This document shows, one piece after another, positions 1-43,234 of a stretch of DNA of 43,234 nucleotides. The DNA comes from Streptosporangiaceae bacterium (GTDB taxonomy: Bacteria > Actinomycetota > Actinomycetes > Streptosporangiales > Streptosporangiaceae), in the NCBI GenBank assembly GCA_025934635.1, contig JAICWX010000034.1, positions 1 through 43,234 on the forward strand. The letters run 5' to 3'. The position numbers and the translations under genes are program-made. Every line of letters starts with the position of its first letter. Within the stretch, counting starts at the first letter, position 1. The notes below the pieces were generated by a model. That model did not search any database. It was given only the letters and a program-made list of their open reading frames with translations, and was not told where the DNA came from.

Positions 1-1
1 C

Positions 2-1933
2 TGCACCGGGATCGAGGTGACCCTGCACGCGGACGGCTCGGCCGAGGTCAGGGACAACGGCCGCGGTATCCCGGTCGACGTGGAGCGCAAGACCAGGCTC
101 AGCGGTGTGGAACTGGTGATGACCAGGCTGCACGCGGGCGGCAAGTTCGGCGGCGGCTCGTATACCGCGTCCGGCGGCCTGCACGGCGTCGGCGCCTCGG
201 TCGTCAACGCGCTGGCCGCGCGGCTTGACGTCGAGGTGGACCGGGAGGGGCACACCTGGGCGGCCAGCTTCCGCCGCGGCGTCACCGGCGAGTTCGCCGG
301 GCCGGGTCCGGCCGCCGACTTCAGCCGGAAGTCCGGGCTGCGCCAGCTCAGCAAGGTCACCCGGCGGGCGACCGGGACCAGGATCAGGTTCTGGCCGGAC
401 CGGCAGGTGTTCACCAAGGACGCCAGGTTCAGCTTCGAGGCTCTCACCGAGCGAGCCCGGCAGACCGCCTATCTGGTGCCGGGCCTGACCATCAGCATCC
501 GCGAGGAGCCCGCCCCGCGCCCAGCAGGGGACGACACCCAGGACCAGACCGAGGCGCCGAAGGTCAAGCAGGAAGCGTTCCGCTTCGACGGCGGCATCAG
601 CGAGTTCTGCGCCCACCTCGGCTCCGGCGAGCCGGTCACCGAGGTCCTCAGGCTGACCGGCTCCGGCAGCTTCACCGAGACGATCCCGGTGCTCGACGAC
701 CGCGGCCACATGACGCCGACCGATGTCGAGCGCGAGATGCAGGTGGACGTGGCGCTGCAGTGGGCCACCGGCTATGACTCCGTGCTCCGCTCGTTCGTGA
801 ACGTCATCGCCACCCCGCACGGCGGCACCCACGTCACCGGCTTCGAGCGGGCCCTGACGAGCACGCTCAACGAGCAGCTCAAGGCGGCCCGGCTGCTGAA
901 GGGCGACGACAAGGTCACCAAGGAGGATGCGCTCGAGGGCCTGGTCGCGGTGGTCTCCGTCCGGCTGCCCGAGCCGCAGTTCGAGGGGCAGACCAAGGAG
1001 GTGCTCGGCACCCCGGCCGCCGCCAAGATCGTGCAGCAGGTGGTGAGCACGCAGCTCGGCAGCTACCTGGAGAGCCCGCCGCGGGGCGCCAAGCAGCAGG
1101 CCCGGGCGGTGCTCGAGAAGGTCATCTCGGCGGCCAAGGCGCGCATCGCGGCCCGCGAGCACCGCGACAACCAGCGGCGCAAGTCGGCGCTGGCCAGCTC
1201 GTCGCTGCCGGCCAAGCTGGTCGACTGCCGGTCGGCCGACGACCGCAGCGAGCTGTTCATCGTCGAGGGTGATTCCGCGCTCGGCACCGCCAAGCTGGCC
1301 CGGGACTCGGAGTTCCAGGCGCTGCTGCCGATCCGCGGCAAGATCCTCAACGTGCAGAAGGCCTCGCTGGCGGACATGCTCAAGAACGCCGAGTGCGCCG
1401 CGATCATCCAGGTGATCGGGGCGGGCTCGGGCAGCTCGTTCGACCTGGACTCGGCCCGGTACCAGCGGGTGATCCTGATGAGCGACGCCGACGTCGACGG
1501 CGCGCACATCCGCACCCTGCTGCTGACGCTGTTCCACCGGTACCTGCGGCCGCTGCTGGACGCGGGCCGGATCTTCGCCGCGGTCCCGCCGCTGCACCGG
1601 ATCGAGCTGGCGAACGTGCGCAAGGGCCAGGACAAGTACCGCTACACCTACTCCGACGCGGAGCTGAACCGGACGCTGCTCGAGCTCGAGCGGCGCGGCC
1701 AGCGGTGGAAGGAGCCCGTCCAGCGGTACAAGGGCCTCGGTGAGATGGATGCCTCCCAGCTCGCCGAGACGACCATGGACCCCCGGCACCGCACCCTGCG
1801 CCGGATCAGGATCGAGGACGCGTCCGCCGCCACCGACGTGTTCAGCCTGCTGATGGGCAGCGAGGTCGCCCCGCGGCGCGACTTCATCGTGACCGGCGCC
1901 GCCGAACTCGATCCCTCGCGCATCGATATCTGA
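2..1933 (+). CDS. parE: DNA topoisomerase IV subunit B (ParE/GyrB family), 5' end outside window
   Basis: This is the ATPase subunit of a type IIA topoisomerase, which decatenates and relaxes DNA with its ParC partner. The frame is open from base 2, so the gene starts upstream and the first part of the GHKL ATPase domain is missing. Visible ATPase motifs are DNGRGIP and the glycine-rich lid GGLHGVGASVVNAL. The Toprim domain shows EGDSALGTAKLARD and the metal site DADVDGAHIRTLL, and the C-terminus has the family signatures RYKGLGEM and MDPRHRTLRRI. It converges on a ParC-like gene (2429-5023), with one small gene between. Family membership is certain. The choice of ParE over GyrB rests on the ParC-type partner and on the absence of the usual dnaA-recF-gyrB-gyrA neighbourhood. 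Confidence 0.95.
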   Translation, partial: CTGIEVTLHADGSAEVRDNGRGIPVDVERKTRLSGVELVMTRLHAGGKFGGGSYTASGGLHGVGASVVNALAARLDVEVDREGHTWAASFRRGVTGEFAGPGPAADFSRKSGLRQLSKVTRRATGTRIRFWPDRQVFTKDARFSFEALTERARQTAYLVPGLTISIREEPAPRPAGDDTQDQTEAPKVKQEAFRFDGGISEFCAHLGSGEPVTEVLRLTGSGSFTETIPVLDDRGHMTPTDVEREMQVDVALQWATGYDSVLRSFVNVIATPHGGTHVTGFERALTSTLNEQLKAARLLKGDDKVTKEDALEGLVAVVSVRLPEPQFEGQTKEVLGTPAAAKIVQQVVSTQLGSYLESPPRGAKQQARAVLEKVISAAKARIAAREHRDNQRRKSALASSSLPAKLVDCRSADDRSELFIVEGDSALGTAKLARDSEFQALLPIRGKILNVQKASLADMLKNAECAAIIQVIGAGSGSSFDLDSARYQRVILMSDADVDGAHIRTLLLTLFHRYLRPLLDAGRIFAAVPPLHRIELANVRKGQDKYRYTYSDAELNRTLLELERRGQRWKEPVQRYKGLGEMDASQLAETTMDPRHRTLRRIRIEDASAATDVFSLLMGSEVAPRRDFIVTGAAELDPSRIDI

Positions 1934-1970
1934 GGGCCAACATCCGAGGAACCACCGTTGAACACGGTGA

Positions 1971-2381
1971 GTGCTGATAGCATCACTTTTCGTGAATAAA
2001 GCGATACTCGTTGCGCAGTTCCTGCGGACCCGGGCATGGTGGCGGTTGGACAGCGCGGGCGCCAGCGCGCTGCGGGTGGCGCGCAGCGTCGTCTCCCTCC
2101 TGGATGCGGCTGCCTACCTGTCTGGCCTGCCCGAGGACGACCCCGACCTGCTGGCCCTGGAGGCCATGGGATGCTTCGGCGGCGGCGTCTTCGACCCCGG
2201 GCCCGAGGGCGCGAACATCGTCCGGGGATGGCAGCTCGCCGACGAGTGGTCGGCCGGTCCCCGCGAGCTGCTGGCCGAGCTCGTCCGGGCCGCCCACGGC
2301 AACCCCGGCCCGCCCGCGGTCAGCGTCCCCCGGCAGGCCCGCGCCCTCGAGACCGCGCAGTTTCCCTCCGGCCGCCACTAA
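1971..2381 (+). CDS. Small conserved-looking hypothetical protein downstream of parE
   Basis: I do not recognise the family. The protein has about 136 residues from GTG 1971, or about 129 from the in-frame GTG at 1992. It is a mixed helical protein with a hydrophobic, Arg/Trp-containing N-terminus and an acidic centre (LPEDDPDLLALEAMGCFGGG), and has no clear signal peptide or catalytic motif. It follows parE by 37 bp in the same direction and is probably co-transcribed. A GAGGA at 1946-1950 is the nearest ribosome-site-like sequence but sits about 20 nt from GTG 1971, so the start is uncertain. The composition looks like coding sequence, and no opposing gene explains it. Confidence 0.55.
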   Translation: MLIASLFVNKAILVAQFLRTRAWWRLDSAGASALRVARSVVSLLDAAAYLSGLPEDDPDLLALEAMGCFGGGVFDPGPEGANIVRGWQLADEWSAGPRELLAELVRAAHGNPGPPAVSVPRQARALETAQFPSGRH

Positions 2382-2444
2382 CCCGCCCGGACCACCGAGC
2401 GGCCCGGCCCGGAGCACTCCGCGCCGCGCTAACCCACCCGGACC
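2378..2444. repeat. 16-bp direct repeat spanning both convergent stop codons
   Basis: CTAACCCRCCCGGACC occurs at 2378-2393 and 2429-2444 (15 of 16 identical). The first copy contains the TAA stop of the small + strand gene. The second copy contains the stop of parC read on the opposite strand. No strong hairpin terminator is obvious in the 47-bp gap. Confidence 0.6.
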
Positions 2445-5023
2445 GAGCCGCCGAGAATGGCCAGCGGCCCGGTGAGCCCGACCCCCGAGCCGTCCCGCTT
2501 CCCGACCGGGTCGGACAGCGCGACCGGCGCGCCCGCCTCGGTCGCGCCCGCCGCCGGGCCGGGCCCGGCCCACGCCAGGACCAGCTGGTCCTCGCCCCGG
2601 AGGAACCGCTGGCAGCGGACGCCGCCGGTAGCCCGGCCCTTGCCGGGGAACTCGTGCAGCGGCGTCACCTTCACGCTCTGGGCCGCCGTACCGGGCAAGG
2701 CAGAAGCACTGCCCGCCACGGTGACCACCACGGCGGGGGAGTAGGTGCCCGGAGCCCCGGCCGGCGTCCCCGACGCCGACGAGGCGTCCACCGCCCCGAA
2801 CCAGACCACGGACGCACCGGCCGACAGCCGGACCCCGGCCATGCCGCCCGCCGCCCGGCCCTGCGGCCGGACCACCGAGGCGGCGAACCGCAGCAGCTGC
2901 GCGTCGGAGGTGATGAACACCAGCTCGTCCGACTCCGCGGCCAGCTGCACGGCCCCCACGACCCGGTCCCCGTCCTTCAGCGTGATCAGCTCGAACTCGT
3001 CCCGGTTCTGCGGGTACTCCGGCAGCACCCGCTTGACCACGCCCTCCGCGGTCCCCACAGCCACACCAGCCCCAGGCTCATCCACCGAAGCCAGGCCGAC
3101 CACGGTCTCCCCCGAAGCAAAAGACCCGAACTCGCTCACCGGCGTCCCCCCGGCCAGCGACACCGCGCTCGCTCCCGGCGGGAGGGCAGGCAGCTCCAGC
3201 ACGTCCAGCTTGACCAGCCGTCCGGCCGACGTCACCAGCCCCACGGTCCCGCGGGCGGTGGCGCGCACCGCCGCCACCACGACGTCATGAGGGGCACGGG
3301 AAGCGTCCGAAGAAGGCGGAACCAGCACCCGTTCGGCCGAAGCACCCGAAGCACCCGAGCCATCGGAAGCACCTGAAGAACGAGAAGAATCCGGAGCACC
3401 CGGATCAACAGCCACCCGCGCGACCAGCCCGGTCGCCGACATCAGCACCACGCACGGGTCGTCGGCCACCTCGAGCGGCACCGCCGCCACCGTGGCCGCG
3501 GCCGAGCCGCCCTCCAGCAGCACCGTCCGCCGCGGAGTGCCGAACTTCTTCGCCACCTCCGCCAGCTCCCCGCTCACCAGCTCGCGCAGCTTGGCGTCGG
3601 ATTCCAGGATGGAAGTCAGCTCAGCGATGTCGGCCCGCAGCTCCTCCTGCTCCCGCTCCAGCTCCAGCCGGTCGTAGCGGGTCAGCCGGCGCAGCGGCGT
3701 GTCCAGGATGTACTGCGCCTGGATCTCGGACAGCTCGAACACCGCCATCAGGCGCGCCCGCGCCGCCGCCGTGTCGTCCGAGGACCGGATGACCGCGATG
3801 ACCTCGTCGATGTTGAGCAGCGCGATGACCAGGCCCTCGACCAGGTGCAGCCGCTCGGCCCGCTTGCGCCGCCGGTACTCGGTCCGCCGCCGGACCACCT
3901 CGAGCCGGTGCCCGACGAAGATCTCCAGCAGCTCGCGGAGCCCCAGCACCCGGGGCTGGCCGTCGACCAGGGCGACGTTGTTGATGCCGAACGTCTCTTC
4001 CATCGGCGTCAGCCGGTACAGCTCCGCCAGCACCGCCTCGGGGTTGTAGCCGCTGCGCACCTCGATCACCAGGTGCAGGCCGCGCCTGCGGTCGGTGAGG
4101 TCCTTCAGGTCGGAGATGCCGTTCAGCTTCTTGGCCTGGACCAGGTCCTTGATCCTGGTCATGACCTTCTCCGGGCCGATGCCGTAGGGCAGCTCGGTGA
4201 CCACGATGCCGGACCGCCGCGGGGTCAGCTGCTCGATGGACGTGGTGGCCCGGGTGCGGAAGATGCCGCGCCCGGTCTCGTAAGCCTCCCTGACCCCCTC
4301 GAGCCCCACGATCCGGCCCCCGGTGGGGAGGTCGGGCCCAGGCACGTAACGCATCAGGACATCCAAAGAGGCATCCGGATGCTTGAGAAGATGCCGCACC
4401 GCCGCCACGACCTCGCCCAGGTTGTGCGGCGCCATGTTGGTGGCCATCCCCACCGCGATCCCGGCCGTGCCGTTGACCAGCAGGTTGGGGATGCCGGCGG
4501 GCAGCACGTCGGGCTGGGTCTCGCTGCCGTCGTAGTTCGGGATGAAGTCGACGGTGTCCTCGTCGATGGAGGCGACCATCTCCATCGCCGCCGCGGTCAG
4601 CCGGGCCTCGGTGTACCGCATGGCGGCGGGGGAGTCGTCGCCGCCCATGCTGCCGAAGTTGCCGTGCCCGTCCACCAGCGGCAGCCGCATCGACCACGGC
4701 TGCGCCATCCGGGCCAGCGCGTCGTAGATGGCCGAGTCGCCGTGCGGGTGCAGCCGGCCCATGACCTCGCCCACCACCCGGGCGCACTTGACGTGGGCAC
4801 GGTCGGGCCGCAGGCCCATCTCGTTCATCTGGTAGAGAATCCGGCGCTGGACCGGCTTCATGCCGTCCCGCGCGTCGGGCAGCGCCCGGGAGTAGATGAC
4901 GCTGTAGGCGTACTCGAGATAGCTGCCGCGCATCTCCTCGGCCACGTCGATATCGACGATGTTTTCTTCGAAATCCTCGGGGGGCGCGGTGGAACCGCCT
5001 CGTCGTCCTGCCATACCGAACAT
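2429..5023 (-). CDS. parC: DNA topoisomerase IV subunit A (ParC/GyrA family)
   Basis: This is the breakage-reunion subunit that partners ParE, 864 residues from ATG 5023 (an in-frame ATG at 5014 is an alternative). The N-terminal core has the family block [17 protein letters not shown], the [19 protein letters not shown] quinolone-determining region and the active-site tyrosine in [11 protein letters not shown]. The C-terminal half is a beta-pinwheel DNA-wrapping domain. A canonical GyrA box (QRRGGRG) is absent. Only a degenerate PQGRAAGG is present, which favours ParC over GyrA. A Ser/Gly/Ala-rich insert (roughly 3330-3410) interrupts the pinwheel and uses many T-ending codons (TCT, GGT, GCT), unlike the rest of the gene. 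It diverges from the SDR gene with only about 60 bp between starts. Confidence 0.93.
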
Positions 5024-5082
5024 TCTGCCGTGCCCCCGGCACCGCCGTGCGCTACGACGCGGAACGCGTACCCTTGTCCGGC

Positions 5083-5856
5083 ATGGGCGACTACCTCAGC
5101 GAGCTCTTCTCCCTCGACGGCCGGACCGCCATGGTGACCGGCGGCAGCTCGGGCATCGGCCTGGGCATGGCCCGCGCCCTGGCCCTGGCCGGGGCGCGAA
5201 CCGTCATCCTCGCGCGGGACCCGGAACGGCTCACCGAGGCGGCGACCGCCATCGAGGCGGACGGCGGCGAGGCCGCCTGGTTCAGCGCTGACCTGGCCGA
5301 CCGGGCCGCGCTCGCGGACGCCGCCGAGGAGATCACCGAAGCCCACGGCGAGCCCGACATCCTGGTCAACTGCGCGGGGATCAACCTGCGCCCGCCGATG
5401 GGCGAGCTGACCGAAGCCGACTGGGACCTGACCCTGGCGGTGAACCTGACCGCGCCGTTCCTGCTCGGCCAGCGGTTCGGCCCGGCCATGGCGGCCCGCG
5501 GCTGGGGCCGGATCATCAACGTGACCTCGCAGCAGGCCGGCCGGGCCTTCTCCAACAGCGGCGGCTACGGGGCGTCCAAGGGCGGCCTGGCCTCGCTGAC
5601 CCGCTCGCAGTCCGAGGCCTGGGCGGGCGCCGGGGTCTGCTGCAATAACGTCTGCCCCGGGTTCGTCCCGACCCGGCTCAACACGCGCGTGGCGAACGAC
5701 CCGGTGCTGTCGGCCGCGCTGGCGGACCGGACCATGGTGGGCCGCAACGGCGACCCCGCGGACTTCGCCGGGGTGACGGTGTTCCTGGCCTCCCGGGCCA
5801 GCGACTACGTCACCGGCCACACGATCTACGCGGACGGCGGCTTCTCTGCTACCTAA
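5083..5856 (+). CDS. SDR family NAD(P)-dependent oxidoreductase
   Basis: This is a classical short-chain dehydrogenase of about 257 residues. The Rossmann nucleotide-binding motif is TGGSSGIG near the N-terminus, followed by NCAGIN, the tetrad Asn in LAVNL, the catalytic Ser in NVTSQQAG and the YGASKGG Tyr/Lys pair. The C-terminus TGHTIYADGGF is typical of the family. The sequence resembles gluconate 5-dehydrogenase / KduD-like sugar-acid dehydrogenases, but the substrate cannot be read from sequence. ATG 5083 is chosen over GTG 5047 because the latter adds 12 unconserved residues and runs into the divergent parC promoter zone. TACCCT at 5068-5073, nine bases before ATG, looks like a -10 element for a leaderless message. 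A sugar kinase converges on it 12 bp downstream, suggesting carbohydrate metabolism. Confidence 0.88.
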   Translation: MGDYLSELFSLDGRTAMVTGGSSGIGLGMARALALAGARTVILARDPERLTEAATAIEADGGEAAWFSADLADRAALADAAEEITEAHGEPDILVNCAGINLRPPMGELTEADWDLTLAVNLTAPFLLGQRFGPAMAARGWGRIINVTSQQAGRAFSNSGGYGASKGGLASLTRSQSEAWAGAGVCCNNVCPGFVPTRLNTRVANDPVLSAALADRTMVGRNGDPADFAGVTVFLASRASDYVTGHTIYADGGFSAT

Positions 5857-5868
5857 GCACGGGGCCAC

Positions 5869-6759
5869 TTAGAGGACGGGCCGCGCGCCGATCAGCCCGA
5901 GCGCGTGCGCGGCCAGGCGGCAGCCGCTGGCCAGCGCCTCGCCCGGCGGCTTCTTGTCCAGCCAGGCCGGGATGAAGCCGGCGATGAAGGCGTCCCCGGC
6001 CCCGGTGCCGTCGGTCACCCGGTCCACCGGCGGCGCGGGCACCCGCACCGGCGGCCGCCCGTTGGCGTAGAACAGCGAGCCCTCGGCGCCGAGCTTGACC
6101 GCGACGTGCGGGTACCAGGCGGTCAGCACCCGGGCCGCCTGCTCCGGGTCGTCCCGGCCGGTCAGCACCTTGGCCTGGGCCGCGTTGACGAACAGCAGCA
6201 CCGCCCCGGAGGACAGCTCCAGGAACGGCTCGGCCCCGGCCCGCTCCAGCGGGGCGGCGGAGGCCGCGTCCACCGACGCGGTCATGTTGGTCCGGCGGGC
6301 GTAGTCGATCGCGGCCAGGCCGGCCGCCCGCGCCCCCTCGGACAGCAGCGTGTACCCGGAGACGTGCAAGTGGGCGCCGGGGACGAACAGGTCATGCGGC
6401 AAGTCGTCGGGCGACAGCGCCGCGTTCGCGCCCGGGTCCGACAGCATGGTCCGCTCGCCCTTGTGGGTGACCATCACCACGCAGGTGCCGGTGGGCCGCT
6501 CGGGGTCCATCACCAGCCGGGCGTCCACGCCGTAGCCCATCAGCTCCATGTCGCGGTTCCGCCCGGCGATGTCCGCGCCGCGCCGTCCCACGAACGCCAC
6601 GTCGCCGCCGTCAGCCGCCATCCAGGCCGCGATGTTGGCCCCGGATCCGCCGCCGTGCATGGTCACCGCGGCCGGCGTGTCGCTGCCACGGGCGAGCGGC
6701 AGCGTCGCGTGGGCGACCGCGTCGGTCATCAGGTCGCCAATGACTACCACGCGCGCCAT
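5869..6759 (-). CDS. PfkB-family carbohydrate kinase (ribokinase-like)
   Basis: This predicted cytoplasmic sugar kinase transfers phosphate from ATP to a sugar or nucleoside hydroxyl. It carries the N-terminal PfkB signature (GGGSGANIAAWMA), the acceptor strand GERTMLSDPGANAAL and the C-terminal signature DGTGAGDAFIAGF, which contains the catalytic Asp and the anion hole. It has about 296 residues from ATG 6759. The start at 6759 is preferred because a GAGGTG lies about 11 bases upstream, while ATG 6768 or GTG 6771 would place the ribosome site on the start codon. It converges tightly with the SDR gene, with only 12 bp between stops and no visible terminator. The exact substrate is unknown. 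Confidence 0.88.
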   Translation of the reverse strand: MARVVVIGDLMTDAVAHATLPLARGSDTPAAVTMHGGGSGANIAAWMAADGGDVAFVGRRGADIAGRNRDMELMGYGVDARLVMDPERPTGTCVVMVTHKGERTMLSDPGANAALSPDDLPHDLFVPGAHLHVSGYTLLSEGARAAGLAAIDYARRTNMTASVDAASAAPLERAGAEPFLELSSGAVLLFVNAAQAKVLTGRDDPEQAARVLTAWYPHVAVKLGAEGSLFYANGRPPVRVPAPPVDRVTDGTGAGDAFIAGFIPAWLDKKPPGEALASGCRLAAHALGLIGARPVL

Positions 6760-6975
6760 TCTCGTCATCACCTCATCGCCCGGCCGCAGGTCCCTCTACG
6801 GTAGCGGCCGGCGGGCTGCGCTGGCCAGCGGCCCAGCAGACAACGCGGCCGGATGCTCGCGTAACACGCAACCGGCGCCAAGATTGTCACCGGACTGTTA
6901 TCCGATTCCGGCCAAATTCGCGTTCTGGTCGTTATCCATCCCGCGCCGTCACCCGCCGTCACCCGTCCAGCGCCT

Positions 6976-8064
6976 TCATCCGTCCAGGGGGAGCACCCGG
7001 CCGGCCACGACGAGCTCGGCCTCCTCGGATTCGGCGGCCAGCGTCCGGTTCAGCCGGCCGAGCTCGTCCCGGAACAGCCGCCCGGCGGGGGTGGCGGGCA
7101 CCACGCCGAGCCCGGTCTCGTCGCTCACCGCGACCACGCAGGCACGCGTCTGCCGCCAGGCCCCGGCCAGCTCCCCGGTCCGGGCCGCCAGCGCGGCCCG
7201 GGCCGCCTCGCCGCCGTCCCACGCGCCGCACTCGTCCATGACCGCGGCCAGCCAGGTGCCGATCCCGTCGATCAGCACCGCGCCGCGCGCGGTCCGCAGC
7301 ATCCCGGCCAGGTCGGTGGTCTCCGCCGTCCGCCACCAGGCCGGCCGCCGCGCCCGGTGCGCCGCCACCCGCGCCGCCCATTCCGGGTCGCCTGCCCCGT
7401 CCGGCCCGGTGGCCACATAGGTCACCGCAGGCTCGCCGGCCAGCCGCAGCTCGGCCCGCTCCGACTTGCCCGAGCGGGCCCCGCCCAGCACCAGCACCCG
7501 CCGCGTCCCCCGCCCAAGATCAAGATCCCTGGGCACCGAACGGGGCTGGCTCACCACATCGCCCTCACCCGCCAGCCGCACCCGCCAGAAGCCGCAGCGC
7601 CGTGCCAGTTCCCGTTCCGATGACACGCGATGGTCAGCGAACGCCACCAGCGTGGCCGTATCCGCCGTCACCAGCCCGCGCGCCCGCAGCCAGCCCAGCT
7701 GGCCCGGATCACCCAGCAGATCCAGGAACGCCACGTCATAAGGCACCGCATCCTCGGGTGGCTCCGGCACCGCCCCCGGCCCCCCCGGATACAGCAGCCG
7801 CTCCCCATCCGGCCCCGTAACCTCCCACCCCCCGGCCCCGCCAGCCACCCGGTCCGCCACCCGCACCACCCGGTACCCCGCATCGTCCCCGCCCCCGCGG
7901 CCGTCCCCGGCATCCTCGGCCCCTAGCCGCACACATCCGTCGACGACGACGGCCGACTGCTCGCGTTGGTTCCCGGCCGCGGTCTGGCGCAGGCAGGAGG
8001 CGCACCGGCAGCCCGGCTCGGGCCAGCCCGAACTCCCGCCGGACCCCTCGACCAGGACGTGCAT
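6976..8064 (-). CDS. cobU: Bifunctional adenosylcobinamide kinase / guanylyltransferase with N-terminal degenerate MBL-like domain
   Basis: The C-terminal domain (residues 188-362) phosphorylates adenosylcobinamide and transfers GMP to it in the nucleotide-loop step of cobalamin synthesis. It shows the P-loop GGARSGKS (about 194-201), the YVATGP strand and the DGIGTWLAAVMDE and VSDETGLGVVP blocks of CobU/CobP. Residues 1-185 resemble the metallo-beta-lactamase-like extension found on actinobacterial CobU, for example the start VEGSGGSSGWPEPGCRCASC. The metal-binding HxHxDH signature is not present, so this part looks degenerate. Start ATG 8064 overlaps the TGA of yjbQ (TGATG), so translation is probably coupled. 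No other cobalamin gene and no cobalamin riboswitch was seen nearby. Confidence 0.88.
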   Translation of the reverse strand: MHVLVEGSGGSSGWPEPGCRCASCLRQTAAGNQREQSAVVVDGCVRLGAEDAGDGRGGGDDAGYRVVRVADRVAGGAGGWEVTGPDGERLLYPGGPGAVPEPPEDAVPYDVAFLDLLGDPGQLGWLRARGLVTADTATLVAFADHRVSSERELARRCGFWRVRLAGEGDVVSQPRSVPRDLDLGRGTRRVLVLGGARSGKSERAELRLAGEPAVTYVATGPDGAGDPEWAARVAAHRARRPAWWRTAETTDLAGMLRTARGAVLIDGIGTWLAAVMDECGAWDGGEAARAALAARTGELAGAWRQTRACVVAVSDETGLGVVPATPAGRLFRDELGRLNRTLAAESEEAELVVAGRVLPLDG

Positions 8065-8474
8065 CAGCCGAGGAAGGACAACCGGACCTGGCGATCCGGG
8101 TTGTCCACGTTCAGGTCGACCAGGGCGATGGACTGCCAGGTGCCGAGGGCCAGCCGGCCGCCGATCACCGGGACCGTCGCGTACGGCGGTATCAGGGCCG
8201 GCAGGACGTGCGACCGGCCGTGGCCGCGGGACCCGTGCGCGTGCCGCCAGCGCTCGTCGGCCGGCAGCAGGCCGGCCAGGGCGGCCAGGAGGTCGTCGTC
8301 GCTGCGCGCGCCGAGCTCGATCAGCGCGATGCCCGCGGTCGCGTGCGGCACGAAGACGTGCAGCAGGCCGTCGCCGCCGCCGGACGCGCCGGCGGCGAAC
8401 TCCGCGCACGCGCTAGTGATGTCCCTGATCGTCTCGCGGCCCCCGGTCCGGACTTCGATGATCTCCGTTTGCAT
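8064..8474 (-). CDS. yjbQ: YjbQ family protein (UPF0047)
   Basis: This is a small cytoplasmic protein of the YjbQ/UPF0047 family, about 136 residues. Members can show weak thiamin-phosphate synthase activity, but the true role is unsettled. Family hallmarks seen here are HVFVPHATAGIALIE, the HGSRGHGRSHVLPAL block with clustered histidines likely to bind metal, and the terminal GTWQSIALVDLN. ATG 8474 is chosen over ATG 8486 because a near-perfect -10 box TATGAT (8487-8482 on the minus strand) ends seven bases before it, implying a leaderless transcript. The stop overlaps the cobU start, so the two form an operon. It is divergent from the HTH/PBP regulator. Confidence 0.87.
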   Translation of the reverse strand: MQTEIIEVRTGGRETIRDITSACAEFAAGASGGGDGLLHVFVPHATAGIALIELGARSDDDLLAALAGLLPADERWRHAHGSRGHGRSHVLPALIPPYATVPVIGGRLALGTWQSIALVDLNVDNPDRQVRLSFLG

Positions 8475-8481
8475 GCACCGG

Positions 8482-8487
8482 ATCATA
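8482..8487 (-). promoter_or_regulatory. -10 element of leaderless yjbQ-cobU promoter
   Basis: TATGAT reads on the minus strand and is followed by CCGGTGC and ATG. A transcript starting about seven bases downstream would begin at the start codon. No convincing -35 box is visible. This is inferred from position only. Confidence 0.5.
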
Positions 8488-8529
8488 GGGTGCGGGCCTC
8501 CGGCCACGTCCGGCCGAGCCGGTGACCAG

Positions 8530-8567
8530 CCTGATCCTGGCGCACCGGCCGTAAGGTAAGGATCAGG
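8530..8567. promoter_or_regulatory. Inverted repeat, candidate operator of the divergent regulator
   Basis: CCTGATCCT (8530-8538) and AGGATCAGG (8559-8567) are perfect 9-bp inverted arms with 20 bp between. They lie in the intergenic region between yjbQ and the HTH gene, just before the latter's GGGAGGTGGG ribosome site. The spacing puts the arm centres about three helical turns apart, compatible with a dimeric HTH repressor, most simply the adjacent regulator. Confidence 0.45.
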
Positions 8568-8592
8568 TGTCTTCAGGAAAGGGAGGTGGGAC

Positions 8593-9699
8593 ATGGCAGA
8601 GGTCTCCCCGCCGGACGGGGCGCGGCTGCGGCTGGCCCGGCAGGCCCGCGGCTTGTCCCAGCAGCAACTGGCCGGCGTAGCCGGCGTCACCCGGCAGGCG
8701 GTGTCCGCCGTCGAGTCCGGCCACTCCGATCCCTCGCTGCGGGTCGCCCTCGGCCTGGCCCGGGCGCTCGGCGTGACGGTCGAGGACCTGTTCGGACCGG
8801 GCGACCTCGGCGATCCGGTGCTGGCCCAGCCGGTGGCGGCGACCGGCGGTCCCGGTTCCCGGGTCGCGCTGGCCACCGTGGGCGACCGGTTCGTGGCGCT
8901 GCCGCTGCACGCCGACACGGCCGCCCGGCTCGGTTTCGGTCCGGCCGGCGGCCTGGTCGCCAGCCCGTCACCGGCCACCGGGGGACAGGTGCCGGTGCGG
9001 CCGATCGGGCCGCCCCGGCCCACGGTCGTGGTGGCCGGCTGCGACCCGGCGCTGCCGCTGCTCGAGACGCCGCTCGGACTGCTCGACCCGCCGCTGGCGT
9101 TCACCTGGTGGCCGTGCGGCAGCGGCGAGGCCCGGCGGCTGGCCGCCGCCGGGCTGGTGCACGCCGCCGGGGTGCACCATGTCGACCTGGAAAACGGGGC
9201 CAGCCTGGACAGCGGTCCCGCCGCCATCCCCGGCGGCGCCGAGGTAGTCGGGTTCGCCTCCTGGCGCGAGGGCCTGGTGGTCCGGCCGGGCACCCCGGTC
9301 CGCGGCCTCGACGACGTCGCCCGGCAGGGACTGCGGCTGGTCAACCGGGAGCCGGGCGCGCAGGCGCGCGCGCTGCTCGACCGGGAGCGGCGGCGGCTGC
9401 GCCTGGACCCGGCCGAGCTGCCCGGCTACGACACCCGGGCCGCCGGTCACCTGCAGGTGGCGGCGGCCATCGCCGGCGGGCTCGCCGACGCCGGGGTGTC
9501 GAGCGAGCCGGCCGCGCTGGCGTACGGCCTGGACTTCATCCCGCTGGCCCAGGAGCGCTTCGACCTGCTGCTGCCGGCCAAGCACGCCGCGTCCCGCGAG
9601 GTCCAGGGCCTGCTGAAGGTACTGACCTCGCCGTGGCTGCTGGCCGAGCTGGCCAGCCTGCCCGGCTACGACGCCGCCTGCTGCGGCGAGCGTGCCTGA
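8593..9699 (+). CDS. XRE-type HTH regulator fused to a periplasmic-binding-protein-like sensor domain
   Basis: This is a one-component transcription regulator of 368 residues. Residues about 8-66 form an XRE helix-turn-helix (RLRLARQARGLSQQQLAGVAGVTRQAVSAVESGHSDPS). The C-terminal half (about 200-360) resembles the PBP-like ligand domain (PF12727 type) related to molybdate and tungstate binding proteins, for example DDVARQGLRLVNREPGAQARALLD and LDFIPLAQERFDLLLP. No signal peptide precedes it, so it should sense a cytoplasmic ligand. The ligand is unknown, and molybdate is only a family-based guess. Start ATG 8593 has a good GGGAGGTGGG ribosome site. It is divergent from yjbQ-cobU and may regulate that operon and itself through the 8530-8567 palindrome. 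Confidence 0.82.
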   Translation: MAEVSPPDGARLRLARQARGLSQQQLAGVAGVTRQAVSAVESGHSDPSLRVALGLARALGVTVEDLFGPGDLGDPVLAQPVAATGGPGSRVALATVGDRFVALPLHADTAARLGFGPAGGLVASPSPATGGQVPVRPIGPPRPTVVVAGCDPALPLLETPLGLLDPPLAFTWWPCGSGEARRLAAAGLVHAAGVHHVDLENGASLDSGPAAIPGGAEVVGFASWREGLVVRPGTPVRGLDDVARQGLRLVNREPGAQARALLDRERRRLRLDPAELPGYDTRAAGHLQVAAAIAGGLADAGVSSEPAALAYGLDFIPLAQERFDLLLPAKHAASREVQGLLKVLTSPWLLAELASLPGYDAACCGERA

Positions 9700-9716
9700 G
9701 GCTCAGCGTCCCCCGC

Positions 9717-10253
9717 TCAGTGACCGAAGACCGGGATCATCACGGCCCGGGCGATGGTGTGGAAGCGCAGGTTGAAGCCGGCCACGGCGGGCGAGATCTC
9801 GTCGTTGACGTCCAGCGATTCCACGTCGAGCGCGTGCACCGCGAACACGTAACGGTGCGGCTCGTCCCCGGCGGGCGGGGCCGCGCCGCCGAAGTCCTTG
9901 GCGCCGTAGTCGTTGCGGATGTGGAACGCCCCCTTGGGCAGGCCCGAGCCGTCGGTCCCGGCCGCGCCCGTCTCCAGCTCGGTCACCGAGGCGGGAATGC
10001 CGAGCACGATCCAGTGCCAGAACCCCGAACCGGTCGGCGCGTCCGGGTCGTAGCAGGTGACCGCGAAGCTCTTGGTCTCCGCCGGGAACCCCGACCAGCG
10101 CAGTGACGGGGAGATGTTGCCCCCGGTCTCGCCGAACCCGTCGAAGACCTGGTTTCCCCCCATCATCTCGCCGTCGGCCACGTCGTCGCTGCTCAGCTCG
10201 AACGACGGGACGGGCGGCAGGAAATCGTAGGGGAGCGGCGGGCGGCTGGTCAT
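9717..10253 (-). CDS. YbhB/YbcL family PEBP-like protein (Raf kinase inhibitor-like)
   Basis: This is a phosphatidylethanolamine-binding-protein fold of 178 residues, about the normal bacterial length. Signatures are [14 protein letters not shown], the anion site block [20 protein letters not shown] and [18 protein letters not shown]. There is no signal peptide, so it should be cytoplasmic. The biochemical role of bacterial members is not established. The start ATG 10253 is supported by a GAGGAGG about seven bases upstream. It is convergent with the HTH/PBP regulator (17 bp between stops) and divergent from the beta-propeller gene. Confidence 0.92.
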
Positions 10254-10340
10254 GGCGTAACCTCCTCGGCGAGGCGGGCAGGGTTCTTTGATACGACTAG
10301 TGACACGTTATCGGCATGACGCCGCCTGACTTCTCTTACG

Positions 10341-11912
10341 GTGGTGAACGTGAGGCAGCAGCGGGGGCGTGCGATCTCCGGGCAGGCACGGCGCATACCC
10401 GCCCGGAAGCGGCGCGTACGCGTCCGGAAGAGACGCGTACCCGTCCGGAAGCGGCTGAGCCGCGGCCGGCTCGGCCGCCTCCGGCTCGGCACCGCGGGCC
10501 GCTCGCCGCGGCTGCGGCGCTGGGTGCTGGCCGCGGCCCTGATCGGCGTGGTCCTGGTGCCCTACCCGAGCACGGGCGCGACCGGCGCGCCGCCCGCGGC
10601 CTCCTGCCGGGCCGCCTGCCGGCCCGGAGCCGTGCCGAGCATGGTCAGGTGGACGGCCCCGCTGCCGGGGGCGTGGGTGGCGGCCCCCGGGATGACCGGC
10701 ACGGTGCCGTCCTCCGGGCTGGCCTACGCCGCGGTCGGCGGCGGTGTCGCCGCGGTCGGCGCCGGCCTGACCATATCCGCCTACTCGGCCGCGACCGGCG
10801 CCGCCGAGTGGCAGGACACGCTGACCGGCTTCCCGGCCGGCGCCGCCATCGTGTCCGTGCGTGCCTGGCCGGGCGAGGTGACCGCGGGCGTCTCCTACCG
10901 GCCCCCGGGACACCCGGCGCAGCGCACCGAGGTGGTCATCTCCACCGCCGGCGGCCCGCGGGCAGGCCCGGCGGCCGGGACCGTGACCGGCCGGTACCCG
11001 GCGGGGACGTTCGGCGGAGCGGCGGCCGGCCGCCAGCAGTACACCGTCATCGTCGGGGCCACCGCGGTCACCAGCTACGACAACGCGACGGGGCACGTGC
11101 GCTGGCAGCGGCCCGCCGGCCCGGTGGCGCAGGCGTGGCGTACCGACGGCAACTGGCTCTACATGACCGAATCAGCAGGCGGGTTCGTGGATTCGGCCCC
11201 GGTCACCGCGCTACGCCGGATCGACCTGGCCACCGGAGCCGAGATGGTCGTCCGCCCGCTCGAAGGCCTGTCGTTCGCCGGCGCGCTCAGCACCGCCTTC
11301 GACGGCGTGGTGCTGTTCTCCTCGCCGGCCGGGGTGGCCGCGTACAGCGGCGGCACCGGGGTCCGGCTGTGGTCTGCCCGCGGGGCGGTGCCCGAGGGCA
11401 CCGACCTGCACCCGCGCCGCGTCTACCTCACCAAGGGGGCCAACCTGGTCGGCGCCGACCCGCAGACCGGCCGGGTCGAGGCGACCGTCTCGGGCTCCGC
11501 GGTCAACGGGGCGGCCGGGGTCTACGTGGTCAGGAACGGCGTGGCGCTCGGCCTCGACCAGGGCGGGAACGGCGATGCCTGGGGCTTCGACCTCGCCGCG
11601 GAGCGGGTCACGCTGGCCGCGGCCGGGCTGCCCTGGCCGCACTACTTCGTCGACCTCGGCGGCGTCGGCGGCAGCGCCGATCCGTCCGGCAACCTGGTGG
11701 TCATCGCGGCCTGCAAGCAGCTGGCACCGCCTGCGCAGGCTTCGCCGAGCCCGTCGGGCCCCGCGCCGCCCGACGCCAGCCCGGCCACCCCGGCGACGTC
11801 GACGGCCAGCCCCCCGCCCAGCCCGTCCAGCCCGGCCAGTTCCAGCTCAGCCGGCACCTCCGCTTCCCCGGCGGGCTGCCTGCACCCCGAGCTGATCGCG
11901 CTCAGTTTGTAA
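10341..11912 (+). CDS. Membrane-anchored PQQ-like beta-propeller protein with basic N-terminal repeats
   Basis: This protein of about 523 residues has an Arg-rich cytoplasmic tail of about 55 residues, one transmembrane helix (RWVLAAALIGVVLVPY) and an extracellular domain. The extracellular part has repeated blocks such as YAAVGGGVAAVGAGLTISAYSAATGAAEWQDTL and VTSYDNATGHVRWQRPAG, typical of outer-surface PQQ/WD40-like propellers. A Pro/Ser/Thr/Ala-rich tail follows, ending in a short hydrophobic segment. No catalytic residues were recognised. The basic tail is built from an imperfect 20-21 nt tandem repeat (about 10395-10460) encoding RKRR-V units. Start candidates are GTG 10341, 10344 or 10350. 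TACGGT at 10337-10342 would make GTG 10350 leaderless. The function is unknown; a surface or cell-envelope role is inferred. Confidence 0.72.
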   Translation: MVNVRQQRGRAISGQARRIPARKRRVRVRKRRVPVRKRLSRGRLGRLRLGTAGRSPRLRRWVLAAALIGVVLVPYPSTGATGAPPAASCRAACRPGAVPSMVRWTAPLPGAWVAAPGMTGTVPSSGLAYAAVGGGVAAVGAGLTISAYSAATGAAEWQDTLTGFPAGAAIVSVRAWPGEVTAGVSYRPPGHPAQRTEVVISTAGGPRAGPAAGTVTGRYPAGTFGGAAAGRQQYTVIVGATAVTSYDNATGHVRWQRPAGPVAQAWRTDGNWLYMTESAGGFVDSAPVTALRRIDLATGAEMVVRPLEGLSFAGALSTAFDGVVLFSSPAGVAAYSGGTGVRLWSARGAVPEGTDLHPRRVYLTKGANLVGADPQTGRVEATVSGSAVNGAAGVYVVRNGVALGLDQGGNGDAWGFDLAAERVTLAAAGLPWPHYFVDLGGVGGSADPSGNLVVIAACKQLAPPAQASPSPSGPAPPDASPATPATSTASPPPSPSSPASSSSAGTSASPAGCLHPELIALSL

Positions 11913-11965
11913 CACCCGCCTGACCAGCGGATGGAGTCGCAAAGCCCGGGTAGACCCTCCTGGCA

Positions 11966-12952
11966 ATGAACAAGGTAAAGAGCACGCTCCGCGCCGTGGA
12001 CGAGTTCCAGCAGCGGCGTCCGTGGCTGGCCTTCCCGGTCGCGGTGTGGAAGAAGTTCGGCGACGACCAGGCGGGCAACCTCGCCGCGCTGGTCGCCTAC
12101 TTTGCCTTCATCGCGATCTTCCCGCTGCTGCTGGTGCTGGTCACGGTGCTCAGCATCGTGCTCAAGAACGACCCGGGGCTGCAGCATCGGCTGCTGAACT
12201 CCGCGCTGTCGCAGTACCCGGTGATCGGCCAGCAGCTCAAGCCCAGCGGCCCGCTGCACCAGTCCGGGCTGGCGCTGGTGGTCGGCCTGGCCGGCACGTT
12301 CCTGGGGGCGCGGGGCGTGGCCACCGCGATGCAGAACGCGCTCAACACGGCGTGGGCGGTCCCGTACGCGGACCGTCCCGGCTTCCCGTGGGCGCTGCTG
12401 CGCAGCATCGGGCAGATCCTGGTGATCGGCCTGGGCCTGGTCGGGACCACGGTGCTGTCCACCGTCGTCGCCGGGGCGGGGCACGTGCTCCCCGGGTTCG
12501 GCGCCAGGCTGGCGGCCCTGGCGGTGTCGCTGGTGCTGAACATCGGGTTCTTCTGGCTCGCGTTCCGGCTCGGCACCGCCGCCGCGGTCAGCTGGCGCCA
12601 GCTGCGGCTCGGCGCCATCGTGGGCGGCGTCATCTGGCAGATCCTGCAGGCCGTCGGCGGGTACTTCGTGTCGCACCAGCTGGCGCACACCTCGGATACG
12701 TACGGCACCTTCGCGGTGGTGCTCGGCCTGCTCGCGTTCCTTTACCTGGAGGCGGAGCTGACCCTCTACGCGGTCGAGATTAACGTGGTACGTGAATGCC
12801 GGCTGTGGCCGCGCAGCATCGCGCCGCCGCCGTACACCGAACAGGACCAGCGCGCGTTCCAGCTCTACGCGCAGATGGAGAAGCGGGCGAAGGGAGAGGA
12901 CATCGTGGCCGAGGTCGGCGGTGAGAACGACCGTGAGCAGACGGCAAGCTGA
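11966..12952 (+). CDS. YihY/BrkB family inner-membrane protein
   Basis: This 328-residue polytopic membrane protein has about six hydrophobic helices, for example LAALVAYFAFIAIFPLLLVLVTVLSIV near the N-terminus and LALVVGLAGTFLGARGVATAMQNALNTAW in the family's conserved block. The motif AYFAFIAIFPLLL and the AFLYLEAELTLYAVEIN end are typical of YihY (UPF0761), once miscalled ribonuclease BN. The function of the family is not settled. The charged C-terminal tail overlaps the next gene's start by about 32 bp, so it is probably co-transcribed with the NADH dehydrogenase. Confidence 0.9.
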   Translation: MNKVKSTLRAVDEFQQRRPWLAFPVAVWKKFGDDQAGNLAALVAYFAFIAIFPLLLVLVTVLSIVLKNDPGLQHRLLNSALSQYPVIGQQLKPSGPLHQSGLALVVGLAGTFLGARGVATAMQNALNTAWAVPYADRPGFPWALLRSIGQILVIGLGLVGTTVLSTVVAGAGHVLPGFGARLAALAVSLVLNIGFFWLAFRLGTAAAVSWRQLRLGAIVGGVIWQILQAVGGYFVSHQLAHTSDTYGTFAVVLGLLAFLYLEAELTLYAVEINVVRECRLWPRSIAPPPYTEQDQRAFQLYAQMEKRAKGEDIVAEVGGENDREQTAS

Positions 12953-14264
12953 CCCGGGCGCGCCGCACGTGGTGATCTGCGGCGCGGGGTTCGGCGGCCT
13001 GTCCGCCATCCGCGGGCTCACCCGCGCGGGCCTGCGGGTGACCCTGGTCAACAGTCACCTGTACAGCACCTTCCAGCCGCTGCTCTACCAGGTGGCCACG
13101 GCCGGGCTGAACCCGGGCGACGTGGCCTACCCGGCGGGCGGCTTCGGGCGGCGGTACGGGGCGGTCTTCCGCCGCGGGGAACTGGCCGCGATCGACCCGG
13201 TCTCCCGCCAGATCAAGCTCGCCGACGGCCGCGAGCTCGGCTACGACTACCTCATCGTGGCGACCGGGATCACGACCGCGTTCTACGGGGTCGAGGGCGC
13301 GGCGGACAACACGTTCGGCCTGTATACCCGGACCGATGCCATCGTGCTCCGTGACCACCTGATGGCCGGCTTCGAGCGGCTCAGCGAGACCGACGGCGAC
13401 CTGCACGTGACCGTGGTCGGCGGCGGGGCCACCGGCGTGGAGCTGGCCGGCACGCTGGCCGAGCTGCGCCGCACCGTGCTCGCCTCCACCTTCCCCGACA
13501 TCGACCCGGCCCGGGTGCGTGTCCACCTGGTCGAGATGGCGCCGTCCCTGCTCGGCCCGTTCCACGAGAAGCTGCGCGAGTACGCCAAGGAGCAGCTGCT
13601 GGACCGCGGTGTCGACATCCGGCTGGATACCCGCATCCGCGAGGTCACCGCGGACCACGTCAAGCTCGCCCACGGCGAGGACCTGCCCAGCGACATCACC
13701 GTGTGGGCGGCCGGCGTGGCGGCCGACCCGGAGGTGGCCGGCTGGGGCCTGCCGCAGGGCAAGAACGGCCGCATCGTGATCGGCCCCGACCTGCGGGTGC
13801 GGGGCCAGGACCGGATCTTCGCGGTGGGGGACATCGCGGTGAACCCGGACGATCCCACCCCGCAGCTGGCCCAGCCCGCGATCCAGATGGGGCGGCACGC
13901 CGCCAAGCAGATCGCCCGGCTGGAGAAGGGGATGGCCACCGAGCCGTTCAAATACCACGACAAGGGCACCATGGCCACGATCGGGCGGCGGTCCGCCGTG
14001 GTCCAGCTGGCCGGCGGCCTGCGCCTGCACGGCACGCTGGCCTGGCTCGCGTGGTTCGCCCTGCACCTTCTCTACCTGATGGGCGGCCGGAACCGGGTGT
14101 CCACCCTGATCAACCTGACCTACCGGTACATCTTCTGGGGCCACGGCGGGGCGGTGATCGTCGGTGACGAGCCCGTGAACGCCCAGCAACGCCCGGTAGC
14201 CAGCAAAAACTTATTCCTACAGACTGTAGTAGTTCACTGGGCCGAACCGATTTGCCCGCAGTAG
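12921..14264 (+). CDS. ndh: Type II NADH dehydrogenase (NDH-2), FAD-dependent
   Basis: This is a single-subunit, non-proton-pumping NADH:quinone oxidoreductase attached to the membrane. The FAD-binding motif is VVICGAGFGGLSA at the N-terminus. The NADH-binding motif is VTVVGGGATGVELAGTLAEL, and IFAVGDIAV is the second FAD-contact block near residue 300. The AQPAIQMGRHAAKQI quinone-site block follows. The C-terminus has amphipathic or hydrophobic helices (LAWLAWFALHLLYLMGG, YIFWGHGG) for membrane attachment. About 447 residues from GTG 12921. The longer frame from 12792 only shadows the YihY gene, and GTG 12933 is an alternative. It overlaps YihY and is followed 12 bp later by the SCO1-like lipoprotein. 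Confidence 0.92.
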   Translation: MRTTVSRRQADPGAPHVVICGAGFGGLSAIRGLTRAGLRVTLVNSHLYSTFQPLLYQVATAGLNPGDVAYPAGGFGRRYGAVFRRGELAAIDPVSRQIKLADGRELGYDYLIVATGITTAFYGVEGAADNTFGLYTRTDAIVLRDHLMAGFERLSETDGDLHVTVVGGGATGVELAGTLAELRRTVLASTFPDIDPARVRVHLVEMAPSLLGPFHEKLREYAKEQLLDRGVDIRLDTRIREVTADHVKLAHGEDLPSDITVWAAGVAADPEVAGWGLPQGKNGRIVIGPDLRVRGQDRIFAVGDIAVNPDDPTPQLAQPAIQMGRHAAKQIARLEKGMATEPFKYHDKGTMATIGRRSAVVQLAGGLRLHGTLAWLAWFALHLLYLMGGRNRVSTLINLTYRYIFWGHGGAVIVGDEPVNAQQRPVASKNLFLQTVVVHWAEPICPQ

Positions 14265-14276
14265 GCTGGCCTTGCC

Positions 14277-15431
14277 ATGAACAGGTACCGCGCGCGTGCA
14301 GCGCTGTCAGCCGTCACCCTCCTCGGCGTCCTGGGCGCTGGCGCCCTGGCCGGATGCAGCTCGAGCCCGCCGGGCTCGTCGTCGGGGAGCTCGCAGTCCA
14401 CCGGGTCGAACACGGCCGCGATGGACAATCCCAACCTGGACCTCGGTTCCTCGCTCGGCGGCAAGCCGGCGCCGGACTTCCGGCTGCGGAACCAGTTCGG
14501 CCAGCCGATGTCGCTGAGCCAGTTCCGCGGCAAGGTCGTGATGCTGGCCTTCGAGGACTCCGAGTGCACCAACGTCTGCCCGCTGACCACGCAGAGCATG
14601 CTGGCGGCCAAGCAGCTGCTCGGCCCGGCCGGCCGCCAGGTGCAACTGCTCGGCGTGGACGCCAACCCCGACGCCATCACCACCGATGACGTGCTCTCCT
14701 ACTCGCGGACGCACGGCCTGGTCAACCAGTGGAACTTCCTGACCGGCTCGCTGGCCGACCTCAAGGCGACCTGGACCAAGTACGACATCGCCGTCCAGAT
14801 CGAGGCCGATCAGATCGACCACACCCCGGCCCTGTTCCTGATCGACCAGCAGGGCCGCGAGCGCAAGCTCTACCTGACGCAGATGGCCTACTCCAGCGTC
14901 GGCCAGTCCGCGCAGGTGCTCGCGAACGAGATCGCCACCCTGCTGCCCGGCCACCCCAAGGTCGCCAGCCAGCAGTCGCTGGCGTCGATCGCGGTCCAGG
15001 GCCCGGCCGATCACGTCACGCTGCCGGCCGCCCGGGCCGGGGACACCCCCGTCACGCTGGGCCCGGGGCAGCCGCACCTGGTCATGTTCTTCGCCACCTG
15101 GCTGTCCGAGGTGGCGAACCTGAAATCCGAGCTCACCGGCGCCAACGGCTACGTGGCGGCGGCCCGCCGCGCGGGCCTGCCCCCGCTGACGGCGGTGGAC
15201 GAGACGGTGGTCGAGCCCTCCGCCGCGACCGTCCGCTCCTACCTGGGCAGCCTCGGCACCAAGCTGGACTACCCGGTCGGGCTGGACACCGCGGGCCGGC
15301 TGGCCGACGGCTACCAGGTCCAGGATCAGCCCTGGTTCGCCCTGGTCTCCGCCTCCGGCAAGATCGTCTGGACGCACGACGGCTGGCTGCCCTGGCCGTC
15401 CCTGGAAGCCGCCGTCAAGCAGCACGCCTAA
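14277..15431 (+). CDS. Lipoprotein with SCO1-like thioredoxin domain plus second, cysteine-less thioredoxin fold
   Basis: This is a 384-residue exported lipoprotein. The lipobox LAGC places the lipidated Cys at residue 27, followed by a Ser/Gly linker. Domain 1 (about 60-210) is SCO1/SenC-like: GKPAPDFRLRNQFGQPMSLSQFRGKVVMLAF, then the copper/redox pair C97-x3-C101 (ECTNVCP) and H182 in IDHTPALFLID, matching the Cys-Cys-His ligand set used in cytochrome c oxidase CuA assembly. Domain 2 (about 245-384) has a thioredoxin-like outline (LVMFFATWLSEV, then QPWFALVSASGKIVWTHDGWL) but lacks CxxC at the expected site. TAGGCT at 14262-14267, nine bases before ATG, suggests a leaderless start. It is the last gene before a strong terminator. 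The link to respiration through the adjacent ndh is inferred. Confidence 0.85.
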   Translation: MNRYRARAALSAVTLLGVLGAGALAGCSSSPPGSSSGSSQSTGSNTAAMDNPNLDLGSSLGGKPAPDFRLRNQFGQPMSLSQFRGKVVMLAFEDSECTNVCPLTTQSMLAAKQLLGPAGRQVQLLGVDANPDAITTDDVLSYSRTHGLVNQWNFLTGSLADLKATWTKYDIAVQIEADQIDHTPALFLIDQQGRERKLYLTQMAYSSVGQSAQVLANEIATLLPGHPKVASQQSLASIAVQGPADHVTLPAARAGDTPVTLGPGQPHLVMFFATWLSEVANLKSELTGANGYVAAARRAGLPPLTAVDETVVEPSAATVRSYLGSLGTKLDYPVGLDTAGRLADGYQVQDQPWFALVSASGKIVWTHDGWLPWPSLEAAVKQHA

Positions 15432-15438
15432 GAGAAAA

Positions 15439-15475
15439 CCGAGCCCGTGAGTCCCCCCGGCCCTCACGGGCTCGG
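15439..15475 (+). terminator. Hairpin terminator after the SCO1-like gene
   Basis: CCGAGCCCGTGAG (15439-15451) pairs perfectly with CTCACGGGCTCGG (15463-15475) around an 11-nt loop. The 13-bp stem begins eight bases past the stop codon. No U-tract follows, as is common in GC-rich actinomycetes. Confidence 0.85.
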
Positions 15476-15549
15476 ACATCTGTACGGAGGACCGGTGGCC
15501 CGGTTTGATACACCTGCTGGCGGAAAATCCGGATAAAAGCCCGGCCTGC

Positions 15550-16005
15550 CTAGATCGTGATCCACCCGGTCATGACGTGGGTGCCGTCGGATGTCCGGCT
15601 GCGCAGCCGGAACGGGATGTCCGGGATGGGGTCGACCGAGAAGCAGCCGATCTCGTCCACCTCGGTCGTGGTGATCTCGCCCGCCCGGGTATGGATCTCC
15701 AGCACCCCGGCCACCGCCGGGAAGAGCTGACCGAGCAGCGAGTTCCCGGTGACCTCGAGCTCCAGGGTGAGATGCTCCGAGGTGAAGGTGAGCGCCCGGA
15801 TCGAGGCGGTCTCCGACCGCATCGCCGCGGCCTCACGCAGGTCCTCGTTGGAGTCGTAGGTGAGCTGCGCCAGCTCGGCGTCGATGTTATGCCAGGCAAA
15901 GGCGTTCTTGCCCGTCTCGATGAACCACGAGGGGACGGCGGCGCGGGCCTTCATGGCCTCGCTCAGGGCCGCCAGGAGCCGATCGTCATCCCAGCCGTTA
16001 CGCAC
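15550..16005 (-). CDS. Hypothetical partner protein of ECF sigma factor
   Basis: This is a 151-residue soluble protein with no signal peptide or membrane segment and no recognised domain. The N-terminal half is helical (DDRLLAALSEAMKARAAVPSWFIETGKNAFAWHNIDAELAQLTYD). The C-terminal half is predicted beta-rich (FTSEHLTLELEVTGNSLLGQLFPAVAGVLEI). Its start overlaps the end of the sigma factor gene by 8 bp, so the two are translationally coupled. The position suggests a regulator of the sigma factor, but it lacks the membrane helix and zinc motif of classical anti-sigma factors, so its role is open. Confidence 0.75.
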   Translation of the reverse strand: MRNGWDDDRLLAALSEAMKARAAVPSWFIETGKNAFAWHNIDAELAQLTYDSNEDLREAAAMRSETASIRALTFTSEHLTLELEVTGNSLLGQLFPAVAGVLEIHTRAGEITTTEVDEIGCFSVDPIPDIPFRLRSRTSDGTHVMTGWITI

Positions 16006-16603
16006 CTGGCTCGCCTCCCCGTATGCCGATTTTCTCGTCTCCGTCGCCGAGGCCGGTCAGGGATTCCGACCGGCGCAGGCGATCCAGGCAACGGGCCCGC
16101 TGCGGTCCTATGCTGCCGACGGGAATGCCGAGCTTGGCGTTGATCTCCGTGTACGAATGCGGCGGATCGCTGATGAGCATGGACAGCAGCTTCTGGCACC
16201 GGGACGGGAGCTCGGCGAAGGCGGTGCGCAGCGCCGCGTTCCGCTCGGCCAGCAGGAGCTCCTCGTCGATCACCGCGTCGTCCACGAACAGCACGGATTC
16301 GTCCAGCCCGGTCCCCACGCGGTCGGCTTTGCTCGCTGCGGTCACGACACGCAGGCATTCTCGTGCGGTGGTCGTCGCCAGCCAGCCGGGTAGCGCGGCA
16401 GGCTCACGGAGCTTGCCGAGCTGTTCCACCAGCAAGAGCCAGACATTTTGCCCCACGTCCTCGATGTCATGATTGCTCAGCCGGTACCGGGTGCAGATTG
16501 TATACACCAGCGGTGCATAGCGGTCGACAAGCTCGTGCCACGCGTCCTGGTCGCCCTTGGATGCGCGGGTTACCAGCGCAACGACACGCGGGTCGTCACG
16601 CAT
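15998..16603 (-). CDS. ECF-type RNA polymerase sigma factor
   Basis: This sigma-70 family protein of 201 residues has only regions 2 and 4. Region 2 spans about residues 20-85 (HELVDRYAPLVYTICTRYRLSNHDIEDVGQNVWLLLVEQLGKL). Region 4 spans about 140-190 (LPSRCQKLLSMLISDPPHSYTEINAKLGIPVGSIGPQRARCLDRLRR), with its DNA-binding helix-turn-helix. It should direct RNA polymerase to a small stress or developmental regulon. ATG 16603 has an AGGA about six bases upstream. The overlapping downstream gene (15550-16005) is its likely regulatory partner. The 250-bp region before it is AT-rich for this genome and probably carries its promoter. Confidence 0.9.
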   Translation of the reverse strand: MRDDPRVVALVTRASKGDQDAWHELVDRYAPLVYTICTRYRLSNHDIEDVGQNVWLLLVEQLGKLREPAALPGWLATTTARECLRVVTAASKADRVGTGLDESVLFVDDAVIDEELLLAERNAALRTAFAELPSRCQKLLSMLISDPPHSYTEINAKLGIPVGSIGPQRARCLDRLRRSESLTGLGDGDEKIGIRGGEPGA

Positions 16604-16852
16604 GGCCGGTCCTGGCCAGCTTGTCCTCCACCATGATCAGCACCTCGGTCGGGTGATAATCATCTGTTTCTAACTCAGAGAGCGCCTTGGCGCATCTGAT
16701 ACACCCCGCAGAGATTTATTTTCCTGAAGACAAGATGATCAACGGGAAATTATCCCGTATCTATCTCCCTTCACAGGATTTCACTCACGTCAAGGTATTT
16801 TTGCGGCGTATCTGGCGATTTCGGCTGTCCGCGGATCAGCCGGCTCGCGGTA
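16604..16852. other. AT-rich intergenic region upstream of the sigma factor gene
   Basis: This gap between the sigma factor start and the LuxR regulator stop is clearly poorer in G+C than its surroundings. It contains a small perfect hairpin, ACGGGA (16742-16747) pairing with TCCCGT (16753-16758) over a 5-nt loop, but no long coding frame. The hairpin is a weak candidate for an operator or for a terminator of the LuxR gene. Confidence 0.5.
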
Positions 16853-19600
16853 CTACCCAGGTCCGGCGGGCCCGCCGCCGGCCTGGCCTGGTCCCTGCGG
16901 CTGGTTCATGACCCACGCGGCGATCTGGGTCCGCGAGTTGAACCCCAGCTTGGCCATGATGTTGGCGACGTGCCTGGCTGCGGTGGTGTGGCTGATGGAC
17001 AGCTCGTCCGCGATGGCCTTGTTGCTCCGGCCGCTGGCCAGCAGCTCGGCGATCTGGTGCTCCCGCTGGGTCAGCGAGCTCGGCGGCGCCGAGGCCACCG
17101 GGATGCCGCGCACCACGGTCAGGGACCGGTCCTCGTCGTCCGCCTCCGGGTGCGGCGTCGTCTCCAGCCCGATGTCCGGTGACGTGCCCAGGGCCAGCGC
17201 GATCGCGGCCTCGCTGTCCGTCGCCTGCCCGCTGGCCCACAGCCGGGCCACGGCGGCGTCGCCGAGCAGGTGGCGGGCCGGGGCGAGGTATCTCTCGACG
17301 CGCGCGCCCGCCAGCGCGGGCAGGCCCGCCGTCTCGCGCAGCGCGGCCGACGCCGCGGCCAGCTGCACGGCCAGGTCGGACTGGCCCTCACGCCCGGCCA
17401 GCGCCGCGAACGCCTCCAGGCCGCGGGCCACGCCGATCCGCGCGCCGGTGGCCTGGCTGAGCCGCAGGCTCCTGGTCAGGTGCCGCCGGGCCTGCTCGAT
17501 CGCGCCGAGGTCCATGGCCACCCGGCCCAGCCCGGCCAGGCAGCGGGCGATCTCCGGGCGGGCTCCGATCTCCCGCAAGATGGCCAGCGCCTCCACGTAC
17601 CAGCCGTGCGCCTCGCCCGGGCGGCTGCGGAACCGGGCCAGGTCACCCAGGCCGAGCAGGGCCCGGGCGGCACCCCACTGCTGGTCGATCCGCCGCATTA
17701 CCGCCACCGAGGCGGTGGCCAGCTGCTCGGACTCGCGCAGCTGGCCGCGCCGGGCCGCGATGGCGCCCCGGGTGCCGAGCGCGTACCCCTCGTTCCAGCC
17801 GTCCCCGGCCGCCTGGGCGATCGACAGCGCCTCGTCCGCGCTGGCCACCGCCTCGTCCACCCGTCCGGTGTGCAGCGCGACCTCGGCCAGCAGGTTCAGC
17901 GCCACCGCGGTCCAGTACTCGTCGGCGGCATCACGGCACAGCTTCAGCCCGTCCGCGGCCAGCGGCCAGGCGGCGGCCGGGTCGCTGGACAGGACCAGCT
18001 GCCCGCGTACCACGGTGGCCGCGCCCTGTACCCAGGCCGGGACCGCGGACAGGTCGAGGGCCATCAGCGCGCGCAGCCATTCGCCGCCCTCGGCGAACGT
18101 GCCCCAGACGATCCAGCACGGGCTGACCGCGGCGCAGATCCGCAGCCCGGCTTCCACGTCGCCCTGCTCCAGGCACCAGTCCAGGACCTGGGCCACGTTG
18201 CCCCGGTCGACGTCGTACCGGCGGAAGACGTCCACCCGGGCCGACCACGGGGCCGGGATGCGGGCCATCCCGACCGTCTGGTTGAGCTCGGCTGTCCGCA
18301 GCGTGTAGTCGCGGAGCCTGCCCCGGAACACCTCGGCCTCCCCGGCCTGGGCCAGCCGCAGCCCTGCGTACTCCCGGATCGTGTCGAGCATCCGGTACCG
18401 CGCCTGGCCGGACAGCTCGGGATCCAGCACGACCAGCGACTTGTCCACCAGCGCGGCGGTCAGGCCGAGCACGTCCGCGGCCGGGGTGCTTTCGTCGGCG
18501 CATACCTCCTCGGCCATCTCCAGCGACCAGCCGGTGAACACCGCCAGCCGCCGGAACAGCGCCCGCTCGGACTCGGTGAGCAGGTCATAGCTCCACTCGA
18601 TGGCGCCGCGCAGGGTGCGCTGGCGCGGCCCGGCCGACCGGTCGCCCGTGGTCAGCAGCCCGAACCGGTCGTCCAGCCGGGCGGCGATCTGCTCGACCGA
18701 CAGCGCCCGGACCCGGGCCGCGGCCAGCTCGATGGCCAGCGGCATCCCGTCCAGCGCCCGGCAGATCGAGGTGACGGCCGCGATGTTGCCCGGCCCGACC
18801 GCGAACCCCGGCCGGGACGCAGCCGCCCGGTCCGCGAACAGCCGCACCGCCTCGTACTGACCCGCCCAGCCCTGGCCCGCCCCGTGCTGGCCCGCCCCGT
18901 GCTGGCCCGCCCACTGCTGGCCCGCCCCCTGCTGTGCTGTCCGGTGCTGGCTCGCCTCCGGGCCCGCGCCCGCCCGGCCGTTCGCCCCGGAGGTAGCCGG
19001 CGCGCCCGGCGGGGCCACCGAGAGCGGCGGCACCCGCCAGATGGTCTCGGCCGCGACCGACAGCGGTTCCCGGCTGGTGGCCAGCAGGCGCAGTCCCCGC
19101 GCGCTGGCCAGCAGATGGCGGCCGACCTGGGCACACGATTCGAGCAGGTGCTCGCAGTTGTCCAGGACCAGCAGCATCCGCCGCGGCCGCAGCGCTTCGC
19201 CGAGCGTCTCGAGCAGCGGGCGTCCGGCCTCCTCGGTGATCCCGGTGACCGTCGCGATACGCGAGACCACCTGGTCGGGCTGCCGCAGGTCGGCCAGCTC
19301 GACGAACCAGACCCCGTCCGGGAATTCTTCCCCCGCGGCCGCGCCCTCTCCGGAGACCGCGGCCAGCAGCCGGAGGGCGAGCCGGGTCTTGCCGATCCCG
19401 CCGGGGCCGCACAAAGTCAGCGCGCGGGTCCGGCTCAGCAGCTGGCTCAGCTCGCCAAGCTCCCGCTCCCGGCCGATAAAGCTATTCGGTTCCTCGGGCA
19501 GATGGGCCTGGATCTCGTCCACGTCAATTCCTCGGGCACCGGCGTCACCCTCAGGGTAAACCTGAGGTGGCGCCTCCCGGGGGAAACGAGCTGAAGTCAT
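16853..19600 (-). CDS. LuxR-family regulator with NB-ARC-type ATPase and TPR repeats
   Basis: This is a large signal-integrating regulator, about 915 residues from ATG 19600. Residues about 35-330 form an AfsR-like ATPase with P-loop CGPGGIGKTRLALRLL, Walker-B-like LLVLDNCEHLLE and ATSREPL. Helical TPR-like repeats follow (about 460-790, many YALGTRGAIAARRGQL-type units). The C-terminus is a LuxR helix-turn-helix (LTQREHQIAELLASGRSNKAIADELSISHTTAARHVANIMAKLGF). It lacks the N-terminal SARP domain of true AfsR. A Gly/Ala/Gln repeat (GAGQ-WAGQ units) from a 15-nt tandem array lies between the ATPase subdomains. The longer frame to 19696 would add 32 residues read through a leader hairpin. The target genes are unknown. 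Confidence 0.87.
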   Translation of the reverse strand: MTSARFPREAPPQVYPEGDAGARGIDVDEIQAHLPEEPNSFIGRERELGELSQLLSRTRALTLCGPGGIGKTRLALRLLAAVSGEGAAAGEEFPDGVWFVELADLRQPDQVVSRIATVTGITEEAGRPLLETLGEALRPRRMLLVLDNCEHLLESCAQVGRHLLASARGLRLLATSREPLSVAAETIWRVPPLSVAPPGAPATSGANGRAGAGPEASQHRTAQQGAGQQWAGQHGAGQHGAGQGWAGQYEAVRLFADRAAASRPGFAVGPGNIAAVTSICRALDGMPLAIELAAARVRALSVEQIAARLDDRFGLLTTGDRSAGPRQRTLRGAIEWSYDLLTESERALFRRLAVFTGWSLEMAEEVCADESTPAADVLGLTAALVDKSLVVLDPELSGQARYRMLDTIREYAGLRLAQAGEAEVFRGRLRDYTLRTAELNQTVGMARIPAPWSARVDVFRRYDVDRGNVAQVLDWCLEQGDVEAGLRICAAVSPCWIVWGTFAEGGEWLRALMALDLSAVPAWVQGAATVVRGQLVLSSDPAAAWPLAADGLKLCRDAADEYWTAVALNLLAEVALHTGRVDEAVASADEALSIAQAAGDGWNEGYALGTRGAIAARRGQLRESEQLATASVAVMRRIDQQWGAARALLGLGDLARFRSRPGEAHGWYVEALAILREIGARPEIARCLAGLGRVAMDLGAIEQARRHLTRSLRLSQATGARIGVARGLEAFAALAGREGQSDLAVQLAAASAALRETAGLPALAGARVERYLAPARHLLGDAAVARLWASGQATDSEAAIALALGTSPDIGLETTPHPEADDEDRSLTVVRGIPVASAPPSSLTQREHQIAELLASGRSNKAIADELSISHTTAARHVANIMAKLGFNSRTQIAAWVMNQPQGPGQAGGGPAGPG
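18857..18931 (-). repeat. 15-nt tandem repeat within the LuxR/ATPase gene
   Basis: Five close copies of a 15-nt unit (plus-strand CTGGCCCGCCCCGTG and variants) lie at 18857-18931. Two diverged copies continue to 18961. On the coding strand each unit gives five residues of the type (H/Q)GAGQ or (Q)WAGQ. The reading frame is kept, so copy-number change would lengthen or shorten a flexible loop without a frameshift. Confidence 0.85.
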
Positions 19601-19606
19601 GCCGAA

Positions 19607-19739
19607 CAGGCCCCGCTGCCCAAATCGCCGGCAGGGCCTGAAGATCGGTGAGGTGGGCTGCCCAACCCCAACCAGCAGCTCTCTTAGCAGCAACAATAAT
19701 GTCTGCTAGTCCAGCCCATACCTCACCGAGGCTTCAAGG
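19607..19739 (-). promoter_or_regulatory. Leader hairpin and long inverted repeat upstream of the LuxR regulator
   Basis: CAGGCCCCGCTGCC (19607-19620) pairs with GGCAGGGCCTG (19630-19640). In the minus-strand mRNA this buries the GCGGGG ribosome-site candidate just before ATG 19600. A longer imperfect inverted repeat has arms at 19637-19660 and 19712-19739 sharing GAAG, CGGTGAGGT and GGGCTG blocks, about 50 nt apart. The two structures share only four bases at 19637-19640. The arrangement could act as a leader RNA or as protein-binding palindromes; both are inference. Confidence 0.5.
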
Positions 19740-19867
19740 TATGCGCTGCGCGCCGCCCTCGCATCGTCCGGATTATGTAGCCCGTTATGTATTTATCCCC
19801 ATGCCCTCAGCCTCAATGCTCACACCCGCATCACAACTCCCGCCCGTCACCCGTCCCTGCCCCTGGC

Positions 19868-19922
19868 AACGACATCGATGCCCCATCGATGTCGTTCCAG
19901 CAGCATTGATGCTCCATCGATG
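19868..19922. promoter_or_regulatory. Four-copy CATYGATG operator-like array
   Basis: The self-complementary octamer CATCGATG (one copy CATTGATG) starts at 19873, 19884, 19904 and 19915, spacings of 11, 20 and 11 bp. The first pair sits in a perfect 13-bp inverted repeat (19868-19880 with 19884-19896, loop CCC). The spacings of about one, two and one helical turns suggest cooperative binding of a dimeric regulator on one face of the DNA. The array lies 270 bp from the LuxR start and about 170 bp before the imuA' -35 box. Confidence 0.6.
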
Positions 19923-19997
19923 CCGTTTACCGCGCCACCCGGGGACGCGGGGGGTGGACGTATGGCGCACCACGGACATCACCTGCCCCGTGATGCC

Positions 19998-20057
19998 GGA
20001 CGCTTACCGCGGAAGAGCCGTACCCCGCGGACGCTCACCGCGGAAGAGCCGCACCCT
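19998..20057. repeat. Two-copy direct repeat, 31-bp period, upstream of the imuA' promoter
   Basis: Positions 19998-20026 and 20029-20057 match except at a few positions. The shared core is ACCGCGGAAGAGCCG. The second copy ends 34 bp before the TTGACA box. It could bind a regulator or be a simple tandem duplication. Confidence 0.75.
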
Positions 20058-20091
20058 CTGGGGTACGACCGCATGCCACCTGGCCTGAGGG

Positions 20092-20121
20092 TTGACAGAG
20101 AACGAACTTATGTTCGATAAT
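20092..20121 (+). promoter_or_regulatory. SOS promoter with LexA box driving imuA'-imuB-dnaE2
   Basis: TTGACA (20092-20097) and GATAAT (20116-20121) form a strong -35/-10 pair with 18-bp spacing. The palindrome CGAACTTATGTTCG (20103-20116) fits the actinobacterial LexA operator CGAAC-N4-GTTCG and covers the spacer up to the -10, so LexA binding would block polymerase. Induction by DNA damage is expected from what is known of this cassette in mycobacteria and other bacteria. Confidence 0.88.
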
Positions 20122-20128
20122 CGGCGAG

Positions 20129-20959
20129 GTGGGGAGCGCGCCTGCGGAAACCAGGTGGATGCCGACCGGGCGGCCGGGGCTGTCCGCGGCCCGGGGAAAC
20201 TCCAGCCCAAGCGCTCCCGACCCGGGATTTTCTGGTCCGGGATTTTCTGGTCCGGGAGTGCTGCCGGTGCTGCCGGCGTTGCGCGAGCTGCTGCCGCGGG
20301 GGCTGGCTCGCGGGACGGTGGTGGCGGTGGCGGAGTTCGGCCTGCTGTGCCTGGCGCTGGCAGCGGCCGCGTCGGCGGATGGGGCCTGGTGCGGAATCGC
20401 CGGGCTCCCCGAGGCCGGGGTGCTGGCGGCGGCCGGCCTCGGCCTGGACGCCGGGCGGATCCTGCTGGTCCCGGATCCCGGGCCGGCCTGGCCGCAGGTG
20501 ACGGCGTCGCTGCTCGACGGGTGCGAGCTCGTCCTGCTACGCCTGCCCAGACCAACGGGAGGCACAACGGGAGGCGCAACGGGAGGCGCAACGGGAGGCG
20601 CAACGGGAGGCGCAGGGCCGGCGCAGGCCAGGCGGCGCCTCGAGGCAACGCTGCGCCGCGGGCGGGGAGTGCTGCTCGTGGCCGGGGACTGGCCCGGGGC
20701 ACAGCACCGGCTCCGGGTTGTCACCCAGCGGTGGACCGGGCTCGGCGACGGGCACGGGCGGCTGCGGGCGTGCTGCGCGCAGGTGGCGGCCGACGGCCGC
20801 GGGGAGGCGGCCATGACACGGACGCGCTGGCTCTGGCTGCCCGGCGAGGACGGCGGCGTCTCCCTGGCCGACCCGCGGGATTTCCCGGCGGACCTGCCAC
20901 CTGGCGTCCCGGCGGATCTGGGCGGGGCCGCGCCCGCCCTGCGAGCGGTTAACGGGTGA
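20129..20959 (+). CDS. imuA': ImuA' mutasome accessory protein
   Basis: This is the first gene of the SOS mutagenesis cassette, about 276 residues. ImuA' proteins are distant RecA/SulA-like factors needed, with ImuB and DnaE2, for damage-induced mutagenesis. The sequence keeps the family outline LPALRELLPRGLARGTVVAVAE, AWCGIAGLPEAGVLAAAGLGLDAGRILLVPDPG, WPQVTASLLDGCELVLL and RRLEATLRRGRGVLLVAG. No Walker A is intact. GTG 20129 lies seven bases past the -10 box, so the mRNA is probably leaderless; ATG 20159 is an alternative. The gene carries two in-frame tandem repeats, 15 nt x2 at 20224-20253 (PGFSG) and 12 nt x5 at 20555-20614 (TGGA). The stop overlaps the imuB start (GTGA). Confidence 0.83.
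   Translation: MGSAPAETRWMPTGRPGLSAARGNSSPSAPDPGFSGPGFSGPGVLPVLPALRELLPRGLARGTVVAVAEFGLLCLALAAAASADGAWCGIAGLPEAGVLAAAGLGLDAGRILLVPDPGPAWPQVTASLLDGCELVLLRLPRPTGGTTGGATGGATGGATGGAGPAQARRRLEATLRRGRGVLLVAGDWPGAQHRLRVVTQRWTGLGDGHGRLRACCAQVAADGRGEAAMTRTRWLWLPGEDGGVSLADPRDFPADLPPGVPADLGGAAPALRAVNG
20555..20614 (+). repeat. 12-nt x5 in-frame tandem repeat in imuA'
   Basis: Five units of ACGGGAGGCRCA run without gaps from 20555 to 20614 and encode (Thr-Gly-Gly-Ala/Thr)x5. The unit also contains GGGAGG, similar to a ribosome-binding site, but no start codon follows in a useful frame. Confidence 0.9.
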
Positions 20960-22464
20960 GCGCCCGCAATACCCCCGGCGACCAGCCGCCGCGCCGGATC
21001 ATGGTCGTGAGCTGCCCGGAACTGCACCATGCCGACTCGAGGGCCGGCTCGAGGGCCGGCTCCACGGTCGACCCCGGGCCGCAGAACGCGCGGCGGCACG
21101 AGCGGATGGTCACGATCGTGACCGGATTCTGCCCGGACGTGGAAATAGTGGAACGGGGGGTGTGCGCGTTCGGCGCCCGCGGCCCGGCCCGCTATTTCGG
21201 CGGCGAGACGGCGCTGGCCAACCAGATCATCGCCGCGCTAGCCGATCCCAGCACCCAGACCGATCCCAGCACCCCAGCCGATCCCAGCACCCAGACGACC
21301 TCCCGCCCCCAGGTAGGCGTCGCCGACGGCCTGTTCGCCGCGTTGCTAGCCACCCGCCAGCAACGCGGCACCCAAAAACGAGACGACCAGGTCACGATAA
21401 TCCCGCCCGGCGGCACGCCCAGGTTCCTGGCCACCCAGCCAGTAAGCGTCCTGGCCGATCAGGACCTGGCCCGCCTCCTCGACCGGCTGGGCCTGGCCAC
21501 GCTCGGGGATTTCGCCGCGCTCACGCTGAGCGACGTAGCCAGCCGATTCGGTGACCCGGGGGAGTACGCGCACCGGCTGGCCCGCGGCCTCGGCCCCCGG
21601 CCGCTAGCCACCAGCCCGCCACCCGCCGACCTGTCCGTAACCCAGGAGTTCGACCCACCGGAACCCCGAGCCGAGCCGGTGATCTTCGCGGCCAAGGCCC
21701 TCGCGGAAAACCTCCACCACGGCCTCGCCGCCCGCGCCCTGACCTGCGTCCGCGTCCAGGTCACGGCCGCCTGGGCCGACGGCCAGGAGAGCAGCCGCCG
21801 GTGGCGCCACGACGGCCTGCTCTCCGCCGCCGCAGTAGCCGAACGAGTCCGCTGGCAACTCGACGGCCACCAGCCCACATCCAAAACCAGCCAGGAAGGC
21901 GGCATCGTCACCCTGCGCCTCAATCCCGACCAGGTCGTCCGCGCCACCGGCCAGCAGCTCGCCCTGTGGGGAGAAGCGGCCATCACCGACCGGGTCGCCC
22001 GGGCCGCGCTGCGGGTCCAGGCCCTGCTCGGGCACGAGGCCGTGCTGCGCCCCCTCCTCGGCGGCGGCCGGAACGTGGACGACCGGGTAACACCCGTCCC
22101 GTTCGGTGAGAAAAGGGACCCCGAGCGGGCAACCGGGCAACCCTGGCCCGGGCGGGTCATGGGCCCGGCGCCCGGCCTGGTCTTCCCCGCCGCCCGGGCG
22201 GCGGACGTGACCGACGGCAACGGGAACCCGGTCACGGTCAGCGGGCGCTGCGCCCTGTCCGGGCCGCCGGCCCGGCTGACCATCCACAACGAGCCGCCAC
22301 GCCGCGTCACCGGCTGGGCCGGCCCCTGGCCGCTGTCCGAGCGCTGGTGGGATCCGCCCGCCGCCCGCCGCCGCGCCCGGTTCCAGCTCGCCACCGACGA
22401 CGGCCGCGCCTGGCTCGCGGTGGTCGAGGGCGGCCGCTGGCTGGTCGAGGCGGGGTACTGGTGA
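20956..22464 (+). CDS. imuB: ImuB, Y-family polymerase-like mutasome hub
   Basis: This 502-residue protein is related to Y-family DNA polymerases but is catalytically inactive in studied members. It bridges the beta clamp, ImuA' and DnaE2. Seen here are the palm-like start RRIMVVSCPELHHADS, the finger/palm region GARGPARYFGGETALANQI, a helix-hairpin-helix thumb (LDRLGLATLGDFAALTLSDVASRFG) and a little-finger-like region. The acidic metal ligands of active Y polymerases are not evident. Q334-LALWG matches the clamp-binding motif QL[SP]LWG known for ImuB. GTG 20956 overlaps the imuA' stop. An 18-nt x3 repeat (21244-21297, DPSTQT/DPSTPA) and a 12-nt x2 repeat (21037-21060, SRAG) insert low-complexity loops. 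Confidence 0.88.
   Translation: MSARNTPGDQPPRRIMVVSCPELHHADSRAGSRAGSTVDPGPQNARRHERMVTIVTGFCPDVEIVERGVCAFGARGPARYFGGETALANQIIAALADPSTQTDPSTPADPSTQTTSRPQVGVADGLFAALLATRQQRGTQKRDDQVTIIPPGGTPRFLATQPVSVLADQDLARLLDRLGLATLGDFAALTLSDVASRFGDPGEYAHRLARGLGPRPLATSPPPADLSVTQEFDPPEPRAEPVIFAAKALAENLHHGLAARALTCVRVQVTAAWADGQESSRRWRHDGLLSAAAVAERVRWQLDGHQPTSKTSQEGGIVTLRLNPDQVVRATGQQLALWGEAAITDRVARAALRVQALLGHEAVLRPLLGGGRNVDDRVTPVPFGEKRDPERATGQPWPGRVMGPAPGLVFPAARAADVTDGNGNPVTVSGRCALSGPPARLTIHNEPPRRVTGWAGPWPLSERWWDPPAARRRARFQLATDDGRAWLAVVEGGRWLVEAGYW
21244..21297 (+). repeat. 18-nt x3 in-frame tandem repeat in imuB
   Basis: Three units starting GATCCCAGCACCC at 21244, 21262 and 21280 encode DPSTQT, DPSTPA and DPSTQT. 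The unit length keeps the frame. The loop lies between conserved Y-family-like blocks. Confidence 0.88.
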
Positions 22465-25400
22465 TGGGCTGGGAGAACCCGCCGGTCTCCTGGCGCGAGC
22501 TGCAACGCCGGCTGACCTGGGGGACACCAGGAAACACAGAAACCCAGGCACCAAACGAGCGGCGCCTTTCCCGGTCGGCCAGTGCTTCCCTGTCCCGGCC
22601 CGGCGGGATCCCGTGGGCCGAGCTGCACTGCCATTCCTCGTTCAGCTTCCTCGACGGGGCCGCTACCCCCGGCGAGCTGGTCGCCGAGGCGGCCCGGCTC
22701 GGCCTGGAGACGCTCGCCCTGACCGACCACGACGGCATGTACGGCGTACCGCAATTCGCGCAGGCCGCCGCGCGGCTCCGGGACGACGGGACTCCGCTGC
22801 GCACCGTGTTCGGCGCCGAGCTGAGCCTCGGGGCCACCGGAAAGCAGGACCCCGACCCCCCGGGAAGCCACCTGCTCGTACTAGCGAAAGATGCCGAGGG
22901 CTACCGGCGGCTGTGCGCCGTGATCAGCGCCGCCCAGCTGGCAGGCGGCCAGAAGGGCCGCCCGGTCTATGACATCGAGAAGCTGGCGGACGAGCACGGC
23001 GGCCACTGGGCGGTGCTGACCGGGTGCCGCAAGGGCACGGTGCCCGCCGCGCTGGCGCACGGTGGCCCGGAAAAAGCCTGGCGGGAGCTGGGCACGCTGA
23101 CGGAGCTGTTCGGGCACGAGAACGTGCTGGTGGAGCTGACCGCCCGGCACGACCCCGGCGACGACGAGCGCAACGACATGCTGGCCCGGCTGGCCGCGCT
23201 GGCCGACCTCGGCGTGGTGGCCACCGGCAACGTCCACTTCGCGGCGCCCGCGCAGGCCCGGCTGGCCCAGGCGCTGGCCGCCATCCGGGCCCGCCGCAGC
23301 CTGGCCGAGATGGACGGCTGGCTGCCCGCGGCGGGCACCGCCTACCTGCGGTCCGGCGCGGAAATGGCGACCCTGCTGCGCCGTTACCCCGGAGTGCTCG
23401 AGCGCACCGCCGAGCTGGGGCGGTCGTGCGCGTTCGACTTCCGGGTGGTCGCGCCCCGGCTGCCCGCCTTCCCGGTCCCGGCCGGGCACACCGAGGCTTC
23501 CTGGCTGCGCGAGCTGGTCGCCCGCAAGGCCCCGGCCCGCTACGGGGCGCCGGGCCGCGAGCGGGTGCCCGGGGCGTACGCCCAGATCGGCCGGGAGCTC
23601 GACGTGATCGAGCGGCTCGGGTTCGGCGGCTACTTCCTGATCGTGCACAACATCGTCCGGTTCTGCGAGGAGAACGACATCTTGTGCCAGGGCCGCGGGT
23701 CGGCCGCGAACTCGGCGGTCTGCTACGCGATCGGCATCACCAGCGTCGACCCGGTCTCGCACCACCTGCTGTTCGAGCGGTTCCTGTCGGCCGGCCGGGA
23801 CGGCCCGCCCGACATCGACCTGGACATCGAGCACCGGCGGCGCGAGGAGGTGATCCAGTACGTCTACCGCACCTACGGCCGGGGCCGGGCCGCCCAGGTG
23901 GCCAACGTGATCTCCTACCGGCCGCGGCTGGCGCTGCGGGACGCCGGGCGCGCGCTCGGGTTCACGGTCCCTGAGGATCCGGACGATGCTCCAGCCAATG
24001 TCAAGGAGCTGGCCGGCACCATGCTGCGGCTGCCGCGGCACCTCGGCATCCACTCGGGCGGCATGGTGATCTGCGACCGCCCGGTGGGGGAGGTGTGCCC
24101 GGTGGAGTGGGCCCGGATGCCGGGCCGCACCGTACTGCAGTGGGACAAGGACGACTGCGCCTACGCCGGCCTGGTCAAGTTCGACCTGCTCGGCCTGGGC
24201 ATGCTGGCCGCCCTGCACGACTGCTTCGACCTGGTGACCAAGCACTACGGCGAGCACTGGACGATGGCGAGCATCCCGCAGGAGGACCCGGCCGTCTACC
24301 AGATGCTGGGCGAGGCGGACACCGTGGGCGTGTTCCAGGTGGAGTCCCGCGCCCAGATGGCCACCTTGCCCCGGCTGCGGCCGCAGCAGTTCTACGACCT
24401 GGTCATCGAGGTCGCGCTGATCAGGCCGGGGCCGATCCAGGGGGGTTCGGTCCATCCGTTCCTGCGCCGTCACGACGGGCTCGAGGAGGCGACGATGCCG
24501 CACGAGTCGATGCGCCCGGCGCTGGGCAAGACGCTGGGGGTGCCGCTGTTCCAGGAGCAGATGATGCAGCTGGCCGTCGACTGCGCCGGGTTCACCCCGG
24601 TCGAAGCCGACCGGCTCCGCCAGGCCATGAGCGCCAAACGAGCGCCCGAGCGCATCGAGGAACTGAAGCAGCGGCTGCTGGACGGGATGGCCGAACGCGG
24701 CATCGGCGCCGCCATGGCCCAGGACATCTACGCCAAGATCCTGGCCTTCTCCAGTTACGGCTTCCCCGAGTCGCACGCGATCAGCTTCGCCTACCTGGTC
24801 TACGCCAGCGCCTGGCTCAAGCTCCGCTTCCCGGCCGCGTTCACCGCCGCGCTGCTGCGCAACCAGCCGATGGGGTTCTACGCCCCGCACAGCCTGATCA
24901 ACGACGCCCGGCGGCACGGGGTCACCGTGCACGGCGTGGACGTCAACGCCAGCGATGCGCTGGCTACCCTCGAAGGGGAGCCACCCGCTATCAGGCTCGG
25001 CCTGTCCGCCGTGCGCCACCTGGGCCGGGCGGCGGCCGAGCGGGTCGCGGCCGGCCGTCCCTACCGGGACCTGGAAGACTTCGCCGTCCGGACCCGGCTG
25101 CCGGCCGCGGCGCTGGAGGCGCTGGCCACCGCGGGCGCGTTCGGCTGCTTCGGGCTCAGCCGCCGCGCCGCGCTGTGGGCGGCCGGCGCCGCGGCCTCCC
25201 TGCGCGCGGGACAACTGCCCGGCACCGCCACCGGGCTGGACGCGCCGCCGCTGCCGGCCATGACGCCGGCCGAGGAAACCCTGGCCGACCTGTGGGCCAC
25301 CAGCACGTACGGCACCCACCCGGTGGCGCACGTCCGGGCCGCCCTGGACGCACGGCAGGTGCTGACCGCGGCGGCGGCCCGGGACGCACGGGACGGCGCC

Positions 25401-25721
25401 GAGGTCGCCGTCGCGGGGCTGGTGACCCACCGGCAGCGGCCGCCCACCGCCCGGGGCGTGGTGTTCCTCAGCCTGGAGGACGAAACCGGCATGGTGAACG
25501 TCATCTGCCCGCCGCACGTGTGGGAACGCCACCGGCGCCCGGGAATGAGCAGCGCCGTGACGGCCCCCGCCCTGGTCGTCTGGGGGCGGATCGAGCGGAC
25601 CGGCGCTGCTGGCCGGGTCGGCGGTGCCGACGGGGCCGCCAACCTGATCGCCGCCGTCCTGCGGCCGCTCCGGGTCGCGGCCGCCAGCTCGGGCGAGGCC
25701 GCTAGCCGCGACTTCCGCTGA
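22464..25721 (+). CDS. dnaE2: Error-prone DNA polymerase DnaE2
   Basis: This is a C-family polymerase alpha subunit for translesion synthesis, 1085 residues, usual length for DnaE2. It begins with a PHP domain (H55 and H57 in WAELHCHSSFSFLDG, then LALTDHDGMYG). The palm acidic motif PDIDLDIEHRRREEVIQ lies at about 449-465 after GRGSAANSAVCYAIGIT. FQVESRAQMATLPRLRP and FPESHAISFAYLVYASAWLK are further DnaE2 hallmarks. A C-terminal OB-fold (VAVAGLVTHRQRPPTARGVVFLSLEDETGMVNVI) ends the protein. ATG 22464 shares a base with the imuB stop; GTG 22461 is in frame just before. It is the last gene of the LexA-controlled operon, and translational coupling should hold the three products in ratio. Confidence 0.95.
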   Translation: MGWENPPVSWRELQRRLTWGTPGNTETQAPNERRLSRSASASLSRPGGIPWAELHCHSSFSFLDGAATPGELVAEAARLGLETLALTDHDGMYGVPQFAQAAARLRDDGTPLRTVFGAELSLGATGKQDPDPPGSHLLVLAKDAEGYRRLCAVISAAQLAGGQKGRPVYDIEKLADEHGGHWAVLTGCRKGTVPAALAHGGPEKAWRELGTLTELFGHENVLVELTARHDPGDDERNDMLARLAALADLGVVATGNVHFAAPAQARLAQALAAIRARRSLAEMDGWLPAAGTAYLRSGAEMATLLRRYPGVLERTAELGRSCAFDFRVVAPRLPAFPVPAGHTEASWLRELVARKAPARYGAPGRERVPGAYAQIGRELDVIERLGFGGYFLIVHNIVRFCEENDILCQGRGSAANSAVCYAIGITSVDPVSHHLLFERFLSAGRDGPPDIDLDIEHRRREEVIQYVYRTYGRGRAAQVANVISYRPRLALRDAGRALGFTVPEDPDDAPANVKELAGTMLRLPRHLGIHSGGMVICDRPVGEVCPVEWARMPGRTVLQWDKDDCAYAGLVKFDLLGLGMLAALHDCFDLVTKHYGEHWTMASIPQEDPAVYQMLGEADTVGVFQVESRAQMATLPRLRPQQFYDLVIEVALIRPGPIQGGSVHPFLRRHDGLEEATMPHESMRPALGKTLGVPLFQEQMMQLAVDCAGFTPVEADRLRQAMSAKRAPERIEELKQRLLDGMAERGIGAAMAQDIYAKILAFSSYGFPESHAISFAYLVYASAWLKLRFPAAFTAALLRNQPMGFYAPHSLINDARRHGVTVHGVDVNASDALATLEGEPPAIRLGLSAVRHLGRAAAERVAAGRPYRDLEDFAVRTRLPAAALEALATAGAFGCFGLSRRAALWAAGAAASLRAGQLPGTATGLDAPPLPAMTPAEETLADLWATSTYGTHPVAHVRAALDARQVLTAAAARDARDGAEVAVAGLVTHRQRPPTARGVVFLSLEDETGMVNVICPPHVWERHRRPGMSSAVTAPALVVWGRIERTGAAGRVGGADGAANLIAAVLRPLRVAAASSGEAASRDFR

Positions 25722-25859
25722 CCGCGGGAAATATCGATGGCGAGTCGTCCGAACCTGCCTTCCGGCTACGTACAGTCATGTAGAGTCACTGATTGAACAC
25801 GCACCGTCACGCGGACACCGCGTGCTGAATCCGTAAATTCCTTTTGGGAGAAGCAAAGC

Positions 25860-26507
25860 ATGTCTCGTAAGAACCGCGCCTTCGCGCTCGCCGTGGCGAC
25901 GGCCGCCCTCGTCGGCCTGTCCGCGCCGGTAGCCAGCGCCTCCAGCTTCGACGGGCCCAGTGGCTTCAACAACGACAGCATCCTGAACCTCAGCGGCAAC
26001 CAGCTGCCGGTGCAGACCTGCACCGGCGGGGCCCCGGTCAACACGGTGACGGAAACCCAGACGGTTACCAGCATCCTCGCGAACATCGCGCCCACCTTCG
26101 GCACGGGGGCGATCAGCCCGTCGCAGGGCAACACGTGCACCCAGACCACCAGCGAAACCAACACCACGGTAAACACCGCTACCACCACGGCGCCCAGCGA
26201 GGACGCGGAGTCGCACCACCACCACCACCACATGAGGTGGTCGGAAGAGGCTGGCCCGAGCTCCGACCCGAGCAACGACAGCGGCTTCAACAACGACAGC
26301 ATCCTGAACCTCAGCGGCAACCAGCTGCCGGTGCAGACCTGCACCGGCGGCGCCGCGGTCAACACGGTGACGGAAACCCAGGTGCTGACCGGCGTCCTGT
26401 CCATCCTGCCCGGCCTGACCACGGGGGCGGTCAGCCCGATCCAGGGCAACGACTGCACTCAGGCCACCACCGGGGCCAACACCAGCACCTCCACCGCGAA
26501 CAGCTAG
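25860..26507 (+). CDS. Secreted two-repeat Cys protein with internal His6 linker
   Basis: This 215-residue exported protein has a signal peptide of about 29 residues (MSRKNRAFALAVATAALVGLSAPVASA). The mature part is two copies of a unit of about 75 residues: SGFNNDSILNLSGNQLPVQTC, then TGGAxVNTVTETQ, a hydrophobic stretch, and GAxSPxQGNxCTQxT. Each unit has two Cys, as in chaplin domains. The LSGNQLPVQTC and GNTC pieces faintly recall chaplins, but the Cys spacing is longer and I do not assign the family. The units are joined by an acidic linker containing six histidines (codons 26214-26231) that may bind metal. A GGGAG ribosome site precedes ATG 25860, and a 7-bp hairpin (25808-25824) lies in the presumed leader. 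It is a single-gene unit ending at a strong terminator. A cell-surface role is inferred. Confidence 0.8.
   Translation: MSRKNRAFALAVATAALVGLSAPVASASSFDGPSGFNNDSILNLSGNQLPVQTCTGGAPVNTVTETQTVTSILANIAPTFGTGAISPSQGNTCTQTTSETNTTVNTATTTAPSEDAESHHHHHHMRWSEEAGPSSDPSNDSGFNNDSILNLSGNQLPVQTCTGGAAVNTVTETQVLTGVLSILPGLTTGAVSPIQGNDCTQATTGANTSTSTANS
25962..26381 (+). repeat. 321-bp-period duplication within the secreted protein gene
   Basis: Positions 25962-26060 and 26283-26381 (99 bp each) differ at only a few bases, including synonymous sites. The flanking halves of each unit are clearly diverged. This pattern points to recent duplication or gene conversion acting on the first part of the repeat. Confidence 0.9.
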
Positions 26508-26528
26508 AACCTGCTCGCTCGCCGGTGC

Positions 26529-26566
26529 GGATGCCCGGCCCCGGGTCTTCCCGGGGCCGGGCATCC
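26529..26566 (+). terminator. Strong hairpin terminator after the secreted protein gene
   Basis: A perfect 17-bp stem (26529-26545 with 26550-26566) closes a TCTT tetraloop, extendable by one C-G pair. It starts 22 bases past the stop codon. Confidence 0.9.
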
Positions 26567-26599
26567 GTCTGTCGGCCCTCAGGGCCAACCACTGGGCAT

Positions 26600-26627
26600 G
26601 GTCCGGGCACCTCGTGGTGCCCGGACC
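26600..26627. terminator. Second hairpin, likely terminator for the minus-strand genes
   Basis: GGTCCGGGCACC (26600-26611) pairs perfectly with GGTGCCCGGACC (26616-26627) over TCGT. It lies just past the end of the minus-strand remnant at 26638 and so is placed to end leftward transcription from the glycan operon. With the hairpin at 26529-26566 it insulates convergent units. Confidence 0.82.
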
Positions 26628-26637
26628 TAGGTTGCCG

Positions 26638-26868
26638 TCAAGTCATCTGGGTCACCTGGTCCGCGGCGACCACATGTCCGGAGCCGTCGTACGCGGTCCA
26701 CCGCCACGACCCTGGCCCCTTGCCGAACGGGAACGCGAAGAACTCGACGCCGTCCACCGTGACCGGGCGCACCTGCGTGGTCTTCCCGTCCGGGCTGGTC
26801 ACCGCGATGCGGACCACCGACGGGGTCGCGCTCAGCCCGGTCGGCCCGAGGGCGGGACCGGAGGCCAT
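26638..26868 (-). pseudogene. Short C-terminal remnant of a hypothetical protein
   Basis: An open frame of about 76 codons reads as a beta-rich C-terminal domain: VVRIAVTSPDGKTTQVRPVTVDGVEFFAFPFGKGPGSWRWTAYDGSGHVVAADQ. Such Ig-like tails usually end longer exported or membrane proteins. Upstream in the same frame is a stop at 26893-26895, preceded by more open sequence, and then the end of the aminotransferase gene. No N-terminal domain, signal peptide or ribosome site is visible. It is therefore more likely the leftover 3' end of a larger gene than an intact small gene, though a leaderless small protein cannot be excluded. Confidence 0.4.
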
Positions 26869-26943
26869 CAAAACGCGTGTTCGATCAGTCGCCGCTCATC
26901 CTCATCGGGGCCGTGCTCGGGTACGGATGCGGCTCGCGCGCCG

Positions 26944-28629
26944 TCACCGGGCCACCGCTACGGCTTCCCGCACGCAGCGCACGATCCGGTCGATATCACC
27001 GGCGGTCAGCGCCGGGTGCACGGGAAGCGAGAGGACCTGGCTGGCCGCCTTCCGTGCCTCGGGGGTGTCATCGCGTACCACCTGGGGATGGTCGCGGTAA
27101 CAGGCGTAGTCGTGCACGAGCCGGGGGTAGTAGGGCCGGGACTCGATCCCGTCGGCGGCCAGCCTGTCCTGCAGCCCGTCGCGGTCGATCCGCCCGCTCG
27201 CGGTCACCCGGACGGTGTACTGGTGCCAGACATGCTCCCGTCCGGCGGGCACGGCGGGCACGGCCAGCCCGGGCAGGCCGGCCAGGCCCGCGGACAGCCG
27301 CGCGGCGTTGCGGGACCGGTTCTGGTTGACCTGAGGCAGCCGGGCCAGCTGCGCGATGGCGATAGCGGCCTGCAGGTCGGTGAGGCGATAGTTGGATCCG
27401 CTCATGACGTACTCGTAACGCTCGCGCATGCCCTGGTTCCTGAGCAGCCTGATCCGCTCGGCGACGGTTCCGTCATCCGTCGTCACGACGCCTCCCTCGC
27501 CGCAGGTGATGTTCTTGGTCGCGTAAAAGGAGTAGGTCGCGGTACCGAACGAGCCGACGGGCCGGTTCGCGACCCGGGCCCCGGGCGCCTGGGCCGCGTC
27601 CTGGATGACGACGAGGCCGTGCCGGCGGGCGAACTCGCACACCGCCTCCATCGCCGCGGGCAGCCCGTAGAGGTGGACCGGCAGCACGGCGCGGGTGCGC
27701 GGGGTCAGCAGCGACTCCAGCGGCCCGGGATCGAGGGTGAAATCGCCGGCGATGTCGCAGAACCGGGCGGTCGCCCCGACCTCGAGGATGGCGTTGAGCG
27801 TAGCGGCGAACGTCAGCGGGCTGGTGATCACCTCGTCGCCCGGGCCGATGCCGTATGCCCGGAGGACGGCCACCAGCGCCACGGTGCCGTTGCTCACCGC
27901 GACCGCGTGCGCGGTACCGTGCACGCGGGCGAAAGCCTCCTCGAACTCGGCGACCCTGGGCCCGCAGGCCAGCCGGCCGGACCGTAGGACGTCCAGGACG
28001 GCGGCCTCTTCCGCCGCCCCCATCTCCACCACGGAGAGCGGGATGCGCGCCGGGAGGCCGGGTTCGCGTCCCGGTCCGGGGGGCGCCTGATCATCGCAGT
28101 CCCGGCAGCGCGTCTGATCCGGCCGGGACGCCCCGCGGGACAGGACTGTGCCACAGGCGCAGACCCAGCCATGGTGGCGGGCCGGATTTCCGGTGACGAG
28201 CTGATACGGTCGCACGGCGGCGGTGACCACCGCGCCCGCGCCGACCATCGCGTACTCGCCGATCTCGGTGCCGCAGACGATGGTCGCGTTCGCGCCGATC
28301 GACGCGCCCCTGAGCACTCGCGTCGGCCGGACCTGCCAGTCTGCGTTCCTGGCGCGCGGGTACCGGTCGTTGGTGAACACCGCGGAGGGCCCGACGAACA
28401 CCTCGTCGCCGATCTCGACCCCGCGGTATACCGACACGTTGTTCTGGATCTTCACGCGATCGCCGATCCGCACGCCCTCGTCGACGAAGACATTCTTGCC
28501 CAGCGTGCAGCCCGTCCCGATCACCGAGCCCTGGCGGACGTGGCTGTGATGCCAGATCCTGGTACCCGCTCCGACGTGCGCGCCCGGCTCGATCGCGGCT
28601 GTCGGGTGGATGGCCGGCGACCCGGTCAC
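26944..28629 (-). CDS. Fusion of WbpD-like sugar N-acetyltransferase and WbpE-like DegT aminotransferase
   Basis: One 561-residue protein joins two consecutive steps of 3-amino sugar synthesis. Residues 1-155 are a left-handed beta-helix acetyltransferase of the WbpD/WlbB type (hexapeptide repeats, PSAVFTNDRYPRA, GAGAVVT, LVTGNPARHHGW). A small CxC...CxxC zinc-ribbon-like segment (157-178) follows, as in stand-alone WbpD proteins. Residues about 195-561 are a DegT/DnrJ/EryC1 PLP aminotransferase with D344 (VIQDAAQAPGA) and the PLP lysine K372 (YATKNITCGEGG). The predicted product is UDP-GlcNAc3NAcA. GTG 28629 overlaps the phosphatase stop (GTGA), so it is the third gene of a BY-kinase/phosphatase operon. 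The longer frame to 29205 merely shadows the phosphatase gene. Domain calls are firm; the substrate is inferred. Confidence 0.85.
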   Translation of the reverse strand: MTGSPAIHPTAAIEPGAHVGAGTRIWHHSHVRQGSVIGTGCTLGKNVFVDEGVRIGDRVKIQNNVSVYRGVEIGDEVFVGPSAVFTNDRYPRARNADWQVRPTRVLRGASIGANATIVCGTEIGEYAMVGAGAVVTAAVRPYQLVTGNPARHHGWVCACGTVLSRGASRPDQTRCRDCDDQAPPGPGREPGLPARIPLSVVEMGAAEEAAVLDVLRSGRLACGPRVAEFEEAFARVHGTAHAVAVSNGTVALVAVLRAYGIGPGDEVITSPLTFAATLNAILEVGATARFCDIAGDFTLDPGPLESLLTPRTRAVLPVHLYGLPAAMEAVCEFARRHGLVVIQDAAQAPGARVANRPVGSFGTATYSFYATKNITCGEGGVVTTDDGTVAERIRLLRNQGMRERYEYVMSGSNYRLTDLQAAIAIAQLARLPQVNQNRSRNAARLSAGLAGLPGLAVPAVPAGREHVWHQYTVRVTASGRIDRDGLQDRLAADGIESRPYYPRLVHDYACYRDHPQVVRDDTPEARKAASQVLSLPVHPALTAGDIDRIVRCVREAVAVAR

Positions 28630-29276
28630 CAGCGGGGTCCGGTGGCGGGCTGGGCGGGCACGCTGCCGCACAAGACGTCGAGAACCACGCCGAGGGAACC
28701 GTCGATCACGTGCGCGCAGTCGAGGAAAGCCTCCGGATCCGCGGCCGGATCGGCGATTTCGTCGGCCGCGGGGTCGACGTACGGGACCCGGCCGCGGATC
28801 CGGGCGGCCGCCGTGACGGTACTGCGGGCCTGCCCCCCGGTATCGCGCGCGGTGGCCGGCGAGATAGCGGCCGCCAGCCTGGCGAACTCGCGCAGCAGGT
28901 AGGTCCGCCTCGACGCGCCGGGCCGCATGACCAGGACCCCGTCCCGGTGGGCCAGGTCGGCGGACAGGATCAGGTCGGCTTCGTCGATATCGCCGGCCGT
29001 TAGCTGGCGGCTGCGGAACCCGTCGGTGTCGGCACCGAGCCGGGACAGCGCCTGCATCGTGTAAGGGTGCATCGGCGAGCCGCACCGGCTCGCTGTGCCC
29101 GCGCTCGTGACGCGGAACCGGCCCGCCTCGCCGCCGAGGCGGGCCCGGATCCCGCGACGGGCCAGTCGCTCGGCGATCACCGACCGGCACACGTTCCCCG
29201 TACACACGAACAAGATCCGGAAATACCCCGCCTGGTTGTCGTCATCACGAGGCCAGCCGCCGTGCTGGTCAGGCAC
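28626..29276 (-). CDS. Low-molecular-weight protein-tyrosine phosphatase
   Basis: This 216-residue phosphatase would remove phosphate from tyrosines of the adjacent BY-kinase, as Wzb does for Wzc. The active-site P-loop is C25-TGNVC-R31 followed by S (ILFVCTGNVCRSVIAE). The later VPYVDPAADEIADPAADPEAF stretch supplies the general-acid Asp region. SAGTASRCGSPMHP is also typical. It is longer than the usual length of about 150 because of an N-terminal extension and an insert around residues 125-160. GTG 29276 overlaps the end of the kinase gene by 8 bp, and the stop overlaps the fusion gene start. The three are thus a translationally coupled operon. Confidence 0.88.
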   Translation of the reverse strand: MPDQHGGWPRDDDNQAGYFRILFVCTGNVCRSVIAERLARRGIRARLGGEAGRFRVTSAGTASRCGSPMHPYTMQALSRLGADTDGFRSRQLTAGDIDEADLILSADLAHRDGVLVMRPGASRRTYLLREFARLAAAISPATARDTGGQARSTVTAAARIRGRVPYVDPAADEIADPAADPEAFLDCAHVIDGSLGVVLDVLCGSVPAQPATGPRW

Positions 29277-30696
29277 GGGCTGGTTCCCCGGGCTGGTCTT
29301 CCGCCGCCGTGGCGTCCGCGGGCGGTGGCGGGCCGTCCGCTCCGGGCCGGTAGTACCGGTACCCGTAGCCGTACTCCGGATGGCTCGCGCGCGGTGCCAT
29401 GGTGAGCAGGCTGCCGAGGAGCGGCACGTCGACGGCCTTGAGCGCTTCGAAGGAGCGCCGGACGTGCTCGATCCGCGTCCGGCCGTGCCGGACCATCATG
29501 ATGGCGCCGTCGCAGTAGGGCGCGATGCTGGCGGCGTCGGCGAACGGCAGCAGCGGCGGCGCGTCGACGAGCACCACGTCGTACCGGTCCCTGAGCCGGC
29601 CGATCAGCTGCCTGGCCTGCTGGGAGGCGAGCAGGTCACCGGGATTGGGCGGCAGCGAGCCGCTGGCCAGCACGGAGAACAGGTCGTCACCCCAGACCTG
29701 GGTCGCCTCGTCCTCTGTGCACCGGCCGAGCAGCACGTCGGTCACCCCGATCGTCCCCGGCAGCCCGAGGTAGCCGACGGCGCGCGGGCGGCGCAGGTCC
29801 GCCTCGACCAAGATGACCCGGCTGCCGGACTGAGCCAGCATGAGCGCCAGGTTGCACGCGCTCGAGCTCTTGCCCTCCTCGGGCAGGGCGCTGGTGAACA
29901 GCAGCACCTTGCGCGGCTGGTCGATGTCGACGAACTGCAGGTTGGCGCGCACCTTCCGGAAGGCCTCGACCCGCGGGCTGAACGGATCCTCGTCCGCCAC
30001 CAGCGGCCGCTGCCGCGCCGACGAGTCGAACGGGATCGTGCCGAGCACCGGCTTGCCGGTCTGCGCGGCCAGTTCGTCCGCCGACTTGATCCTGTTGTCC
30101 AGCGAGCGCACGGCCGCCGCGAGCGCGAGGCCGGCCAGCAGCCCGAGCGCGAGCGCTACGGCCACGTTCCTGATCGGATCCGGTGACACCGGCCGGGTCG
30201 GAAGCTCCGGCACGGCCACCACCTCCACGCTGACCGGCGGCGTGCCGCCCTCCGGCGGCGTCTCCAGGGTGGCGACGAGCGCGGTGAACTGCGTGCCGAT
30301 GCTCTGGGCGATCTGCCACGCCCGCCGCGGCGACGGATCGGTGACCGTCGCGCTCAGCAGCACCGTCTGCGGAACGGGACGGGTGCTGATCTCGGCCGCG
30401 ATGGTGCCCGGCGACGCTTTCAGGCCGAGGTCCCCGATGACGGCCCGCACGAGCATCGGGCCGCGCAGCAATTCGGTGAAGGACTGGACCACCTGCTGCG
30501 AGAGCAGGTCACCCTGGTAGGCGCTGACGGGATCGCTGGTGTTGGCCTGGGCCGATACGTAGAAGGTGACGCTCGACGCGTACAACGGCGTCGTCCGTGC
30601 GGTAAGCGCCGCGCTCGCCCCGGCCGCGACTGCCGCCACGACCACGATCAGCTTCCACTGGTCCCGCAGCAGACGGATGAAGTTACGCAGATTCAC
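29269..30696 (-). CDS. Wzz/BY-kinase: polysaccharide chain-length regulator and tyrosine autokinase
   Basis: This membrane protein of about 475 residues controls polysaccharide assembly. Two transmembrane helices (about 18-31 and 178-196) flank an extracellular Wzz-like domain (YASSVTFYVSAQ near the start, PTRPVSPDP before TM2). The cytoplasmic part is a bacterial tyrosine kinase with Walker A LPEEGKSS (K276), Walker A' VILVEADLRRP (about 295-304) and Walker B VVLVDAPPLLPF. The tail has a tyrosine cluster EYGYGYRYY (about 441-449), the usual autophosphorylation site. GTG 30696 is preferred over 30735 because a GAGGGGG lies about 11 bases upstream and the Wzz start NLRNFIRLLRDQW follows at once. 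The Wzz and kinase parts are in one chain, as in Wzc, not split as in CpsC/CpsD. Confidence 0.9.
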   Translation of the reverse strand: MNLRNFIRLLRDQWKLIVVVAAVAAGASAALTARTTPLYASSVTFYVSAQANTSDPVSAYQGDLLSQQVVQSFTELLRGPMLVRAVIGDLGLKASPGTIAAEISTRPVPQTVLLSATVTDPSPRRAWQIAQSIGTQFTALVATLETPPEGGTPPVSVEVVAVPELPTRPVSPDPIRNVAVALALGLLAGLALAAAVRSLDNRIKSADELAAQTGKPVLGTIPFDSSARQRPLVADEDPFSPRVEAFRKVRANLQFVDIDQPRKVLLFTSALPEEGKSSSACNLALMLAQSGSRVILVEADLRRPRAVGYLGLPGTIGVTDVLLGRCTEDEATQVWGDDLFSVLASGSLPPNPGDLLASQQARQLIGRLRDRYDVVLVDAPPLLPFADAASIAPYCDGAIMMVRHGRTRIEHVRRSFEALKAVDVPLLGSLLTMAPRASHPEYGYGYRYYRPGADGPPPPADATAAEDQPGEPARA

Positions 30697-30826
30697 GGCG
30701 AGCTTGCCCCCTCGGTCCCCGGCACGTCGCACCAATTACTCGGAGTGTTTACAATACAACTCTCAGTAGGGTAATCAAGTTCCTGAGGTCGTCATTCGGT
30801 GGTCGGGATAGCGGGGGCAGTCGATC
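30697..30826. promoter_or_regulatory. Divergent promoter region of the glycan locus (left)
   Basis: This relatively AT-rich 130-bp gap separates the BY-kinase operon (minus) and the pglF operon (plus). It holds TACAAT (30750-30755), a plausible -10 on the plus strand, without a clear -35. AACTCTCAGTA at 30758-30768 recurs with one mismatch in the second divergent gap of the locus (39910-39920). Confidence 0.5.
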
Positions 30827-32742
<1,916 letters not shown>

Positions 32743-32746
<4 letters not shown>

Positions 32747-34524
32747 TCACCCAAGGACGCCGCGGCGGCCGGCCGGACGGAGGCGGCCGCGGTCAGGATG
32801 CGGTTGCCCCGCTCCGGCCCTACCGCGGCAAGCGGCTGCTTGACCTGGCGATCCTCTGCCTGGCCGCCCCGGCGGCCGCGCTGGCCGGCCTGCTCGCCGC
32901 GGCGGCCATCTGGCTCGACGACGGGGGGCCCGTCCTGTTCCGCCAGGTACGCGCCGGGCGTGACGGCCGGCCGTTCGTCATGCTGAAGCTGCGGACGATG
33001 CACCGCGACCGCGACGAGCGGGCCGTTTTCCCCGAGCGTGCGGACTGCACCCGCGTCGGCCGGTGGCTGCGACGGCTGTCCGTCGACGAACTCCCGCAGC
33101 TGGTCAACGTGGCGCGGGGCGAGATGAGCGTGGTCGGCCCGCGGCCGGCGCTGCTCTACCAGGTCCGGCGGTATGACGAGCGGCAGCGGCGCAGGCTCGC
33201 CGTGCCGCCGGGGCTGACCGGCCTGGCTCAGGTGCACGGCCGCAACCAGCTGAGCTGGGCCGACCGCATCGAATGGGACCTGCGCTACGTCGAGAGCCAG
33301 AACCTCAGGCTGGACCTCGCCGTACTGGCCGGCACCGCGCGGACGGTTCTGACCGGCGACGGATGTAACGGGCACCCGCACGACGATCCGATCGCCACCC
33401 GACGGAAAGGTGACAATGACATGCCCGAAGTGACACCTCGGATTCGCCTGGCGAAGCCAGATGTGGGTGAAGCGGAGATCGGCGCCATCCGGGAGGTGTT
33501 CGCGAGCGGAATTTTCACCAACGGCTCGCAAAATGCGGATTTCGAACGTGAATTTGCCGTCCGGCATCGTTGTGCGCACGCGGTCAGCTTCTCCAGCGGG
33601 ACCACCGCCCTGGCCGCGATGCTGCTGGCCGAGGGCATCGGCCCGGGGGACGAGGTGATAGTCCCGTCGATGACCTTCATCGCGACCGCGACCTCCGTGC
33701 TGCACGTGGGCGCCACGCCGGTATTCGCCGACATCGACCCGCGGTCGTTCAATCTCGACCCGGACGAGATACCCCGGCTCGTCACCCGCCGGACCCGTGC
33801 GGTCATCGCCGTCCACTACGCCGGCCAGCCCGGCGAGCTCGACCGCCTGCTCAAGGTGTGCCTGGAGTACGGGCTGCTGTTGTTCGAGGACGCCGCCCAG
33901 GCCGCGGGCGCCGAGTTCCGGGGCGCGCCCGTAGGCGACTTCGGGAAATCGGCGATGTTCAGCTTCACGCCGACCAAGAACATCACTACGGGCGAGGGCG
34001 GGATCGTGGTCACCGACGACGCGGCGACCGCCGACCGGCTGCGCCTGCTGCGCAACCACGGGCAGCGGCAGCTGTACCAGCACGAGCTCGTCGGCTACAA
34101 CTGGCGCCTCACCGAGATGCAGGCCGCCATGGGACGGGTCCAGCTGCGCAAGCTCGACGCCATCCTGGCTCGCAAGAGAGCCAGCGCCGCGTGGATGGAT
34201 GACCGGCTGGCCGCCCTGCCCGGCGTCACGCCGCCCTACGTGCCGCCGTACGTCACGCCCACCTACATGCTCTACACCTGCCTGGTCGAAGAGAACCGGG
34301 ACGCCGTGCTCGACTACCTCACCGGGCGGGGCATCGAGGCGCGTATCTACTTCCCGCCTGTCCACCTCCAGCCGGTCTTCACCGGCCACCGGTGCCGCCT
34401 GCCGGTCACTGAGGATGTAGCCGGGCGGTTGATCTCGATCCCCATGCACGCACAGCTCACCCGGACCGAACTCGGCGAGATCGCGGACGCGGTGGAAACC
34501 GCCGTGCACATGGCCAGCCGGTGA
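32743..34524 (+). CDS. Fusion of PglC-type phosphoglycosyl transferase and PglE-like aminotransferase
   Basis: This single 593-residue frame has no internal stop. Residues about 25-205 are a monotopic phosphoglycosyl transferase: re-entrant membrane helix (about 31-57), KLRTMHRD, the catalytic pair D115-E116 in LSVDELPQLVNVARGEMSVVGPRP, and PGLTGLAQVHGRN. It should load a sugar phosphate on undecaprenyl phosphate. Residues about 230-593 are a DegT aminotransferase with D383 (FEDAAQAAGA) and PLP lysine K412 (TPTKNITTGEGG). An internal ATG at 33421 (M227) is preceded by GGAAAGGTGAC and could also yield the aminotransferase alone. Fusion to a PglC-like domain and coupling to pglF suggest the aminotransferase acts as PglE in bacillosamine synthesis (inference). 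Confidence 0.86.
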
Positions 34525-35654
34525 CCGCCCTCCGGGCCGGCGTGATCGGCCTCGGCACAATGGGACGGCATCACCTCCGGGTACTGCGCGAGCTGTCGGG
34601 CGTGGAGGTCGTCGGCGCCGCCGATCCGTCCCCGGCCGCCCGGTCCGCGGTGTCCCTGGAGACGGTCACCGCCGACGTCGATGAACTGCTCGCCCTCGGG
34701 CTCGATCTCTGCGTGGTCGCCGCTCCGACCCTGGCCCACGCGGAGATCGGGCTCCGGCTCGCGGCGGCGGGGGTCCCTGCCCTGATCGAGAAACCCCTAG
34801 CCGCCGACTCGGCGGACGCCTTCCGGCTGGCCGCGGAGTTCGAGGCGCGGGGCCTGGTCGGGTGCGTCGGGCACGTGGAGCGGTACAACGTGGCCCTGCT
34901 CGCCATGCGCTATCACCTCGCCCGGGGCGATCTCGGCCCGGTCTTCCAGGTCGCGACCCGCCGGCAGGGCCCGTTTTCCGGGCGGATCCGCGATGTCGGC
35001 GTGGTCATGGACCTGGCTACCCATGACATCGACCTCACCTGCTGGGTGACCGGCTCCACGTACCGCCGGGTGACCGCCTTCACGGCCTGCCCGGGCGGCA
35101 GGCCGTACGAGGATCTGGTGACGGTCAGCGGGGAGCTGTCCGGCGGCGCCGTCGCCAGCCACCTGGTGAACTGGCTCTCGCCGGTGAAGGACCGGGTGGT
35201 GACGGTGACCGGCGCTCATGGCTGCCTGACGGCCGACGCCCTGGCCGGGGAGCTGCGGCTGTACCGCCACCGCGCGGACGCCTGCGCCGGGCCGCCGGGA
35301 CCGCCGGGACCGCCGCCGCGTGACGCGGCGGACGGCGACGTCGTCCAGTACGTCATGCCCAGGCGCGAGCCGCTCCGGGCCGAGCTGGAGAACTTCCGCG
35401 ATGCCGTCGCCGGCCGGCCCGCCAGCATCATCACGATGCGGCAAGGGGCCGCCGCTGTGGCGGTGGCCGAGGCGGTGATCATGTCGGCCCGCGACGGCAT
35501 CGCCGTCGCGCCCCGTGTCGCCCTGGCCGGGCTCCCGCCGGGGCACCCGTCCGCCGTCCCGGCTCAGCTGGACGCCGGCGGTCACGGCGCGCTTGGCCGG
35601 CCGGCCGTTGTCTCCGGCCGGCCGCTGGCGGGCTATCCCGGCGTGCCCGGATGA
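34521..35654 (+). CDS. Gfo/Idh/MocA oxidoreductase, likely UDP-GlcNAc(A) 3-dehydrogenase
   Basis: This NAD-dependent dehydrogenase of 377 residues has a Rossmann start VIGLGTMGRHHLRVL, the signature E90-K91-P92 and the catalytic block GRIRDVGVVMDLATHDIDL with D164, H168 and D169. The RxGPFxxRIRDVGVVxDLATHDID block resembles the GnnA/WbpB-like 3-dehydrogenases that oxidise C3 of UDP-GlcNAc or UDP-GlcNAcA before transamination. A Pro/Gly-rich loop (GPPGPPGPPP) and a C-terminal tail of about 40 residues are extra. GTG 34521 overlaps the preceding stop (GTGA). Neighbouring 6-dehydrogenase, aminotransferase and acetyltransferase genes support the 3-amino sugar assignment. Confidence 0.83.
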   Translation: MTALRAGVIGLGTMGRHHLRVLRELSGVEVVGAADPSPAARSAVSLETVTADVDELLALGLDLCVVAAPTLAHAEIGLRLAAAGVPALIEKPLAADSADAFRLAAEFEARGLVGCVGHVERYNVALLAMRYHLARGDLGPVFQVATRRQGPFSGRIRDVGVVMDLATHDIDLTCWVTGSTYRRVTAFTACPGGRPYEDLVTVSGELSGGAVASHLVNWLSPVKDRVVTVTGAHGCLTADALAGELRLYRHRADACAGPPGPPGPPPRDAADGDVVQYVMPRREPLRAELENFRDAVAGRPASIITMRQGAAAVAVAEAVIMSARDGIAVAPRVALAGLPPGHPSAVPAQLDAGGHGALGRPAVVSGRPLAGYPGVPG

Positions 35655-37036
35655 CCCCGGACGTGGCCGTGGTCGGGCTCGGCAAGATGGGCCTGCCGCT
35701 CGCGGTCCAGATCGCGGGGAAAGGGTTCCGGGTCCGCGGCGCCGACCGCAGCGAGCGGGTGGCGGCCCTGGTATCTGGCGGCCGTGCGCCGTTCCCCGGC
35801 GAGCCCGGCCTGGCCAGCCGGCTGCGCGACGTCACCGGGTCCGGGCGGCTCACCGCGACGACGGACACGGCCGGCGCGGTGGCGGCCAGCGACGTGGTCG
35901 TCGTGCTGGTGCCGCTGGTCACCGACAGCGCCGGGCGGCCGGATTTCTCGGCCGTCGACGACGCCACCGCCGCGGTCGCGGCCGGCCTGCGGCCGGGCGC
36001 GCTGGTCAGCTACGAGACCACGCTGCCGGTGCATACAACCCGGCGGCGGCTGGCTCCGGCCCTGGCGGCCGGCTCAGGCCTGCTGCCCGGGCGGGATTTC
36101 GCGCTCTGCCACAGCCCGGAGCGCGTGTCGAGCGGGCGGGTCTTCGCCGACCTGCGGAGGTACCCGAAGCTGGTCGGCGGCATCGACCGTCCCAGCGGCG
36201 AGCGGGCGGGGGAGTTCTACCGGTCGGTCCTCGACTTCGACGAGCGGCCCGATCTTCCCCGGCCGAACGGGGTGTGGGATCTGGGCAGCCCCGAGGCGAC
36301 GGAGCTCGCCAAGCTGGCCGAGACCACCTACCGGGACGTGAACATCGCGCTGGCCAACGAGTTCGCCCGGTTCGCGGGCACCGCGGGAATCGACGTCTTC
36401 GAGGTGATCGAGGCGGCCAACAGCCAGCCGTACAGCCATATCCACCGGCCGGGCATCTCGGTCGGCGGGCACTGCATTCCCGTCTACCCGTGGCTCTACC
36501 TGGCGGGCGACCCGGACGCCCGGCTGCCCGCCGTGGCCAGGCAGGTGAACACGGAGGTCCCGGCGGCGGCGGTCCGGCTGCTCGGCGAGCTGGTCGGCGG
36601 CCTCGGCGGGCTGCGGGTGGCCATCCTGGGCGCCGCCTACCGGGCCGGCGTCAAGGAGACCGCGTTCTCCGGGGTCTTCGCGACCGCGGCCGAGATCTCG
36701 CGGTGCCAGGCGGTGCCCGCCGTCCACGACCCGCTGTACGCCGACCGGGAACTGAGCCGGCTCGGCCTCGTGCCGTACCGGCTCGGCCAGCCGTGCGACG
36801 CGGCCATCGTGCACACCGATCATCCGGCCTACGCGGCGCTGGCGCCGTCCGACCTGCCCGGGGTGCGGGCGCTGGTGGACGGGCGGGCGATCACCGACCC
36901 CCGGCTATGGACCGGTGTCCCGCGCCGCGTGCTCGGCGTCGGGGCGGCGGAGCAGCCGGGCGGGCACGCCCGCCACCACGACGCCGGGCGGCTGGTCGCG
37001 GGTAACGACCGCACCCGCTCCGACCATGGCGGATGA
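35651..37036 (+). CDS. UDP-N-acetylhexosamine 6-dehydrogenase (WbpA/WecC family)
   Basis: This nucleotide-sugar dehydrogenase of 461 residues oxidises the C6 hydroxyl of UDP-GlcNAc or UDP-ManNAc to a uronate in two NAD steps. It has the N-terminal Rossmann VAVVGLGKMGLPLA, LCHSPERVSSGR, the central helix ETTYRDVNIALANEFARF and the catalytic C275 in ISVGGHCIPVYPW. The C-terminal domain contains LGAAYRAGVKET. The last 40 or so residues (GAAEQPGGHARHHDAGR...) are not family-like and run over the end of the opposite-strand acyltransferase for 132 bp. ATG 35651 overlaps the previous stop. It is the last gene of the pglF operon. Confidence 0.88.
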   Translation: MTPDVAVVGLGKMGLPLAVQIAGKGFRVRGADRSERVAALVSGGRAPFPGEPGLASRLRDVTGSGRLTATTDTAGAVAASDVVVVLVPLVTDSAGRPDFSAVDDATAAVAAGLRPGALVSYETTLPVHTTRRRLAPALAAGSGLLPGRDFALCHSPERVSSGRVFADLRRYPKLVGGIDRPSGERAGEFYRSVLDFDERPDLPRPNGVWDLGSPEATELAKLAETTYRDVNIALANEFARFAGTAGIDVFEVIEAANSQPYSHIHRPGISVGGHCIPVYPWLYLAGDPDARLPAVARQVNTEVPAAAVRLLGELVGGLGGLRVAILGAAYRAGVKETAFSGVFATAAEISRCQAVPAVHDPLYADRELSRLGLVPYRLGQPCDAAIVHTDHPAYAALAPSDLPGVRALVDGRAITDPRLWTGVPRRVLGVGAAEQPGGHARHHDAGRLVAGNDRTRSDHGG

Positions 37037-37546
37037 CCCGATCCGCAGGCCTGGCAGCACGCACGCGTTGGAGCCCATCGTCACCTCGGCGCCGAGGACC
37101 ACCGCGCCGGCCACGTTCGCCCCGGGCAGCACGGTGACGAAATCGCCGAGCACGGCGTCGTGCCCGATGGTCGCGTTGTAGTTCACGTGGACGTGCGTGC
37201 CGAGCGTGGTGCCGGTGGAGACGAACGCGTTCGCGAGCACGATGCAGCCCTCGCCGAGGGCGGCGCCCGGCGATAGGGCCGCCCTCGGGTGGAGCACCCG
37301 GCCAGCGGTCAGGCCGCGCGCCCGGAGCAGGGCCGCTAGCCGTCGGCGGGCGCCGGGATGGGCGATCGCGACCACGAAGGTACCCGGCCCGGCTTCGCCC
37401 GGGCGCCGCACCGGGACCCCGTCCACCACGGCCCGGCCCGGAGCGTCGTCGAGGAACTCGACATCGCCCGGGGCGCCGGGCGACGCGCGCAGCGCGTCCA
37501 GGGTTTCCCGGCCGAACCCGCCCGCGCCGGCGATGTAGAACGTCAT
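36905..37546 (-). CDS. NeuD/PglD-family sugar O/N-acyltransferase
   Basis: This 213-residue protein has an N-terminal nucleotide-sugar-binding Rossmann-like part (FYIAGAGGFGRETLDAL) and a C-terminal left-handed beta-helix. The helix includes VHVNYNATIGHDAVLGDFVTVLPGANVAG, carrying the catalytic His candidate in IGHD. GAGAVVTRDQPPGVVVAGVPARLL ends the fold. PglD in the bacillosamine pathway belongs to this family, so N-acetylation of the 4-amino sugar is the natural assignment here; NeuD-type O-acetylation is the alternative. ATG 37546 overlaps the GT4 stop (ATGA). It is the third gene of a minus-strand operon, and its end overlaps the convergent 6-dehydrogenase gene by 132 bp. Confidence 0.85.
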   Translation of the reverse strand: MTFYIAGAGGFGRETLDALRASPGAPGDVEFLDDAPGRAVVDGVPVRRPGEAGPGTFVVAIAHPGARRRLAALLRARGLTAGRVLHPRAALSPGAALGEGCIVLANAFVSTGTTLGTHVHVNYNATIGHDAVLGDFVTVLPGANVAGAVVLGAEVTMGSNACVLPGLRIGSSAMVGAGAVVTRDQPPGVVVAGVPARLLRRPDAEHAARDTGP

Positions 37547-38790
37547 TTCACCGCCTCGGTGAGCGCTCGCAGGAACTGCTCCGCGAGGGTGGTCATGTCG
37601 TGGTGCCGGTACACCCAGCTCCTGCCCTGCTCGCCGAGGGCGTGACGTCCCGCCTGGCCGGCCGCGGCCAGGCGGACGAGCGCGTCGGCGATCGCCGCCG
37701 GCGCCCCGGGCGGGACGCAGATCCCGCCCCCGGAGGCGCGCACCGGGCTGTCGGCCAGGGCGCAGGTGCAGATGACCGGCCGGCCGCTCGCCAGGTAGTC
37801 GAAGAGCTTGTTGGAACTGAGCCCGTACCGGAACACCGGCACGTCCCGCAGCGGGAAGAGCGTCACCTCGAGCGCCTCGAGCACGCCGGGTACCGCGTGC
37901 TTGGGCACGGGCGGGGCGAACAGGATGTTCCGCAGGCCGTGGCGGCGGGCCAGCTGCTCGCAGCGTTCCTTGTCCGGGCCGTCCCCGACCAGCACCAGCA
38001 CGATGTCGCCGATGCCGCGGTCGCGCAGCTCCGCCGCGGCTTCCACCAGGACCTCGATGCCGTTGGCGTGCCCGTGCGACCCGACATAGCCGGCCACCAG
38101 GCAGCCCGCCTCGCGCCACCGCCTGATCCGGTCGACCAGCGCGGCCGCCTGCCCGTCCGGCGGGACGGGAACCGCGGTTCGCCCGGCTATCCCGTTCGGT
38201 ATGTAGATGATCTTGCTCGGCGGGACGCCGGCCGCGGTGAGGTACCTGGCCGCTCCCGGCAGCAGGGTGATCACCAGCCGGGCGCGGCGGTAGAGGAAGC
38301 GCTCCAGGGCGCGCAGGGCCCGGGCGGCCGCGCCGCCGTCGCGCAGTGCCCCCATGTCGATCAGCGTCTGCGGCCACAGGTCCCGCACCTCGAAGACGAA
38401 CGGGGTGCGGCGGATGGCGCCGATCAGGCAGGCGGCGGCGACCGCCAGCGGATGCACGCAGGAGCCGATGATCACGTCGGGCCGGGGCATGGTCCGCTGC
38501 GCCCGGACCGCGCCGGCCGCGTAGCTCACCATGTTCCGCACCCGCCGGTGGTCGTTGCGTGTATAGGCAGTGGTGCGGATCCAGGCGAACCGGACTCCGT
38601 CGATGATCTCGACGCGCATCCGCTCGCCGGGGGCCAGCCGCTCCTCCGCCCGGCTGAAATGGCTGAAGCTGCTCGCGAAGACGGTGACCTCGTGTCCCCG
38701 TCCGGCGAGCAGCCGGCCGAGCTCGTAGTGACGGGTGCCGGCCGGGCGGTCCGGCGGGGACGCGTAGTGGTTGAGGATCCAGATCCTCAT
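37543..38790 (-). CDS. GT4-family glycosyltransferase (WbuB-like)
   Basis: This 415-residue GT-B glycosyltransferase probably adds an amino sugar to the lipid-linked glycan on the cytoplasmic face. The N-terminal domain starts RIWILNHYASPPDRPAGTRHYEL, a WbuB/CapJ-type opening. FVFEVRDLWPQTLIDMGAL follows. The C-terminal domain has IIYIPNGI, VAGYVGSHGHANGIEVLV and the EX7E-like region SSNKLFDYLASGRPVI. Start ATG 38790 overlaps the epimerase stop. Its donor is not readable from sequence; the operon suggests a 2-acetamido sugar such as ManNAc3NAcA. Confidence 0.88.
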   Translation of the reverse strand: MRIWILNHYASPPDRPAGTRHYELGRLLAGRGHEVTVFASSFSHFSRAEERLAPGERMRVEIIDGVRFAWIRTTAYTRNDHRRVRNMVSYAAGAVRAQRTMPRPDVIIGSCVHPLAVAAACLIGAIRRTPFVFEVRDLWPQTLIDMGALRDGGAAARALRALERFLYRRARLVITLLPGAARYLTAAGVPPSKIIYIPNGIAGRTAVPVPPDGQAAALVDRIRRWREAGCLVAGYVGSHGHANGIEVLVEAAAELRDRGIGDIVLVLVGDGPDKERCEQLARRHGLRNILFAPPVPKHAVPGVLEALEVTLFPLRDVPVFRYGLSSNKLFDYLASGRPVICTCALADSPVRASGGGICVPPGAPAAIADALVRLAAAGQAGRHALGEQGRSWVYRHHDMTTLAEQFLRALTEAVK

Positions 38791-39890
38791 CCCGGCGATC
38801 CCTCCGCGGCCGTCCGGGCCCGCGCCCGGGCCGCGAGCTCGGCGACGACGCGGCCGGCCGCGCCGGGCTCCCCGTAGGGCGACGGGGGAACCCCGCGCGG
38901 CCGGAGCCTGGACACCGCGGTGCCGAGGTCACGGAGGTCGGGAACCAGGACGTTCCAGCCGTCTTGCAGGGTCTCAGGCCATTCGGTCCGGTCGCGCAGC
39001 GTCGTGCACGGGACGCCGAGCAGGAGGGCTTCCTTCTGCAGCCCGCCGGAGTCGGTGACGACGCCGGCGGAGCCGAGCACGGCCGCGACCATGTGCGGAT
39101 ACGGCAGCGGCCCGGACGCCTGGAGCGCCCCGGCCGACAGCGGCAGGCCGAACCGGGCGGCCCGTTCGGTGAGCCGGGGGTGGGCGATCAGCCGGACCGG
39201 CAGCGGGCACCGGCGCAGCGCGTCGAGGATGGCGGCGAGCCGGCCGGGATCGTCGGTGCTCTCCGCGCGGTGCACGGTGGCCAGCAGGTACAGTCCGGCG
39301 GCGGCGAAGGCCGGCTGGCGGCGGTCCCGGGCCCGCGGGTCCGCGTCGATCCGGGCCCGGATGGCCGCGAGCGTGTCGACCATGACGTCACCGGTGAGCA
39401 CGGTGCGCGGGCCGAGACCCTCGGCCGCCAGGTTCGTCACCGCCACCGGGGTCGGCGCGAGCAGCAGGTCCGCCGCGTGATCGGCCAGGACGCGGTTGCG
39501 TTCCTCCGGCATCCGCCGGTCGAAGGACCGCAGTCCGGCTTCCAGGTGCGCGAGGGGCAGGCGGTGCTGGGTGGCCGCGAGCGCGCCGCCCAGCGTGGTG
39601 CTGGTATCCCCGTACACCAGCACCCAGTCCGGCTGCCGCTCCGCCAGCACCGGGTCAAGCCCGGCCATGATGCCCGCCACCTGCCTCGCCGCGCTGCACG
39701 AGCCGACTCCGAGATTGACGGCGGGCGGCCCGATGCCGAGATCGTCGAAGAACACCTGCGACAGCAGCCGGTCGTAGTGCTGACCGGTGTGCACGATCAC
39801 GTGCTCGTGCCCGTGCCCGCGCAGCGCCTGGTCCACGGGTGCCAGCTTGACGAACTGCGGCCGTGCGCCCACGACGCTCAGTACCCGCAC
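38787..39890 (-). CDS. Non-hydrolysing UDP-GlcNAc-type 2-epimerase (WecB/WbpI family)
   Basis: This 367-residue epimerase inverts C2 of UDP-GlcNAc or of its 3-acetamido uronate (as WbpI does). Motifs are VVGARPQFVKLAPV at the start, HTGQHYDRLLSQVFFDDLGI, VYGDTSTTLGGALAA, HLEAGLRSFDRRMPEERNRVLADHAAD and TDSGGLQKEALLLGVPCTTLR. GTG 39890 has a GGAGGGG ribosome site, and TACAAT (39910-39905, minus strand) is a possible -10. As first gene of a three-gene operon with a GT4 and an acyltransferase, it probably supplies UDP-ManNAc3NAcA, though plain UDP-ManNAc is equally consistent with the sequence. Confidence 0.9.
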   Translation of the reverse strand: MRVLSVVGARPQFVKLAPVDQALRGHGHEHVIVHTGQHYDRLLSQVFFDDLGIGPPAVNLGVGSCSAARQVAGIMAGLDPVLAERQPDWVLVYGDTSTTLGGALAATQHRLPLAHLEAGLRSFDRRMPEERNRVLADHAADLLLAPTPVAVTNLAAEGLGPRTVLTGDVMVDTLAAIRARIDADPRARDRRQPAFAAAGLYLLATVHRAESTDDPGRLAAILDALRRCPLPVRLIAHPRLTERAARFGLPLSAGALQASGPLPYPHMVAAVLGSAGVVTDSGGLQKEALLLGVPCTTLRDRTEWPETLQDGWNVLVPDLRDLGTAVSRLRPRGVPPSPYGEPGAAGRVVAELAARARARTAAEGSPG

Positions 39891-39989
39891 AGGGGCCCCT
39901 CCAGATTGTAACTTTCAGTATTGATGATATTACTAAGGGTATTCAGTCTTAACCTAGGGACCAGGTGTCCCGCTAGTAACTGTGAGGCG
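39891..39989. promoter_or_regulatory. Divergent promoter region of the glycan locus (right)
   Basis: This AT-rich 99-bp gap separates the epimerase operon (minus) from the flippase-polymerase operon (plus). It includes TACAAT on the minus strand (39910-39905) and AACTTTCAGTA (39910-39920), close to AACTCTCAGTA in the gap at 30697-30826. The long frame through this gap from 39921 is unlikely to be translated given its composition. Confidence 0.5.
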
Positions 39990-42677
39990 GTGGCTTTGCT
40001 CACCTCTCCCAGGCATCCCGCCGCCCACCGGCGGCCTTCGCGTGTGTCAGGACTGCGCCTGCGCGTACGCGCGTCGCTCCCGGGGATCAGCCCGGTGATG
40101 GTCGGCGGCACTCTGGGGACCCGCGTGGTCGCATCGATTCTGAGTTTCGGCGCCGGGATCATCACCGCACGCGGGCTCGAGCCGCACGGGAGGGCCATGC
40201 TCGCGCTGATGACGGCGGTGCCAGCCCTCTTCGGCGTCATTGGCGTGTTCGGCCTCGACAACGCCAACGCCCGCTTCGCCGGGCTGTCGCACTCCGCGTT
40301 CCGCCAGCTGGTTCGCTGGGCTGTGGTGTTCTCCGCCACCGGGGGAACGGCGCTGGCCGCGGCGTGGTGGTTCGCTGGCGTCCGCTGGCCGGCGCTGCTA
40401 CTCAGCCTCAGCCCGCGGCTGGCGCTGCTCAGTGCCGCGTTGTGCCCGGTCAGTTTGCTGATAACGCTGCTCGGCGCGGCCGAGATCGGGCGCGGGCGGG
40501 TCGGGGTGTACAACTTCGCGACGGCCGCCACCACGGTCGCCTACCTGGCTGGCGTGCTCATCTTGGTGGCGGTCGGGCGCGTCACGGTGGCCGGCTGCTT
40601 CGCGGCCTGCGCGGCGGGCCAGGTACTCGGGGCGGTGCTGCTGCTGGCGCTGGCGGCCGTCCGGGTGCACCCGGACGGCGACCGCGTGCACCCGCGCCGG
40701 TACGTCAGCTACGCGCTGCGCGCCTACCTGCCCAACCTCGGGCACTACAGCATGCTGCGCATGGACGTGCCCGTCATCCAGGTGCTGTCAGGAACCACCG
40801 CCGTCGCCCTGTACGCGGTAGCGCTTCCGCTCGCCGAGTCCCTGCTGCTGCTTCCGATGGCGGTGGCGCTCGTCATATTCCCGCGGGTGACGTCCGGTGC
40901 CGTGGACCAGGTGGCAGCCGGCAGGATCGGGCGGACCGTGGTAGTCGTCACCGTCGCCCTCGCCGCGGTGGTCGGGCTAATCGTCCCCATGCTCATCCCC
41001 CTCCTCTATGGCGCCCCGTATCGCGGCTCGGTGGCCGTGGTCTGGTGCATGCTTCCCGGGATGGTGTTCTTCAGCGCCAGTCGGACGCGGCAGGCGTACT
41101 TCGCGGCGACAGACCGGATGAGGCCAGCCATCGTGGCCACCGCCACCGGAGCGGCTGTCGGGCTGGCTTGCCTGGCGGCGCTGACGGCCCGGTACGGAGC
41201 GATAGGGGCGGCGCTGGCCGACTCGGCCGGCTACCTGGCCTTCACCCTCGTCCTCGTGAGCGGCCAGGTCAGGGCCGGCCCGCTGGCGGGGGCCGTCACC
41301 GGCTCGCTGCGGCGCGGATGGCGGCGCGCTCTGCAGGCGCAGAGCGCGGCGGCCAGAGCGATCCGGCCGATCGCGACGGGCTGCGCCGCGGTGACGGCCG
41401 GGCTGGGCATCGCGGTGCTGGCCGGCCGCGGCCTGGCGTACCTGCTCACCGCGGCGGCCGTGATGAGCCTGCTGATCACGGTGGCCGTGCCGGCTAGCGG
41501 GCTCTACCTGCTCGCCGTGGCGGTGCCCGTATCGCAGACATCCTTCGGGGCCTCCCTGATATCGAGCAGGGACCTGGTGATACTGATCGTCGCCTGCCTG
41601 GTGGGCCACGCCGCCGCCGGCCGCCTCGTCCGCCGGAGTTACGCGCTGGCGGCACTGGCGGTCTCGGTTGTCGGCTACTTCCTGCTGTCGTCCATCCTGG
41701 CTGACGGAAGCGGCAGCGGGAACTGGCGCTATGTGCTCATGCTGGGATTGCCGCTGCTGTGCCTGCCGCTGATCGCCGACGCGGACGAAACCATCCGGCG
41801 TGCCCTGGTCGTGCTCGCCTTCGCGGCGGCCTGCGTCGCGGTAGCCGAGATCCTTCAGTCGCATGCGTCCCTGGCCGCGGCCGGGGACGTCTCCGCGGTG
41901 CAGAGCGCCATCGTCGCGGCGGACCAGACGGGCGCGGTGAACCACAACAGCGAGGGCGCGCTGTTCGTCCTCGCCCTGGGCGTGCTGCTGGCCAGGTTGT
42001 CACGAACCGGCGGTCGCGCCGCCCGGGTCGCCCTGATCATCGCCATCGTGATCCTCACGGTCGGCGTGGCCTACTCGTTCAGCCGGGCCGCCTACTTCGG
42101 GACGCTCACGATGATCGTGGTCTATGCGGTCCGCCGGTCCGTCCGCGGCCTGGCCGGCGCGGCGGTCTGCCTGGGCGGTCTGCTGCCGCTGCTGCCCGCG
42201 GCGGTGACCGCGCGGCTCGGGACGGTCTGGAGCTCGAGCGGCCTGGACGCTGACTCGGCGGTCAGGCTGGATCTGTGGTCGAGTGCGATCAGGATGTTCG
42301 ACGCCCATCCGGTCTTCGGCGTCGGCTACCTGAACTTCGCAGGCCAGCTTCCCGCTTATTTCCAGCCTACGGGCCACTACGACAGCTTCCTGGTCCAGCT
42401 TTCCCTGCTCGACTTCGCCCACAACACGTTCCTGTCCGTGCTGGCCGAGACCGGGATCATCGGCGTCGTGCTGGTCGGGGCGCTGGGCGTCACGGGGTGG
42501 CGCACGGCCTGGCGGGCCTGGCGGGCCGCCGACTGGGTCGGCGAGGGCGCGGTGCTCGTGTTCATCGGCGTCGGGGTGTGTTCCGTATTCGGCGAGGTGC
42601 TGCTCGTCCCGGCGATCTTCATCGGGTTCCTGTTCGTCGTCCTGGCCGCTGGCGGCACCCGGGCGGAGGGCCGATGA
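39990..42677 (+). CDS. Fusion of Wzx-like flippase and Wzy/O-antigen-ligase-like polymerase
   Basis: This uninterrupted frame encodes about 895 residues with some 20 or more membrane helices. The first half (to about residue 440) is a polysaccharide flippase of the MOP superfamily: GGTLGTRVVASILSFGAGIITARGLEPHGRAMLALM, then paired helices, LRMDVPVIQVLSG and LYGAPYRGSVAVVWCMLPGM. After a basic linker (LRRGWRRALQAQSAAARAIRP) the second half matches Wzy/WaaL proteins: many helices, NHNSEGALFVLALG, FSRAAYFGT, and the ligase-type block AHPVFGVGYLNF with FAHNTFLSVLAETGIIG. It would flip lipid-linked repeat units and polymerise them outside. Start GTG 39990 is a best guess (GTG 40050 and ATG 40098 possible). 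The stop overlaps the next GT4 start. Confidence 0.82.
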   Translation: MALLTSPRHPAAHRRPSRVSGLRLRVRASLPGISPVMVGGTLGTRVVASILSFGAGIITARGLEPHGRAMLALMTAVPALFGVIGVFGLDNANARFAGLSHSAFRQLVRWAVVFSATGGTALAAAWWFAGVRWPALLLSLSPRLALLSAALCPVSLLITLLGAAEIGRGRVGVYNFATAATTVAYLAGVLILVAVGRVTVAGCFAACAAGQVLGAVLLLALAAVRVHPDGDRVHPRRYVSYALRAYLPNLGHYSMLRMDVPVIQVLSGTTAVALYAVALPLAESLLLLPMAVALVIFPRVTSGAVDQVAAGRIGRTVVVVTVALAAVVGLIVPMLIPLLYGAPYRGSVAVVWCMLPGMVFFSASRTRQAYFAATDRMRPAIVATATGAAVGLACLAALTARYGAIGAALADSAGYLAFTLVLVSGQVRAGPLAGAVTGSLRRGWRRALQAQSAAARAIRPIATGCAAVTAGLGIAVLAGRGLAYLLTAAAVMSLLITVAVPASGLYLLAVAVPVSQTSFGASLISSRDLVILIVACLVGHAAAGRLVRRSYALAALAVSVVGYFLLSSILADGSGSGNWRYVLMLGLPLLCLPLIADADETIRRALVVLAFAAACVAVAEILQSHASLAAAGDVSAVQSAIVAADQTGAVNHNSEGALFVLALGVLLARLSRTGGRAARVALIIAIVILTVGVAYSFSRAAYFGTLTMIVVYAVRRSVRGLAGAAVCLGGLLPLLPAAVTARLGTVWSSSGLDADSAVRLDLWSSAIRMFDAHPVFGVGYLNFAGQLPAYFQPTGHYDSFLVQLSLLDFAHNTFLSVLAETGIIGVVLVGALGVTGWRTAWRAWRAADWVGEGAVLVFIGVGVCSVFGEVLLVPAIFIGFLFVVLAAGGTRAEGR

Positions 42678-43234
42678 TCCGGTCAGGCCGCCGGCCGGGT
42701 CCAGCCGGGCCGGATGATGCGCCGCTGCGGATCTTGCAGGTGGCCGCGACCGCGGTCGGCGGTACCTGGTTTCTTGACCAGGTGACCGGCTTGGCCAGGC
42801 GGGGCCATGAGGTGCGGGCGGTGCTCCCCGCGGACGGCCCGCTGGCGCATGGGCTGCGGGCGGCGGGCGTCCCGGTGGAGATCATCCCGTTCGGGCTATC
42901 CCGCCGGATCCGCCAGCTGCCGTCGCTGGCGGCCGCCGAGTGGCGGCTGCTCCGCCTGGTCCGGGACTTCCGGCCGGATGTGATCCACGCCCACCTGCTG
43001 ATCGGGACCCTGGCGTGCCGGCTGGCCTCGGCTGGCTACCGGCCGGCGCTGCGAGTGACACAGGCGCCCGGGATGCCCCGGTTGCATATTCCCGCGCTGC
43101 GCTGGCTGGACCGGTGGACGCTGCGGCGTGACGACATGGTGATCGGCTCCTGCCAGGCCATCGCTGACCGGTACCGCGCCATGGGCGCCCGGTCGGTGGC
43201 GGTCAGCTACTACGGCTGCGACGTGCACGCGATC
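42674..43234 (+). CDS. GT4-family glycosyltransferase, 3' end outside window
   Basis: This is the N-terminal 187 residues of a GT-B glycosyltransferase cut by the right edge. Visible are the first Rossmann strand LRILQVAATAVGGTWFLDQVTGLARRGHEVRAVLP, the region DFRPDVIHAHLLIGTLACRLAS, and VIGSCQAIADRYRAMGA leading to the inter-domain hinge. ATG 42674 shares ATGA with the stop of the Wzx-Wzy fusion, so it is translationally coupled. The donor sugar is unknown. The glycan locus evidently continues beyond the window. Confidence 0.88.
   Translation, partial: MIRSGRRPGPAGPDDAPLRILQVAATAVGGTWFLDQVTGLARRGHEVRAVLPADGPLAHGLRAAGVPVEIIPFGLSRRIRQLPSLAAAEWRLLRLVRDFRPDVIHAHLLIGTLACRLASAGYRPALRVTQAPGMPRLHIPALRWLDRWTLRRDDMVIGSCQAIADRYRAMGARSVAVSYYGCDVHAI

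What the first reader, a model, noticed from the sequence alone, without database searches (positions are those of the whole stretch)
39990..42677. Flippase and polymerase (Wzx-Wzy) fused in one polypeptide
The frame runs without a stop from a MOP-type flippase into an O-antigen polymerase/ligase-like domain. In the Wzx/Wzy pathway these are normally separate membrane proteins. A covalent pair would tie export of each repeat unit directly to its polymerisation.
Basis: partly seen in the sequence, partly recalled or inferred. Interest (0 to 1): 0.72.

Follow-up and report, generated by a model that had tools for sequence, protein, structure and literature searches.

The report
Sugar-chain flippase and polymerase joined
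In this actinobacterium-like genome, the membrane protein that flips sugar building blocks outward and the one that strings them into a chain appear to be made as one long protein, an arrangement shared by many relatives that offers a direct way to ask whether the two steps are physically coupled.

The parts
39996..42677 (+). Wzx-Wzy fusion gene, TTG start preferred (GTG 39990 also possible)
39984..39990 (+). Shine-Dalgarno-like GAGGCGG
   Evidence: read directly
40095..41288 (+). MOP flippase domain (residues 36-433 counted from 39990)
41271..41429 (+). arginine-rich variable linker (residues 428-480), predicted cytoplasmic
   Evidence: pLDDT under 50; K+R exceeds D+E in the slightly wider stretch 421-483 in 117 of 117 rows
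41481..42665 (+). Wzy_C/WaaL-like polymerase domain (residues 498-892)
42084..42086 (+). R699, aligns with Arg191 of WaaL chain 7tpg_B
42264..42266 (+). R759, aligns with Arg265 of 7tpg_B
42420..42422 (+). H811, aligns with His313 of 7tpg_B
42674..43234 (+). downstream glycosyltransferase, ATGA overlap with the fusion gene, cut by the window end
   Evidence: Pfam on 42806-43234; overlap read directly
38787..39890 (-). UDP-GlcNAc 2-epimerase (wecB family), divergent neighbour
   Evidence: PF02350 and TIGR00236 above cut-off
37543..38790 (-). glycosyltransferase (WcaI-like, NCBIfam model below its cut-off)
36905..37546 (-). hexapeptide sugar acetyltransferase (NeuD/PglD type)
   Evidence: TIGR03570 above cut-off
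35651..37036 (+). nucleotide-sugar dehydrogenase
   Evidence: TIGR03026 above cut-off
34521..35654 (+). Gfo/Idh/MocA oxidoreductase, best NCBIfam model UDP-GlcNAc 3-dehydrogenase but below its cut-off
32743..34524 (+). priming sugar-phosphate transferase followed in frame by DegT aminotransferase
   Evidence: PF02397 and PF01041
30827..32746 (+). nucleotide-sugar dehydratase/epimerase
   Evidence: PF02719
29269..30735 (-). chain-length regulator with tyrosine autokinase
   Evidence: TIGR01007 above cut-off, TIGR01006 below it

Best explanation
The gene makes one polytopic protein with a Wzx flippase as N-terminal half and a Wzy polymerase as C-terminal half, joined on the cytoplasmic side by a positively charged flexible linker. 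It serves the polysaccharide cluster in which it lies: the priming transferase and glycosyltransferases build a repeat unit on a polyprenyl carrier, the first half flips it, and the second half joins units outside the membrane under control of the chain-length regulator/kinase. Shown by computation: the two folds, conservation of the fusion, cluster content. Inferred: both activities, the topology, and that joining keeps the two steps close and at 1:1 ratio. Direct hand-over of the lipid-linked unit is a hypothesis.
Confidence: 0.8

Rival explanations
1. Flippase fused to a ligase: the C half transfers finished glycan to a cell-wall, lipid or protein acceptor, and the polymerase lies elsewhere in the genome.
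For: Wzy_C covers ligases and polymerases; the nearest solved structures are WaaL (7tpg, named polymerase/ligase) and an oligosaccharyltransferase (9rmk). One genome with the fusion (G031) holds a further Wzy_C protein elsewhere (L024).
Against: No other candidate polymerase among called genes in the window's cluster or in five relatives' loci, and a chain-length regulator/kinase is present in the window. The window's genome is not held, so an unlinked polymerase cannot be excluded.
Confidence: 0.15
2. Neutral joining: neighbouring genes in GC-rich DNA lose the intervening stop now and then; the fusion works but gives no functional coupling.
For: The frame of L060 also runs on into a methyltransferase; split and fused forms of the C-type system coexist at 83-85% identity; a clade has the halves of our protein apart; in the window itself two other cluster genes share one frame (32743-34524).
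Against: Our fusion persists across 116 clusters with both halves conserved more than the linker, and flippase-polymerase frames appear in three arrangements.
Confidence: 0.35
3. Sequencing artefact or lost stop in this one genome.
For: The window's assembly is not held.
Against: 116 fused clusters (P0001 of them identical to the window) and five genomes of the family of Streptacidiphilus pinicola with the full-length frame.
Confidence: 0.01

Closest known systems
WzxE, lipid III flippase (9g9n, 9g9p, 9g95)
   Different: WzxE is a separate protein; about 15% identity. MurJ and MATE structures score almost as high
WaaL, O-antigen ligase/polymerase family (7tpg)
   Different: WaaL is a separate protein of a Gram-negative with lipid A (recalled); here fused to a flippase in a polysaccharide cluster
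Wzx/Wzy/PCP polysaccharide assembly pathway
   Same: Same set of parts in one cluster
   Different: Flippase and polymerase are one polypeptide. A review cites genetic evidence for Wzx, Wzy and PCP interacting, and proposes that a co-polymerase bridges flippase and polymerase (PMC5748678, passages seen)
Flippase associations with VanZ-type lipocone domains
   Different: Partner is a lipid-head-group enzyme domain, not a Wzy polymerase
JGI annotation 'O-antigen/teichoic acid export membrane protein/O-antigen ligase'
   Same: Two-part name given by that source to many of the homologues
   Different: An annotation string, not a described system

Membership tests
Wzx / MOP-superfamily flippase | MOP fold over the whole domain | tested here: met
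Wzx / MOP-superfamily flippase | score above a Pfam flippase cut-off | tested here: not met
   This protein: PF13440 18.9 against 23 bits. 6 of 116 fused homologues carry PF13440 or PF01943 in the precomputed table. A cut-off is a detection threshold, not a defining biological feature
Wzx / MOP-superfamily flippase | nearer to Wzx than to MurJ | tested here: inconclusive
Wzx / MOP-superfamily flippase | encoded in a polysaccharide cluster | tested here: met
Wzx / MOP-superfamily flippase | translocates a polyprenyl-linked unit | not testable with these tools
   needs biochemistry
Wzy_C (Wzy/WaaL) superfamily | PF04932 above gathering score | tested here: met
   67.1 against 31.7 bits
Wzy_C (Wzy/WaaL) superfamily | conserved Arg, Arg and His of WaaL | tested here: met
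   R699, R759, H811 align with WaaL R191, R265, H313, kept in at least 98% of 117 rows; that they are catalytic is recalled
Wzy polymerase as against WaaL ligase | polymerises repeat units rather than transferring to an acceptor | not testable with these tools
   inferred from the cluster only
Wzx/Wzy-dependent pathway | priming transferase, glycosyltransferases, flippase, polymerase and chain-length regulator together | tested here: met
Wzx/Wzy-dependent pathway | flippase and polymerase as separate proteins (usual, not obligatory) | tested here: not met
   single frame here; 116 fused clusters

The most novel reading that the evidence does not exclude
Actinobacteria have joined a flippase to a polymerase at least three times (Wzx to Wzy_C; Wzy_C to Wzx; PF14296 polymerase to Wzx) because flipping and polymerisation are one coupled step: the lipid-linked repeat unit passes straight from the flippase exit to the polymerase acceptor site within a fixed 1:1 complex. 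The fusion would be the visible form of a Wzx-Wzy contact that elsewhere is non-covalent.
Probability: 0.3. Interest if true: 0.8.

Novelty: new variant of a known kind. Interest (0 to 1): 0.6.

Why it matters
Whether Wzx and Wzy touch each other looks unsettled: the review seen in passages cites genetic evidence and a proposed bridging co-polymerase, while the co-purification it cites was of Wzy with Wzz (PMC5748678). Natural fusions in two orders and with two unrelated polymerase families are Rosetta-Stone evidence for closeness, give a protein of fixed 1:1 stoichiometry for structural work, and come with natural split versions as controls.

Tried and rejected
Lost stop or assembly error: rejected. 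Split orthologues were looked for on purpose and found. One search sorted the 177 fetched proteins into 116 fused, 22 N-half, 24 C-half and 13 partial; two gave no match. Of the single-half ones, eight form the clean clade. P0122, P0130, P0132, P0134, P0137 and P0156 look truncated or frame-changed by eye and were not counted as splits. Others, such as P0129, P0152, P0157 and P0159, may be further true splits or incomplete predictions; undetermined. P0130's N half is identical to that of fused P0082 in the tree columns. P0126 and P0163 share a longest-contig length of 14,217, as P0134 and P0160 share 20,369; this suggests adjacency, but contig names are not given.

Trees were quick ones: N half 60 rows (49 of the 117 fused rows, 7 chosen single-half rows, 4 outgroup rows on very long branches); C half 61 rows, its outgroup broken up, so unrooted in effect.

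AlphaFold of the C-type fusion: pLDDT 38, useless; no structure search was made with it. B-type (L022): one genome, low-complexity linker with a weak codon-position signal, so less certain than A and C. Split L067 lacks the long linker of fused L061, so it is not just a frameshift. L066 lies at a contig end and says nothing about its polymerase. A census of the C-type fusion in its genus, and one of the B-type, were tried and not answered.

Single-protein PDB searches of the halves gave nothing (N) or five weak unrelated matches, best E 0.047 (C); profiles were needed. The one genome-contig scan returned one locus. NCBIfam gave no match above a cut-off for the whole protein.

Full report
Observation. 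The frame at 39921-42677 (+) is open throughout. Codon-position GC stays typical of coding DNA through the joint, and by eye none of the in-frame start codons at 41240-41500 has a good ribosome-binding site before it. The stop overlaps the next glycosyltransferase as ATGA.

Conservation of the fusion. The protein search scored 7,999 candidates, found 127 and listed 120. Of the 177 proteins fetched in all three searches, 116 cover more than 60% of both halves, with lengths of 783-1027; one of them, P0001, is 100% identical to the window. The lowest identity among them is 46%. Named hosts are Streptomyces, Kitasatospora and Streptacidiphilus; most entries have no named host. Two non-fused C-half hits and one N-half hit bear Streptosporangiaceae-type names. 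In whole genomes the full-length frame was seen in 5 of 200 in the family of Streptacidiphilus pinicola, 1 of 296 in its class and 1 of 147 in its order; the positive of the last two is the seed genome G001, also one of the five. At most 4, 3 and 6 candidates per genome were scored, so these are lower bounds.

Split versions. Searches with each half returned 31 proteins each. Four flippases of 405-437 residues end alike just after the last membrane segment (P0121, P0123, P0125, P0126), and four Wzy_C proteins of 470-485 residues have their own start (P0161, P0163, P0164, P0167). In the N-half tree the four form one clade (100) beside fused sequences (94), within a mainly fused group (93); outgroup branches are very long. 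The C-half tree keeps its four together (100) but cannot be rooted. One fusion followed by one splitting is therefore favoured, not proven. Other single-half proteins may be further splits; this was not settled.

Cluster. Around the gene lie a chain-length regulator with tyrosine kinase, a dehydratase, a priming transferase, an aminotransferase, an oxidoreductase whose best model is UDP-GlcNAc 3-dehydrogenase (below cut-off), a nucleotide-sugar dehydrogenase, an acetyltransferase, a 2-epimerase and two glycosyltransferases. The sugar enzymes resemble the set for UDP-ManNAc3NAcA (Wbp pathway, recalled). A similar order is seen, by eye from the starts of the called genes, in L001, L023, L025, L026 and L027. 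By a simple hydrophobicity count the fusion is the only called protein with six or more segments in the window and in those 18-23 kb stretches; the gene caller was a home-made GC heuristic, so genes may be missed. Against reading it as the cell's only flippase-polymerase, G031, which has the fusion, also holds a separate Wzy_C-flippase pair elsewhere (L024).

Other fusions. Flippase matches with long frames led to two further arrangements. L022 (one genome, G047) has Wzy_C (PF04932, 35.1 bits) then a flippase (PF13440, 40.3 bits) in one frame; L024, L028, L009 and L036 have the same two genes side by side in different frames. L058-L063 (six genomes, 68-84% identical to the first) have PF14296 then a flippase; Pfam was run on three of the six, and no Pfam flippase model was listed for the flippase part of these. 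That part is homologous to ours by hhalign (99.0, E 4.4e-18); the polymerase part shows no detectable similarity to our C half. L067 and L064 carry this pair split, at 83-85% and 39-40% identity. In L022 the first conserved arginine of Wzy_C is not evident in the alignment. Different order and different polymerase family make a single origin of all three unlikely; that they arose independently is inference.

Mechanism. Shown by computation: folds, conservation, cluster, linker charge (K+R above D+E in 117 of 117). Inferred: cytoplasmic linker, both activities, membership of one assembly line. Hypothesis: direct hand-over. Neutral joining in GC-rich DNA remains a serious rival for the benefit of the fusion, though not for its existence.

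Literature. Ten searches of the open-access library ran. Nine bore on the fusion or on Wzx-Wzy contact; no title or start of abstract listed describes a natural Wzx-Wzy fusion. One search listed 10 of 16 papers. The phrase search had no hits, and the single hit (PMC3412221) is a study of a Pseudomonas Wzx flippase, seen only in the listing. The tenth sought WaaL residues and found nothing. Passages were read in PMC5748678, PMC4182512 and PMC12419801. Most subscription journals are not held, so a description elsewhere is possible.

Verdict. The finding is real: a conserved flippase-polymerase fusion, with other joinings of the same two functions in related bacteria. It is a new variant of a known pathway. 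The exciting part, physical coupling, is untested.

Noticed in passing
window 32743-34524 (+): Priming sugar-phosphate transferase and DegT aminotransferase lie in one frame with only a few residues between the end of the first and an internal ATG that has an AAGGTGA site before it. In L001, L025, L027 and L023 the two are separate overlapping genes. Either a second fusion or a missing stop in this genome.
   Followed up: partly
L022 5391-9818 (+): Opposite-order fusion: Wzy_C, then a low-complexity Gly/Pro-rich linker, then a flippase; relatives have the two genes in different frames.
   Followed up: partly
L058-L063: PF14296 polymerase followed by a flippase in one frame in six genomes (1,051-1,096 codons in five, 1,440 in L060); split neighbours in L064 and L067.
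   Followed up: partly
L060 2676-6995 (+): The polymerase-flippase frame continues without a stop into a methyltransferase (1,440 codons). Whether that is a separate gene with its own start was not checked on the DNA.
   Followed up: no
L023 and L024 (genome G031): One genome holds both the Wzx-Wzy_C fusion and, elsewhere, a separate adjacent Wzy_C and flippase pair in different frames.
   Followed up: no
window 32743-39890: Oxidoreductase, dehydrogenase, aminotransferase, acetyltransferase and 2-epimerase together look like a pathway to a diacetamido-uronic acid sugar nucleotide of the Wbp type; the pathway name is recalled, the families are.
   Followed up: no
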